Of a stretch of DNA of 64,000 nucleotides, positions 1-64,000 are shown in pieces (positions within the stretch are counted from its first letter, which is position 1; each line of letters starts with the position of its first letter). The notes below the pieces were generated by a model, which searched no databases, was not told the origin of the DNA, and saw only the letters and a list, made by a program, of their open reading frames with translations. Position numbers and translations under genes: made by a program. Source of the DNA: Mayamaea pseudoterrestris (taxonomy: Eukaryota; Bacillariophyta; Bacillariophyceae; Sellaphorales; Sellaphoraceae); the NCBI GenBank assembly GCA_027923505.1, contig BROI01000002.1, positions 2,046,001 through 2,110,000 of the forward strand, in the 5' to 3' direction.

Positions 1-2488
1 ATGGTGCCAACATCATTATTCAGGCTGCGCTACAAGATGGTAGGCTTGGCTGGTGTCTCAGTGGATGGCAATGTATTTGGTGACAACTTGTCACCAGTCT
101 CAGCCCACAGATGCCGTGACATTTAAACGCCCCTACAGCAAGATCTGTAGGTGCCCAAAATACACCAGAATGGTGCCAACATCATTATTCAGGCTGCGCT
201 ACAAGATGGTAGTCTTGGCTGGTGTCTCAGGGGATGGCAATGTATTTGGTGACAACTTGTCACCAGACTCAGCCCGCAGATGCCGTGACATTCAAACGCC
301 CCTACAGCAAGCCCTGTAGGTGCCCAAAATACACCTGAATGCTGACAACGTCATTATTCTGTCTGCGCTACAAGATGGTAGGCTTGGCTGGTGTCTCAGG
401 GGATGGCAATGTATTTGGTGACATCTTGTCACCAGTCTCAGCCCGCAGATGCCATGACATTCAAATGCCCCTACAGCAAGCCCTGTAGGTGCCCAAAATA
501 CACCAGAATGGTGCCAACATCATTATTCTGGCTGCGCTACAAGATGGTAGGCTTGGCTGGTGTCTCAGGGGATGGCAATGTATTTGGTGACAACTTGTCA
601 CCAGTCTCAGCCCGCAGATGCCGTGACATTCAAATGCCCCTACAGCAAGATCTGTAGGTGCCCAAAATACACCAGAATGGTGCCAACATCATTATTCTGG
701 CTGCGCTACAAGATGGTAGGCTTGGCTGGTGTCTCAGGGGATGGCAATGTATTTGGTGACAACTTGTCACCAGTCTCAGCCCGCAGATGCCGTGACATTC
801 AAACGCCCCTACAGCAAAATCTGTAGGTGCCCAAAATACTCCAGAATGGTGCCAACATCATTATTCAGGCTGCGCTACAAGATGGTAGGCTTGGCTGGTG
901 TCTCAGGGGATGGCAATGTATTTGGTGACAACTTGTCACCAGTCTCAGCCCGCAGATGCCATGACATTCAAACGCCCCTACAGCAAGCCCTGTAGGTGCC
1001 CAAAATACACCAGAATGGTACCAACATCATTATTCAAACTGCGCTACAAGATGGTAGGCTTGGCTGGTGTCTCAGGGGATGGCAATGTATTTGGTGACAA
1101 CTTGTCACCAGTCTCAGCCCGCAGATGCCGTGACATTCAAACGCCCCTACAGCAAGCCCTGTAAGTGCCCAAAATACACCAGAATGGTGCCAACATCATT
1201 ATTCAAGCTGCGCTACAAGATGGTAGGCTTGGCTGGTGTCTCAGGGGATGGCAATGTATTTGGTGACAACTTGTCACCAGTCTCAGCCCGCAGATGCCGC
1301 GACATTCAAACGCCCCTACAGCAAGCCCTGTAAGTGCCCAAAATACACCAGAATGGTGCCAACATCATTATTCAGGCTGCGCTACAAGATGGTAGTCTTG
1401 ACTGGTGTTTCAGGGGATTGCAATGTATTTGGTGACAACTTGTCACCAGGCTCAGCCCGCTGATGCTGTGACATTCAAACGCCCCTACAGCAAGCCCTGT
1501 AGGTGCCCTAAATACACCAGAATGGTGCCAACATCATTGTTCAGTTTACGCTACAAGTTGGTAGGCTTGGCTGGTGTCTCAGGGGATGGCAATGTATTTG
1601 GTGACAACTTGTCACCAGTCTCAGCCTGCAGATGCCGTGACATTCAAACGCCCCTACAGCAAGCCCTGTAGGTGCCCAAAATACACCAGAATGGTGCCAA
1701 CAACATTATTCAGGCTGCGCTACAAGATGGTAGGCTTGGCTGGTGTCTCAGGGGATGGCAATGTATTTGGTGACAACTTGTCACCAGTCTCAGCCCGCAG
1801 ATGCCATGACATTCAAATGCCCCTACAGCAAGCCCTGTAGGTGCCCAAAATACACCAGAATGGAGCCAACGTCATTATTCAGTCTGCGCTACAAGATGGT
1901 AGGCTTGGCTGGTGTCTCAGGGGATGGCAATGTATTTGGTGACAACTTGTCACCAGTCTCAGCCCGCAGATGCCGTGACATTCAAACGCCCCTACAGCAA
2001 AATCTGTAGTTGCCCACAATACGCCAGAATGGTGCCAACATCATTATTCAGGCTGCGCTACAAGATGGTAGTCTTGGCTGGTGTCTCAGGGGATGGCAAT
2101 GTATTTGGTGACAACTTGTCACCAGGCTCAGCCCGCTGATGCTGTGACATTCAAACGCCCCTACAGCAAGCCCTGTAGGTGCCCTAAATACACCAGAATG
2201 GTGCCAACATCATTGTTCAGTTTACGCTACAAGTTGGTAGGCTTGGCTGGTGTCTCAGGGGATGGCAATGTATTTGGTGACAACTTGTCACCAGTCTCAG
2301 CCTGCAGATGCCGTGACATTCAAACGCCCCTACAGCAAGCCCTGTAGGTGCCCAAAATACACCAGAATGGTGCCAACAACATTATTCAGGCTGCGCTACA
2401 AGATGGTAGTCTTGACTGGTGTTTCAGGGGATTGCAATGTATTTGGTGACAACTTGTCACCAGGCTCAGCCCGCTGATGCTGTGACAT
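1..2488. repeat. Segmental block of the satellite, copy A
   Basis: This block matches 6296-8783 at a constant offset of 6,295 bp (37 monomers plus 42 bp). All variant monomers occur in the same order, and no difference was noticed in the stretches compared. It ends at a truncated monomer (...GATGCTGTGACAT), which is fused directly to a piece that starts just before a palindrome. Its left end may lie beyond the window. Confidence 0.9.
78..96. other. 19-bp palindrome present in nearly every satellite monomer (first copy given)
   Basis: TGGTGACAACTTGTCACCA has 9-bp arms around one central base. It recurs at the same place in almost all of the 169-bp units, while positions around it vary (for example, clustered differences in the stretch after ATCATTATTC). 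A few copies carry changes, such as those near 421, 3164 and 6716. A conserved dyad within a satellite monomer may be the binding site of a dimeric protein. No binding protein can be named from the sequence. Confidence 0.8.
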
Positions 2489-4249
2489 TGACAACTTGTC
2501 ACCAGTCTCAGCCCGCAGATGCCGTGACATTCAAACGCCCCTACAGCAAGATCTGTAGGTGCCCAAAATACACCAGAATGGTGCCAACATCATTATTCAG
2601 GCTGCGCTACAAGATGGTAGGCTTGGCGGGTGTCTCAGGGGATGGCAATGTATTTGGTGACAACTTGTCACCAGTCTCAGCCCGCAGATGCCATGACATT
2701 CAAACACCCCTGCAGCAAGCCCTGTACATGCCCAAAATACACCAGAATGGTGCCAACATCATTGTTTAGGCTGCGCTACAAGATGGTAGGCTTGACTGGT
2801 GTCTCAGGGGATGGCAATGTATTTGGTGACAACTTGTCACCAGTCTCAGCTTGCAGATGCCGTGACATTCAAACGCCCCTACAGCAAGCCCAGTAGGTGC
2901 CCAAAATACACATGAATCCTAACAACACCATTATTCAGGCTGCGCTACAAGATGGTAGGCTTGGCTGGTGTCTCAGGGGATGGGAATGTATTTGGTGACA
3001 ACTTGTCACCAGTCTCAGCCTGCAGATGCCGTGACATTCAAATGCCCCTACAGCAAGCCCTGTAGGTGCCCAAAATACACCAGAATGGTGCCAACATATT
3101 ACACAGGCTGCGCTACAAGATGGTAGGCTTGACTGTTGTCTCAGGGGATGGCAATGTATTTGGTGACAGCATGTCACCAGTCTCAGCCCGCAGATGCCAT
3201 GACATTCAAACGCCCCTACAGCAAGCCCTGTAGGTGCCCAAAATATACCAGAATGGTGCCTACATCATTATTCAGGCTGCGCTACAAGATAGTTGGCTTG
3301 GCTGGTGTCTCAAAGGATGGCAATGTATTTGGTGACAACTTGTCACCAGTCTCAGCCCGCAGATGCTGTGACATTCAAATGCCCCCTACAGCAAGCCCTG
3401 TAGGTGCCCAAAATACACCAGAATGGTGCCAACATCATTATTCAGGCTGCGCTACAAGATGGTAGGCTTGGCTGGTGTCTCAGGGGATGGCAATGTATTT
3501 GGTGACAACTTGTCACCAGTCTCAGCCCGCAGATGCCGTGACATTCAAATGCCCCTGCAGCAAGCCCTGTAGGTGCCCAAAATACTCCAGAATGGTACCA
3601 ACATCATTATTCAGGCTGCGCTACAAGATGGTAGGCTTGGCTGGTGTCTCAGGGGATGGCAATGTATTTGGTGACAACTTGTCACCAGTCTCAGCCCGCA
3701 GATGCCGTGACATTCAAACGCCCCTACAGCAAGCCCTGTAGGTGCCCAAAATACACCAGAATGGTGCCAACATAAATATTCAGGCTGCGCTACAAGATGG
3801 TATGCTTGACTGGTGTCTCAGGGGATGGCAATGTATTTGGTGACAACTTGTCACCAGTCTCAGCCCGCAGATGCCGTGACATTCAAACGCCCCTACAGCA
3901 AGCCCTGTAGGTGCCCAAAATATACCAGAATGGTGCCAACATCATTATTCAGGCTGCGCTGCAAGATGGTAGGCTTGGCTGGTGTCTCAGGGGATGGCAA
4001 TGTATTTGGTGACAACTTGTCACCAGTCTCAGCCCGCAGATGCCGTGACATTCAAACGCCCCTACAGCAAGCCCTGTAGGTGCCCAAAATATACCAGAAT
4101 GGTGCCAACATCATTATTCAGGCTGAGCTACAAGATGGTAGGCTTGGCTGGTGTCTCGGGGGATGGCAATGTATTTGGTGACAACTTGTCACCAGTCTCA
4201 GCCCGCAGATGCCATGACATTCAAACGCCCCTACAGCAAGCCCTGTAGG

Positions 4250-6680
4250 TGCCCAAAATACACCAGAATGGTACCAACATCATTATTCAGGCTGCGCTAC
4301 AAGATGGTAGGCTTGGCTGGTGTCTCAGGGGATGGCAATGTATTTGGTGACAACTTGTCACCAGTCTCAGCCCGCAGATGCCGTGACATTCAAACGCCCC
4401 TACAGCAAGATCTGTAGGTGCCCAAAATACAACAGAATGGTGCCAACATCATTTTTTAGACTGCGCTACAAGATGGTAGGCTTGGCTGGTGTCTCAGGGG
4501 ATGGCAATGTATTTGGTGACAACTTGTCACCAGTCTCAGCCCGCAGATGCCGTGACATTCAAACGCCCCTACAGCAAGCCCTGTAGGTGCCCAAAATACA
4601 CCAGAATGGTGCCAACATCATTATTCAGGCTGCGCTACAAGATGGTAGGCTTGGCTGGTGTCTCAGTGGATGGCAATGTATTTGGTGACAACTTGTCACC
4701 AGTCTCAGCCCACAGATGCCGTGACATTTAAACGCCCCTACAGCAAGATCTGTAGGTGCCCAAAATACACCAGAATATTGCCAACATCATTATTCAGGCT
4801 GCGCTACAAGATGGTAGTCTTGGCTGGTGTCTCAGGGGATGGCAATGTATTTGGTGACAACTTGTCACCAGACTCAGCCCGCAGATGCCGTGACATTCAA
4901 ACGCCCCTACAGCAAGCCCTGTAGGTGCCCAAAATACACCTGAATGCTGACAACGTCATTATTCTGTCTGCGCTACAAGATGGTAGGCTTGGCTGGTGTC
5001 TCAGGGGATGGCAATGTATTTGGTGACAACTTGTCACCAGTCTCAGCCCGCAGATGCCGTGACATTCAAACGCCCCTACAGCAAGATCTGTAGGTGCCCA
5101 AAATACAACAGAATGGTGCCAACATCATTTTTTAGACTGCGCTACAAGATGGTAGGCTTGGCTGGTGTCTCAGGGGATGGCAATGTATTTGGTGACAACT
5201 TGTCACCAGTCTCAGCCCGCAGATGCCGTGACATTCAAACGCCCCTACAGCAAGCCCTGTAGGTGCCCAAAATACACCAGAATGGTGCCAACATCATTAT
5301 TCAGGCTGCGCTACAAGATGGTAGGCTTGGCTGGTGTCTCAGGGGATGGCAATGTATTTGGTGACAACTTGTCACCAGTCTCAGCCCACAGATGCCGTGA
5401 CATTTAAACGCCCCTACAGCAAGATCTGTAGGTGCCCAAAATACACCAGAATGGTGCCAACATCATTATTCAGGCTGCGCTACAAGATGGTAGTCTTGGC
5501 TGGTGTCTCAGGGGATGGCAATGTATTTGGTGACAACTTGTCACCAGTCTCAGCCCGCAGATGCCGTGACATTCAAACGCCCCTACAGCAAGCCCTGTAG
5601 GTGCCCAAAATACACCAGAATGGTGCCAACATCATTATTCAGGCTGCGCTACAAGATGGTAGGCTTGGCTGGTGTCTCAGTGGATGGCAATGTATTTGGT
5701 GACAACTTGTCACCAGTCTCAGCCCACAGATGCCGTGACATTTAAACGCCCCTACAGCAAGATCTGTAGGTGCCCAAAATACACCAGAATGGTGCCAACA
5801 TCATTATTCAGGCTGCGATACAAGATGGTAGTCTTGGCTGGTGTCTCAGGGGATGGCAATGTATTTGGTGACAACTTGTCACCAGACTCAGCCCGCAGAT
5901 GCCGTGACATTCAAACGCCCCTACAGCAAGCCCTGTAGGTGCCCAAAATACACCTGAATGCTGACAACGTCATTATTCTGTCTGCGCTACAAGATGGTAG
6001 GCTTGGCTGGTGTCTCAGGGGATGGCAATGTATTTGGTGACAACTTGTCACCAGTCTCAGCCCGCAGATGCCGTGACATTCAAACGCCCCTACAGCAAGA
6101 TCTGTAGGTGCCCAAAATACAACAGAATGGTGCCAACATCATTTTTTAGACTGCGCTACAAGATGGTAGGCTTGGCTGGTGTCTCAGGGGATGGCAATGT
6201 ATTTGGTGACAACTTGTCACCAGTCTCAGCCCGCAGATGCCGTGACATTCAAATGCCCCTACAGCAAGCCCTGTAGGTGCCCAAAATACACCAGAATGGT
6301 GCCAACATCATTATTCAGGCTGCGCTACAAGATGGTAGGCTTGGCTGGTGTCTCAGTGGATGGCAATGTATTTGGTGACAACTTGTCACCAGTCTCAGCC
6401 CACAGATGCCGTGACATTTAAACGCCCCTACAGCAAGATCTGTAGGTGCCCAAAATACACCAGAATGGTGCCAACATCATTATTCAGGCTGCGCTACAAG
6501 ATGGTAGTCTTGGCTGGTGTCTCAGGGGATGGCAATGTATTTGGTGACAACTTGTCACCAGACTCAGCCCGCAGATGCCGTGACATTCAAACGCCCCTAC
6601 AGCAAGCCCTGTAGGTGCCCAAAATACACCTGAATGCTGACAACGTCATTATTCTGTCTGCGCTACAAGATGGTAGGCTT
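4250..6680. repeat. Higher-order repeats of 4 and 6 monomers (676 and 1,014 bp)
   Basis: Diagnostic monomer variants recur at multiples of 169 bp. A monomer with ACATCATTTTTTAGACTGC lies in the units starting near 4320, 4996 and 6010 (steps of 676 and 1,014 bp). A monomer with TCTCAGTGGATGG lies near 4658, 5672 and 6348 (steps of 1,014 and 676 bp). This is higher-order organisation made by unequal exchange of multi-monomer blocks. A 4-monomer step also separates similar units near 1405 and 2081. Confidence 0.85.
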
Positions 6681-8783
6681 GGCTGGTGTCTCAGGGGATG
6701 GCAATGTATTTGGTGACATCTTGTCACCAGTCTCAGCCCGCAGATGCCATGACATTCAAATGCCCCTACAGCAAGCCCTGTAGGTGCCCAAAATACACCA
6801 GAATGGTGCCAACATCATTATTCTGGCTGCGCTACAAGATGGTAGGCTTGGCTGGTGTCTCAGGGGATGGCAATGTATTTGGTGACAACTTGTCACCAGT
6901 CTCAGCCCGCAGATGCCGTGACATTCAAATGCCCCTACAGCAAGATCTGTAGGTGCCCAAAATACACCAGAATGGTGCCAACATCATTATTCTGGCTGCG
7001 CTACAAGATGGTAGGCTTGGCTGGTGTCTCAGGGGATGGCAATGTATTTGGTGACAACTTGTCACCAGTCTCAGCCCGCAGATGCCGTGACATTCAAACG
7101 CCCCTACAGCAAAATCTGTAGGTGCCCAAAATACTCCAGAATGGTGCCAACATCATTATTCAGGCTGCGCTACAAGATGGTAGGCTTGGCTGGTGTCTCA
7201 GGGGATGGCAATGTATTTGGTGACAACTTGTCACCAGTCTCAGCCCGCAGATGCCATGACATTCAAACGCCCCTACAGCAAGCCCTGTAGGTGCCCAAAA
7301 TACACCAGAATGGTACCAACATCATTATTCAAACTGCGCTACAAGATGGTAGGCTTGGCTGGTGTCTCAGGGGATGGCAATGTATTTGGTGACAACTTGT
7401 CACCAGTCTCAGCCCGCAGATGCCGTGACATTCAAACGCCCCTACAGCAAGCCCTGTAAGTGCCCAAAATACACCAGAATGGTGCCAACATCATTATTCA
7501 AGCTGCGCTACAAGATGGTAGGCTTGGCTGGTGTCTCAGGGGATGGCAATGTATTTGGTGACAACTTGTCACCAGTCTCAGCCCGCAGATGCCGCGACAT
7601 TCAAACGCCCCTACAGCAAGCCCTGTAAGTGCCCAAAATACACCAGAATGGTGCCAACATCATTATTCAGGCTGCGCTACAAGATGGTAGTCTTGACTGG
7701 TGTTTCAGGGGATTGCAATGTATTTGGTGACAACTTGTCACCAGGCTCAGCCCGCTGATGCTGTGACATTCAAACGCCCCTACAGCAAGCCCTGTAGGTG
7801 CCCTAAATACACCAGAATGGTGCCAACATCATTGTTCAGTTTACGCTACAAGTTGGTAGGCTTGGCTGGTGTCTCAGGGGATGGCAATGTATTTGGTGAC
7901 AACTTGTCACCAGTCTCAGCCTGCAGATGCCGTGACATTCAAACGCCCCTACAGCAAGCCCTGTAGGTGCCCAAAATACACCAGAATGGTGCCAACAACA
8001 TTATTCAGGCTGCGCTACAAGATGGTAGGCTTGGCTGGTGTCTCAGGGGATGGCAATGTATTTGGTGACAACTTGTCACCAGTCTCAGCCCGCAGATGCC
8101 ATGACATTCAAATGCCCCTACAGCAAGCCCTGTAGGTGCCCAAAATACACCAGAATGGAGCCAACGTCATTATTCAGTCTGCGCTACAAGATGGTAGGCT
8201 TGGCTGGTGTCTCAGGGGATGGCAATGTATTTGGTGACAACTTGTCACCAGTCTCAGCCCGCAGATGCCGTGACATTCAAACGCCCCTACAGCAAAATCT
8301 GTAGTTGCCCACAATACGCCAGAATGGTGCCAACATCATTATTCAGGCTGCGCTACAAGATGGTAGTCTTGGCTGGTGTCTCAGGGGATGGCAATGTATT
8401 TGGTGACAACTTGTCACCAGGCTCAGCCCGCTGATGCTGTGACATTCAAACGCCCCTACAGCAAGCCCTGTAGGTGCCCTAAATACACCAGAATGGTGCC
8501 AACATCATTGTTCAGTTTACGCTACAAGTTGGTAGGCTTGGCTGGTGTCTCAGGGGATGGCAATGTATTTGGTGACAACTTGTCACCAGTCTCAGCCTGC
8601 AGATGCCGTGACATTCAAACGCCCCTACAGCAAGCCCTGTAGGTGCCCAAAATACACCAGAATGGTGCCAACAACATTATTCAGGCTGCGCTACAAGATG
8701 GTAGTCTTGACTGGTGTTTCAGGGGATTGCAATGTATTTGGTGACAACTTGTCACCAGGCTCAGCCCGCTGATGCTGTGACAT
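6296..8783. repeat. Segmental block of the satellite, copy B, at the array edge
   Basis: This is the second copy of the 2,488-bp block. It ends at the same base as copy A (GATGCTGTGACAT), but here that base is the outer edge of the whole array and is followed by a different satellite. The shared end suggests that copy A derives from an array-edge segment later joined to more monomers, or the reverse. Confidence 0.9.
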
Positions 8784-9250
8784 ACACATGAGCCCGGAAT
8801 GATTGTTATGCACCAATCTTACCGCATACGTGTCCCCAAGGATAGCCAGAACAGAATTCATGGAACAAGACTATTGGGGGTAGTCGTTGAAGGCCACACA
8901 CTGTAGCACCATGTAGCTGGTTACTGTGTGGATCTTTGCCCTCCCAAACAACTGATGCTACATGTGAGCTGGGAATGATTGTTATGCACCAATCTCACTG
9001 CATATGTGTCCCCAAGCATAGCCAGAACAGAATTCATGGAACAAGACTATTAATGGTAGTCTTTGAAGGCCACGCACTGTAGCACCATGGAGCTGGTTAC
9101 TGTGTGGATGTTGCCCTCCCCAACAAATGATGCTACACATGAGCTGGGAATGATTGATATGCACCAATCTCACCGCATATGTGTCCCCAAGGATAGCCAG
9201 AACTGAATTCATGGAACAAGACTATGGGGGGTAGTCTTTCTTTGATGGCC
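8784..9250. repeat. Second satellite, about 2.7 copies of a 176-bp monomer
   Basis: The segment containing GAATGATTG, CACCAATCT, GTGTCCCCAAG and GAATTCATGGAACAAGACTA starts near 8797, 8973 and 9148, giving periods of 176 and 175 bp. It shares no evident sequence with the 169-bp monomer. The last copy decays near 9240-9250, about 170 bp before the first gene. Short open frames here are repeat by-products. Confidence 0.9.
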
Positions 9251-9418
9251 TAAACGTCGTACTGGTACAGCTGTGACGCGCGAGATCGGACGTGGTGCAT
9301 CAGCGCGACGAATTGGATGAGTTGATCATGCAAGCTGACTCTCGTTGAATATGACCTAAACAAACACTCATTTGCCTGAAATTAGTAACCTTTTCATATC
9401 TGCACAGTACCGTTCGTC

Positions 9419-10413
9419 ATGATGAAAATTTGGGTTGGAGCGACGCTGTTAATGAGCATCCTAAGAACAATTGATGCCTTTCGCTTTCCGTCACCTTTTG
9501 GAACGCTTTTTCCGACCAAGGAGCAAGCAATTGTACGTAGACCAAGATTATGCAGTCTCAGTTGACGAGTATCTTGCATACAACTTATTCTTTTTCTGTT
9601 CATGATTGACAGAGTGTTGTTTCTGCACCCAAAGCAGCTCCAGCACCGTTGGTAAGTCCCTAATCCCTCCCCGCCTTCTGAACCTTTGCTTATCATTGTA
9701 TTTGTATACTCAAACAGTACAATTCACTTCTTTTCGTGCATCCACAGAAGAGACAACTTTTACAGTCGATATCTGGAACAAACAATGGTAAATCCGCAAC
9801 GCCGGAGCAGCAAGCCAATGTTCTTTCATTGGTTCGTCAACTGGAAACTGAATTTCCAGCTCCGTCCAATCTACTGACTGATACCAGCGTTGCCAAAGCC
9901 ATACTGGACGGTACCTGGTATTTGCAATACACGTCTCCGTCCGTTGTCGGTGACGCCGACGCCTTTCCCGATGCATGGAAGCCGCAAGTGGCCGATGAAG
10001 GCGACAGCAAGATTCCAACGACGCAGTTCAACGCGCAAGGCTCGGTTTCGGCGGCTGGCATCAAGGTTGACACGAGCAATCGCATCGTCAAACAAATCAT
10101 TGATGTTGACGCAAGTCGTATTGTGAATGATATTGGACTGGACTGGGGACAAATTAAAGTTGCAGGCAAGTTTCGGCAATCGCCAAACGTTCCGAACCGA
10201 GCACTTGTTGCGTTCGATACTGCAATCTTTGACGTCAACAAGGGACCGACAATTAATTTGGGCTTCCTGTTTAGTGCGCTTGCGTTAGTTCGAAGGACGG
10301 AGGATAATGGATGGCTTGAGACGACGTATATTGATGACGACATTCGCGTGGGGCGAGGCAACAAGGGAACAATGTTTGTCCTGACGAGAGACTTTGCCGC
10401 GGTCAGTCCTTGA
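9419..10413 (+). CDS. Plastid lipid-associated protein / fibrillin (PAP family), three exons
   Basis: A predicted 272-aa plastid lipid-binding structural protein of the PAP/fibrillin family, associated with plastoglobules or thylakoids. The start at 9419 begins a signal peptide, MMKIWVGATLLMSILRTIDA, followed by FRFPSP, so Phe sits at +1 of the cleavage site as required for secondary-plastid import. Exons are 9419-9532, 9613-9651 and 9748-10413; both introns (80 and 96 bp) are GT-AG and in phase 0. The mature part shows the family hallmarks LLQSISGTNNG near its start, then a LETEFPAPS stretch and DGTWYLQYTS, and ends after a lipocalin-like region (GTMFVLTRDF). The splice model was built by eye. 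The family call is secure; the lipid ligand is unknown. This is the first gene next to the satellite. Confidence 0.88.
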
Positions 10414-10633
10414 TGCATCAAGCAAAAGCAAGGAGGGAAGTCTTACTGTGAGAATGGTAGCCAGAAATCTGACAGGAGTTAGCCCCATGATAATTCTATG
10501 TACTGGTAGAGCTCGTCAACGACCAAAAACTAAACGTCATGTAACCAGTGAAAGCTAGCCACGAATGATATTGTCTACATAAATGTTTACATGTAATTTA
10601 ACTTTTGCGTCGCATGGGAAAACCTGGTCAGAG

Positions 10634-13600
10634 CTATATTTCGAAGCCTCTGCTCAATGAACCATCTTCACTGCCGGCACTTGGGGCGTCAAAGTTCCAT
10701 ACGATATCACTATCTTTTACACCAACCTGACCGTCCGACGGAACGTAGTCCACTGCCGGCAATGTGCGAACAGGCTTTACTGTTAGTGAATTGTCTGGGT
10801 CAAAGTTCGGTACCGAGAAAGTGGTGATAGCTGGAGATCCGCATACTTTGGGAGCTAGTTTTGCCTTCACAAAAAGGTTTCCATCAGCGCCGAACGAGCC
10901 ATCTTCGTTGAATTCGTTAATTGAAAATGGATCAAAAGCGCCTTTGGAAATAGTGCCCTGTTTGTTGAAAGCAGCAACCGCTTCTTGCGAGAACGGGTCT
11001 GGCGCGTCAGACTGGTCAAAGAATGGATCACTGAAATCAAGTGCGATAGGTTTCTTGGACTGCGGTGATGTATGGCAAGGTAAACCAGTGATGTCCGAAA
11101 GAAAGGAACCATCGAAAGCAGTTGAATTCTCCATAACAGGTTCAGGGTCCTGATCCTTCCAAGCAACCGTTTCAGGTTGTGCTGTGCTTGACCAAAAACG
11201 AAGAACAGCGGAGTTGTTCATGGTATCCGAAGGCAGCTTAAAATTATCCTGTTGAAAGCGAGCTTCGCTAGGAATGAAAGCAGCGGCGATTTCCACGCCA
11301 TTATCAGCAGCTGCATGCTCTGTCGATAAAGTACCTCGATGCTGCATCTCTGATGAGCTTGTATCGACAATCTCTATAAGCGGATGGCCGTCGCCGTCTT
11401 GATGTGATATGCCGGTCTCAGATTTGCTATGCTTCACGCCTAGACCGCCTTGCCAATTTGCGATTGCTCTAGCTCGTTGGCTGACAGGAACAGTGGAAAA
11501 CGAATCAGGCTCACCGAATATGGCGCTGCTTTGATTTTCATCATCGCATGCGATACCTTTCTGACCTAGGCGTCGCCGAAACTGCTGACGTTGATTACTC
11601 TGGGATGAGGCGTTGGCAAAAAGAGGTTGATGGTTGCGCTCCTCAAGAGTTTTTCCAGCGATCTCTACGCTGAGCAATGCTTCCTGATCTTCGGCGCAGC
11701 TGCCAGATTTTTTAAAGGTGTTGCTCTTATCAAAGTTAGAAGCACTCAATGAATTTTGTAACTTAAAACGCGGAGTGATTTCTTCGCATTTCTTCTCTTC
11801 TTCAAAGTTCAGTGACGAATCTTCATGCTCTCTTAGCTTATCGCGGATCAATGCAAGTCGTGAGGTCAGATCCGTCGACTTTTGGCCCGATTTCGCCTCT
11901 TTAGCCCGCGTTTGCTGTCCTTCTAAAATCTTTTCACGGAGTTGCCGACTTCTCGGCGACATGGTTTCGGCGTCTTCAACCCATGGTTTCTCCGTCGCCA
12001 AAGCTCTCGGCGAAATGGGCTCAACTGGAGAGCTAGTTAACGGATCCAGCTCGTCGAAGGGAACGGTCGAAACAATTTCAAAGCTCTGTTCGACTGATAT
12101 TTTGGAAACAGGAGCCTTGATAGTAGAAGAAACCGATGGTCGCCTAGATGCGAATGATGTATGATTGTGCTCCTTCCTTTGCAATTGATTCTTAACGACC
12201 AGATCACTCGCTGATTCGGATCCATGCAAATGAGTTCCTCTGACGCTTTGGTCTAAATTTTGCTCGTCTTGACTGTCACTAACAGCCGTTTGTTCGACCG
12301 GCAAAACTTGTTGTCGCGGTCCTGATTCGACTACCCTCTCGTCCCCCTTGTAACGAAGAACCCATGACGGTATCATCGCCTCCTTCTTTGGCGGTTCCGA
12401 TTTGGTTCCTCGTTTCCACGTTGATGGCACGGGAGAAGGACTACGATAAGAAGACTGGATCTTTGAAGCTGGAGTTGCGTTCGCACCAGCTGCCGCAGTC
12501 GTGCTTTGCCGGTATCGAGGTGGGTTGCCCGGTACACTTACTCTATCCGTACTGTCCTGCGAAGCAACTGAACTCAGCTTGGAGTGTGGAATTGGTGAAT
12601 GTCGTTCCTGCGAAGCAACTGAACTCAGATTGGAGTGTGGAACTGGCGAATTTCGTTCGCTTCCATAAGACATGTTTTGATGTAAAGTTCTGCCTTTCGG
12701 AAACGTTGGCTTCGTCTCGTTTTTTCCAAACATATCTTTCATGTCGGCGACGGATACTCGGTCCGGTGTTTCGATAACAGCCCGACTCGTCGATGCCATT
12801 GCTTCATTTTGGTCGTCGTCAATCTCCGAAGGGCTCTCACTATCGTTTTGAAAGAAGCTTTTATGTGCTTGAGGTCGTCTGGGAGATCGCTTTGCCTTGC
12901 TCGATGCAGTTGGCATTGCAAAGCGTCCGATCATCGACGAAACGCTCACCCTCTCTGGCAGTTCATCGTCAGCACGATGTTCTGCTTGTTGAGTCGGCCC
13001 TATTGGATTTTCTAAGCTTTCAGATCTTAGTCGAGGCGAAGACTGCGACCTCATTCTTGTGGCAGCCGCCGAGTGCGCAACGCGGTTACCTTCAGTAGCG
13101 GCATCCGAAAGCGAGTTCGATTGACTTGGAGAACCCGAACGTTGCTTGACCCAACTTGGTGTTGACTTTAAATTTGTCTGACGCGGCAAAGGCGATGTCC
13201 GTCCATAACCGGACGAGACTTGGCTTGATCGTCCAGCTGAACTGGAACGCTGGGTCGAAATGCCTGCACCTTGGCTGTGAGATGTAAATGAAGACGAACG
13301 TCCACGCCAGGTAGATCCATGATGCTTTGTTGAATGCTGGGAGGACGCGTCCATCGCTTTTGCTGGGACAATATGCTTTTGCTCGTCACCAAATCGTATC
13401 GACGACGCAGATTGAGAATTTATGTCTAGTGATCGCTGAATCATCCACTTCGCTTTTGCAATTGACCCTTCCGGCGGCGCATGCTGACTTGACGCACCTG
13501 CTTGTACGTTATGCTTGTTTGATGCATTTGGTGTTTCCCGAACCGGCAGCCGATCAAGTTCCAAAGTAATGGAGTCGGGAAATTCGTCCGATCCAATACC

Positions 13601-15664
13601 ACTAAGGGTCTCTTTTTGTAAAGGATAGCGTTCCGACTTGGACGACGTCGATTTCCACGAGCTCGATGGCTCAACCTGCAACCCATTAACTTGCTGTTTG
13701 TGCATGGCGAGCTCTCGTTCTGTTTCGCTTGATGCTGACGTTTCGATAGAACCGACTTGTTTTAAATTAACACCCCAGCGCTTTGCCGAGAAAGACTCGT
13801 TTATAGTCGACTCAACATGAGGCGTTTGACAACCGCTAGTCGACCTTTTTAGCTCAATATCGCTCTCAGTTTTGAACCTCGTTTCGTCTCCCAAAACGTT
13901 GTTACTAGCCTCATCTTGTTGTGTCGCTGTCCCAGCCGCTACCGCCGCTTGAGACTGCAATTCAGCTTCCGCGTGACGCTCCAAGTACCACTTGCGCGAA
14001 TGCACCGGCGAGCGGGGCCTTTCCTCGTTACTTGCAGCCAGTGTTGAACCGCCTTGCGGTTCCGCTGACGATGAGCTTGCCGCTTGCGGTGCATTGTCAC
14101 TCGTCCATTTCGACGCTCGACCGTTTGCTGCGGCTGTAGCTGACATTTTCGTTCCATTCTCTTCATCCAGTATCGGCTGCTGAATCAATTCGGGCATTGA
14201 CAGATTGTGTTTGGTTGACAGTGACGCGCGTCCCGCCGCCGCGGCAAGATGTTTAAACTTGTAGCGGCCAGCCGACACTGCCGCCTTTGGATCGAGCACT
14301 GGCTGCTGACCAGGACTTGGTCTGTGAATACGGTCCTGCAGTGGCGGCGTCAAATCGGGAGGGGGAGACGTCTGCAGCAAGTGGTCGTTGTCGTTCACCA
14401 CATGCTGTTCATCGGGCGACTTGGCCCGCCCGGGACTCTCGTGTCCATGGTTCGCTCGCAATGGTTTCGATGGCGGCGACGGAGACCGTGGTTCCGCCAA
14501 GCGCTGGAGCAGCTGCATGCGCAGCGGCGAAGATGGACGCGCTGCTCCTTCTTGTTGTTGCTGCGAATCATCGGATGAAACGAAACTACGCGGCGCAAAC
14601 TGCGCCGATAGTTGCGCCGCTCCTCCGTAGCGTCGGCGCATTTCAACATGCATATTGTTGTTGATACTGTTGCTCAAGTGCTTGTCGCCCAAGACGACTT
14701 CAATCTTTGGCAATTTTTCGTGATCCAAGTCTTGCTCTGGTAGAGGCGCGTACTTTGGTTTCAATGGTGGCGTTCGATTACTGCTGCTATTCAATGGAAC
14801 GTTTGGCGCTGGAGAGGAGGACGACTGTTCCGGCAAGCGAGGTCTCACTGGCGGAGACGCGCTTCTCGTCGTCGACGATGCTGCATGGCGCGGCGGCGTC
14901 TTGATCGAGTGGTCGACGGCGGCAAGTTTTCCGCTGCGACTCCGCGCCAAGGCCAAGAGTCGAGAGGGAGTCGACGCTCGCTCCGGAGTTGATAATGCGG
15001 GTGTCGTTGTTTCTATAGCAGGAGTAGGAGCAGTAGCAGTCGTCTTTACATTCATAGACGGACTTGCATTCGCAGCTTCATTACCATTGTTCGTCTCCCG
15101 TGGCTTGATGACTCTGGTACGCGAAGCGGCTCTACGTCGCTTTTCCAGAATGGATAAAATCGCCGATGATGTCGTAGTCGTCGTCGCATGCTGCATTGCA
15201 TCTTTGCGCGGCGGCTCCTCAGTTGGAGTAGTAGAAGTCGGTATAGATATCAATCCATGGTAGCTAAGCATGCTATCAATGGCAGCCTGCTGATGGTGCG
15301 TCAATGAAGGTGATGCTGCTTTCTCCGTCGTTGGACTCGCAAGCTGCTTGTGAGCCTTGGCTAGCGCTATTTTCTTATATGAGGATCTGGGAGGTGATGA
15401 ATATTCGTCAGGCCTATCCGGTGTATTGCTTGCGGCTGCTTTTGCTGCTGCTGCATCACTGACGTTGTCGTCGGCACTAGCATCAACATTATTCATAGTG
15501 GTTGCCGCTGCTGCCGCCGATGGTGCACCTCCAGTACCGACGCTGTGAAAGCGACTCCGCTTGGACTGTTTCAAGCGCTCCGAGAGCTTGGCCATGATTA
15601 AACCTGCCTGTTTGTTCCTCGTGTAGTTTATAATTTCAACTAGCCTTGTCTCTTTTTCGTTCAT
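10634..15664 (-). CDS. Large disordered protein with C-terminal DPF motifs, possible endocytic adaptor-like protein
   Basis: A single open frame of 1,676 codons, very rich in Ser, Ala, Thr, Pro, Gln and basic clusters, with no recognised folded domain. Visible repeats are a 17-residue tandem (SPVPHSNLSSVASQ / SPIPHSKLSSVASQ) and a recurring RVSV element (RVSVSSMIGRF, RVSVADMKDMF). Near the end, three DPF tripeptides lie at about residues 1546, 1556 and 1578. DPF is the known clathrin-adaptor AP-2 appendage-binding motif, so an endocytic role is possible, but this is inference from short motifs. A short charged segment (LTSRLALIRDKLREHEDSS) may be helical. The first ATG was chosen; a second in-frame ATG 23 codons on (MAKLSERLKQ) is also plausible. 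It is transcribed away from the PPR gene at 15979, with a 314-bp shared upstream region. Confidence 0.7.
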   Translation of the reverse strand: MNEKETRLVEIINYTRNKQAGLIMAKLSERLKQSKRSRFHSVGTGGAPSAAAAATTMNNVDASADDNVSDAAAAKAAASNTPDRPDEYSSPPRSSYKKIALAKAHKQLASPTTEKAASPSLTHHQQAAIDSMLSYHGLISIPTSTTPTEEPPRKDAMQHATTTTTSSAILSILEKRRRAASRTRVIKPRETNNGNEAANASPSMNVKTTATAPTPAIETTTPALSTPERASTPSRLLALARSRSGKLAAVDHSIKTPPRHAASSTTRSASPPVRPRLPEQSSSSPAPNVPLNSSSNRTPPLKPKYAPLPEQDLDHEKLPKIEVVLGDKHLSNSINNNMHVEMRRRYGGAAQLSAQFAPRSFVSSDDSQQQQEGAARPSSPLRMQLLQRLAEPRSPSPPSKPLRANHGHESPGRAKSPDEQHVVNDNDHLLQTSPPPDLTPPLQDRIHRPSPGQQPVLDPKAAVSAGRYKFKHLAAAAGRASLSTKHNLSMPELIQQPILDEENGTKMSATAAANGRASKWTSDNAPQAASSSSAEPQGGSTLAASNEERPRSPVHSRKWYLERHAEAELQSQAAVAAGTATQQDEASNNVLGDETRFKTESDIELKRSTSGCQTPHVESTINESFSAKRWGVNLKQVGSIETSASSETERELAMHKQQVNGLQVEPSSSWKSTSSKSERYPLQKETLSGIGSDEFPDSITLELDRLPVRETPNASNKHNVQAGASSQHAPPEGSIAKAKWMIQRSLDINSQSASSIRFGDEQKHIVPAKAMDASSQHSTKHHGSTWRGRSSSFTSHSQGAGISTQRSSSAGRSSQVSSGYGRTSPLPRQTNLKSTPSWVKQRSGSPSQSNSLSDAATEGNRVAHSAAATRMRSQSSPRLRSESLENPIGPTQQAEHRADDELPERVSVSSMIGRFAMPTASSKAKRSPRRPQAHKSFFQNDSESPSEIDDDQNEAMASTSRAVIETPDRVSVADMKDMFGKNETKPTFPKGRTLHQNMSYGSERNSPVPHSNLSSVASQERHSPIPHSKLSSVASQDSTDRVSVPGNPPRYRQSTTAAAGANATPASKIQSSYRSPSPVPSTWKRGTKSEPPKKEAMIPSWVLRYKGDERVVESGPRQQVLPVEQTAVSDSQDEQNLDQSVRGTHLHGSESASDLVVKNQLQRKEHNHTSFASRRPSVSSTIKAPVSKISVEQSFEIVSTVPFDELDPLTSSPVEPISPRALATEKPWVEDAETMSPRSRQLREKILEGQQTRAKEAKSGQKSTDLTSRLALIRDKLREHEDSSLNFEEEKKCEEITPRFKLQNSLSASNFDKSNTFKKSGSCAEDQEALLSVEIAGKTLEERNHQPLFANASSQSNQRQQFRRRLGQKGIACDDENQSSAIFGEPDSFSTVPVSQRARAIANWQGGLGVKHSKSETGISHQDGDGHPLIEIVDTSSSEMQHRGTLSTEHAAADNGVEIAAAFIPSEARFQQDNFKLPSDTMNNSAVLRFWSSTAQPETVAWKDQDPEPVMENSTAFDGSFLSDITGLPCHTSPQSKKPIALDFSDPFFDQSDAPDPFSQEAVAAFNKQGTISKGAFDPFSINEFNEDGSFGADGNLFVKAKLAPKVCGSPAITTFSVPNFDPDNSLTVKPVRTLPAVDYVPSDGQVGVKDSDIVWNFDAPSAGSEDGSLSRGFEI
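12556..12657. repeat. 51-bp tandem duplication inside the disordered protein gene
   Basis: Two adjacent 51-bp copies start with CCTGCGAAGCAACTGAACTC at 12556 and 12607. They encode the two 17-residue Ser/Pro repeats and keep the frame. Confidence 0.85.
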
Positions 15665-15978
15665 GGTCGCTCGAGGCCGACCAAAAATCGACGTTCAAAT
15701 TTCGCTCGAACCAGCATGGAGGGACTGCCAATGCCAATGGAAACTATAGCCCTTGACTATTCATGAACATGCTGGCTTGTTCCTGGGATGGCCTTGCGCG
15801 CGCGCGATCCATGAGTCATGACCTGATGACGTGGGAAATTAGTGATGGTGCGACACGGAAAAAGGAAACCGCGTCGTCTCGTCTACCGGTATCAACATCA
15901 CAACATCCATCATCATCCGACGAGAACAATTACACCTCCATAGATAAAGATGAGAAGATAGGTACACTAAACAATACG
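15665..15978. promoter_or_regulatory. Shared upstream region between two divergent genes
   Basis: This 314-bp stretch separates the start of the disordered protein (minus strand) from the signal-peptide ATG of the PPR gene (plus strand). An in-frame extension of the PPR frame runs back to 15763, but it lacks targeting features. No clear TATA box was found. Confidence 0.4.
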
Positions 15979-18602
15979 ATGCTCTTTTGGAAGAGTTTAG
16001 TCGTCTGCTTATTGTTACTTGACAATCTCGTTGTGACATCGCTACTGACGCCAACTTGTTTCCATGGTACATCGCACCGTCCATCATACCGACAATCGAC
16101 GAGAAGCACCCTACTGCATTCATTCAAACGAAAGAAAAAGTCTGAACATGGTCAAGAACAAAAGCAATATCCATCAGCTAAACCTAAGCCAATACTCGCA
16201 TCAGAAACGACTGCTAGTATCAATAGCACGACGACTAAAAACTCCTCCGCACTTCAACATTTGACTGACAAAATTCTCAATAATCAACACGTGGACGAGT
16301 CGGATGTCTTTCTCGTACTCACATCGTGGTGCAACACCTGCACCAATCAAGGCGCCGCCATGGTGGAAACGCTCCTGCGCAAGTTGCCGGCGCAGTTGTT
16401 GACGCGTCGGCAATGCACACTGGGCGTGGAAGCCTGGAGCAAGGCGGGTGTCGTCGAAAAGGCGCGCGCGTCACTCGCCTGGATGCAGACCATGTCGGTG
16501 CAGCATGCGCATTTGAAACCAACGCGCATTGCGTACAAGTACTTGCTGGAGGCGCACTTGCGGACTGGCCAGTTGGAGGAAGCAAGCGTGCTACTGCGTG
16601 ACATGGAGGAGAGTGGCGATCCAATGTTGCAGCCGCTGACGCATGACTACAATCTACTGCTCTTTGCGTATGCTCGCAATGGAGCAGCGGCAGAGTCGGA
16701 AACCTTGTTGAAGCACATGGTGGATCAATGCAAACAACTTGATGCAGCGGCGCCGCAGTGTGACTGCCCATGTGCACCCGACGTATACTCGTACTACTTT
16801 TTGCTCGACGCTCACGCTCGATCCAACAATCCTCGGGCTGGTCATCGGGCCATGGAGATTTTGCATCAACTGGAGTCACTAGCTGATGTGGAGGTTAGAG
16901 TTGACGCGAGAATGTATACGGCTGTCATTCACGCGATTGCACGCAACATTCCAAATATAGAAGAGGTGGTGAAACAAGTGGAAACATTGTTCGAGCAGGC
17001 CAAGATCAGGGGCATTGAACCAGACAAGTACTTATATAATGCAGTGCTTGATGTTCACGCCAACAATGACGCGCCTGGGTCAGCGGAAAGGGCGGAAGAA
17101 ATCTTGAGAGAAATTACTGCCGCCGAAGGAGTTGCCTCGGACGTGGCGTACAATACAGTGTTAAAGGCTTGGAAATCGAGTCGACATGTCGAAGCCTGTG
17201 AACGATCTCTGGCGATTCTCCAATACATGGAGGAGCAGCGTTTAGCGTCGACTGTGAGTTACACGACGGTGATTGGCACCTTGGCCAATCTGGGTACCAA
17301 GGCTGCCGCCATGTTCGCGAATGACATTTTGGAAAACATGCAGCGCGAGTTTTTGAACGGCAACATGGAAGTTCAGCCTGACCAGCAAACATACAATTCG
17401 CTTTTGAATGCGTGGGTGAGATGCGGGGAGACGCAACGAGCTGAATTATTACTCCGAACAATGGAGCGAAACGACAATAACGACACTGCAATATGTGCAC
17501 CAAGTGTGATAAGCTACTCGACCGTCATGAGCGGGTAGGTGGATATGTTCATTCGTGTCGTGTCTGGTCATTGTTATATGAGTCGCTCACAAATTATTCT
17601 TTCGTCTAGATGGTCGAAGTCAAATGAGCCATATGCGTGGAAGCGAGCAGAAAACATACTTTCTCGCATGATAGCCAAGTACAAGGCGACTGGAGACGAG
17701 TGTTTGGCGCCCAACGCATTCAGTTATGTCAGTTTGATTAATGCTTACGCCAACAGCAGGGACTCTCGCGCTGCAGCTGAGGCTGATGATACGCTAAAAT
17801 GGATGTATAAAGAGTATAAAGCAGGAAGGACTGATCTCAAGCCACACACAAAGATCGTCACAAGAGTGATTGACGCATACAAGAACTCGGGCCGCGAAGA
17901 TGCAGGCCGACAAGCTGAGGCGCTTCTCGATTGGCTTTTAGAAAAGTATGAATCGACGCAAGATGTAGATTTTGCTCCCACCGGCTACACATTTTCTGCA
18001 GTGGTCGCAGCTTGGAGCAAGTCGCGCCAGTTTGAAAAGGCCATTCGCGTTCGTAGAGTACTTGCGCGAATGGTCGAATTACACGAAGCGGGAACCATTA
18101 CTGCCAAGCCAAACACCGCCCTTTTCACAGCTGTCATCTATACATGCGGGTTTTGCGCCAATGACAGCATAGAAAGGGCTTCTTCACTTCGCGTAGCCAT
18201 TGAAACATACAATGAACTTCGGCAACCGACATTTCCATACGGATCACCCAATAACGTCACATACTTGAGCATGGTGAGTACAAGCGCGTGAAGACCAGTT
18301 GTTCACGTGATCCTGTGCAAGAGATAACTGTACACGTTCATGCTCATGTTCCATTCTATACACAGTTGACAGTGCTAAAAAATCTGCTTCCTTCGGGAAA
18401 GGAGAGGACATCAGCGGCACTCGCTGTGTTCAATACCGCCAAGGAGAGCGGCTTTGTTGACTACAAGGTGATACGGCGGCTGTTTTCGATTGTTTCTCCC
18501 AAGGAGTTGGACGGTCTCATTCCACCAGAGCTGCTCCACGGACGTGCGTCGCTGAAACATATTCCTCTGGATTGGAGCCGAAAGATTCAATTTTCAAAAT
18601 GA
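15979..18602 (+). CDS. Pentatricopeptide repeat (PPR) protein, three exons, signal peptide
   Basis: A predicted organelle RNA-binding protein of about 818 aa, made mostly of some 13 PPR motifs (examples TYNSLLNAWVRCGE, SYVSLINAYANS). The ATG at 15979 opens a signal peptide (MLFWKSLVVCLLLLDNLVVT). An in-frame upstream ATG at 15763 would bury this, so it was not chosen. Exons are 15979-17534, 17610-18273 and 18366-18602. Splicing joins TVMSG to WSKSNEPYAWKRAENIL inside one PPR, and SMV becomes SMLTVLKNLLPSGKE. All junctions are GT-AG and restore the frame. An N-terminal signal peptide plus a basic, Ser-rich stretch suggests the plastid, although no Phe follows a clear cleavage site. The RNA target is unknown. 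Confidence 0.87.
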
Positions 18603-18726
18603 GCTATTTATAATGTAGTAATCACTGTATAATAGATATAAAGAAGAGCGTCTACTATTGTACTACGTACTTTGCCAGCTGTAAAAAAGTTGCCTTTCTG
18701 AGGACACCCCAAAAGTACGATTGCAC

Positions 18727-21178
18727 TTACGCCAAATAATTGTAAATGCTTGAGTTGTCAGCGCTTCGCTCAAGATACTCGCGGTCAATCAACGCTTCAA
18801 TACGCTTTTTTACAACACGCGGCTCTGGATTGAAGAACGATAGCTGCGCCAAGACCTCCGAGATGAGCTGCTGGTGCTGAAGAGTCTTTCGCGCCTTCAT
18901 GATACGCACAATAGACGCCTCGATGGCAGCAGAACGATCTTCCTCAACCTTTTTGGTAAAAGACGTTGAGTCTAGCGATGCCATTGGAATGCGGATTTTG
19001 CGCAAGTTTGCACTGAATTTCGGGTTCGCGCAGAACGAATCAGTCACGTTGATCTTATTGCTGGCTGGCGTCTTGGTGATTACTCGGAACTTTCCACAGC
19101 TCAAGGAATGCATTAAAGGCTTCATAATCTCGTCTTCCAAGTTCAGACGCTGCGACAATTCTTCAAAAGAAAGGGTCTGTCCACCGCTGAGTGCGTCCAA
19201 AGCGATTGCTTGTAGTGTCGTCACTTGGAGGTCATACGTCTTCTTTCCAACCGTTGCCCGCACTGTTGCACTTCCCTGCGTCAAGACCCACGTCAACTTG
19301 CGTTTTTGATGCTTTTGGTCGTGCCACTCCTTGAAGATATTCATGCATTTTGTCATCTCCTCCGTGAGAGTAACTTCAGGACTCTTATACGATGGCCAGA
19401 ATCCGGTCGTCAAAACTTGGACCGTGAAGTCAATCTTGGAGTTCACCTGCCTCATGCGCTGCTCAAACTCTTGCCGCTGCTGACTACCAACCGCCAGGTC
19501 GGCCAACATTCCCTCCATTTTCGAGGTAAATTGGGTTCCGCACTGCACCTTGAGCTTCGCAATCATTAACTTCTCCGAGTCGTCGCTCGTAGAGCGCTGA
19601 TTCAACAATCGCTTTGCCAACTGGTTGCGGTATATCTCGGCGAACAAATCCTTGTCGGCCAGGTAGGAAAAGAGCTGGACAATTCGGTCAAGATTCTCTT
19701 CGACCTCCGACTCGCCAAGCTTCTCGCCACCACTCTTTAAAATGCGATCACAATATGTCGACATGAGCTCTGCGTTCGTGTACAAGCCAACATTCTTATT
19801 CATGACCTCGACGAACGCATCCTTTAAAGCCTTTTGAAACAATGCATGACCAGCAAAATCCTTCTTGACGACACCCATATACTTTTCGTGCAGCTCAATC
19901 ATTGACTTGATAAACTTGGGGTCGTCATTCTTGTCCTTCTCGCCGCCGTCAATTAGGCGAGCCTCGCGGCGAGATATGACATCTTCGCCCATGTCAGTAA
20001 TAACGTCTTTGAAGATTTGCGCAATCGGATCCAATCCATTCTCCAAACGCGAAAAGAGGCGAAACATGCGCTGCAAATCCTCCGACTTGTCATTCTGCAA
20101 GAGAGCTCGGCAACCAGACGATTCCTTTTCCAGCAAATCCGCCTCCACCCTTTCCAGCAATTCTTCTTCCACTACGCGCAAAAGCTTAGATTCCGTACTC
20201 GAGTTCAAGTAAGCGTTGACGCGCTCAATTTCCTCCTCCAAAGCTACCTCGGCCTTGATGAGATATTCTGGCGTCGACGAGTTGATCCAATCTTCCCGCT
20301 TCTTTTGGTAAAACTCGCGCGTATTCAGCAGCAAGGGATCCTCAACGTCGGCAACATAAGCTTCAAGCGTTCCCATTCCCATGTTTTCGTACAGCTCAAT
20401 AATATTTTTGATCAGCGTCTTGTCAACAATCTTGCCGTCGCGCTCATCATTAATAAGACCAAGAACCGCCGTTGTTGTCTCATTCTTCATGCCTTCGTAA
20501 ACATGAGTGCGAAAGCTGCGCAAACCAGCCTGCGCCAAGGTTGGAAGCGAATGATGCTTGACATAGTAGCGATCCAAATAAGTGAAAAACTTTTTGAGCC
20601 ATTTGTTCATAATCTGATGATTGATCCATCGCTGCTGGAGCTCCTGCAGCAAGACTGGACCGCCCTGGCCAATCTTGTCGCGGAGGCCTGGAAGAACCGT
20701 ATCCGTCAGGTATCGTTCAATGGTTTCGCCGTGACGCTGGTAAAGTTCGCGCGACCAATTGAAGGGAGATCGCTGCGTGCACATGTCATAGCAAGTGCTG
20801 TAAAGACAAAAAATTGTGAGAGATTGATGAGTACAGAAATTCAACAAAAGTATGGCCGCTATCGAACATCGCATGAGGAAACGTACGTGTAAATCGCAAC
20901 GTATTCTTTCGGACCGAACATGCTCGCGTTACCAGCCTTGAGACCTCCATTTAGCATATCTTCAAGCTTGTCAATGGCCTAATATATCATCAAAACAATG
21001 AGTAAGCCGAGCTGTTATGCGCAGCGTAAATTTAATGCAAAAAGATTTGCCGTCAACCACGACCGACAGCGGGCGGACGACGGCGTTCCATCGACCAACT
21101 CACCTTCTTTTTGATCTCATCGTTCCATCCCTCCTCCAATGGAATAATGCGCTGCGCTTGCTGATTGTTATTCGCCAT
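18727..21178 (-). CDS. CUL1: Cullin-1-type scaffold of SCF ubiquitin ligase, three exons
   Basis: Cullins scaffold RING ubiquitin ligases: the N-terminal helical repeats bind Skp1/F-box adaptors and the C-terminal domain binds Rbx1. Spliced length is 745 aa, normal for CUL1. Exons are 21178-21104, 20978-20887 and 20797-18727; the joined start reads MANNNQQAQR and the second junction gives YVAIYTTCYDMCTQR, a conserved cullin stretch. TSKMEGM, DKDLFAEIYRNQLAKRLL and RKLTW resemble plant-type CUL1. The neddylation motif IVRIMKARK is present, with the acceptor Lys near residue 690, and the protein ends in the winged-helix tail (REYLER...YNYLA). Everything needed for activity seems intact. A 291-codon open frame on the other strand is a shadow. 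Confidence 0.94.
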
Positions 21179-21564
21179 GCTTTATGATAAATGAGTAATA
21201 GAGGATGCGCAACGACAAGCTTTCCCAGAGCAGCTGCGGCGAGCGCAAGCTTCGTTTTGTGTGAAGGAAACGCCGCGAGGGTCTCAGCGCAAGTGACATA
21301 GCGTTCGGGCTTTTAGCAATTTAGCTAGCCTTGAGTCACCAGATTCGAACGTCGACACTGCTAGTAGACGATAGACAGAGTGAAGTATACATGTACTGTG
21401 TTATATACTGTGGTAAGTAGCAACGTTATCAACTAATAGCTTTTGAATAGCATCCGTCATGACAAACAGAGATGCAGCAAAGAAGCACTACATACTTCTT
21501 CAGCTTTCTGCAAATGCGATATTTGCCAGGATTCTTTTGCATATATGCACACATTATTTCAACC
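21179..21564. other. Intergenic stretch, no gene seen
   Basis: Lies between the cullin start and the end of the next minus-strand gene. Contains a T/A-rich part (around 21385-21430) and no supported coding region or RNA gene. It probably holds the cullin promoter. Confidence 0.5.
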
Positions 21565-22383
21565 TCACAAATTGCAGGTGCCACAAAGCTGTCGGCAGAT
21601 GGCTCTTGCTCGGCCACCCGCATCATTGCGACACAAGCGAGCGGCATGGCCCGGATGTTCTGCCAACCACTCGCAGTTTTGGTTTCCAAAGTCATCGTTT
21701 ACAAAGACTCGTTGATTTGGACGGTTGCTGCAAGCATAGGAGGTTGGTGGTTGTTGCGTCGAGGACGGCACTGTCGTGACCATTGTAGATGAAGGAGCAG
21801 TAACTGCGGTCGGTAATAACATTGTAGGCCCAGCAGTAGGCGACGGTGAGGCAGGTAAAGCATTCGGACTGCCCGACGGCGCGTTGGTGTTTGTTAGCAT
21901 GATGCTTTTAGTTGGACTAGTATTATCAAATGCAATGGCTGGAGCACTTGTGGGCATCGGAGCGGAAGGAAGCACTTGCGTCGCATTCTCTGCAGGATCC
22001 GAAGAAGCGGAAAGTTCCGCATCTCTTTGAGTAAATACGATTGCTGCAAAGATACCAAGTCCGATGATTGCGCAAACCAAAAATGTGACTGTTATGTAGC
22101 CGAAGTACCGTTTCCGACGACCTGTTTCCACAGGAGGCGATGCTTCTTCACTTGGCACTTTAACTTCATCATTCTCATTAGCAACCCTTGCCTCATTATC
22201 GTTGGCAAACAGTATCTCCTGCTCTCTTGTCGTGGTCGACGCTTTCTGTTTTGGCAGCAAGTAGTCCGGAAGGACAGCATCTGCAAGCTCGGCCTTCTCC
22301 GATTCAGTAAGGATATTTTCCTCGTCTTCTGCAATGGATTGTTCATTTACATGTTGCTCGACTCGTGTGGCATCACTACTCAT
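21565..22383 (-). CDS. Single-pass membrane protein with C-terminal six-Cys (ShK-like) domain
   Basis: A 272-aa protein. An acidic N-terminal part (about 90 residues) is followed by a basic stop GRRKRYFG, one transmembrane helix (YITVTFLVCAIIGLGIFAAI, about residues 95-118), a Ser/Pro/Thr-rich stalk, and a C-terminal domain of about 55 residues with six cysteines ending CRQLCGTC. The cysteine spacing resembles the ShKT-like modules common on secreted proteins of diatoms. With the N-terminus inside, this would display the Cys module outside the cell or in a secretory compartment. The stalk looks like an O-glycosylated spacer. Function unknown; an adhesion or cell-wall-linked role is only a guess. 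Confidence 0.75.
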   Translation of the reverse strand: MSSDATRVEQHVNEQSIAEDEENILTESEKAELADAVLPDYLLPKQKASTTTREQEILFANDNEARVANENDEVKVPSEEASPPVETGRRKRYFGYITVTFLVCAIIGLGIFAAIVFTQRDAELSASSDPAENATQVLPSAPMPTSAPAIAFDNTSPTKSIMLTNTNAPSGSPNALPASPSPTAGPTMLLPTAVTAPSSTMVTTVPSSTQQPPTSYACSNRPNQRVFVNDDFGNQNCEWLAEHPGHAARLCRNDAGGRARAICRQLCGTCNL

Positions 22384-22652
22384 TGTAGTTGACTGTTACA
22401 CCTGTCAACGCTTTTTCGCATCCGCAAGTGGCTCCATTTTGTGATGATGGGATCGATTGTTGTCGAGTTGGCATCCATGATCCATGGCCGCTTCGGAATT
22501 TGGACCAGTCGAAATGACCCGATGACCCACAATGACCCATTTTGTGACGTGCGATTAGACGTGCACGACCTGCGAAGAATCCTTGACCACTTTCTAATAC
22601 TACGGTAGGTAGTAGTTAGTGTTTGTCTACTTTCTATTTAAACAAGGAAAAG

Positions 22653-22674
22653 TGACGTAATGCTTTATATAAAA
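22653..22674 (-). promoter_or_regulatory. Candidate TATA box and CRE-like site upstream of the Cys-domain membrane protein
   Basis: TTTATATAAAA (22664-22674, symmetric enough to read on either strand) lies about 280 bp before the minus-strand start at 22383, with TGACGTAA at 22653-22660 beside it. ACGT-core sites are bound by bZIP factors. The remaining part of the 379-bp intergenic stretch 22384-22762 shows only a short repeated GATGCTT run near 22728. Confidence 0.4.
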
Positions 22675-22762
22675 TGCGTGCTACTTGTCGCGGCGAGAAA
22701 ACAAGTGCGCAATCGCTCGACGATCGACGATGCTTGATGCTTGATGCTTGCCAACTGAGCAT

Positions 22763-23203
22763 TTAGCCCACTCTGAACGTCATTCCCCCGTTAGCTCCCT
22801 CTAGCTTCAATACTTCACCATCCAATGCGATGGAAGACGTTTCTGGAAGAGCTTTGCCAAATGCATTCTCCAATTCCACAAGTTCCTGTGGCGGCATCAT
22901 TCGGGTCGACATGATTGGACCAAACCTTACGGAATCAGTCTCTTGGCGGCTACTGGTCACCATCATGATTGCTCTCATTGAATTTCCAATTTGGATGGTA
23001 AAGTCATACGAAACTTCTTGCCTGCTATGACTAGCTTCCGACACGGCTGACACTTGCAACCGAAATTCGTGTCCGGGCGGAAGCGCAATGGATGCCTTAT
23101 TTTTGTCATACACTCCCGTTAATATATATTGACCTTCATACATGTTAGCGCCAGCTAAAAATACAGTCAGTGCAAGGGATACAAATGATAGGATGACTCT
23201 CAT
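22763..23203 (-). CDS. Secreted META-domain protein
   Basis: A 146-aa protein starting at 23203 with a signal peptide (MRVILSFVSLALTVFLAGA). The ATG was preferred over an in-frame one 58 codons upstream, because only it exposes the signal peptide. The mature part carries the META/HslJ signature: MSTRMMPP followed by ELVELENAFGKAL and ending LKLEGANGGMTF. Such domains are small beta-barrel modules found in bacterial HslJ and in trypanosomatid META proteins; their role is poorly defined. No Phe follows the cleavage site, so secretion is more likely than plastid import. It starts 199 bp from the divergent PPR gene at 23403, so the two probably share a promoter region. Confidence 0.7.
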   Translation of the reverse strand: MRVILSFVSLALTVFLAGANMYEGQYILTGVYDKNKASIALPPGHEFRLQVSAVSEASHSRQEVSYDFTIQIGNSMRAIMMVTSSRQETDSVRFGPIMSTRMMPPQELVELENAFGKALPETSSIALDGEVLKLEGANGGMTFRVG

Positions 23204-23402
23204 GGCGAAAGTTGACTTGTGAGGGATCAATCGTCCGTCGTCGAAAGCGCGATCAACCGATGCACGATCGAAATGAGTCATGAGAAGTCTTAGCGGTGAT
23301 GGGGCGTCACGCAGTTTGCGCAACCCATCACCCACTCGTTTCACCATGGCGGACGTCCGCTCTAAAGCAATCCGCAAGACCTAATTGTCTTTCTCAAGCT
23401 TC

Positions 23403-25847
23403 ATGAAAGGCGCTGCAAGGCCATGGCATGTGCTGATCTGGACTTTAGCTTTTCAGATATGGTGCAATAGCGCCTTCCTTCCACTCCGATTTGACATATT
23501 ACCTGGATTCATCGGTTTCAAATCAACGAAGGTTACTTTTTGCCGCCTGCAGACTACCATTTCGTCGACGGCGACTAATGTCGAAGCGCTAAATAAGTCA
23601 ATATCAAGTTTCGATAATGTGAAAGATCCGTTTCGAAGGTGTCGGGATGTTACCGCCGCTCGACGCATCATTTCTCAAACTCAAATGACAGGCAGACTTT
23701 GGCTCGACGCCATCAAGGTTTGCGTACTGGCCGGAGATCATCAAGCGGCGGAAGCGATGCTTTATCAGATTGAAAAACCAAATATTCGTCATTACACGGC
23801 ATATCTCAAAGTCTTGCTGATGGATTCGAGCAGACTGCAAGCCGGGCTTGACTTTTTAAATCACATGTCCGGCCGAGGAAACGCATCAAGTCTTCCACCA
23901 GTTGCGCCCAATCATATAACCATGCGAACCGTCCTGGGAGCATGTGAGCGCAACTATTCTGCAGCAATTCACATTATAGACAACATGAAGCAAGGCATGT
24001 ATGGAAAGGATGTTTTATTCCCAGACGAAGCCTGCTACAATTTAGCCATTGCATCTTGCCAAACACCCGAGCAAGCCAGAGAGCTTGTAATGGAAATGCG
24101 TTTGACCCGACGGCATCGCATAGGCGTTGCTGCCCCGACGGCTCGGACAATCACGCAGGCGCTTGTCATATGCCGCCGGACAAGCGACGTTGCCATGGCG
24201 CGATACTTTATCAAGCAGGCAAGTATGGATGGAATAAAACCAGATCTTTACATGTACTCCGCGGCAATCGCGACAGCAGCGAGTGCAAAGGACTCCAAGG
24301 CGGCACGGTTCTTTTGGAAGGATATGCTGGCAAAGAATCTTGCGCCCAATGTCATTACCTACAATTGCATGATTGGCGCGCACACTTCCTGCAACGATGT
24401 CAATGCAGCCATCAACCTATTTCAAAAAATGAACGAAACGCGAACGCGCACGACGTTTGGCTATATGGCCAAGGCGCTTTTCACAATTACAGATAACGTT
24501 ATGAAGATTGTCTACATCCAGATGATCACTGATACTATGACTCGGAATGATTGGAAGGCGGAAATTGGAGGTCCCGTTATTGAAGCAACCATCAACGCCT
24601 ACGGAGCTCTTGGGTGTTACACAGACGCCCGAGCCTTTTACGACAAGATTGAGGGGCCGGCCGATGCCGCATGTCTTCGAGCCATGTTATTTGCTTGCTC
24701 CACTGCTCAACCGCAACCCCAGTGGCAAGATGCTCTCGATATGCTACACTCGAGTGACATTTTGACGGGAACAAGAGGTCCAATGTACATGGATCCCATG
24801 GCAGTGAGTCATGCCATGTTGGCTTGCTCCAAGGCGGATGAGTGGGAAGTGTCGCACCGATTGTTGCGTTTGTATGGAGACCACAGAATCTCAATCTTGG
24901 CGTTAAACTCCCTCATCGGTGCTTGCGGCAGAGCTGGGAGGCCCGATATGGCGATTGAGGTGCTTAATGAAATAGAAACGGACTTCAACATCAAGCCAGA
25001 TACCTACTCGTTTCGCAGCGCCATTATTGCTTGCAACCAGGCTCAACATGATAAAGGCAGACAGGATCGAAACGAGGGCAAAACCACAGTTCAAAGCGCG
25101 GCCGACAAGGACCAGTCGTTGCAGTGGTGGGAGTGTGCGGTTTCGTTGCTTAGTCGCATGTGGGAGCAAGGACTACAACCTGACATCCAAATATTTTCTT
25201 CGGTAATTAGCGCCTGCGAAGCTGCTGGCGAATGGCAACACGCGTTGTCGATTCTGCAGTCCGTACTCGACTCGGCGGAGGGGAGCCCTCAATTCTTGAA
25301 TCTATACTGTTTCAATGCAGCGATCAGTGCCTGCGAGAAGGGCGGTGCCTGGGTAGAGGCTCTCGAGATTTATGAACGCATGAAAGCTTATGGTGGCATA
25401 AAGTTACAACCTTCCATTGTTACTATCGGTAGCCTCATTTTGGCATTTGACAAGGCAGGCCAAAAGGAGCTGGCGCAGATTGCTTACGACGAAGGTCGAG
25501 CATCGGGGGCTTTCAATCCTTGGCGAATGACAATCGGAGCAAATGGCGAACGCATAAAAGCTCTTGATTTACACCGATTTAACACTGCAATGGCTCGAAC
25601 TGCCATCCGGAGCTATTTAGAGTCTCTCCTCGCGAAAGGCAGTTCCAACGTTATCGAAGAAGATCTGGTCATTGTGGTGGGCAAAGGCAAACACAGCTCG
25701 GACGAGCCAGTGTTGGCAAGCGCTGCCTGTCGTCTGTTGAAGAACGAATACAAGATCGCACCAGCGATCGACGATAGCAATCCTGGCCGCGTCATCATCC
25801 GCTGTGACGAGCTCAACAAGTTCATCGCAAGAAAAAGCTGGAGATGA
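23403..25847 (+). CDS. Plastid-targeted pentatricopeptide repeat (PPR) protein
   Basis: Intronless gene of 814 codons. The ATG at 23403 begins MKGAARPWHVLIWTLAF, a signal peptide ending CNSA, followed by FLPLRF; Phe at +1 is the plastid import motif of diatom-like algae, so the protein is predicted to act in the plastid stroma. The rest is a run of about a dozen PPR helical hairpins (examples MYSAAIATAASAKDSKAARF, TYNCMIGAHTSCNDVNAA, CFNAAISACEKGGAWVEAL), followed by about 140 residues at the C-terminus that lack clear repeats (VVGKGKHSSDEPVLASAACR; GRVIIRCDELN). That tail resembles the small SMR-type extension in which nucleic-acid cleavage or binding is found in other PPR-SMR proteins, but this is tentative. 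It probably controls processing or translation of plastid RNA. Confidence 0.88.
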   Translation: MKGAARPWHVLIWTLAFQIWCNSAFLPLRFDILPGFIGFKSTKVTFCRLQTTISSTATNVEALNKSISSFDNVKDPFRRCRDVTAARRIISQTQMTGRLWLDAIKVCVLAGDHQAAEAMLYQIEKPNIRHYTAYLKVLLMDSSRLQAGLDFLNHMSGRGNASSLPPVAPNHITMRTVLGACERNYSAAIHIIDNMKQGMYGKDVLFPDEACYNLAIASCQTPEQARELVMEMRLTRRHRIGVAAPTARTITQALVICRRTSDVAMARYFIKQASMDGIKPDLYMYSAAIATAASAKDSKAARFFWKDMLAKNLAPNVITYNCMIGAHTSCNDVNAAINLFQKMNETRTRTTFGYMAKALFTITDNVMKIVYIQMITDTMTRNDWKAEIGGPVIEATINAYGALGCYTDARAFYDKIEGPADAACLRAMLFACSTAQPQPQWQDALDMLHSSDILTGTRGPMYMDPMAVSHAMLACSKADEWEVSHRLLRLYGDHRISILALNSLIGACGRAGRPDMAIEVLNEIETDFNIKPDTYSFRSAIIACNQAQHDKGRQDRNEGKTTVQSAADKDQSLQWWECAVSLLSRMWEQGLQPDIQIFSSVISACEAAGEWQHALSILQSVLDSAEGSPQFLNLYCFNAAISACEKGGAWVEALEIYERMKAYGGIKLQPSIVTIGSLILAFDKAGQKELAQIAYDEGRASGAFNPWRMTIGANGERIKALDLHRFNTAMARTAIRSYLESLLAKGSSNVIEEDLVIVVGKGKHSSDEPVLASAACRLLKNEYKIAPAIDDSNPGRVIIRCDELNKFIARKSWR

Positions 25848-26253
25848 TTTTCCATGCGCCTTTTACACACTGGATATAGACCAGCACAAGGCACAAACGT
25901 GACAGGCTGATCGGTAGGTGTGCAAACAATAGTCGTTGCCTGGTAAATGTGCCAGGAAATAATGCTGACGAGCAAACGTTGGCGAAGCAAAAGCCCTAAG
26001 CGCTCATAAGTGTACCTCTATCTGGTCAGTCGGCGGCCTTGGAACATAAAAGAGATTCTGCTAACCTAGTGTGTCAACAAAATATTTAGTGTATACATCA
26101 TTCTTTCTTGTAAATTTTTTAACAGTCGTTGCCGTCGCTGGGCAACGTGCCTTGTATGTTAGCTGCGCATTCGCACCGGTACTAAAGCCTCACGACAAAA
26201 ACGAAACATCGCGCCTCCGCCGCCCCATACAACACTACATTTCACTATCAACC

Positions 26254-27135
26254 ATGGCAATCTATGGATTGCTACTATGGTTTACTTTGTATAATGCGAA
26301 AGTGTCATGCGCTTTCATCACCTCACACAGGGCGCCACTGGAAGTGAAGCCTCATGTTCCTGTCCATGCAGTGACTCCTCCGAGCAGTGCACTCGAAGAC
26401 GTGCGTGGTCGACGCGAGTTTGTCTCTTGGATATCTGGCGCTGCGGCATGTTTACTGATGCCTCTCCAATCTCGGGCGGCCGAAGATCTTGTCAATGAGG
26501 CCTCCACAACATTGTATAATCCTGATGGATCTTTGAAGCAAGACATCAGTGCAGAAGCCAAATTCAAGGCAGTACAATTTGATTGGAATCCCTCCAACGA
26601 TTACTTGGTAAATATCGATGGCCAAAACGCGCCAGGCACATCCAATGGCACCCAACTTCGACTTTCATACAAAATTCCAGAGAAATGGACGAAAAGCGCA
26701 GATTCCAACTACTACGATCCATCCGAAAATGCCAAGGCATGCGACCGCATTATTATATACCAAGCTCCCGATAACATTACTATGGATCGCTTGGAAAAGG
26801 CGTCAACGATTGGCATTGCCAAGGCTCTGGACGTGACGCAAGACTTGCAGTCGTTGTATTCATCCGATCTTGTATCCGGTCGGACCACGAAGAGAGACGG
26901 ACAAACATACTTTGAGTTTGACTGCGCCGTCGCGCCCAAAACGTGCGCCGACTCCAAGGAGGATCTTGGACTTGGCTTTTGTCCGTACGAAACAATTTAT
27001 CTTCTCTCCGCCACGCAAGTACGTGACAAGCTCTATGTGATGGCGATTGAAAGTAATAAACTGGAATGGAAGCGGGCGAATAGTGATCTGAAACGCGTCC
27101 GATCAACCTTTCGCGTCGAAGCGGTTGCATCATAA
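26254..27135 (+). CDS. PsbP-like thylakoid lumen protein
   Basis: A 293-aa protein with a three-part targeting region. A signal peptide (MAIYGLLLWFTLYNAKVSCA) is followed by FITSH for plastid entry. After a short transit stretch, GRREFVSWISGAAACLLMP and SRA form a twin-arginine thylakoid signal. The mature region has the PsbP fold pattern (LRLSYKIPEKWTK, then KACDRIIIYQAP, and the end LKRVRSTFRV). PsbP-like proteins help assemble or stabilise photosystem II or NDH; which one applies here is not shown. An in-frame extension to 26071 starts at GTG and has no ATG, so it was not used. A possible TATA element (CATAAAAG) lies near 26045. Confidence 0.85.
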   Translation: MAIYGLLLWFTLYNAKVSCAFITSHRAPLEVKPHVPVHAVTPPSSALEDVRGRREFVSWISGAAACLLMPLQSRAAEDLVNEASTTLYNPDGSLKQDISAEAKFKAVQFDWNPSNDYLVNIDGQNAPGTSNGTQLRLSYKIPEKWTKSADSNYYDPSENAKACDRIIIYQAPDNITMDRLEKASTIGIAKALDVTQDLQSLYSSDLVSGRTTKRDGQTYFEFDCAVAPKTCADSKEDLGLGFCPYETIYLLSATQVRDKLYVMAIESNKLEWKRANSDLKRVRSTFRVEAVAS

Positions 27136-27287
27136 GACATTATATCTGACTATTACTATTTCATGTTTACGTAATGTAGAGCAAATAATAAAATGCGTCT
27201 CGAGAGTATCCTTTTCCCGTCGTATCGGCACTCAAATTCTGTCACCCATCTTCCATCCACTCGGCCGAACAACCATGATAAAGTACC

Positions 27288-28619
27288 ATGATCCGAGCCG
27301 CTTTTCGACGCGATGTCAGCTCTCTCTGGTCATCCTTGACGCAGAATGACAGCATAAGAGCTGTACAAACTTTATGTACTTGTCTTTGTCACTCTTATGA
27401 TCTCAAAGCGGAAGAAGATATTCGATCAATCTTTCCCTTGCATGTTCGTCATCAACGCCGACCACGAGATAACGTTCTATTTTCCTGTACACCTCCTTAC
27501 CGACTGTTTTCGACGTCTTCTGCAACAAAACCAGATCCTTCCATTTCATTGATCAACTTGGTCAAGCCGTTTTTACTCAAATGTCATCCCGATGTTCACC
27601 CTGCGGCCTCATCCAAGCGCATCAATCTCCTTGCCGTCCAATCTCTCAACAGCTACATTGATACGGTCGATGCTGCCGTTAGTAACATTAACAAAGCAAC
27701 GAATCTTTCAGCATCAAAGCAACTCATTGAAATTGATTTTGTCATATCAGTTGACCCGCCGAGTGCTGCCAAATCAGCAAAACCAAGTACCAGTCGACGA
27801 AAAGTGGAGCTGACGCTGCCACCCTTTGACTCGCTGCGACAGCAATCATCAAATGTCAAGCACCGCATTCAACGGCACGCGGCAAAAGAGCTAATCAAGC
27901 TACTACGTGTCGCAGGACTAGACCCGCCGGCACTAGATTTTGATGAAATTGACGACGAAAACGATGTGAGCATTTACGAGTACTTTGGTTTCGGCAACAA
28001 CGAGTCGGCAGGCGGCAGCAGCACACGAAACAATCCACTCGGACGCCCACACTTTGATCACACGCGTCGCCCCAAGACGCGTTACGAGTTGAATCGCGAA
28101 AAGTTTACATCCAAAATCAATTGGTCCAAGTACAATGAGCTTTACAAGGAAGCCGTGGCCGACATGGAAGCCGACATTGCCACGGAAGGATCCGTCTCCA
28201 AGTACTCGCATCGTCGCCGCAGGTTGATTGCATCCATACTCGCCAATGTCACGTTAATGGAGGAGCTTGACGACATGGACCAACTCATTGCCTTTCGACG
28301 CTTGTCCCTGCTGCTCGACCAACACTTTGAGAAATTGCACATGGAAGACTTTGGTCGGTACTGGGAAACCTGCCGCATCATTCTTGGCGCGCCGCGTGGA
28401 ATCAACGTGAGTGCGTCGGCGCTGCACAAGCGAAAGATAAAGAGTGGCGGCGGCGAAGGTAGCGGGTTTAGTTTCACGCTGCACACGGATTACAGTGTGA
28501 CCATGGTGGTTCCGGTGGATTTTCGGGACGACGAATTAATTCAGGAACTGGAGGCGAATTTGTGGGATTTTTACAATATTGTTGGTGATGGACTGGATGA
28601 CATATTTGCTAGTGGATGA
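27288..28619 (+). CDS. TCAIM-like mitochondrial protein (DUF4460/DUF4461 type)
   Basis: A 443-aa intronless gene. The N-terminus (MIRAAFRRDVSSLWSS) is Arg/Ser-rich without acidic residues, like a mitochondrial presequence. LINLVKPFLLKCHPDVHP followed by LLAVQSLNSYIDTVD matches the J-domain-like start of TCAIM-family proteins, which keep the HPD tripeptide. The C-terminal half (ELDDMDQLIAFRRLSLLLDQ, then WETCRIILGAPRGINVSASA) fits the second conserved domain. TCAIM is a mitochondrial-matrix DNAJ-related protein in animals; its molecular role in algae is unknown. An out-of-frame ATG at 27275 overlaps the start. Confidence 0.6.
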   Translation: MIRAAFRRDVSSLWSSLTQNDSIRAVQTLCTCLCHSYDLKAEEDIRSIFPLHVRHQRRPRDNVLFSCTPPYRLFSTSSATKPDPSISLINLVKPFLLKCHPDVHPAASSKRINLLAVQSLNSYIDTVDAAVSNINKATNLSASKQLIEIDFVISVDPPSAAKSAKPSTSRRKVELTLPPFDSLRQQSSNVKHRIQRHAAKELIKLLRVAGLDPPALDFDEIDDENDVSIYEYFGFGNNESAGGSSTRNNPLGRPHFDHTRRPKTRYELNREKFTSKINWSKYNELYKEAVADMEADIATEGSVSKYSHRRRRLIASILANVTLMEELDDMDQLIAFRRLSLLLDQHFEKLHMEDFGRYWETCRIILGAPRGINVSASALHKRKIKSGGGEGSGFSFTLHTDYSVTMVVPVDFRDDELIQELEANLWDFYNIVGDGLDDIFASG

Positions 28620-28951
28620 ATAGGATGTAGGTTATACAGTATTACTACCGATTTGCTTTGCTGTGATGCGACTATGCAGTAGCTCGCACAATCAATCAAG
28701 GCTGTTTATGCCAGATATCAGGAAAAGCGACGCGAATCTCCACTGGGCAGCTTAATGATATACGTTTTAGTACATGTACTTATCCATTGCAACCTGGCTT
28801 GCCATGTTCGCAAGACAATGGCATCTTGGCTGCATGACGTCATGAGTAGTTGTGCGACATGCAATGCAATAAAGAAACGCCGACGTTTCACCGCTCCACA
28901 ATTCTGTTGCAACATGATGCTCATTATGAAGATCATCATCAGCAAAAGAGG
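28620..28951. other. Intergenic stretch, no gene seen
   Basis: Between the TCAIM-like gene and the aminotransferase-like gene. Open frames continuing upstream of 28952 have no targeting features. No RNA gene or repeat was recognised. Confidence 0.5.
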
Positions 28952-30322
28952 ATGAAACTCATTGCTATCCATGCCATTGCTGCCATCTCATACTTTCATG
29001 TGTGCATGGGTTTCATGGTGATCGAGCCGAGATGCCTCGAGAGGACTCGTCTGCAAATGCAAATCCGACGGACTGCTGAGACTTCCCTTTACGCCGTTCG
29101 ACCAATGTTTTTGACTCCATTAACAGATGCTCGACGATTCGTGAGTCAAGGGATAGACGCCGTTCGTCGAGGCAATGTTCAGACGTTCCTGCGATATGCG
29201 CAAGGAGGATGTGGCCGCCCAAGTAGTACGACTATGCGCATGAATTGGAGTCGACAAGCAGAACTTGACAGCAAGAACATTTACTATAGCACTGATTGTC
29301 CTGTGCTTGCAATCAATGGTACTTTAGACAGACAGTTGGACCTTTCAAGCCCTCGAGAATGGCTGGAATACTGGCCAGACGGAGCATACACTGTCATGCG
29401 CTGCGACTTTTTTGACGATGGAATCACTGAGAAGTGGAAGATATGGGGAAGCGACTTTCATTTACAACGTCTTGGAGCATCATACGCAAGCTTCGTTCTA
29501 TATAGCGGAACAATGGCAGGATCATTAATCAATCAAAATGAGACCCTTACGGCAGTGCTGTCCACACACGAGAATCAACAATTTTGCGAACGTCTCATTC
29601 AAAACTTGCTGCGAGAGGCAGCTAACGAGTTGCTCAAACATCAAAACAAACATTTGCATCAGACTTTTATGGTCACGCTTCTCTATCATCCACTTGATCC
29701 TACTGACCGGCGAGAAAATGTCAAGATGCGAGCTCACATTTGCTCCACAGCCACTGATAATGTGCCAGCGTTGCCTGCATCCGTTCGAGTATCACTGGCA
29801 ATGAACGAGTCCCTCCCTCATCGCATGCCAAATCCCACGGCAAAGCTTTCTAGTTGGTGCCGGGAACGGCGTGCCATTGAGAATATGTACAAAGTGGATG
29901 GAGTGAACGAAGTCATCTTGACGATGCCGTCCAAGACTCATTCATCATCATCATCTCGAATACTGTTGGAAGGATTGACGAGCAACTTGTTTGTTATTCT
30001 CGAGAATGGATCGCTTCAAACGTCGCCCGACGAACTCGTGCTTGGTGGATACGCGCGCCATTTGATTCTGAAGGAAGCGCAACGGCTGGGATTGACCGTG
30101 ATCATGAAGCCTCCTCGTTTGGATGATGCTGCATCTTGGAAGGGAGTGTTCTTGACGTCGAGCATTCGACTTCTTGTTCCGGTGAATGAAATTATACTAG
30201 TGTCAAATGATGAGGTTGATCAGCCAGAAACAACGACGGTTTGGTCATTGAACACTCCGCATCCATTGTGTCGCCAACTGCTCGTTGGTATTCATGACGA
30301 CTCGCTTGGTGATTGCAGCTGA
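28952..30322 (+). CDS. Plastid-targeted class-IV aminotransferase-like (PLP fold IV) protein
   Basis: A 456-aa protein starting at MKLIAIHAIAAISYFHVCMG, followed by FMVIEP, a signal peptide with Phe at +1. The C-terminal 170 residues match fold-type IV PLP enzymes (branched-chain, D-amino-acid and aminodeoxychorismate aminotransferase/lyase type): LLEGLTSNLFVILENGSLQT, a LGGYARHLILKEA helix and VFLTSSIRLLVPVNE. A Lys lies before SSWCRERRAIE, where the Schiff-base Lys is expected. The substrate cannot be assigned. The N-terminal 230 residues contain WLEYWPDGAYTVMRCD and RLGASYASFVLY and are less conserved. The start at 28952 was chosen over an upstream in-frame ATG because it opens the signal peptide. 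Confidence 0.65.
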   Translation: MKLIAIHAIAAISYFHVCMGFMVIEPRCLERTRLQMQIRRTAETSLYAVRPMFLTPLTDARRFVSQGIDAVRRGNVQTFLRYAQGGCGRPSSTTMRMNWSRQAELDSKNIYYSTDCPVLAINGTLDRQLDLSSPREWLEYWPDGAYTVMRCDFFDDGITEKWKIWGSDFHLQRLGASYASFVLYSGTMAGSLINQNETLTAVLSTHENQQFCERLIQNLLREAANELLKHQNKHLHQTFMVTLLYHPLDPTDRRENVKMRAHICSTATDNVPALPASVRVSLAMNESLPHRMPNPTAKLSSWCRERRAIENMYKVDGVNEVILTMPSKTHSSSSSRILLEGLTSNLFVILENGSLQTSPDELVLGGYARHLILKEAQRLGLTVIMKPPRLDDAASWKGVFLTSSIRLLVPVNEIILVSNDEVDQPETTTVWSLNTPHPLCRQLLVGIHDDSLGDCS

Positions 30323-30410
30323 ACGCTTTTGGTATTACTCTTTGTACGATTGCGACTTGCGAGAGATGTTTTGTGGCACTGCAAATGCTGTCGCAGCTCC
30401 ATGGAACGAG

Positions 30411-30509
30411 TTAATTGCTGCAAGGAAGTAACCACAACGCGATTTCGGCATTCTTGGGACGTAACGACATGGATTAATTGCTGCAAGGAAGTCACCACAA
30501 CGCGATTCG
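30411..30509. repeat. Direct repeat of about 36 bp, two copies 63 bp apart
   Basis: TTAATTGCTGCAAGGAAGTA (30411) and the near-identical copy at 30474 both continue with CCACAACGCGATT. The pair lies after the stop of the aminotransferase-like gene and before the convergent sterol reductase gene, so it probably falls in a 3' untranslated region. Confidence 0.8.
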
Positions 30510-30674
30510 CTTACAGGTAACACATTTCTGCTGTTTCACGATTGGAAGCAAGTATTTCTGCGTCGTCGTAATCGAAAGCAATCTTGCTACAGCCTTAACG
30601 CGTAGATAAAAGCAAACTGTGTCTATAATTACGGTCACTCATTATACTAGATGAAAGCTTAACACCCAATCTTT

Positions 30675-32036
30675 TCACACAATGCCCGGAATAAATCGGT
30701 ACGGCACAAGCTTCTTGTACTCTAACCAGTCATCACCATATTTCTCGTGACACATGTGATCGTCTCGAATGGACCGATGCACGAGCAATATCAAAAAGTA
30801 TATTGCATAAAAATACGGAACAATGCTGTCAAACCCACACACCAGGCACCACGTCAAGCCCATGAGGTAGTCGCCCGTGTAATTGATTTTGCGCGCCAAT
30901 CCCCACCAGCCCGACGTGAGCAGCTTGGTGCCTCGCTTCGTCTGCAGAAAGGATAGATGTTGAAGCGCCGCATCATTGGGGTTTCGTCGAAAGGCGTCCT
31001 TTTCGTTATTGGCACCGCGAAAGATCAGGTAACCCGCAACGTGCAAGGCGAGGATAATGGCAAGCGCCAATGGAGAAAGATGAGGATCATGCTTGACCAA
31101 ATAGCGTGCTTGCACAGAGTATGTAAATGGAACCCAAGCAAGGTCCCCAAATAACAGCATGAATCCAAAGCCGTCCGTGGTAATGTCCATGGTCGTCAAT
31201 ATTGCTCGCTCCTGATACTGCGCATCCCAAACATAAATGCCTTGAAACAGGTTCAACAAAATCATGCTCCCCGTAACGTATCCCAGCTCGTGATGCTGCT
31301 GCTTCATACATGCCACGTTGAGCAGCATCCATCCCATGAGTCCTGGTCGCAGCTCGCAAAACTGCTTCCAGTCCCAGCCTCCAATGCGAGGATTCAACTC
31401 GCGTCCAATGAAAAAGTCGTAGATTGGATTCCCCGAGTTTCCGCCATCGGCAAGAATCTTGTCTCCCGCAAAGGAGCCAAGGTACATGTAGAAACTGAGC
31501 GCTGTGCAAATGACAACGTCGCAGAGTGCAAGCTCCTGGTAGTAAGTGTAAAGTAGCTGCAACGGAAAGGCTCCCAGCTGATACATCTGGTGCTGCTCAT
31601 CCCAGTATGGCCATCCTACATGAACAGCCAGCAAGGTGACCCAGAACGCCAAGTGGCCGTTGATTCGGTAAACGAGACGAAGATTGGCATCGCCCTTGAC
31701 GGGCGTGCCTTGCACCAATTCACTCGGCAAGCATCGTTCCAACATTACTTGAAAGCAAAACCATGCGACGAGACTCGCTCCACAGCGTAGCAGTAACGTC
31801 GGACTACTCATGCAACTGGGACAAAGGATGTTTGACTCCATGACTGAAGTCCAAAATGGCTTGCTCCCATGGATCGTTTCGCGAAATATGCGTAGGTCGA
31901 CGAATCCAACGTCCGTCCAATGCGCCAGTAGCATGACAATGACTGGAAGCGCCAAGACGGTTCCCAGCGCTCCCACGGGACCTCCAAACTCATAGTGAAA
32001 CTGATTAGTCGATGCTGCATCAACAGTGGTAGGCAT
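30675..32036 (-). CDS. ERG24: Sterol C-14 reductase (ERG24/FACKEL family)
   Basis: A 453-aa polytopic membrane protein of the endoplasmic reticulum that reduces the C14-C15 double bond of sterol intermediates with NADPH. The start at 32036 has a strong context (GCCACCATG); a longer frame upstream begins with TTG and was rejected. Family signatures are GNPIYDFFIGRELNPR, LLTSGWWGLARKINYTGD and DDHMCHEKYGDDW close to the C-terminus, which ends YRFIPGIV. Length matches yeast ERG24 (438 aa). The DHCR7/C-7 branch of the family is the main alternative. The upstream region carries a triple repeat with ACGTCA (32142-32268). Confidence 0.9.
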   Translation of the reverse strand: MPTTVDAASTNQFHYEFGGPVGALGTVLALPVIVMLLAHWTDVGFVDLRIFRETIHGSKPFWTSVMESNILCPSCMSSPTLLLRCGASLVAWFCFQVMLERCLPSELVQGTPVKGDANLRLVYRINGHLAFWVTLLAVHVGWPYWDEQHQMYQLGAFPLQLLYTYYQELALCDVVICTALSFYMYLGSFAGDKILADGGNSGNPIYDFFIGRELNPRIGGWDWKQFCELRPGLMGWMLLNVACMKQQHHELGYVTGSMILLNLFQGIYVWDAQYQERAILTTMDITTDGFGFMLLFGDLAWVPFTYSVQARYLVKHDPHLSPLALAIILALHVAGYLIFRGANNEKDAFRRNPNDAALQHLSFLQTKRGTKLLTSGWWGLARKINYTGDYLMGLTWCLVCGFDSIVPYFYAIYFLILLVHRSIRDDHMCHEKYGDDWLEYKKLVPYRFIPGIV

Positions 32037-32141
32037 GGTGGCAAGGTGCTGCTGCCAAGCCAATGATTGCAATGATCAAGTTCGTGGTTGATCCGGATCC
32101 GGATGACGAAGGGCGCGGCGGGCGCGCGACAATTACGCCAG

Positions 32142-32268
32142 AAGGCAATAGTACGAAACGAGTGCCAGTGTCAATCACGTCATAAGGCAATAGTACGAAA
32201 CGAGTGCCAGTGTCAATTACGTCACAAAGGCAATAATACGAAACGAGTGCCAGTGTCAATTACGTCAC
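32142..32268 (-). promoter_or_regulatory. Three tandem copies of a 42-bp element with ACGTCA, upstream of sterol reductase
   Basis: AAGGCAATA followed by a GTACGAAACGAGTGCCAGTG-type stretch repeats at 32142, 32184 and 32227. Each copy ends with CAATTACGTCA or CAATCACGTCA. TGACGT is the core bound by bZIP factors, and TGACGT elements are known in diatom CO2/cAMP-responsive promoters. The repeats sit 106-232 bp before the start codon, in a plausible promoter place. That they regulate the gene is inferred. Confidence 0.6.
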
Positions 32269-32970
32269 CAGTGGGCGCGCCGTCGCGGCACAACAGAACT
32301 GCTGCGATGTGACGTTTCGATTTTGATGATCTCGACGCAACGACGAAAGCGAGGCGTGGGCACTGCCATCTGTGCATGTACCAATTACATCTTACAATAC
32401 GCTACAAAGAAGTATTATGTCGTCGGCCAAAGAAGAGACCAGGCAATGCTGCTTTAGCTTCTTGCTAGTTTGAGACGCGCAGCTTGGCCGTTAGCGTCTC
32501 ACCGTCGTGATTCTTGCAAGACCCATTGTCGCTCATTCGCAATTCCGATGACCGAGACGAAAGCAGGATTCAAGCTAATGGCGAGACGCTCGTCTGGCGT
32601 ATCATGCATTCGCTCGCAGGTTCCTTGTTCAAGAGGTTTGTTTTACCTCTAGTCATGGACCTTCCTTGAAACGATCAAGTCGAAATTCCCTTGGCGATCA
32701 ACATGTATTCAATAGCAGTTGAGGGTTCGTTGGGAGGTTGCGTTCGACAAATTTGGCCACTTGCAGGCGGCGAATCTTGGGCGGCGAGAGAAAGACTCGA
32801 AGCCTCATGTTTTTGTCGAACAAGTGAAGGAATAATGACTTATGAAGCAAGTACTCAAGATGAGCACTACACGTACTATGTTTCGAATTTGTGACAAGCG
32901 TTCCATTTGCAGACAGCATATATTCTTTTGCACACGCCCGCAGCCACCATCAAGCGAGTCGGTTGTTACC
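32269..32970. other. 702-bp stretch before the subtilisin cluster, no gene seen
   Basis: Short open frames of 60-73 codons here have no start context, targeting or family feature. It presumably holds the promoters of the sterol reductase (left) and first subtilisin (right). Confidence 0.5.
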
Positions 32971-34379
32971 ATGAAGGTGGTTGGTTACTTACTTCTTGTC
33001 TCTGGATTAATCCAAGTACAGTGTGCGCTTGATGTGCCGGAAGAGGATATCGCAGCTGATAGTCCAACGACCCGGCAAGAGCAGAGTTCCATTGCGAAAC
33101 CAAAACTCCATCAATCGAGCCGGGCTTTGCAACGAAACACGGAGCGCGTCCTTGTCAAATACTACAACGAACAAGGAAAGCAGCAAGTTCTCGCTCGGTC
33201 ATCGCGCATGTATCATCAATTCACCAAGAAGAATGTCATGGCTGTCGAAATTGACGTTCGAAACTTGCGCAAGCTCCGGCGAAATGCAAACATTGCTTCC
33301 ATTGAGCAGGACCGCATTTACGAGGAGCAAGGCTTTCACGAGTATACCTTGACCGAGGAGGAACAATCGCACCGCAAACTACAGCAAACCATGCCGTATG
33401 GAATCTCCATGGTGCAGGCGGACCAGTTGAACGTTGGAAGGTACCCAGTTGCTGTATGCATTGCCGATACTGGTGTCGCAAAAAAGCATCCCGATCTTCC
33501 AAAGGGACTCTTGAAGGGTGCAGACCGTAGATCAAACATTACCAATATGCGACTCAGATGGCGCAAGGACCGGCGCGGCCACGGAACACACGTGGCAGGC
33601 ACCATTACGGCAAAGGACAATGGCTTTGGCGTTCGGGGCATTGGCAAGATTCCCATTTTTGTGACGCGGGCACTTGATGATAGTGGCCAAGCCAGGGAAT
33701 CGGATGTTTATGAAGCGGTTGAACAATGTACTAAATCGAACGCGAGGATTGTCAGCATGAGTCTTGGTGGAGGGGGCATGTCGCAAACCTTCAAAGACCT
33801 TTTGACAAGCTTGTACGACAATAATGGCTTTTTGCTCGTTGGCGCCTCTGGAAACAATGGCGCCAATACCGTCAGCTGGCCAGCGGCTCATCCCAGGGTG
33901 ATTGGCGTCGGTGCTGTTCAAGATGATCGCTCGATTTGGCCTGCTTCCAACTATGGAAGCCAGGTTGAACTCAGCGCACCTGGTAAAATGATTTTGTCAA
34001 CCACCATTAATGCAGCGGGTTCATATGTATATAGGTGAGCATGCAGGCTTTTCAGCCACTCTATTGGCCATTGTGATTCATGTTTGCATGAACCCGTCTC
34101 ACAATTCCTCGCTTTAGCTTCTACTCGGGTACGAGCATGGCGACTCCACACGTGGCTGGTGTGGCGGCGCTGGTATGGAGTCACTTTCCGCAATGTACCA
34201 ATACGCAAATCAGGTACGCCTTGACGCGGACGGCACTGGACGGAGGCGCAAGCAGTTGCGACAGTCGCTACGGTTGGGGCATTGTACAGGCCAAGAATGC
34301 CTACAATTGGCTTTTGCGAAACCCTTGTGCATCTGCATCGTGGGGACAATCTTCCGAGCCTCAGGGAGGTTGTACATGA
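32971..34379 (+). CDS. Secreted subtilisin-like serine protease 1, two exons
   Basis: A 441-aa prepro-subtilase (S8 family) with the signal peptide MKVVGYLLLVSGLIQVQCA, chosen over an in-frame ATG at 32842 that would bury it. An I9-like propeptide follows (RVLVKYYNEQGKQQVL to about residue 120). The catalytic triad is Asp166 in CIADTG, His204 in RGHGTHVAG and Ser361 in YSGTSMATPHVAG; the oxyanion Asn lies in GASGNNG. Exons are 32971-34034 and 34118-34379, with the 83-bp intron splitting a Ser codon just before the catalytic serine block. The C-terminal 70 residues carry Cys residues (FPQCTNTQ, SSCDS, NPCAS, GGCT) that may form disulphides. It is probably an extracellular or vacuolar protease. 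Confidence 0.92.
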
Positions 34380-34898
34380 GACAACATTCCTGTACGATAG
34401 CCATGTCTATAACACCCAATTTAGTCAACAATTTAGATCTCCGTAAATCGAAACGATGAGATATACCGCGCTTTAATCATGCGGCCGGTGTCCATACTTG
34501 CTACCGAGTATCGTATCGCATCCGTTATTCCTCCCGTTCCATGAATGTCACACCAGTACCGATATGACTTTTGTCATTTGGAAACGGCGCTTCGCCATGG
34601 CGCGATCCGCCATTGGCGCATGTCATCTCTGACATTAGATGCAACTATATCGACACAACTGCCAAGCTGAGGCTCATAACTTACAAATGAAACCCAATTG
34701 GGTTTTATGCAAGACGATGTAATAATAATTCGGACGCATTGAAGCGACACTTTTGGATTATTCGGCGAGTCGTTCCATTTCGGCCAGTCATGTCGTGTAA
34801 GCACCTTAGCTCGCGTCGTCTTGGAGAGCAAGGTCCGAAACCGTCACACCGTTGCGTTCAATGAAAAATGACTAGCTACAATTTGCAATTGAAACAAT
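34380..34898. other. 519-bp stretch between subtilisins 1 and 2, no gene seen
   Basis: No supported coding region. An 85-codon frame on the minus strand lacks any family match. Probably 3' region of the first and promoter of the second protease gene. Confidence 0.5.
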
Positions 34899-36397
34899 AT
34901 GAAGGTCTTGATTGCTCTACTCGTTTCTTTGGTAGTGCTTCTTCCCGACCCTTCCCACGCGGAGCATGAGCCGATGGACGACGCCGAGCATCATTCATCG
35001 AGTGAAACCAATGCAGCATCCAAGCGACATGGACCAACAAGTCTCCGAAAACGGAAACGCCCCGTCAAGACAACACGAGTCATTGTAGAGTTTGCGAACG
35101 ACGCTGGAATGGACCATGCCGTTCGACTGTCAACCAAAGTCTATCATCAATCATTGAATCGACGATATTTGGCTGTCGAAATTGAATCAAGCTTGGTGCA
35201 AGAGCTTGCTGACAATGAAAACATTACAAATATCCAGAGTGATGGATTCTTTTATGAGCAAGGATACTTGGAGAAGGAAGTGTCTTTGGAGGAGCATCAC
35301 GATCGAAAGTTGTTTCAGACGACCCCATACGGAATCACAATGGTGCAAGCAGACCAAGTAGACGTCGGACAAAGTCCAGTGCGAGTATGTATTGCAGATA
35401 CAGGTACATTGGCACAGCATCCGGACCTTCCCATTAGTCTCATGAAGGGTGAGAATCGGGTTAGCAGTTTTGATACGGAACTAAAGTGGCGACGGGATCG
35501 ACGAGGACATGGCACTCATGTTGCTGGTACGTTGACGCAGTCTTCGTCCCTTGCCGCGTAACATGGTATAATGACTCAACCATCCGCTCTCGCCACAGGA
35601 ACTGTCAGTGCGACCGATAACGGGTATGGTGTACGCGGAGTTGGGCAGATCCCACTCTATATAACTCGCGCCCTCAACGACGCAGGTCAGGCACGCGAGT
35701 CGGATCTAATTGAAGCGATTGAAGAGTGCCGAAACTCTGGGGCCAGGGTCATTTCACTGTCCATTGGCGGAGGAGGCATGAGCTCGGCGCTCAGTGACTT
35801 GCTCACCAGTCTGTATCAGGAGGGCTTTCTTATATTTGGCGCTTCCGGAAACAATGGTGAAAATGCAAAAATGTATCCAGCGGCACATAGTTTGGTTGTT
35901 GCAGTTGGCGCTGTCCAACCGGATTATACCATATGGCCAAGTAGCAACTATGGCAACTGGATCGAGCTGACTGGACCAGGTAAGGCAGCACTAAAGGTGG
36001 TGTCGTACGCTTTGATACCATTGCACGCCTTTTATAAAACGTGCTGACATTTTTGGTCTTCTCAGGTAAATCAATATACTCCACAACAACCAATTCACTT
36101 GGCCAAAGTTTATACGCATATTACTCGGGCACGAGCATGGCAACGCCGCACGTGGCTGCTGTTGCTGCACTTGTCTGGTCACATTTTCCTCAATGTACCA
36201 ACACCCAAATTCGATATGCTTTGGCCAAGTCGGCCGTTGACCTTGGCGGAAGTGGATGTGATCAATACTTTGGTTATGGCGTAGTTCAGGCGAAGAGCGC
36301 GATCGACTGGCTGACTAAAAACCCATGCAATGGGGCGACCTATGGCAAAGGAACTGTCAATGGAGGATGCAGTTTATTGCAATCGCTATCGACATGA
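34899..36397 (+). CDS. Secreted subtilisin-like serine protease 2, three exons
   Basis: A 446-aa subtilase with signal peptide MKVLIALLVSLVVLLPDPSHA. Exons are 34899-35526, 35599-35979 and 36066-36397 (introns 72 and 86 bp, both in phase 1). The first junction joins GHGTHVAG to TVSATDNGYGVRGVG, the second GPG to KSIYSTT. The triad is Asp in CIADTG, His in GHGTHVAG and Ser in YSGTSMATPHVAA; oxyanion Asn in GASGNNG. A stretch of basic residues (LRKRKRPVK) precedes the propeptide core, unlike the paralogues. C-terminal Cys pattern matches the other two. Its two introns lie elsewhere than the intron shared by proteases 1 and 3, so it is the most divergent of the three. Confidence 0.92.
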
Positions 36398-36671
36398 TAC
36401 AGCGGGGTACTTTTGGAACTCATACTAACATAGAAAAATAGATACTTTTGAATGCTGACACGGTTTTTATCGTACGATTTGTGTAGTGCGACTTCCCGTT
36501 TTGGCAATCGACCATTCTGTCAATTTTGTCATATTTCAAAAGTCTCAAGGGACAAGAAGTCTGCTTCCAAAGCCATCAATGAATGGATAAATGGATACCA
36601 AGGTGGCAAAATGTAGTGATCGATTATCGAATGGCATGAGCCGACCGCAGCAATGGTGCGACGAGGTAACC

Positions 36672-38058
36672 TTATATGTTTCCGCAGCCTCCTTGCGGAT
36701 TCGTGTTCTGGCCCCATCTTGCCCCATAACAAGGATTTCTGGCGAGCCAGTTGTATGCCGCCCTTGCCTGCACAATGCCTCGCCCGAAGAAACTATCGCA
36801 TCCCGCAGCTCCTGCATCAGAGGCGGTTACTGCGAGGGCATACCTTATCTGCCGGTTAGTGCACTGAGGAAAAGAGCTCCAAACCAATGCAGCGGCACCA
36901 GCTACATGTGGAGTAGCCATGCTAGTTCCTGTGTAGAAACTGTGGAATCGAAGGCGTGAAAAGTGTGAGGGGATCATCAAAAACGTCAACTGACGAACAT
37001 CGATTCTCGCACCTGTAGATAAACTGGCCAACAGTATTGATTGTCGTGGAAAGTATCATTCTACCGGGGGCACTCAGCTCGACTTGACTGCCGTAATTTG
37101 ATCCAGACCATATTGAGCGATCTTCTTGGACAGCGCTGACACCAATGACGCGCGGATGGGCTGCAGGCCATGCTACACTGTTTTTACCATCGTTGCCTGA
37201 AGCAGCTACCAACAGAATCCCCCTATCGTACAGTCCTGTAAGCAAGTCGTAGAAAGCCTGAGACATGCCACTTCCGCCGAGACTCATGCTGATGACTTTG
37301 GCTCCGGATTTGCCGCATTGTTGAACGGCAGCCATTATGTCTGACTCTCTCGCTAGGCCTTGGTCATCAAGAGCTCGTGTTACATAAACGGGAATATCCC
37401 CGATGCCTCTGACTCCATAACCATTGTTTCTTGCACTAATCGTCCCAGCAATATGCGTTCCATGGCCCCGCGCATCGATATTCCAATACAGTGCAGCCCC
37501 AGTGATGCTTGAGTATCGGCTGGCTCCTGTCAAGAGCCTTGCCTTTAGATCGGGATGGTTCAAAGCCACGCCAGTGTCTGCAACGCAAACTTGCACGGGA
37601 TAACGACCGACATTCAGCTGGTCTGCCTGGATCATGGAGATTCCATAAGGGACCTTTTGCTGAAGCCTCCGATGTTCATGCTCATCTTGTGTCATCGTAA
37701 GTTCCTCAAATCCCTGCTCTTCATATACGCGATCGTCTTCCACGGATTCGATATTGGGATTCAACAAAAGAGTTTCAAGGATCGCTTCATCAACCTGTAT
37801 TGCCAGCACGTCTCGCTCGTCAAAATCGTGATACATTCGAGTCGCATGCGCCAAAGCGTCCTCCTTGCCTTGTTCATTCGCATACTTGACCATGACTCGC
37901 ACCGAGTTTTCGTCAACTTGGCGGGCCGATCGATGCAAATGCGTTTGATCCTCTGGTTTCGAATCATTGACGGAATTCTCGCGTGCATCGAGCACGTCAA
38001 CACTTTTGCACTGCACTCCAAGGAGGCCCGCTAGGAGGAAAACAACAACAACCCGCAT
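36672..38058 (-). CDS. Secreted subtilisin-like serine protease 3, two exons
   Basis: A 437-aa subtilase, convergent with protease 2. Signal peptide MRVVVVFLLAGLLGVQC. Exons are 38058-37013 and 36939-36672 (73-bp intron, same place and phase as protease 1). The triad is Asp in CVADTG, His in RGHGTHIAG and Ser in YTGTSMATPHVAG; the oxyanion region reads AASGNDGKN. It shares with protease 1 the stretches QADQLNVGRYPV and ILSTTIN, so these two are the closest pair even though protease 2 lies between them and this gene is inverted. The start at 38058 was preferred over an in-frame ATG 26 codons upstream. Confidence 0.92.
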
Positions 38059-38836
38059 TGCAGCTGAGTGGCGTTGTTTGAAATTGTGTGTGGGACAAAG
38101 TTGTGGGACGGGCCGAAGCTTGAACTTCGAATTCAAATAAACAGCAGCATGTGTATGCTAATTTCGTCGCGTGTGTCTGTTGCTGGGCTTACCAAAAAAG
38201 TCTTCGGAAGTTTGTCATTCATTTTACTATCTGTTTTACTGTATACAATTGATATATATCATTATCTTCCCTTCGCAAAATTGACGTTTTAGCTGTTCTG
38301 ACTGCACGCTGCCCTTCGACAAAATAACAGGCTGCCAAATTTGGCTGCCATGTGAACTTGATCAGCGATTGGTCCCATTGGTCTTGGTCTGTAGACAACT
38401 GAAACTCGAATGAGTCTCCGCATTGCCATGTTGGCCGAAACCAAAAGGCTTGGTTGGGCGCGTTGATGCTTGCTACAGTAAGTTAGGGCCTTTTGAAACG
38501 TTGCGACACGATCTACCTTGACACTTGTTGTCGTAACGACTTTGTCTTTGCATGCACACGCATGGCATGAGTTCGTCATGACGACTATCACAAGATGTAT
38601 TTGAATTTTCGTCATTGCACAATGTACCCGAGAGGGACTGGCAATAGCTTGGCGTGCTACCGCTACGCGCGCATGACCTACTAGCAGTTGGCTCGACACC
38701 GATGCAGTGATTGTTATTGTCATCTTTCAAACCTTCAAACTACAACGTTAATCCTAAAATCAAACGTTAACAAGTATCAATCTACTGTACAAAAATGTGT
38801 TACCTGATTATGTAGTGTCGTTGCAATCGCACCTCC
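38059..38836. other. Intergenic stretch of 778 bp
   Basis: Between two minus-strand genes. Apart from a Cys-rich frame at 38473-38730 (listed separately), nothing convincing was found. It should hold the promoter of subtilisin 3. Confidence 0.5.
38473..38730 (-). CDS. Small Cys-rich hypothetical protein, uncertain
   Basis: An 85-codon frame beginning with ATG (MKDDNNNHCIGVEPTASRSC) has nine or ten Cys residues in its first 75 codons (including CNDEN, CDSRHD, MPCVCMQ and KCQGRSC). That is suggestive of a disulphide-rich peptide. There is no signal peptide, no family match is recognised, and it overlaps an alternative 144-codon frame (38289-38723) in another frame. A GT-AG combination that would add an exon could not be established. 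It may be chance. Confidence 0.2.
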   Translation of the reverse strand: MKDDNNNHCIGVEPTASRSCARSGSTPSYCQSLSGTLCNDENSNTSCDSRHDELMPCVCMQRQSRYDNKCQGRSCRNVSKGPNLL

Positions 38837-40162
38837 TCATCGCACCGCGGCTGCCACTGTCATGTTATCAAAAGGTGTTGTCACATTCTGGTCAATCATG
38901 GTCATATTCACAACCTTGTCGGAACAATAATCCGTTCCATGTTTCCAGTAGTTATGTCCGCATCTGCGATCAGGCCGCAGCAAGTTGGCCCAGTTACTAT
39001 ATCCTCCTCGACCAGTCGACAAACACTTGCTGTATGCCAGTATGTAAAAGTCAACAAAGACGGAATAGTAGTCTTTCGCTTCATAGTTGACTCCACCAAA
39101 AAAAGAGAGAAAGGACTTGCCCCGATCAATGTGCATGGGCTCCTCGGTCAAACTGTAGGTTGTAACGTGATTGTGGTACTTCCTGGCATGCTGCACAGCC
39201 AGTTTGGTCGCCTCGAGCGAATCCGTCGCCACGTAGAGTGGCGCCTCCGTTCCAAACACCAAGCCGCAGTTGGTGGCCTTCTCCACCATGTTCAACTCAC
39301 GGGATTGGTCTGACAAGTATTTGGAGCGAATGTGAACAGCATTGTACTCGTATTTAACGAGTCTAAGCTCACGCATCTTTTCATTTAGCACTGCCTGCAC
39401 TGGAGCAGACGGTGTAAAGACCAGATTCCATATTTCATGGTAAACCGTGTCATAGTCGGTTTCCCCAGCGCGGCGATCATCGTTGTACCGCTTATCATGG
39501 GCGCCAAAGCCATGCCGCACGTCAACAAGTGTTGCGTTGGAAGCACTTTCGCGAACAATGGATGCCCATGCGTCACTCTCCAATGTAGGTTCCGGAGCAA
39601 AGTTCAAGTTCGTGACAAGCCAGTCTGGCACGGTCCAGTCCAAGCCGTTTGGTGGTGGAACAAGAAACTCTTCGAGCTTGGTGGGTCGTTGCCAGTGGAT
39701 GAGAAAGAGTCGATTCAACTTGGCAGCAAGCTTGACTTTGAGTGGCAAACTTCGCAGTCTGTCGCTGGTTCCGCCGCATTGATCATCGTTCTTGATTCGT
39801 AGACAGCGCTGGACAAAATATCTTGTTTCGTTCCAGTTGGATTCGTTTAGCTGACTGCGTTGTCGTTGATGCCAAGCGACGTAATCTTTGAGCCATTGAG
39901 GTAAAAGTTTGGAAGAGTTATAGTCGATTGCTGCTGCTGTAGGTGGAGCTGTTTCTAACTGCTCGCTTGGCTGAGACTTTAATGATTTGCTTGAAGATGT
40001 ATTGTCAGGTAAAGTCTGTTGTTGTTTCGCGAAGGTGAAAGTGGTGGAATTATTGATGCAACGAAGGCAGGGCAATCGAATATAGGAGATGCCAAGTTGT
40101 GAGGCCAAGAAAATGCAAATCAAGAGAAGATGCCAGGCGCGAAGCTTCTGAAGTAACATCAT
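38837..40162 (-). CDS. Golgi type II glycosyltransferase, fucosyltransferase-like
   Basis: A 441-aa protein with a short N-terminus, a signal anchor (WHLLLICIFLASQLGISYI, about residues 10-28), a Ser/Thr-rich stem and a lumenal domain. CGGTSDRLRSLPLKVKLA resembles the GDP-fucose-binding region of alpha-1,6/O-fucosyltransferase-type enzymes, and YNAVHIRSKYL and KCLSTGRGGYSNWANLL fit later conserved blocks. Sequons for N-glycosylation (NSS, NES, NET, NAT, NMT) are present. The acceptor cannot be assigned; a role in cell-surface glycan synthesis is probable. No intron. Start chosen at the first of two adjacent ATGs. Confidence 0.6.
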   Translation of the reverse strand: MMLLQKLRAWHLLLICIFLASQLGISYIRLPCLRCINNSTTFTFAKQQQTLPDNTSSSKSLKSQPSEQLETAPPTAAAIDYNSSKLLPQWLKDYVAWHQRQRSQLNESNWNETRYFVQRCLRIKNDDQCGGTSDRLRSLPLKVKLAAKLNRLFLIHWQRPTKLEEFLVPPPNGLDWTVPDWLVTNLNFAPEPTLESDAWASIVRESASNATLVDVRHGFGAHDKRYNDDRRAGETDYDTVYHEIWNLVFTPSAPVQAVLNEKMRELRLVKYEYNAVHIRSKYLSDQSRELNMVEKATNCGLVFGTEAPLYVATDSLEATKLAVQHARKYHNHVTTYSLTEEPMHIDRGKSFLSFFGGVNYEAKDYYSVFVDFYILAYSKCLSTGRGGYSNWANLLRPDRRCGHNYWKHGTDYCSDKVVNMTMIDQNVTTPFDNMTVAAAVR

Positions 40163-40622
40163 ATTTTGGTTTCAGATGGCTTGAATGGCGAGGAGAGAAG
40201 GAGTCCGAGAAAGAAGTGTGACTGCAAAAATCCAGGGTCATCCAGCAATATGCGAGGGCCAAGTGCACGCAAGCTCTCGCGACATCATTGGCGCGCGCCA
40301 CGTGAACTGCAAGGGTTTTCCAATCAAGACATATGCCCCTATGTCTCAATCGTAAACACGACCCACGGGGAAATCAATGATCGCACCGGTTTTCGGGTAC
40401 GTCAGCCGACGACCACCATCCACCATGGACATCATCATCGCTCGCGCCGCCCGAAACCTCATCGTCGTTTTGACAAGTCTCGACGACTCTGTTTAAACTA
40501 GAAATCATTTTTCTTGACTTTATTAGATTCTGGAATAATTGGAAGTCATTTTTCTAGTCGCAAAGCTCAGCTTGAATCACTTTTTTATTGACATTGATAA
40601 TTGATACAACAACACCACAACC
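40163..40622. promoter_or_regulatory. Shared upstream region of the glycosyltransferase and DRG-regulatory genes
   Basis: 460 bp between two divergent starts. A 111-codon frame here starts with TTG and has no family match. No TATA box was seen. Confidence 0.4.
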
Positions 40623-41629
40623 ATGGGTCCCCAAGACTCCAAAAAGACGACGCAAAAGAAGAAGCAGCAAATGATCGAAGACAAGACATTTGGTCTCAAG
40701 AATAAGAACAAGAGCAAAAAGGTGCAGCAGCTCGTCAAGGCTGTCGAAAAGAGCGTCCTTCACGGCGGCGACCCCAAGCAACGGCGCCTCGAGGAGCAAC
40801 GCAAGCAAGCCAAGGAAGCTGCCAAGGCAATGCGAAAGGCGCAAAAGGATGAACAGGATGCACTCTTTGGCGAGGCGCTACTTGCCATTCAAAAGAAAAA
40901 GACGACGGATCAAAAGGCTGGCAAGACGGAAGCGGTTGGTCGAGATGGTGACGATGATAACAAGAAGGGTACCAGTCGCGCCATGAAGATGATGTTTCAA
41001 ATGGATGCACAAGAGATGGAAGATCGGTTAAAGGAAGATGTACGTTGGGTGTCTGTGCAAGTGTTATGCTTCTGTACTGTAAATGTCAGAGCTTGCTGCT
41101 TGGAGCTTGGTGTCCGGCCGCTCGTCACCTCATCATCGTTTACAATCTGCTCATCTTACCCTTGCTCTTGCCCATGATAAATATATAGCCAAACTACGTT
41201 GCGACCATTGAAGATAAGATTGAATCGGAGCGTCAGAAGAAGCTTGCCGAATTAATTAGCAAGGGCATTAAAGGCACGCCTGTGACACCAGAAAGCTTTG
41301 CCGTTTGGCAGGAGCGCAAGCGACAAAAACGTTTGGCCGACGCGAAAAAGACGGTGGAGGCCGAGTTTCGAAAGAAAAAGGGCGGCAAAGGATTATCCGT
41401 CTTGAGTGGAAGAGACTTGTACGAGTACAAGCGAGACTTGTTTGATAAGGTGGAGGATGATGATCAAGATAACGATATTGACTATACCCGATCAGATGCG
41501 GATGCTACAACATTCGTGCCGCCACCCAGGGCTAATGGTGGAGCTATTAATGAGCTTGCTGATAATGTCAAGACTGACTTGTTCCTGGATGGGAACGACG
41601 ATGATTTGGATGACATAGAAGATGACTAA
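40623..41629 (+). CDS. DRG family regulatory protein 1 homologue (ZC3H15/Tma46 type) without CCCH zinc fingers, two exons
   Basis: A 285-aa very basic protein. Exons are 40623-41039 and 41189-41629 (149-bp intron, phase 0); the join gives LKEDPNYVATIEDKIESE. The N-terminal IEDKTFGLKNKNKSKKVQQL is the conserved start of ZC3H15/DFRP1, the partner that stabilises the translational GTPase DRG1. The C-terminal part (TPVTPESFAVWQERKRQKRL, then VLSGRDLYEYKRDLF) is the matching DRG-binding region. The two CCCH zinc fingers expected between these blocks in animals and yeast are absent; instead there is an acidic/basic linker and TSRAMKMMFQMDAQEMEDR. The tail is acidic. It probably works in translation in the cytosol. 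Confidence 0.8.
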
Positions 41630-41777
41630 TAAAGTGATTAATCATGTCGGCTAGGTTATATGCATTTCGTATGAATAGCAACTGAATTAACGACGCACTT
41701 GCTTTCGTATTCCTCGACGGGGATTCTATCGCATCCATTAGAGCTCATCAACCGAAGTGCTCATGCTCAAACTCCAT

Positions 41778-42410
41778 TTACTCGTCATCATCCAGATTCG
41801 GATGCACTCGATCCCACTCCTTGGGAACTTGAGACCGATCCAAATTTTCACGATGCGGATACTCCATTCCCTGAATACTACTCCGCAACTCGTCCAACTT
41901 TTCAGGCGTAAATTCTCCTCGAATGGCTCGTTCGCGAATATCGCGCTGAATGGCAACCGCCTGCTCGTGCAGCTCCTGCCTCGTCCAGGCTTGCTCTGGT
42001 TTCTTGACGGTAAAGTCGTACCACTTGGGGACCCACTTTTCGCGAAACGCAGCGTCAGTGGCAATCTTGCGTCCCAAGAATGGTGTCGACAAGAAAGCCA
42101 CGAGAAAGACTCCGACCACGGCAAACTGCGCCTGCGCCATGAACTGACGTTGAGGTCCTTTTGCATCGTTGGGCTTGCTTTTGAGTTTGCCTTGTCTCAT
42201 GAGTTCGCGTGTTTCATGATACTCCTTCATCTTGCTGTTGGCTTGACGCAAGTAGGCTTGCTGGTCGGCCGCCGTCTTGAATCGAGGCTGCGTTGTGGTG
42301 CTGTTTTGGTCGCTCAGGAATCGACGACGCGTAGCGTTTACGACGCGGGACTGCCGACATGCGGAGCGACTAGATATTAATGTAGCATTGGCAGCAGCGG
42401 GGCGAAGCAT
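41778..42410 (-). CDS. Conserved mitochondrial membrane protein of unknown function
   Basis: A 210-aa protein with an Arg/Ser/Ala-rich, acid-free N-terminus (MLRPAAANATLISSRSACRQ) typical of mitochondrial import. One transmembrane helix (FAVVGVFLVAFLSTPFLG, about residues 95-112) is followed by an acidic/basic region that may lie in the intermembrane space or matrix, with helical DIRERAIRGEFTPEKLDELR. It could be an accessory subunit of an inner-membrane complex, but no family is recognised. Starts 267 bp from the divergent gene at 42677. Confidence 0.55.
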   Translation of the reverse strand: MLRPAAANATLISSRSACRQSRVVNATRRRFLSDQNSTTTQPRFKTAADQQAYLRQANSKMKEYHETRELMRQGKLKSKPNDAKGPQRQFMAQAQFAVVGVFLVAFLSTPFLGRKIATDAAFREKWVPKWYDFTVKKPEQAWTRQELHEQAVAIQRDIRERAIRGEFTPEKLDELRSSIQGMEYPHRENLDRSQVPKEWDRVHPNLDDDE

Positions 42411-42676
42411 ATTGCTAATAGGAGTGCAGGTTATAGACTCAGTTGCAGAGATGATTGTGACGATCTAATCCGCCATGGTGAGAACGGACCGCGCCTTCGC
42501 AGCGATTTCCGTGAGTCAGTCGGACAAATTCTGTGTCTCAGCGTTTCTCATTTGATGTCTTAGCGTTTCTCGACTCGCCACCAAAGAACTCGTCTCACTT
42601 TTGTCCGCTGGGATGTGCATTTCTATCGAAGAAGTGAAATGAGCATTGCCGCAAAAGGAATAGCTTTAACATAGCA

Positions 42677-45418
42677 ATGTCGAAAAATAAGCAATATGTC
42701 TTTGAGCAACTCGGAGCACCAATTAATTTGTTTCGCAACGAGTCCGCGTACACGCCGATGCACGACGAGCCCTTGAACATGGACGCTCCAACATTCTTGG
42801 ACTATCAGCGAAAGCTCAAACGAAGCCAGGCTCGTTGGTACTACATGATGGATTATAAATCCATTCGGCCAGTCATGCAAAAGCTGCCAAGAGGATTTCT
42901 TGGTCCTGCGTACAAGGCTTACGATGACGCTGGAGAGGATGATGATGACGATGATGACGATGACGACGAATTTGAAGCTCCTTCCAAGCACCGCATGAGC
43001 AAGTATCATTGCTTATCATTGGATCAAGAGTCAGCAAACGATGATGACATGACGAATGACGCCAATGATGGCGACGATTCGCCAAACATTGACTGGACCT
43101 TTCTTTATAGCAGTTCACTTCCATTACAGCAAGAAATTCGCGCGCAAATGCTTCTTTCAGCTAATGAAGCCGTTCCGAAGAGTGCAAAAGCTATTCGAAA
43201 ACGTCTCAAGTTAATGCGGCTTTACCAGCAATATGATGCGCTTTATTTGCCTCGACGAATGCGAGCACCTGCAGGCGCAAATCTGAATAAGTCACCAACG
43301 AGTCGACGCCTTTCCAAACGAGCGGCACAACTGACTCGACGAATGGATCGAAACCGCCTCGATCGCGCCGATCCATCCTACTTGGCACCCTTTGACGCTA
43401 CAGTGATTAACGAAATGGCCCGCGACGATTTAGTTGAACAATACCCGGTAGCATGCGTCAATTCCGGAGCTGAATTTGTCAGCAAGGCGGCGCGGCGACA
43501 GGATTTATATTACAACAACATGGACAGTTGCGAGGCACCAGTGCACTATGGAAACTGCCTTGCTACGACGACTTGTCCCTGTGACTATTGTCGAGCAAGT
43601 GCGAATCCTTCTTGGTGTTTGCTTCATGCGACTGGACCGCTACTGGATCGAATCACATGCTCGTTTCTGCAGTTCCCAGAGGATGCATTGCCTGATCAAC
43701 AAGCTTCAGCCACAGGCGCTGCAGCAGTTCTGGACATTGGCGATAGTCTTAGACAGCTGGAAGAGTGCGGAACTGACATGTTTGTCGCTCGAACCATGCT
43801 GCATCTTACCGTCTTTCGACTTGTTGCGCCAACGTGCACATTGGCCTCATGTGCACAAACGGTTCAGTTTCAAACGCTACACCGAATTGATTTGAGGAGC
43901 GCAAATCGAGCACGATCATCGTATCTCCCGATCGACATTACATGCCATCCAAAGTATGGAAGGGGCTGGACTGATGCAAGCATCGTGGGGGTATACAACG
44001 ATACCAACCGGCGCGAGCAAAAGACGTTGAAGCACTTTCAAGCTGGCGACGCATACTTGCGAGAGACAAGCCATTACATTTCCAATCTGGAAACAATCTT
44101 TAGAGTGGAATACAGTTCCCATCATCCCATGGTGCTTTGGTCTGTTGCTCGGTCGCACGTTTCCTCAATGTTGGCCGAGTCTGAGACTTCCACGCAACAC
44201 CCACGATCCGGTCGTGGCTTTTCTTTATATAGCATTGATCTTCGGTCAGACCAGGGCACCTTCCAGTGGAGCCCAAGCGCCGAGGAGTTTCGTGTGGAGG
44301 GAACGCATTCTCTGACGGGCGTATTCACGGATTGGCACAAGGATCACGCAGTTTTTGCATCTTCAATATCAGCTGGAAAGACGTGGGAAATTGATACGAG
44401 AATGCCGTGTCGCTCAATTTGTTCATGGTCACTTCCTTCGAGATGTGATGACTCGGATACTGTTCTGAGTCCAATGAGTCTAAATGGGTATGGTTCGTTG
44501 TTTGCTCAACCGAAACGAGCTTCAAATGATCAAGGTCTTCTGTCGTCGCTCCCGGTCCTGAACGTCAGTACAGCTCCACTTGCGTTTGGAATTCACTGTT
44601 ATCAACGACCAATTCACGGCCCTCGCTATCACGCAAAAAGTCTGGAATCACCAGCAAGCCCTGCGCTGGCATTTCTCAGTGATGCAAGCATTGCAGCCAG
44701 TTCGTCCTTTGCGTTGCCAGACGTTTCAGATCGAGTCTTTACATGCGGTCTTTGCGCCATTGAACTTCCAACACCCCGGATTCTCACACCCAACAAGCTT
44801 GCCCAAATCGGGTGTCACCAGAGTGACATCGAGGGAGCTGCCTGTGTCATTTCTACCACCAGCAAGGGCGATGTATACTCACACATACTGCTGGCGTCAA
44901 CAGCTAGTCACAGCAAAAGTAAAATATACGACGACCTTCCCCTCGGGACGAATGCCGTGCCGCTACCTGACGACTCTTCCGATTTTCTCACATCCCTTTC
45001 ACGCGAAATGTTTTCGGGCCCAGGAAGAATTTGCGTCTCATTGACACGTCAATATCCTATACCAAGTTCGGCTATATTGTCTGTGCGAACAAAAAATCCT
45101 GATAGAGAAACTGGGTCGCCGCTGAAACAGGCTGCAGACGCAATGGATGAGCGCATGGAAGACGAAGTACGCGTGCCTCCGTCCCTCGTGAACGATGCGG
45201 TTGTGACGGAGCAAAACATGAGTGGAAACAATGTACATCTTCCGCAAGAGCTTGCTGACCAGTGTGCGGATGAATTTGAAGAGGCCTTTTCGTCTTTTGA
45301 TCATCGTACTATCCGTGGCGCCAAGATGAATAATGGCGAAGAAATTAGGACAGACTTGACGACTCACCTATTGACGAAATCTGCTGGCGCTTGGCCTGAC
45401 CTGATGAACGACAACTGA
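42677..45418 (+). CDS. Large protein of unknown function, possible beta-propeller
   Basis: A 913-aa intronless gene. The N-terminal 250 residues are charged, with an acidic run (10 consecutive Asp, around residue 90) and a basic RKRLKLMRLYQQYD region. A Cys cluster CPCDYCRASANPSWCLLH is followed by repeated strand-like segments. A striking block reads SLYSIDLRSDQGTFQWSPSA, then TGVFTDWHKD and SAGKTWEIDTRMPCRSIC SWSLPSRC; this looks like blades of a propeller. A distant link with RNA polymerase I TAF/Rrn6-type proteins crossed my mind, but I cannot support it. No targeting signal, so probably nuclear or cytosolic. Confidence 0.45.
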   Translation: MSKNKQYVFEQLGAPINLFRNESAYTPMHDEPLNMDAPTFLDYQRKLKRSQARWYYMMDYKSIRPVMQKLPRGFLGPAYKAYDDAGEDDDDDDDDDDEFEAPSKHRMSKYHCLSLDQESANDDDMTNDANDGDDSPNIDWTFLYSSSLPLQQEIRAQMLLSANEAVPKSAKAIRKRLKLMRLYQQYDALYLPRRMRAPAGANLNKSPTSRRLSKRAAQLTRRMDRNRLDRADPSYLAPFDATVINEMARDDLVEQYPVACVNSGAEFVSKAARRQDLYYNNMDSCEAPVHYGNCLATTTCPCDYCRASANPSWCLLHATGPLLDRITCSFLQFPEDALPDQQASATGAAAVLDIGDSLRQLEECGTDMFVARTMLHLTVFRLVAPTCTLASCAQTVQFQTLHRIDLRSANRARSSYLPIDITCHPKYGRGWTDASIVGVYNDTNRREQKTLKHFQAGDAYLRETSHYISNLETIFRVEYSSHHPMVLWSVARSHVSSMLAESETSTQHPRSGRGFSLYSIDLRSDQGTFQWSPSAEEFRVEGTHSLTGVFTDWHKDHAVFASSISAGKTWEIDTRMPCRSICSWSLPSRCDDSDTVLSPMSLNGYGSLFAQPKRASNDQGLLSSLPVLNVSTAPLAFGIHCYQRPIHGPRYHAKSLESPASPALAFLSDASIAASSSFALPDVSDRVFTCGLCAIELPTPRILTPNKLAQIGCHQSDIEGAACVISTTSKGDVYSHILLASTASHSKSKIYDDLPLGTNAVPLPDDSSDFLTSLSREMFSGPGRICVSLTRQYPIPSSAILSVRTKNPDRETGSPLKQAADAMDERMEDEVRVPPSLVNDAVVTEQNMSGNNVHLPQELADQCADEFEEAFSSFDHRTIRGAKMNNGEEIRTDLTTHLLTKSAGAWPDLMNDN

Positions 45419-45789
45419 ATATGTAACTGCAACAATCTTGGCACCAATGACAATGCATTGAAACTGGCATGAAAAATGAGTCGTTGCTAAATCGCGTGAT
45501 GTAAGAGTCGCAAGCAGAGCGTTGCCCCTACTTGTACAAATCTATTGAGAAGATGTTTAAGTTCCTTCTTGTACTTTGTAATCATGGCAAGCTAAGTGAC
45601 AACAATGATGCATGCTAAAAAACTCTCGCATGCTGATGCTGAGGTAGTTCTCTCGAACCGGTGTGACACGACTTTCATGCATCATCACCATGCATTTTGC
45701 ATCATCCATCACAACTTTTCGTCCATCCTCATCACCATGACGGGCACGATGATACAAAGTAGAGCAATTATTTATTCGCACCCATAACG
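45419..45789. other. Intergenic stretch of 371 bp, no gene seen
   Basis: Between two plus-strand genes. Has an unsupported 119-codon frame on the minus strand that overlaps the next gene. No RNA gene seen. Confidence 0.5.
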
Positions 45790-48468
45790 ATGACGCTATC
45801 CGAAGCTGAGTTGAGGAAAAAGGCAAAATCAGCCGTCCAAAGTCTCCAAATTGCCATCGACTCGATCCAGCATAGATACGAGCGCTTTTGCGAAAAGAAG
45901 AACCTTGCCAAGCCAAATCTTCGCGACCTGCAAATATGCATGAAACGCATCAATACATGGCTCAAGGCATTGCTACTGAAGCAAGCATCATTGAGTCTCG
46001 CCATGCGCTGCTTAATCGAGACGACTTGGCCAAGCATTTGCCAAGCGCTTGACGACGAATTGCAGCAAAAGGACAAGAAGGACCTTTTGCAGCGAGTCTG
46101 TCCACTTCTTGAGCACTTGTTTACTCAGCTAATTCGCTTGCATGACGGTCTCATTCTTTGCATTAGCGGCGAGTGCCGCCATCAAGGTGACATCCGAGCT
46201 GCTCAACGATCAAAATATCCTTCGCAACTCAATCAACAGGGTCTTTGCGACGATGGCGTGACTCAGTTATACTCATGTGATCTACACTACTCGGGAGAAT
46301 CGTGGGACGACTTCCATGATCCAAAGTGCGGAAGCAAGCAGCAGCTATTAAGGCAGCTGGAAAAGCTAGTACCGAAATCGCAGCGAGCCGACCTTTGGAA
46401 CGTTCTCGTCGACAAGGGGGCCATGGCATTCGATGCGCTGCTCGACGAGATTCAAAACGATCGAGAGTCAGTTCAATCAGATTGTACAAGTTTCAAGAAT
46501 CGAATCAATTTGGAGCTCAAACTATTGCTGCAGAAGCATGGCTCGAACGTCAAAGTCGACCTTCGATTGCTGGATAAAATGGAAAAGTTTCACGTCAAGG
46601 TGGATGCACTGGAATGGAAGTTTGAGCGATTCGCAAACACGTTTCAGGTGACTGATCCAGCCGGTGCCCTGCCACTCTTGTTCACGAGGGAGGAATGGAT
46701 GCGAGTCATGAAGCCTCCCCAATCGGCGGCCGCAGAAACAAAGCATGCGTTGAATAAGAAGAAGAGGCGAGTCATACTTGACAGTAGTGAAAGTGAAGAT
46801 GATGAGAGAAATTGCAACATATCATCAACAAAAGCAAATAGTTCAGCAATCAACACCAAGACGGCTGTCGCGTCAGGTCTTGTGGTCAAGGCGCAGCAAG
46901 TCAAGCCGGCCAAAGCTGCATGCGACGAGCCAGCATCTGTGAACGAAATTAAGCAACAAATGGGAGTCAATGTGGAGCAGCTAGCCGAGGCGAGGCAAAT
47001 GGTTGAGGAGGAAGAAGCTGCTACTCGACGAGCAGCTAACATTGTCGACGAGGCGCCGGAGGACGAGACCGACCTGGAGACCTGCATGCAACAAGTCTCA
47101 CGGCTGAAAAAGGTACTTGCACTCGCAAAACTGAAAAATAAACCTAATGAAATCGTTTGGAACGCACAAGAATGTTTAAGAGAAGCGTGTATGAATGCTG
47201 GCAACGCTTGCTTGGAAGCAGTTGATGATTTGGAGCTCCTTGAACAAGCAATTACCTACTTCGACCTGTCACAGAACCTTTGCGAAGACCAGCAAGAATT
47301 GCTTGGACGCATGTCCACAGTTACAGACGACCCAGAGTTTTCTCACCGCAGTGTCAGTCAGCGGTACACGTTGCTTCTTGGTAGAGCCCAGGCGAACTCG
47401 GGCATTGCCCGTGCCGAGCTCAGTCGTCAGCTTGAAGGATGCGAATCTAAACGTTTCGATCGAGAGGCAAGAAAGCATCTAGAATCTGCTTTAGAACTGA
47501 CTGTCGCGCTGGTCCAAGATATAAAACAGCATGGCACTACTATTGACGACATTATTGACTTAATGAACACCCACGAGCTTGGAATTTTGATCCGGCAATG
47601 GGTCGGAAAGTTGTTTTGGAACCAATGGCAGAGAAGAGGCGCTTGGTCGTCTTTAAAAGCATCAATAGATATTTTCAAACAGACTTCTTGTGTCATGGCA
47701 GAGACAGATCCGACTGACACAATGTTTTCGGATGAGGTCTCTGAAGCCACGCTGAAAGTACTAGTGCAAGAATATTTTGCCTTGGCCACTTTCGCCGACC
47801 TTGCAGTCGCCAGTCTCGAGGAGGCACAGAGCCCTCATATACGAGAGAACATGGAGATGTACGATTTCATATGCGATGAAGCAATCGAGGGCATTAAAAA
47901 TGCAGCTTACAAAAGCCAAAGGCTTTACGCCCTCGTTTCCTTGTCGCATGATGTAATCGCGAATGAGCTGTTCCTCAACGAACAAGGGATGTTGCTATCA
48001 TCTGATCTCCTTCAGCTATGCAGCAAGCTTGAAGAGGATTGGAAGCACAAGAAAGAATTGCTCATGCAGCCATTGCAAAAGACGGATCGCACCATTGATG
48101 TTGGCAGGAGCGACGTGCCAATCAGCGATTTAGCGCCATCACGCCCATTCGCGGGTCGAATTGTATTAGGTAAATCGGCACGGAACAAGAAACCGCAAAA
48201 GGTTTCAAAGGGCCATAGTAACTTTGGCGTTTCGAGGCATACGAGCTATGATGCACCGAACCCATTTGACAACGAGTCGCAGCCAGCTGAACCAACGCAG
48301 CGACGCTATCGGCGATGGGGAGACGAGTTACTGCCTCAGACTATTGACGAACATGGTCGCAGCGTTCCAAAACTTGAATATCCAGCCATTGCTCCTGAGC
48401 TACCAGCAGAGCTTAAGGCTCAGTGGGAGGAAAACATGAGGCGGAAGGCTGCTGCTGAAGCTAGTTAA
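45790..48468 (+). CDS. Large helical protein of unknown function
   Basis: An 892-aa intronless gene rich in predicted helices. A middle part is acidic (ILDSSESEDDERN, VDEAPEDETDLETC) and separates an N-terminal helical half (about 300 residues) from a C-terminal helical half that looks TPR-like (NAGNACLEAVDDLELLEQAI, YALVSLSHDVIANELFL). The basic C-terminus contains KKRR-type patches (NKKKRRVILDSSE) suggestive of nuclear entry, and the last part includes RRYRRWGDELLPQTIDEHGR. No family was recognised. It could be a nuclear scaffold; this is only inference. Confidence 0.45.
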   Translation: MTLSEAELRKKAKSAVQSLQIAIDSIQHRYERFCEKKNLAKPNLRDLQICMKRINTWLKALLLKQASLSLAMRCLIETTWPSICQALDDELQQKDKKDLLQRVCPLLEHLFTQLIRLHDGLILCISGECRHQGDIRAAQRSKYPSQLNQQGLCDDGVTQLYSCDLHYSGESWDDFHDPKCGSKQQLLRQLEKLVPKSQRADLWNVLVDKGAMAFDALLDEIQNDRESVQSDCTSFKNRINLELKLLLQKHGSNVKVDLRLLDKMEKFHVKVDALEWKFERFANTFQVTDPAGALPLLFTREEWMRVMKPPQSAAAETKHALNKKKRRVILDSSESEDDERNCNISSTKANSSAINTKTAVASGLVVKAQQVKPAKAACDEPASVNEIKQQMGVNVEQLAEARQMVEEEEAATRRAANIVDEAPEDETDLETCMQQVSRLKKVLALAKLKNKPNEIVWNAQECLREACMNAGNACLEAVDDLELLEQAITYFDLSQNLCEDQQELLGRMSTVTDDPEFSHRSVSQRYTLLLGRAQANSGIARAELSRQLEGCESKRFDREARKHLESALELTVALVQDIKQHGTTIDDIIDLMNTHELGILIRQWVGKLFWNQWQRRGAWSSLKASIDIFKQTSCVMAETDPTDTMFSDEVSEATLKVLVQEYFALATFADLAVASLEEAQSPHIRENMEMYDFICDEAIEGIKNAAYKSQRLYALVSLSHDVIANELFLNEQGMLLSSDLLQLCSKLEEDWKHKKELLMQPLQKTDRTIDVGRSDVPISDLAPSRPFAGRIVLGKSARNKKPQKVSKGHSNFGVSRHTSYDAPNPFDNESQPAEPTQRRYRRWGDELLPQTIDEHGRSVPKLEYPAIAPELPAELKAQWEENMRRKAAAEAS

Positions 48469-48561
48469 GCCAACGACGCATGCTGCAGAGTGTGTTTGAG
48501 TAGAAGGATAACAAGTTGTATGTACACATCTTATATATTATTAAGTAAGTTGGTTGATCTT

Positions 48562-49581
48562 TCAATGCTCATCAGATCCATCACTGCCGCTTGTTCCCAT
48601 TCCCATTATTGTTTTAAACGTATCGTATATAATCCACTGCGAACCTACAATCGTTCCAGTCAACAACATTCTCGACGACAGTCCCATGGTCGCCAGCTTC
48701 CACAAGCCAACTTCATTGACAATCTGAGTGATTCCCTTTCCATCATGCATTGGTTGCGACAATAGACTCACGAGCGAGTCGGCTGGATGCGACACCACCG
48801 CGCAGCAAACACCCGACACGTAACCAGCCGCCAAGGACACTCCCAGCTGCGCCGGCTTGCTCAAGGAATCCTTTGGCTGCTGCAACACGTGCATATAAAT
48901 GGCATGCACTGCATTCTCAAAAACGAAAAAGTTTGTCATGGTGGCAGGAATCTGTCGCATCCACAGCGCCCGCAGCGACTGGAAGGGATGCGTTCCATCC
49001 GCCAGCATGGCGGCAAACGCTGGTCCAAGCTTGGTTGGAAATGCTCCAACGTGACTGGTTTGCACCTTGACGCGAAGCTGCTCCCATGGACACATTAACA
49101 CGTCGGCGCAAGCTTCGGCGCATCCAGCGGATGTTACGTAAATGAGTTGGCGATACTCCTTGACATGGTCGGGTCCCAGACAGTTTGACGATGAGTCCTT
49201 GAAGAATTCGTACAAGCTATACTTGGTACCAGTTTGACAGGCGTATGCAATGGCTGTAGGTCCAACAACTTTGAATAAGCCGCGAAGGCCTTCCTCCATC
49301 CAAAGTCTTTGGAGGCCTCGAAAGATTCCAGTGCTTGACTTGTATCGTCCGACTTGGCTGTATCCCTTGATCACCTCCAGCGGATTTGTCACGAGCCGAA
49401 TGCTTGACGCACAGACACCTCCAGCCAAACATTTCGCGTACTTGAGATTGTAAATGCTGACGGAGCCTGGGCCGGAAATAGCCTTGCATGACGGTTCAGT
49501 GGAGTGTCGTGAAAGCGCGAGCGTCGAGGGCTGCGCCCACGGCAAGTGATGCGGAGGCTCAGACTGATGCGGCTGGAGCAT
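48562..49581 (-). CDS. Mitochondrial phosphate carrier (SLC25A3 type)
   Basis: A 339-aa member of the mitochondrial carrier family that imports inorganic phosphate into the matrix with a proton. The three repeats are visible: one with NPLEVIKGYSQVGRYKS and LFKVVGPTAIAYACQTGTKY, one with CPWEQLRVKVQTSHVGAFPT and WMRQIPATMTNFFVFENAVH, and one with LAAGYVSGVCCAVVSHPADS. The WMRQIP and SHPADS motifs mark the phosphate-carrier branch. The start at 49581 is the first ATG; the longer frame begins with TTG. The N-terminus is a little longer than needed and may carry a presequence. Confidence 0.88.
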   Translation of the reverse strand: MLQPHQSEPPHHLPWAQPSTLALSRHSTEPSCKAISGPGSVSIYNLKYAKCLAGGVCASSIRLVTNPLEVIKGYSQVGRYKSSTGIFRGLQRLWMEEGLRGLFKVVGPTAIAYACQTGTKYSLYEFFKDSSSNCLGPDHVKEYRQLIYVTSAGCAEACADVLMCPWEQLRVKVQTSHVGAFPTKLGPAFAAMLADGTHPFQSLRALWMRQIPATMTNFFVFENAVHAIYMHVLQQPKDSLSKPAQLGVSLAAGYVSGVCCAVVSHPADSLVSLLSQPMHDGKGITQIVNEVGLWKLATMGLSSRMLLTGTIVGSQWIIYDTFKTIMGMGTSGSDGSDEH

Positions 49582-50806
49582 GATTGTTATTGCAGAAGCA
49601 TCCTCTCGAGCCAAGTGTAGTAGATGGATGCTTTCGATGACACTTCCAAGTAAATGATGCGAAGTAGGATCCTCGAGGAACAATGCAATCGTCGTCGATG
49701 CTCATCTCGTTCTGACTCGATGCGCGGGTGGAGGAGCGCGATGCGACGTCGGAGCGGTGATATATATCCACACCCGGAGCTGTGTGTCGTTGTGAGTCGT
49801 GTTTGGTCCACTGGAGTTGTTCTGCAAGCATTCACGAGCGGGGCCTACGACCTGCAAGATGCAAACTTTCGTCATGACCTTTGGCATGCAGCGTTGCTAA
49901 AGGGAGTCTAGCTATTGTAGGTTGCAAGCATCGCAAGTTTTTGGTTGAAACACAAAAGCTATGCTTGGCTCCCTAGCCAACTCACAGCCACGACTCAAAA
50001 ATTAAAGATGCAGCGAAACGCTTATGTGACGCGAACGAAACGATGTTGACCCTAGACATGCTGCAAGACAAAATGGAATCTCCCTCGCCGCATGTTCGTA
50101 GCCTTCACTCATGTTGAACAATCATGACTGTACTTTTATAGAATCTCTATATATTGAACAGCCTTCTGTTTTGATAAACTCAAATCAGAAATCAACATCA
50201 CCTGTGATGACAAGCAATAGCACGGTCGGACTCCGCGAGAAGCTGGACACCACTTGTGGTTCCGTGCGAAGAGCTGCGTCGACATTCATTCCAAGTGTTG
50301 ATGCCTGACCCTGCATTTTGAACAGGCGAACCCCCACCCCACCAATATAACAAAACCAAACCCCACTTCATGCACATGAAGACATGGCGCATCCATGCGT
50401 TTTTGTTGCTGCTATGTATCTCCGTGACGCCACAAACATACCCAGCTGTCCCACCGCTACATTCGGTGTGACGGTTGATGAAGAAGGCGGCTAAACTGAC
50501 AAGCATGATAGCATTGAAGAGTTGGTTGTGATTTAAGAATGCACAGCGGCGAAAACAGAAAAGTAAGATAGCATTGAGGGTCCGGTACCTTGGGTGCGTA
50601 GGGCGTTGGCTAGATCGAAAAGGTTGCACGGCTCTATACCGGTTGGCCAAAAGGAATAGTGCCGACTTAACTATCTATAATTAGTCTTTACTGCTAGTAC
50701 AATTCTGGTTCACAGTCAAAGCAGCGATATGAGCAAATACGAAGCCAAAAACGCACCACTTGTCATGTCCCTTTCCTGCAGATCCTCTAATAGCACGCGT
50801 AATTCG
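49582..50806. other. 1,225-bp intergenic stretch, no gene found
   Basis: Contains a candidate TATA box (GGTGATATATATCC, 49756-49769) some 180 bp upstream of the phosphate-carrier start. A 150-codon minus-strand frame at 50198-50650 starts with TTG and lacks a family match. The C/A-rich stretch near 50330-50370 (ACCCCACCCC...) has no assigned role. No tRNA, snRNA or repeat was recognised. Confidence 0.45.
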
Positions 50807-51583
50807 TCACCTCAAAAAGAAAACCACGGCTGCCACTCCGCATGCCACCAACGAACCTGCTGCCACAATGACAACCATTTTCTTATTCGTATCAGGCTCG
50901 GGCATTGGACTACTTCCAAATCCTTGAATCTTGTCCTTGAGCGCCATTTGCGGTGGCTTGTCCCTTGTGGATGCCACATCAAGTTCCGTCGGTTCAGGTA
51001 ATCCCTTGACCCTTGCAATCAGGACTTGTTTGTATAAGGCTGCTGCTGAAGAGTCGTATCGTTGTCGAATGGTGCTTGCACCAAAGGCAATGTCATGCTG
51101 CTCCAAAAAGGCTCGACAGCTTTGATTTCCTCCGACACGCATCAATGCAAGTTGTGGCTCCGTCCATTGATCCATAGTCACGGATCGAACAAAGGAAATG
51201 TGAGTTCCGAGCCCGCTGTACGCAAGCAACAAAGAAGGAATAGGTGAGGGTGCTGACAAACGAGATGAGTGACAGCGGCAACAAAACCAAGTCAAAGCCG
51301 AGCTGATACAAGCGGTCAAAGCCCCCGATACACACCGATGCTGCCCACTACATTGAAAACAAAAGAGTATACCGAGGCTGGGTGATCCCCAATCTGGATT
51401 AGAAGCTCCGCAGTCGATACATCGTTGATTGCCATCAAGTCGCTGAATTGCTTCGTATTCCTTAATGTTCATTTCGCAATCTGATGACATGTCGGCAAGC
51501 TTATCTTGTAGCGACGTGAATGCTTGTTGCGAGGGCAAAAGGGCGGCCTTGAGGCTGCTTCGAGGATCGTCAGAGACTTCCAT
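50807..51583 (-). CDS. Tail-anchored ArfGAP, two exons
   Basis: A 218-aa GTPase-activating protein for Arf GTPases. The zinc finger is C55, C58, C75 and C78 (CIDCGASNP ... CFQCSG), followed by the arginine finger R83 in QHRGLGTHISFVRS. Exons are 51583-51336 and 51215-50807. The 120-bp intron is GT-AG and splits the codon of the Arg finger; it is a multiple of three and contains no stop. The start at 51583 is the first ATG; the longer frame starts with TTG. The C-terminus ends in one hydrophobic helix, VVIVAAGSLVACGVAAVVFF, with an Arg at the end, so the protein is predicted to be tail-anchored (ER, Golgi or another cytosol-facing membrane). Between them lies a linker rich in Lys, Pro and Met. 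Confidence 0.88.
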   Translation of the reverse strand: MEVSDDPRSSLKAALLPSQQAFTSLQDKLADMSSDCEMNIKEYEAIQRLDGNQRCIDCGASNPDWGSPSLGILFCFQCSGQHRCVSGALTACISSALTWFCCRCHSSRLSAPSPIPSLLLAYSGLGTHISFVRSVTMDQWTEPQLALMRVGGNQSCRAFLEQHDIAFGASTIRQRYDSSAAALYKQVLIARVKGLPEPTELDVASTRDKPPQMALKDKIQGFGSSPMPEPDTNKKMVVIVAAGSLVACGVAAVVFFLR

Positions 51584-51763
51584 GGTGAATGTGGCGAATT
51601 GATGAGGTGCGCGAGATGTTTGCCTTGATGTCGCATGCGACACTTGTTTTTTGTCTTGAAAAGTCGCCAACGGACATGGCCACAGAATCTACGAACGGCG
51701 CAGAACGTTGAAGTGCAAGATCGCGCGGTTTGACCCATGCTCGAGATCTTTTCAAACTCCACC

Positions 51764-52411
51764 ATGACAAACATGAGGCGCTCTCTTCTCGCCTGCTTGA
51801 TGCTGAGCCCTGCTGTGGCCTATCAGCCATATCAAAGTGCCTTTGCAAAGCGTGTCCAAAAAGAATTTCAGACGGCAGCAGCAACAGCAGCATTAGCATC
51901 CACGATTCTGCTTGGATTCGCTCCGGCAGCCTCGGCATCAGATACGGCGGCTCAAATCTCACTCAATACACTTCCACCAACGTCTATTCGCGTTGACATT
52001 GGTGATCTTCCAGTCATTGGAAATGTACTATCTGGAACATACACCAAAGTGTCCGACTCAACCAAAAGTTCCGGTAAATCAAGCATCACAATCACATCAC
52101 CCAAGGACAAGGTCCGAGCCGTCCAGGACATTGCCACTGGCGGTCACTTGGAGTTTGACGTGAATGGCGTTCTCAAAACACATTTGGATGTTGACATTGC
52201 CGCCGATGAAGCCGGTGTCGCCAAGGTGCGAGTCACATCCAATTTGATTCCCAAGCTTCCCTTCAAAAATATGGCGTCGGCCTCGCAAACCTCGCCAACA
52301 GGTGGGGAAGCAAGTGCTTGGAACATGGTAACTAACATGGGTAGTGGGGAAACGTACTACTACAATGAAAAGAGCGGCGTGACACAATTCGAGCGACCCG
52401 ATAAGTTTTGA
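51764..52411 (+). CDS. Plastid/thylakoid-lumen-type protein with a C-terminal WW domain
   Basis: A 215-aa protein whose start at 51764 has a good context (CACCATGA); another ATG lies at 51737. The start region MRRSLLACLMLSPAVA is a signal peptide followed by YQPYQSAF, which allows plastid entry with Tyr at +1. A second hydrophobic stretch (AAATAALASTILLGFAP, then ASA|SDTA) resembles a thylakoid transfer signal. The mature domain has a lipid/polymer-binding look (GDLPVIGNVLSGTYTKV, GGHLEFDVNGVLKTHLDVDI) but no assigned fold. The last 33 residues form a WW-like module: W, then GETYYYNEKSGVTQFERP. WW domains bind proline-rich ligands. The gene is divergent from the ArfGAP with a 180-bp spacing. 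Confidence 0.72.
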   Translation: MTNMRRSLLACLMLSPAVAYQPYQSAFAKRVQKEFQTAAATAALASTILLGFAPAASASDTAAQISLNTLPPTSIRVDIGDLPVIGNVLSGTYTKVSDSTKSSGKSSITITSPKDKVRAVQDIATGGHLEFDVNGVLKTHLDVDIAADEAGVAKVRVTSNLIPKLPFKNMASASQTSPTGGEASAWNMVTNMGSGETYYYNEKSGVTQFERPDKF

Positions 52412-52886
52412 GTGAGCGGACTGCTAATCTGGAGTTGACGAGGCATCGAATCATTCACCAAGACTGGAGTCGACGAGGCGAAGAATCATCCACCAAGACT
52501 CGACGACAATAAAATACATAATACTACATACATAGATCCAGATTGGTACGAGTCAAAGTAAAATACGTGTTCTGGACAATGCTACGTGAAAAACTTTCAC
52601 ATACGTAAATCAACAACGGAGGTGCGTCCCTGCAACCAGTTCACGCAGCCTTATTTTTGTAGCTTACAAAGATGTAAGGTGCTTGTACATAAAACGAATT
52701 AAATTCATTACACACCATAACCGCTCTTCCATCAAGAGAACATGATAGCATAGCCAAGGATAGCAAGCTAAATTGCGACGATTGCCAGATGGCTCATAGG
52801 AAGGACGTTTGATGGGCATCGGCGTCTTTCGATGGGTGCGACACGATGTCACGCTTTGATGTGCGCAGTGCGCACCAGCCACAACC
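52412..52886. other. 475-bp intergenic stretch, no gene seen
   Basis: Contains a repeated short segment near 52440-52500 (GAGTTGACGAGGC / GAGTCGACGAGGC, with CACCAAGACT twice). A 125-codon minus-strand frame overlaps the next gene and is rejected. Otherwise nothing seen. Confidence 0.45.
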
Positions 52887-55274
52887 ATGAGGATTGCAGC
52901 CAAGGCTTTCCGCATGTCCTTGCTAATCAAAGCAAGTGTTTCAGCCTTTTTACTGTCTCCTATACGAACAAGTCGTGCTGCTACTGGTGGAAGAAATAGA
53001 GTTATGCGATCCGCCGCGTCTTTTACTCCTGAACCTCCCATTGCGCGGCGCGATGAAGATTGCTTTTTTTACGCGGGCGCTCCGCCTCCCAACTGGGACC
53101 TCAAGCTTCCCCGCCAGGCAGAAGGATCGGCGGAAAAGCTGTTGAATCCCCCAGTTGCAGTTCCGAATCCATATGGTTGGATGAGAGACGATAAGCGCGA
53201 AAATCAAGAAATTTTGGATCACTTGGCGGCCGAGAATGCGTATACGGAAAGCATTTCCAAGCATTTGGAAGGATTGCGCGGCAAGCTCTATGAGGAGATG
53301 CTTTCCGCCATTCAAGAGACCGATTACACGACGCCTCGTCCGCATGGAGACTATTACTACTATACGCGGACCTTTCAGGGAAAGTCTTATACGGTTCATT
53401 GCCGCGCTCCAAAGAAAGGTGGACCATTGACTGTCGATTGGGACGGATCGGCCGACTCGCCAATTCTACCAGACGAGCAAGTTACTTTGGACTTGAACGT
53501 TATCGCAGAGGGCAAGAAGTATTGCTCGCCTGGTTCCGTCACGTCTTCTCCTTCGCACAAGTACCTTGCGTATGCGATTGACCACAAGGGAGACGAAACC
53601 TGTCAAATGTGGGTAAAGCGGCTGGATGATGGCGAAATTATCGACCACGACTCGACACTGGAAATGAGCGGCAGCATCAAGTGGGGCGCTGACGATGAGA
53701 CGCTGTTTTATTTGAAGCAGGACGAGACAAAACGTCCATACCAAGTATATAGGCGCAAAATTGGCAGCAAACAAGATGATGAACTCATTTTTGAAGAGCC
53801 TGACGACTTGTACTGGACTGGTATTTACAAGAGCTTGGATGGAAAGTTCTTGTTTGTCGAAGCATCGTCCAAGGAAACATCGGAGATTCACTTTCTCGAT
53901 CTGGCGGATCCAAACGCCAAGTTGCAGTGCATCTCCAAACGACGCTCCAAGGTGCTCTACGAGGTTGAACACCGCAACGGACATTGGTGGCTGCTTAGTA
54001 ACGTTGGAGGGCTACCAAACATGGCGCTTTTTATAGCTCCAGCGACGGCCGAATGCCAGGATGATTGGAAACTGGTGACGGAGGCAGCATCATCCAACAA
54101 GCCACTCTTTGACGGCGGCCTTGACTGGGCGCTGGATCATGCCACGTGTTTTCAAGACCATGTGGTGCTTGGTGGAAGAGAGGGCGGACTGCCGAGAATA
54201 TGGGTTGCGCGCGTCAATGATAGATCTGACGTGTCAAGCTGTGAGCGTTTGTCGTTTTAAGAAGAGGCTTATGATGTTGGTCTCGGGTCTCATTATGAAT
54301 TTAATACGGAGAAGATTGTTGTTGGATACGATTCATTGGTGACACCGTCGTCTTCCATTGAAATCGACTTGAACGATGCAAGTAGCCGGACCGTCTTGAA
54401 GGAGCGTGCAGTGCCTGGCTACCGTCGAGAACAGTTTGCTTGTGAGCGAACGACGGCTCTTGCCCGCGACGGAAAGACGGAAGTTCCTGTCAGTATTGTC
54501 TACCGCAAGGACTTGATGGAGGAGCATATGTCGTCTGGCAAGCCGGTGCATGTGCACTTGTATGGGTATGGCTCTTACGGTGCCTGCATGGAAGCGTCAT
54601 TTAGCTCAACCCGGCTTACCCTCCTCAACCGTGGCATTGTGTATGTCATTGCTCACGTCCGCGGTGGCGGCGAGATGGGTCGCCAATGGTATGAGGAGCC
54701 AAATGGTGCAAAATACTTGTGCAAAAAGAACACTTTCAATGACTTTGTTGACGTTGCGCGTTGGCTCGTGGACGAGCGAAAACTGACTAATCCAGAAAAG
54801 ATGTCGTGCGAAGGCCGTAGCGCCGGTGGACTTTTGATTGGTTCTTCCATCAACCAGGCACCAGAGCTTTTTAAAGTGGCCCTACTTGGGGTGCCATTCG
54901 TGGACGTGGTATGCACCATGACAGATGCTTCCATCCCGTTGACTACGGGTGAATGGGAAGAATGGGGCAATCCAAATGAAGAGCGGTACTTGGAGTATAT
55001 GAAGGAGTATTGTCCAATGCAGAATGTTGAGCGCAAGACGTATCCCACGTGTTTGCTGACTGGTGGGCTGTGGGATCCCCGCGTTGCCTACTGGGAACCA
55101 TCTAAATTTGCTGCTTCGCTCAGACACGGCCAGTCTTCCGACTCTGGCCCCGTATGCGTCAAGATGGATATGTCAGCTGGCCATTTCTCTGCATCGGATC
55201 GTTACAAATATTTAAAGGAGCTGAGCTTCGATTATGCATTTGTTCTCGATCACTTGGGCTTGGCTGAAAGCTAA
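52887..55274 (+). CDS. Oligopeptidase B / prolyl oligopeptidase-family enzyme, interrupted by an in-frame TAA
   Basis: A serine peptidase (S9A) that cleaves small peptides after basic residues. The frame spans 796 codons from 52887, with one TAA at codon 458 (54258-54260). The sequence continues in the same frame on both sides and aligns without gap or insertion to the family (ARVNDR...CERLSF-stop-EEAYDVGLGSHYE), so one residue appears to be replaced by a stop. The N-terminus (MRIAAKAFRMSLLIKASVSA, then FLLSPI) looks like a plastid signal peptide with Phe at +1. The propeller runs to about residue 470. The catalytic domain keeps HLYGYGSYG, Ser645 in CEGRSAGG, Asp730 in GLWDPRV and His766 in AGHFS. 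Short intron solutions around the stop (donor GTGAGC) were tried and failed. It may be an allele broken by one base change, a sequence error, or a read-through case. Confidence 0.75.
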
Positions 55275-55670
55275 ACAAACAGCCTACGTTCGAGTGTTGA
55301 AGCTGGTGCGGGGGAAGTATTTGTAAATATGGACCTTAAAAGTAGACGAGTAGTGTAGCAATACGCCATCATACGGATGCGTTGCTGCAGCGTTACTAAA
55401 CTAAGCTTTTATGAACAACGACACACATGAAGTCTACCGCATTGTATCGAACGTGGTGGTCCGACTATTCTATGTGGTTAATTTGCTCGACAGTAGAGTA
55501 ATATTTGTAGGCTAAAGAAGATGCAAACTCTATGTCGTTACTAAATAAGTTATTACAATGCAAACTGAGCTTTGTTCACCATTTCCTACTCTCAGTTCCC
55601 AATGACCCGCCCTTCGCCAAAGCGCACAGCTCTTTGCTCCTGGCATTTTCGTTGACAAAACAAACCTCAC
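55275..55670. other. Intergenic stretch of 396 bp, no gene seen
   Basis: Convergent genes on both sides, so this should be 3' regions and terminators only. A/T-rich near 55493-55560. Confidence 0.5.
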
Positions 55671-57272
55671 CTAATAGTCACCTTCGACTGAATCCGCATT
55701 AATGTTCATATCCAATTCCTCGCCGGTGACACGCTTGTAGAGCTGCATCATGTCGTCAACGTCAGTCTCAAAGTGCGATGTTGCATCCAGCGACGTGGAG
55801 ATGAAGCACTTATCCTGCAGACCATCTGCGACCGGCTTGTAAGTGTTGGTGACACTCATAAATCGCTGCTGAATGCGTCCGAGCAACTTTAAGCCTGGCA
55901 TAATGTCCTCGTCCGGGTCGCCCTTTTCCAAAATGGTCGAGACAATGGCAACGTACACTCCATCCGCTGAAACGTTCAAGCCATGACTGACACAGCAAAC
56001 GAAAATATCATTGACGCGGCCGACCTGCGGCCCTGGAATGATAATCTGCGCTGACTCTGCATTATTGGTATTTTCGATGGGATGATCCAAGAGACAAATG
56101 CAACGAACCACAACGCCAGTCGGTTCAATCTTTTCCTGCGGAAAGTACGACGGATCTCCAATAATCAAAGCAGCCTTGGCCATTTGATTGCCAGCCTTGA
56201 CTCCGTACGCTACGCCCTGCTCGTCAAAGAGAATCTCATCAATGTCCTGATTGAGCATAAACGTTCCTCCATGAATGGCGCAGATCCGCGAAAAGCCTTC
56301 CGGCAAGCCACCCAACCCATAGAGCGGATAAATGTACGGACTCGTTCCGTATCGCTTGAGCGAGTAGCAATAGGTTTGCAGCTTTTGCACCGTGCTCACC
56401 GCCGGCGAATCCATGTGCGACTCGTCCAGTTCCAAGCACATGGCATGCGAAATGAATTCATTCGTATCCGGCTGCAATCCAAAGTCCGTGTAGAGCTCCC
56501 GCATGGTCATCTTGGTCAGATCGCGGCCCTGATGCGTGCTCGCGTCTTCAAGCTTGTACGCGTCAATAAAGATCAAAAAGTTGCGGAAGCGGCGTTTTTC
56601 AAAGAGGCCCATGAGTCCACTCGAGAGCGCCTCCTGCGGAGTAGCAGGAACCTTGTGAATCTTCCCAGCCTTGTAAACATACGAGCAAGCAATCGATTTG
56701 AAATCAAGGTACTTTGTAACCTTGGTATGCAAAAGCATCTTTGTCAAATTGCCAGTCGCCATGATGAATTTCGGAATCAAATCAACGTTATAGTCGCGAT
56801 TGGATCCAAGGTTACTCGGCGGCTCGCCCGCTCGAAACTTTTCAAAGAGCGTCGAAAGGTTCAGCGAGGCGCCGTCCGCTCCATAGTAACCGTTGCGATC
56901 AATCTGAAGAACGCGCTTTCCCTTGACCGAAAGCAAACCGGAAATGACGCACTCCTTGAGGCCCGTGCCGAGGATAATGGCATCATACTCGCCGTCCGCG
57001 AGCGGCTCCATGCCTTCCGGGAGCCACTCAAAGGAGGTCTGTATGATATAATATGGAAGGGAGAATGATTGAAATGAGTCATTAGGAGGTGCACAAACAA
57101 TCTTGAGCCTTCTTGCTTCTTTGTGCTGTAGCAAGCGGAGTAGCGAATTCAGGTAAAACTAAGTTCCTCGCCAGCAAATACACCTATTTAACCGTGACTC
57201 TCATCTTTCATTTATTCATCGCCTGCATCAATTTACCTTGGTAGGTTCCTGTTCACTCGCAGCGTCGGCCAT
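55671..57272 (-). CDS. GDI1: Rab GDP-dissociation inhibitor (RabGDI), two exons
   Basis: A 467-aa protein that extracts GDP-bound Rab GTPases from membranes and recycles them through the cytosol. Exons are 57272-57237 (MADAASEQEPTK) and 57038-55671; the 198-bp intron is GT-AG, phase 0. Diagnostic stretches include the FAD-like fold start IILGTGLKECVISGLLSV, RNGYYGADGASLNL, the region DFGLQPDTNEFISHAMCLEL, and YPLYGLGGLPEGFSRICAIH with GGTFML. These match GDI rather than REP (Rab escort protein), which has long inserts. The short first exon was deduced from the start context and splice sites. A 328-codon antisense frame is a shadow. Confidence 0.94.
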
Positions 57273-57609
57273 GGTGGTTTTGATGTGCACGTCGTCGGCC
57301 GCTCATCGATGAATGTGACCGTTGGAGCTAGCTTAGCGCCTTTCCGTTGAGTCTGACTCGTGACTGAAGCAAGTCGTGGTTGAAACGCTTCACCATGGAG
57401 AAAGGGCCATCAGTATCAGTTAGGGGCGTGGAGCGGCTTCAAAGCAGAGGATCAAGCGAGTTAAATTTGACTTGCTCAACATCAGGAACTGTGATCAAGC
57501 TACTGAAGCTGTAAGAAGACTCATTGTTAAACTAAATCTCTCCTTATCGCGAAAGAAGAAACTTCCGAATCGAGGAAACGACCGCAGGCTACACTAGCAC
57601 AAGCAAAAC
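57273..57609. promoter_or_regulatory. Shared upstream region of RabGDI and the DUB-like gene
   Basis: 337 bp between two divergent starts. Nothing distinctive was recognised beyond short ACGT-containing bits near 57280-57290. Confidence 0.4.
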
Positions 57610-59181
57610 ATGTCCGACAAAAAATCACCACCACGGCCTGGCAAGGCTCGGATTGATCGACTAAGAATGGATCGAGTATATCCAACTGTTTCAAGCTTCT
57701 TTGACCTCATTAAATATTATGAGGCTGCTGAGAAGCTCTACAATGTTTTTCAGGAGGTGTACTTGCTCAAGCAACTGGACGAAGCTTTTGTATTTGGAGA
57801 GCGTTATTGCTACTTTTGCACGGATGAAGAAAAGGGAATTCCATCTCATGCCTACTATTTGACAAAAGAAAATGCGGAGCTCAAACGAAAGCATCATATG
57901 CAAGTCAGTCAAGTCATTGATCAACTCAAGACGGTAATGGACTGGATTGATCAAGAGGAAATTGAAAAGGAACTGCAGCAACAGATTGAGGAGGATCAAA
58001 AGCAGCGCGCCTTGGGTGAAACGCAGCAAGCAAAGTTAAATGACTTTCAACGGCGGCTAGAGCAACAGCAGCAGGAGCAAGCAAAACCTACAGGAACGCC
58101 AGAGCAAGTGCAAAAATCGGCCTTTGATAAGCTCGCCAGGCTTTCCAATGGGAACCACAAGGCGCAGCAAGAGCACTCCAGTTCGCGAAAAAAGCAAGAT
58201 CCGTCAGGAGACGTGCCCACGGGGAAGCCGTCAAGTCGATATGGTCTCATGGATGTTGATAGCGAAGACGATGAAAGTGATGAACTCCCTCCGCCCGTTC
58301 TGCCTCCTCCAGCTAATGGAGATGTGTCTCAGCCGCCTCCTCCTTCCTATCATACCGTTGCTAGTCGGCGCAACTTTCTTGGCCAAGCCAAGGTTCATCC
58401 TACCAATCTTCCACCGCCGCAGCAAGACTTGCCTCCGACTCCCAAGCCACTAACTATGTCGCAACTAACCCAGCAGTACAAGCAAGCCTATATTGAGTTT
58501 CATCATGCCGGTCGTATTCGCGTCACACCCATTCCTTCGTACCAAGGCCGCATCCCAGCGTCGACGAATGGATGCACAGTCATCTCCGCCCTTGTTGCGG
58601 CAAACCATTTACGCCGCGACCTGGTCACGGATACGATTGTACGCATTATGGACCAGGACTGTGTTCCGCTGCTGCAGCAGATCCGATCCAAGCTTGGACT
58701 GGGCGGATGCGCGCTCATTATACCAAGCGATGTGCACGACCATTTGGTGGATCGCAAGGTTTTGAAGCAAAACGAGTTTGAAGGTGCAGCAGGTGGCAAT
58801 ATTTTGGATCCAATACACTTTGGGTCGTTTACCAAGCTCTTGGCCGTTGGCGACGATGGCAAGGGTCACACAAGGCGGGCAGCGGCTACCTTGTTCTTTC
58901 GCGACCATGTCATTAGCATTGTCAAAATGGTTGGTGGAGGCAAAGTGCGGTACGACTTGGTAGACTCGCTGCCGGGCATGACAATGAGCGGTCAACCCAT
59001 GGCGACGCGGACGCACTGCCAAGACTTGGAGTCGCTGGAAGTCCTGCTGAAGTGGTACTGCTCTCGCAAATTCAGCGAGTCAAACTGTACATATATCGAC
59101 CGCAATAGCAAATGGGATGACGCCATGGCGGACTTTGATCCGCGGGTGTTTCAAGGGTTTGTTTGGATGCCAAAACAGTAG
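57610..59181 (+). CDS. Putative deubiquitinase-like cysteine peptidase with USP8/AMSH-type N-terminal domain
   Basis: A 523-aa intronless gene. The first 150 residues (FFDLIKYYEAAEKLYNVFQE, then GERYCYFCTDEEKGIPSHAYY) look like the helical USP8-dimer/MIT-like domain that brings AMSH and USP8 to ESCRT. A coiled, Gln/Glu-rich part follows (about 120-160), then a Pro-rich region with runs such as PPPPSYHTV and NLPPPQQDLPPTPKP that can bind SH3 or similar domains. The C-terminal 220 residues have a Cys-His-Asp order like a papain-fold peptidase: Cys322 in STNGCTVISALVA, His433 in FFRDHVISIVKMV, and Asp452 in YDLVDSLPG. Family assignment for this domain is inference. If right, it would be a cytosolic ubiquitin-processing enzyme connected to endosomes. 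Confidence 0.55.
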   Translation: MSDKKSPPRPGKARIDRLRMDRVYPTVSSFFDLIKYYEAAEKLYNVFQEVYLLKQLDEAFVFGERYCYFCTDEEKGIPSHAYYLTKENAELKRKHHMQVSQVIDQLKTVMDWIDQEEIEKELQQQIEEDQKQRALGETQQAKLNDFQRRLEQQQQEQAKPTGTPEQVQKSAFDKLARLSNGNHKAQQEHSSSRKKQDPSGDVPTGKPSSRYGLMDVDSEDDESDELPPPVLPPPANGDVSQPPPPSYHTVASRRNFLGQAKVHPTNLPPPQQDLPPTPKPLTMSQLTQQYKQAYIEFHHAGRIRVTPIPSYQGRIPASTNGCTVISALVAANHLRRDLVTDTIVRIMDQDCVPLLQQIRSKLGLGGCALIIPSDVHDHLVDRKVLKQNEFEGAAGGNILDPIHFGSFTKLLAVGDDGKGHTRRAAATLFFRDHVISIVKMVGGGKVRYDLVDSLPGMTMSGQPMATRTHCQDLESLEVLLKWYCSRKFSESNCTYIDRNSKWDDAMADFDPRVFQGFVWMPKQ

Positions 59182-59758
59182 ACTGTACGTTATGATACGG
59201 CTGAACAACGATTATTATGTAAATACTGGTCGCTGCGTTACCCATGTATTTCGGTAATTGTCTCTTGATGTGACGGAATAGCTACTGGCCGAGGTGAGCG
59301 CCAATTTCTCGACTTGTCGATACTCTCCGATCACCCATCTTGCAAGGCAACAAAGTACCTTAATTACAAACACTATGATTTGCCCTACGCTCGTCGACAG
59401 CAGACAGATCGTCTTACGTAGTAAAGTATCCTTTAACTATCATACTCTGCTTTTATGGTTATGCTCGTCGCAATTCGCACGCTTTTACTTCTCGAGATCC
59501 CTCCATCGACGACACGGCAAAATATTTTCCTCTTCTTTCCTATAGATGCAGCCGCATTTGTTGAGCCAAGAATAGCGTCAAAGGCTACGGGAAGATCTAA
59601 GGTCAAGAGATTTGCTAACTGACTGAAGGGCGTTAGCATTGTTAACGGTGAAAACTCGCCTTTCAAACTCAAAATGACTTCTCTGACGTGGGCTTAAATA
59701 AGTGTGACCAAACGCTTTCACCTCACATCTTCTCGCATTCCAAGATCCATTCACCACC
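59182..59758. other. 577-bp intergenic stretch, no gene seen
   Basis: Two plus-strand genes flank it. Frames of 60-83 codons on either strand have no support. Probably terminator of one gene and promoter of the next. Confidence 0.5.
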
Positions 59759-61438
59759 ATGAGGGTTGCATCTCGATGCCGTCCTTCGTTCACAAATCGC
59801 TTTCTTCAATTTATTTTAGTGTTTAGTTACAGCAGCAATATTCCTGGTACTCAAGCTCTTTCTTCGCATACTCTTCTTTCGAAACGGCATGGCCATGACT
59901 TGCTTTCCGTCGAGCAATCCATCATACGCAACGATAGCCAAAGATTGACGACGCACGTTATCGGAAGCGACGAGTCGGGGACGGGCTGCATTGCCGGGCC
60001 AATCGTCTGCTGCAGTGTGTGTATCAAGCAAAGCTTACATGATTATCAAGCATTGCCGCACGTGAATGACGGCAAGCTTCTGGATGCTGCGACGCGACGA
60101 GACATCGTCAACCACGTCATGAAGCATCCCGAAATCTACGCCGTTGCAGTGGCTATCAGAACCAGTCAGCAGATTGATGCTTCAAGCGCGCAAACTGCCA
60201 GTCTTGATGGGCTTCGAGAGACAATCGAGTCGATCGTAGACCAAGCAAAGACGGACGAGTGTCAAACGTTCTACAGCATTGTCGACGGACACAAGTCGCC
60301 TCCACGCCTTTCCATTCCATCGAGACCCATGTTGCAGGCAGACGCCAAGGTTTATACCGTGGCCCTCGCATCCATTGTCGCACGAGTGACTCGTGACAAT
60401 CTCATGCTTGAACATTCCGCCCAATATCCGCCGTACGCCTTTGGCCGCAACGGAGGATACTCGTCGCCGATGCATGTGCAGGCGATTCACGCGCACGGAG
60501 TTTCGCCGATACACCGCAGAATGACCAAGCCAGTCAAGAATCGCAAAATTGGTGCGAGTAGTGGTCATGTTATTGATAGTGACGGCGGCATGACAAGGAG
60601 GGCGACATTGACTGGCATGACCGCAACATTTGCAGCGCTGGCATTGCAAATCAAACCGTCACTAACACTTGCCATGTCGATTGACCCAAAGACTAAAAGC
60701 TCGCTGCCAGACATTGGCGAGATTGAAGCGTCAGTTCCGACCGACTGGTCCATGATTGATAATCCATTCAATGACAATGCTGCGAGCAAACTGTTTGGTC
60801 GCTTGGATGCATCGAGCGACGCCAACTTTTACGCGGACCCACGATTCGTCGAGCACGTGGATGCCCAAGCTGTCGAAAGCATGACCAAGTATGTTTCTGA
60901 TACAGTCGCTGGGAAGGATGCAATACTTGATCTATGTACAAGCTGGACGAGTCACATTCGTGCATCCAACACTGACGAAATGTTGCTTCGACGAGTCGCC
61001 GGACTAGGAATGAACCAACGAGAGCTCGATGCAAACGCAGCATTGACGGAGCGAATCGTGCAAGACTTGAACGAGCAACCAGTATTGCCGTATGAGAGTA
61101 ATTCGTTTGTTATTGTGCTTTGCCAATTGAGCATTGACTACTTGACCAAGCCGCTGCAAGTTTGCGTAGAGATTGCTCGCGTTTTGAAACCAGGTGGATC
61201 CGTTCATGTCATCTTTTCGAACCGACTCTTTCTGCAAAAGGCAGTGGCAGTATGGACTGGAGCTGATGACAATGATCATTGCTTCATTGTTTCATCCTAT
61301 CTGCACTTTTGTCGCGATGGATTGTATAAAGATATACGAGCAGTGGATTTGTCGACGCGAAACCGTTCTGGTCGCATTGTTGGTGATCCACTCTACGTTG
61401 TCACTGCCACAAAAGCTGCCGCTGCTGCTGCTTCTTAA
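59759..61438 (+). CDS. Fusion of RNase HII and a thylakoid-signal-bearing methyltransferase-like domain
   Basis: One uninterrupted frame of 559 codons with three parts. (1) A signal-type N-terminus (hydrophobic NRFLQFILVFSYS, then TQA|LSS). (2) Residues about 65-260: bacterial-type RNase HII, which cuts RNA in RNA/DNA hybrids. The acidic residues are D71/E72 (GSDESGTGCIAGPIV), D176 (SIVDG) and D195 (QADAKVYTVALASIVARVTRD), followed by AIHAHGVSPIHRR. (3) From residue 278, GMTRRATLTGMTATFAALA with SLTLA is a twin-arginine thylakoid signal, then a SAM-methyltransferase-like domain (FYADPRFVEHVD, DLCTSWTSHI, GLGMN, VLKPGGSVHVIFSNRLF) like a plant and algal chloroplast family. The join has no stop and no evident intron. 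Presumably it is cleaved after import so that the two halves act in stroma and lumen, or translation also starts at the internal ATG (60590). Confidence 0.82.
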   Translation: MRVASRCRPSFTNRFLQFILVFSYSSNIPGTQALSSHTLLSKRHGHDLLSVEQSIIRNDSQRLTTHVIGSDESGTGCIAGPIVCCSVCIKQSLHDYQALPHVNDGKLLDAATRRDIVNHVMKHPEIYAVAVAIRTSQQIDASSAQTASLDGLRETIESIVDQAKTDECQTFYSIVDGHKSPPRLSIPSRPMLQADAKVYTVALASIVARVTRDNLMLEHSAQYPPYAFGRNGGYSSPMHVQAIHAHGVSPIHRRMTKPVKNRKIGASSGHVIDSDGGMTRRATLTGMTATFAALALQIKPSLTLAMSIDPKTKSSLPDIGEIEASVPTDWSMIDNPFNDNAASKLFGRLDASSDANFYADPRFVEHVDAQAVESMTKYVSDTVAGKDAILDLCTSWTSHIRASNTDEMLLRRVAGLGMNQRELDANAALTERIVQDLNEQPVLPYESNSFVIVLCQLSIDYLTKPLQVCVEIARVLKPGGSVHVIFSNRLFLQKAVAVWTGADDNDHCFIVSSYLHFCRDGLYKDIRAVDLSTRNRSGRIVGDPLYVVTATKAAAAAAS

Positions 61439-61660
61439 TTAGCGTCTATTGCGCAAGCCAGTAGAGTATAATTTCTGGTATGCTTTGTTTTTTTGTTTGT
61501 TTGTTGATGTGGTCCATCGTTCCAAAGCGGAACGCAGAAATAAAAAAAACAATATTCACACTATTTAATATTGTATATTAGTCTTTAACTTCATCCATTC
61601 TCTGCTCGAAAACGTTCCAGTGTAAGCTGCACCTTAACCGTTTCACAATCACAATACTTT

Positions 61661-62119
61661 TCAATGCGCAAACCCAGTCGCCGTATACACCTTGACTGGG
61701 TCATCATGTCGCGTCCAAGGCCATGCTCGGGCATCCTTGGCGCATTCCGCCGCAATATCCCAGGAACTGATAATGCCGACCCAATTTCCGTTACTATCCT
61801 TGACGAGTGCATGGTGCTTGAACGTCTTTTCAAGCAGCTTGGCAGCAGCGTCTCGTGAGTCATGCATGTTCAGCCAGGCGATTTCTTTATTCATTATCGT
61901 TTGAACTGGTTCACTCAAAGGTACTTGATCCTGATATGCCTTGACCAAGTCTGATTTAGTCACGAGACCAACTGGAGTCCTATTCGTGTCGTTTTCCTTG
62001 AGAACCACAACGGCTGAAACCTTCTCACGAACTATCAAATTCAAAGCGACCGACACTGGATCCGACTCCCGACAAGTAAAGGCGTCCATGCGAGGACACA
62101 TGAATGCTAGAACCTTCAT
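61661..62119 (-). CDS. Small protein of two CBS domains
   Basis: A 152-aa protein consisting of a CBS pair (about residues 5-65 and 70-125). CBS pairs bind adenosine nucleotides and sense energy state. Conserved parts are VSAVVVLKENDTNR, PVGLVTKSDLV, HHALVKDSNGNWVGIISSWD. No targeting signal, no other domain, no intron. Partner protein unknown. Ends 290 bp from the VPS52 stop codon on the same strand. Confidence 0.85.
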   Translation of the reverse strand: MKVLAFMCPRMDAFTCRESDPVSVALNLIVREKVSAVVVLKENDTNRTPVGLVTKSDLVKAYQDQVPLSEPVQTIMNKEIAWLNMHDSRDAAAKLLEKTFKHHALVKDSNGNWVGIISSWDIAAECAKDARAWPWTRHDDPVKVYTATGFAH

Positions 62120-62410
62120 TTTACTGCTGCCACCGACCGTTTTATTTGTGCTGTGGTATTGGAATTGCTGTCAAAATGCTATGCGCAAGTAGTTTTCCTG
62201 GCGCAACTTGCCACAAAAACCATAATCATAGTCTCATTCAAACGGCGAGAGGCTTCGCAAAAGAGTTCCCATGGTGCTCATCGTCGAACATCGATCGCAA
62301 GTCGAACGGCGCTTGTCGCAGATTGATCTTTTCACTACCGATCGTTCAATCTATTGCGTCGGCTTTTAATCGGCAGCTGTCGCTCTTACGCCGCATATCA
62401 GCTTCTATAC

Positions 62411-64000
62411 CTAAATGGCGAGAGCATACTTCTTTATTTCGGTCAAGATGACATTCGTCGACACCAAGTCCTTGCAGAACGCCGGCGGCTTGTTGCGCCA
62501 GACTTTGCGGATGATATCATGGAAGCGGGTATAGTACAAGAGCAGCTGCGTCAAGACTTGCTTAAGAATCTCCATGCCGTTGCGAAAGTTCGAAAAGTAT
62601 GACAAAACATTGCGATTGATCAGTTCCATGTTCGATCTCCAATTGGAAGCAAAGTCGACGACGAGTGACTCAACCACTTGCATGTTCACATCATACGTCT
62701 CACCCTTTGGCGTCGCCGCAATGTGAGCTTCCGTTTGCTGGCAAAAGGCAATGAGCTTCGAAAAACCTGTCGCAAGCAGTTCTTCCTCCACAAAGACTTC
62801 TCGCTGGCGCATCAAATGCTCCACAAAGTAGTTGAATTCCTTGCCCACGACTCGGCGTTCCTGAAATGTACCAACCACCACATCCAAGTTATTGATGAGA
62901 AACACGACTCTCTTGGTATGTGTGGTCTGAATGTCAGCCAATCGCTGAAGCAGCGACCAGTACTCCTGCGTCAATTCATCCAAATCCTCCAAGAGCTTGT
63001 CGCCAGCCGATAGTTTGGCGGCATCGTCGCCAATGGGAGTTGTATGGGTTGACATTGCGGTCGCTGATGGCCGCTGAGGCGTTCTACTCTTATCCTTGTC
63101 GTGCTTATGTTGGCGTCCGCTGTCACTGCCAGCCATGCTCATGGTTTTGCGGTGCAGAATGGTCAAAACGCTGCAACAAAACTCGGCCATGCGCCGACTA
63201 ACAAAATTGGGATGCCAGCTATCTTCAACAGCTCCTAGCTGAGCAGGTGTCGCCGCTTGCAGACTCTTTAGGTTTTGGTCCATGACCGTCTTGAGGCGTG
63301 GCCAGAGCAATCGCGTAATTTGATCAAAAAAGGAGTCGAGCGAGTGAATCTTGCGGAGACGCATCTGACGCTTGAAAGCGTGAGTCACCTTGATCATGAG
63401 CAACAAGCAGAGCGCGTCGTAGCAGGCAAACAAGTAATTTTCAAGTTGCTCGAGCAAGATGCCAAGAGTTGTTTGAAACAGGGGAGTGAAACCATCCCGC
63501 TTGAAAAACTGTCGGCAAAAGACATGCTCGTTGGTAACGGCCTCGCATAAATGAGAAATGAGCGACCGAAACAAGCGCTCATAGTGATACTGCTTTTGCT
63601 CCGATAAAGCTACATGTGCAATGATTGGTTGCTCGGCGGCAGACGACTCTCCCGGACGTCCATCTTCATTGTCGTCCTCGTCGTCATCATTGTTTTCACC
63701 ACCCATGGCGAGACAGTCGGACGCGCGCGTCCCCAACTGAAACACGGGAGACCGTTTCGCTTGCCAACCTCCACTCGCGTTGCTCGCATTCCGCCCCTGC
63801 AGCCACGCATCCGACACAGCAATCACATCCTGTCGCAGCACCGTCTTGCGCGTGACATCCAGCTGCAGCAGCTGCGCCTGGTACGTTGAAAAGAGCGTCG
63901 CCATGGTTTTACTCATGCGCTCCACGTAGACGGCAAACAGTTCCTGCGCAACGACTGGACTCGCCCTCTGCAAAAAGTCTTGGAGCGCGGAGTATTTCAG
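62411..64000 (-). CDS. VPS52: VPS52, GARP-complex tethering subunit, partial (5' end outside window)
   Basis: The frame runs off the right end of the window, so the N-terminus is missing; 530 codons are seen. VPS52 is a subunit of the Golgi-associated retrograde protein (GARP) and EARP complexes, which tether endosome-derived vesicles at the trans-Golgi. Matching features are YVERMSKTMATLFSTYQAQL, SLISHLCEAVTNEHVFCRQF, LFACYDALCLLLMIKVTHAF, YFVEHLMRQREVFVEEEL and the end region LQTLLLYYTRFHDIIRK-like (QLLLYYTRFHDIIRK). A Ser/Thr/Asp-rich insert (NNDDDEDDNEDG) interrupts the middle. No start chosen. Confidence 0.85.
   Translation of the reverse strand: MKYSALQDFLQRASPVVAQELFAVYVERMSKTMATLFSTYQAQLLQLDVTRKTVLRQDVIAVSDAWLQGRNASNASGGWQAKRSPVFQLGTRASDCLAMGGENNDDDEDDNEDGRPGESSAAEQPIIAHVALSEQKQYHYERLFRSLISHLCEAVTNEHVFCRQFFKRDGFTPLFQTTLGILLEQLENYLFACYDALCLLLMIKVTHAFKRQMRLRKIHSLDSFFDQITRLLWPRLKTVMDQNLKSLQAATPAQLGAVEDSWHPNFVSRRMAEFCCSVLTILHRKTMSMAGSDSGRQHKHDKDKSRTPQRPSATAMSTHTTPIGDDAAKLSAGDKLLEDLDELTQEYWSLLQRLADIQTTHTKRVVFLINNLDVVVGTFQERRVVGKEFNYFVEHLMRQREVFVEEELLATGFSKLIAFCQQTEAHIAATPKGETYDVNMQVVESLVVDFASNWRSNMELINRNVLSYFSNFRNGMEILKQVLTQLLLYYTRFHDIIRKVWRNKPPAFCKDLVSTNVILTEIKKYALAI

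Follow-up and report, generated by a model that had tools for sequence, protein, structure and literature searches.

The locus described here raises the question of what a segment resembling a thylakoid lumen signal would be doing in the middle of a precursor, since functional Tat signals normally lie near the N-terminus. The window (i.e. the whole 64,000-nt stretch of Mayamaea pseudoterrestris DNA that was analysed) holds on its forward strand a single open frame of 559 codons and a stop (from the ATG at 59759 to the stop at 61438), in which an RNase HII domain is followed by a Tat-like segment and then by a SAM-methyltransferase domain; 277 residues precede the Tat-like segment, which is thus not close to the N-terminus. 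We favour, at a probability of roughly 0.4, a genuine fusion, in which the gene of an organelle RNase HII merged in frame with a methyltransferase gene and the old Tat presequence was kept as a linker that may still split the precursor.

One frame with two enzyme domains

An earlier note on this DNA had claimed that one frame joins an RNase HII with a SAM-methyltransferase, and this is borne out by the frame itself, by Pfam, by codon statistics and by structure models (Table 1). Pfam recognises RNase_HII at residues 68-254 (E 4e-25, 89.3 bits against a cut-off of 25.8) and Methyltransf_11 at residues 415-482 (E 4e-8, 34.3 bits against 21.2). AlphaFold2 models were made of the two halves apart and the whole protein was left out, because a joint two-domain alignment misplaced the C-terminal halves of the RNase HII sequences; the alignments drew on 15 of the 19 methyltransferase loci (A7) and on 21 of the 80 viral RNase HII loci (A8). 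In these two half models both enzymes fold with good confidence, and a low-confidence linker lies between them.

Table 1. Features of the fusion gene, in window coordinates
Feature	Position	Strand	Remarks
Fusion open reading frame	59759..61438	+	559 codons + stop; unbroken dicodon coding segment 59947-61435
N-terminal leader, residues 1-59	59759..59935	+	possible organelle leader; outside dicodon segment; low model confidence
RNase HII domain, residues about 60-258	59936..60532	+	Pfam, conserved columns, model, Foldseek
Linker, residues 259-334	60533..60760	+	low confidence in the two half models; probably disordered
Tat-like segment MTRR...LTLAMS, residues 278-307	60590..60679	+	60590 is also an internal ATG
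SAM-methyltransferase domain, residues about 335-554	60761..61420	+	Pfam, conserved columns, model, Foldseek
Possible in-frame 84-nt intron that would excise the RR motif (disfavoured)	60552..60635	+	pair score 0.8 (acceptor -2.8); codon use and composition like those of exons
Possible optional in-frame 354-nt intron that would lose residues 265-383 (signal and methyltransferase start)	60552..60905	+	pair score 9.5

Coding signal through the join

From 60509 to 60733 stops occur in both other frames, and codon statistics speak for a coding sequence across the join, where the score nevertheless dips. The 30-codon score (reference values: coding mean 0.167, SD 0.126; noncoding mean -0.225) falls to 0.00-0.04 in intervals starting at 60509-60599 and dips likewise in the leader. 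The 28 disputed codons (60552-60635) score 7.7 as compared to an in-frame mean of 8.1 (SD 4.8), a level that 11.4% of stop-free noncoding stretches also attain, and their composition is exon-like (GC 0.51 vs. 0.41 in 19 intron candidates). These data bear on the notion that two adjacent genes were joined artificially by a sequencing or assembly error, be it the loss of a stop or a frameshift between them. The join is known from one assembly, and with stops in both other linker frames a one-base error could matter; however, the coding signal keeps one frame through the join, and a second gene that began on its own at the RR segment would have no plastid leader, so that we regard such an artefact as very improbable.

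An intron between the two domains, which the earlier note had named as evidence against its reading, finds a well-scoring candidate at 60552-60905, yet this region is coding-like. Under this alternative, which we judge unlikely, the functions would be parted by an in-frame intron that is removed from only some of the messages (60552-60905, with 60552-60635 as the less likely choice): the spliced message would encode RNase HII with a disrupted methyltransferase and no signal, the unspliced one the fusion. The donor at 60552 scores 3.6 (within the range of 2.7-7.4 spanned by 23 bridged intron candidates) and the acceptor at 60905 scores 5.9; among 77 other frames, one has an in-frame pair with a sum as high as their 9.5 (none of the 45 with 400-750 codons has), and two have such a pair when any phase is allowed, several intron length ranges having been tried in the pair scoring. 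In the intron model 61 exon pairs had options, and 23 of them score >4 (19 of these being ≤180 nt); these 23 scale-setting candidates are unverified, some of them (above all the longest) being probably wrong. Earlier intron models were dropped as noisy. Weak scores do not exclude introns, since a homology-supported intron in locus L007 scores just 0.0, and a stop-free in-frame intron is known in the window from an ArfGAP-like gene. Against splicing stands the coding-like character of 60552-60905 (0.301 bits per codon, GC 0.506), whose excision would cut conserved methyltransferase residues; it could therefore hardly be more than an optional intron, a constitutive one being unlikely. Moreover, the score of the exon-like 84-nt pair is commonplace (of 77 ordinary frames, at least 51 do as well or better), and no intron that would link leader and signal region scores above -5.7. 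To judge from the sequence, it is possible that splicing of 60552-60905 yields an isoform without the signal.

The earlier note had also proposed that the internal ATG at 60590 gives a second product, whose N-terminal RR and hydrophobic segment would then be an ER or Tat signal. M278 does directly precede the RR motif; on the other hand, 59759-60589 holds 16 ATGs, counting the true start, and six of the 16 are in frame; the first (59759) has the context ACCACC, an in-frame stop ending upstream at 59707. We consider this the least probable of the explanations weighed here.

An alternative first exon upstream was sought and yielded one weak and unconvincing candidate (score 2.6, 696 nt). Elsewhere in the window, the ArfGAP-like frame (50807-51670, -) reads through its 120-nt intron without a stop, showing that open frames here can hide introns, and two similar subtilase-like genes in opposite orientation (32842-34038, +; 36922-38136, -) both seem to contain an intron, at about the same place.

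The RNase HII half

The claim that this half has all its acidic residues holds, as the four catalytic carboxylates (D71, E72, D176 and D195) are present. Together with the fold, the DSK lysine and the junction-recognising tyrosine (Y234, a position at which Y is found in all 89 aligned relatives that have a letter), they are shared with bacterial RNase HII (rnhB, type 2 RNase H), from which the fusion differs by its leader, its C-terminal fusion, a score of 145.5 bits with the best NCBIfam equivalog RNase HII model (cut-off 167) and two altered motifs. GRG reads GTG with the glycines kept (among 91 relatives R in 75, T in 4), and DSK reads DGK with the lysine kept (S in 89 of 89 relatives), both motifs being variable or partial markers. 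The GRG arginine is absent also from 16 of the 91 bacterial and viral-contig sequences (L030-L040, L061-L140), where V, T, L, A, E or M replaces it.

The GTG motif, which we took to be RNase HIII-like, prompted us to consider an RNase HIII; this was rejected, as NCBIfam rnhC gives just 26.9 bits and the junction tyrosine is kept. Type 3 RNase H enzymes are described as being without this tyrosine, and in Thermotoga maritima RNase HII the exchange R22A leaves activity unaltered on most substrates while Y163F is severe (excerpts of PMC3025331). Given the mildness of R22A and the severity of Y163F, it is plausible that the RNase HII half would be an active junction nuclease. A degenerate enzyme was likewise rejected, since the domain is diverged, yet not dead by the column test: over the 91 sequences (89 of which have a letter at most near-invariant columns) it keeps 26 of the 29 near-invariant columns, as compared to 28 in the C1 paralogue. 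Against 11 bacterial RNase HII sequences (from 11 of the 13 genomes searched) the fusion keeps 31 and the C1 gene 43 of 52 columns, and S105G, A203L and K209R remain unusual. The AlphaFold2 model is mostly confident from residue 61 or so to 258 (with a dip near residues 91-100), and its best Foldseek matches are the RNase HII enzymes of T. maritima, Staphylococcus aureus and Escherichia coli.

The genome (30.6 Mb, 41 contigs) has two other family members: a gene on C8 that we read as resembling eukaryotic RNase H2A, and the bacterial-type RNase HII on C1, which has a GGF leader and lies closer to the family consensus than the fusion's domain. In a 30-row tree the RNase HII half forms the longest end branch (about 4 vs. 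1.41 for C1). The C1 gene (L003:661-1815) carries an insertion of ~40 residues inside its domain, possibly an unspliced intron.

Viral contigs scanned with A5 gave 119 RNase HII relatives, of which the best 80 were retained; scans of such contigs with P0001, A3 and A4 found no relatives. Among the best 80 of 119 viral and 11 bacterial loci, the two frames that run furthest past the domain start (L123, L126) and the two with the longest stretch ahead of it (L039, L040) were compared with Pfam; at E 0.01 all four gave RNase_HII alone. L123 and L126 extend about 90-100 codons past the others after the domain, and Pfam has nothing for this extension at E 0.01.

The methyltransferase half

By Pfam, conserved columns and model, residues ~335-554 are a SAM-methyltransferase of a family that stands alone in bacteria. 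The model is confident from residue ~335 and its Foldseek matches are SAM methyltransferases. Among 48 candidate stretches of a prokaryote collection, 19 loci (six of them near-identical Chloroflexota rows) encode stand-alone Methyltransf_11 relatives (Chloroflexota, Spirosoma, Cyanobacteria and others) at 35-44% identity. The fusion keeps 51 of the 56 columns conserved among them (C25 paralogue 47, C7 paralogue 48), and, unlike the fusion, none has an RNase HII beside the methyltransferase domain in the frames read. Pfam scans of four of the longer bacterial frames (L016, L025, L026 and L028) returned only methyltransferase families.

Within the genome, the paralogues on C25 and C7 are close (40 and 46% identity) and the one on C2 is distant; those on C7 and C2 have leaders that look plastid-like by eye. 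A 22-row tree places the three algal copies on one side of a weak branch (support 60/81), with the fusion's domain as the longest end branch (2.6 vs. 0.62 and 1.25 for the paralogues). The bacterial relatives L025, L026 and L028 are extended at the N-terminus by a long stretch without a Pfam domain (E 0.01); an FKBP-like identity for these stretches was dropped, as Pfam shows no such domain at that threshold. A frame of 672 aa (L009:559-2577, -) combines a plastid-like leader and a distant methyltransferase domain with a long C-terminal part lacking a Pfam match (E 0.01).

N-terminal leader and destination

The leader has a basic start and a short hydrophobic run (FLQFILVF) followed by TQA/LSSHTLLSKRH; its first 47 aa include 9 K/R/H and 1 D/E, and its best 13-residue hydropathy is 1.21. 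Dicodon coding support begins only at 59947 and thus leaves out the leader. The aromatic +1 residue of complex-plastid bipartite leaders is absent (TQA/LSS, with no F), whereas F occupies +1 in nine other leaders of this genome (chosen by eye); a PsbQ-like gene (L145) is without a clear F, and leucine at +1 is tolerated in some diatom leaders. We treat this stretch as a possible organelle leader. Plastid import of the fusion is plausible on the strength of the plastid-like leaders (by eye) of the C7 and C2 methyltransferase paralogues, its own leader being atypical. Of the description 'plastid-type RNase HII' given in the earlier note, the enzyme stands, and the label 'plastid-type' is unconfirmed in view of this atypical leader and of the red-algal enzyme: excerpts of PMC3914683 report that RNase HII of Cyanidioschyzon merolae localises to mitochondria, and that the RNase HII enzymes of red algae and green plants are related to neither cyanobacterial nor alpha-proteobacterial ones.

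The Tat-like segment

Residues 278-307 comprise RR, an uncharged hydrophobic core (RR and core, as in Tat lumen substrates, at residues 280-298), KP and then LTLAMS, where the presumed cleavage end reads AMS, an ambiguous match to AxA. The segment resembles RREAAFAMLGAIWASTTTPYAAHA and SRREAMAAAGAAVGAAIVPLAANA, from two of the three PsbQ-like genes of the genome, and RREFVSWISGAAACLLMPLQSRA, from the PsbP-like gene in the window, with which it shares RR, the uncharged hydrophobic core and proline plus small residues towards the cleavage site; their RR stands near residue 41 and 70 (PsbQ-like frames) and 116 (PsbP-like), as opposed to 280 in the fusion. The third PsbQ-like gene has TRSGFF in place of RR.

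A Tat rule devised after the segment was seen (RR, 13 uncharged residues of mean hydropathy ≥1.2, AxA-like end) matched 10 times (two of the matches overlap) in 113 other frames totalling 53,502 aa, and shuffled proteins gave 5.46 matches per 100,000 aa. At these rates about 0.03-0.10 matches would be expected in a protein of 559 aa, and about 0.004-0.014 in a linker of 76 residues. By this rule such segments are uncommon, not rare, and the place between two domains adds weight. The likeness is better than chance and marks a candidate signal only: of the Tat-type signal that had been proposed between the domains, the RR segment and its resemblance hold, and Tat function is not confirmed.

Proposed origin and processing

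In the favoured scenario, a nuclear gene for an organelle-directed RNase HII would have merged in frame with a downstream methyltransferase gene, whose former presequence, ending in a Tat-type lumen signal, would have survived as the linker. The N-terminal leader would carry the whole precursor into the plastid, where the internal RR segment might still be recognised at the thylakoid, with cleavage behind it, either by the thylakoid processing peptidase or, at an earlier stage, by a protease of the stroma. RNase HII would be left in the stroma, removing ribonucleotides or primers from plastid DNA, and the methyltransferase would be released into the lumen. The plastid polyprotein put forward in the earlier note is possible; that note took up neither a relic signal nor a release of the products by cleavage at the signal itself.

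That the internal signal works behind a folded 200-residue enzyme, cleavage giving a stromal nuclease and a lumenal methyltransferase, is a tentative proposition, to which we give somewhat less credence than to the fusion scenario as a whole. Tat signal peptides bind as a hairpin (excerpts of PMC7317946), and a precursor linked covalently to the receptor complex is reported to be transported (excerpts of the review PMC9251779). Taken together, these two observations make a tethered N-terminal side not absurd and imply that cleavage alone could part the products without a stromal protease. A natural Tat signal behind a folded domain was not seen in the literature, which was searched non-systematically, and one literature search returned no paper on SAM in the lumen. 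We know of no supply of SAM to this compartment. If the signal works in place, Tat targeting needs no free N-terminus, two plastid compartments can receive different enzymes through a single import event, and a SAM-dependent enzyme is located in the thylakoid lumen.

The chief rival accepts the fusion and takes the RR segment for a dead relic of the former presequence, the whole protein residing in one compartment (stroma or mitochondrial matrix) with its two enzymes tethered; we hold this to be rather unlikely, less so than splicing or the other alternatives. The internal position of the segment and its atypical cleavage site are in line with a relic, as is the mitochondrial RNase HII of C. 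merolae (excerpts of PMC3914683). Furthermore, both halves stand on the longest end branch of their respective trees, which suggests shifted or relaxed constraint. Against it, the segment still has its RR, its uncharged hydrophobic core and its small-residue end though both halves changed fast, be it before or after the fusion. If it is a relic, the locus offers a clear snapshot of two organelle genes merging.

Related systems and Tat components in the genome

Fused or polyprotein organelle genes are a known kind: the light-harvesting polyproteins of euglenids and dinoflagellates, and the rpl32-SOD merger with its shared leader, have several products behind one import leader. The fusion resembles them in the possible release of several products behind one leader; to our knowledge, none of them places a Tat signal behind an unrelated folded enzyme, and we consider the internal Tat-like segment behind such an enzyme to be the new element. 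No report of an RNase HII-methyltransferase fusion was seen in the open-licence literature, in searches that did not pair the two enzymes.

The genome encodes two nuclear TatA-like proteins, both with FAP-type leaders, so that part of the Tat machinery is present. Neither TatC nor the RuBisCO large subunit has a match among the 41 contigs; the absence of TatC from the assembly is probably due to missing organelle contigs, with which that of the RuBisCO large subunit is consistent. PsbQ matches number three, and PsbP matches occur at six places. Taken by themselves, these plastid-type genes and the TatA-like pair point to a probable photosynthetic alga with a complex plastid, perhaps an ochrophyte. 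One of the PsbP matches lies in the window (26071-27135, +) and is a PsbP-like lumen protein with an RR signal and an F-type plastid leader; of the five further PsbP matches, two lie on C2, 20 kb apart and with equal scores.
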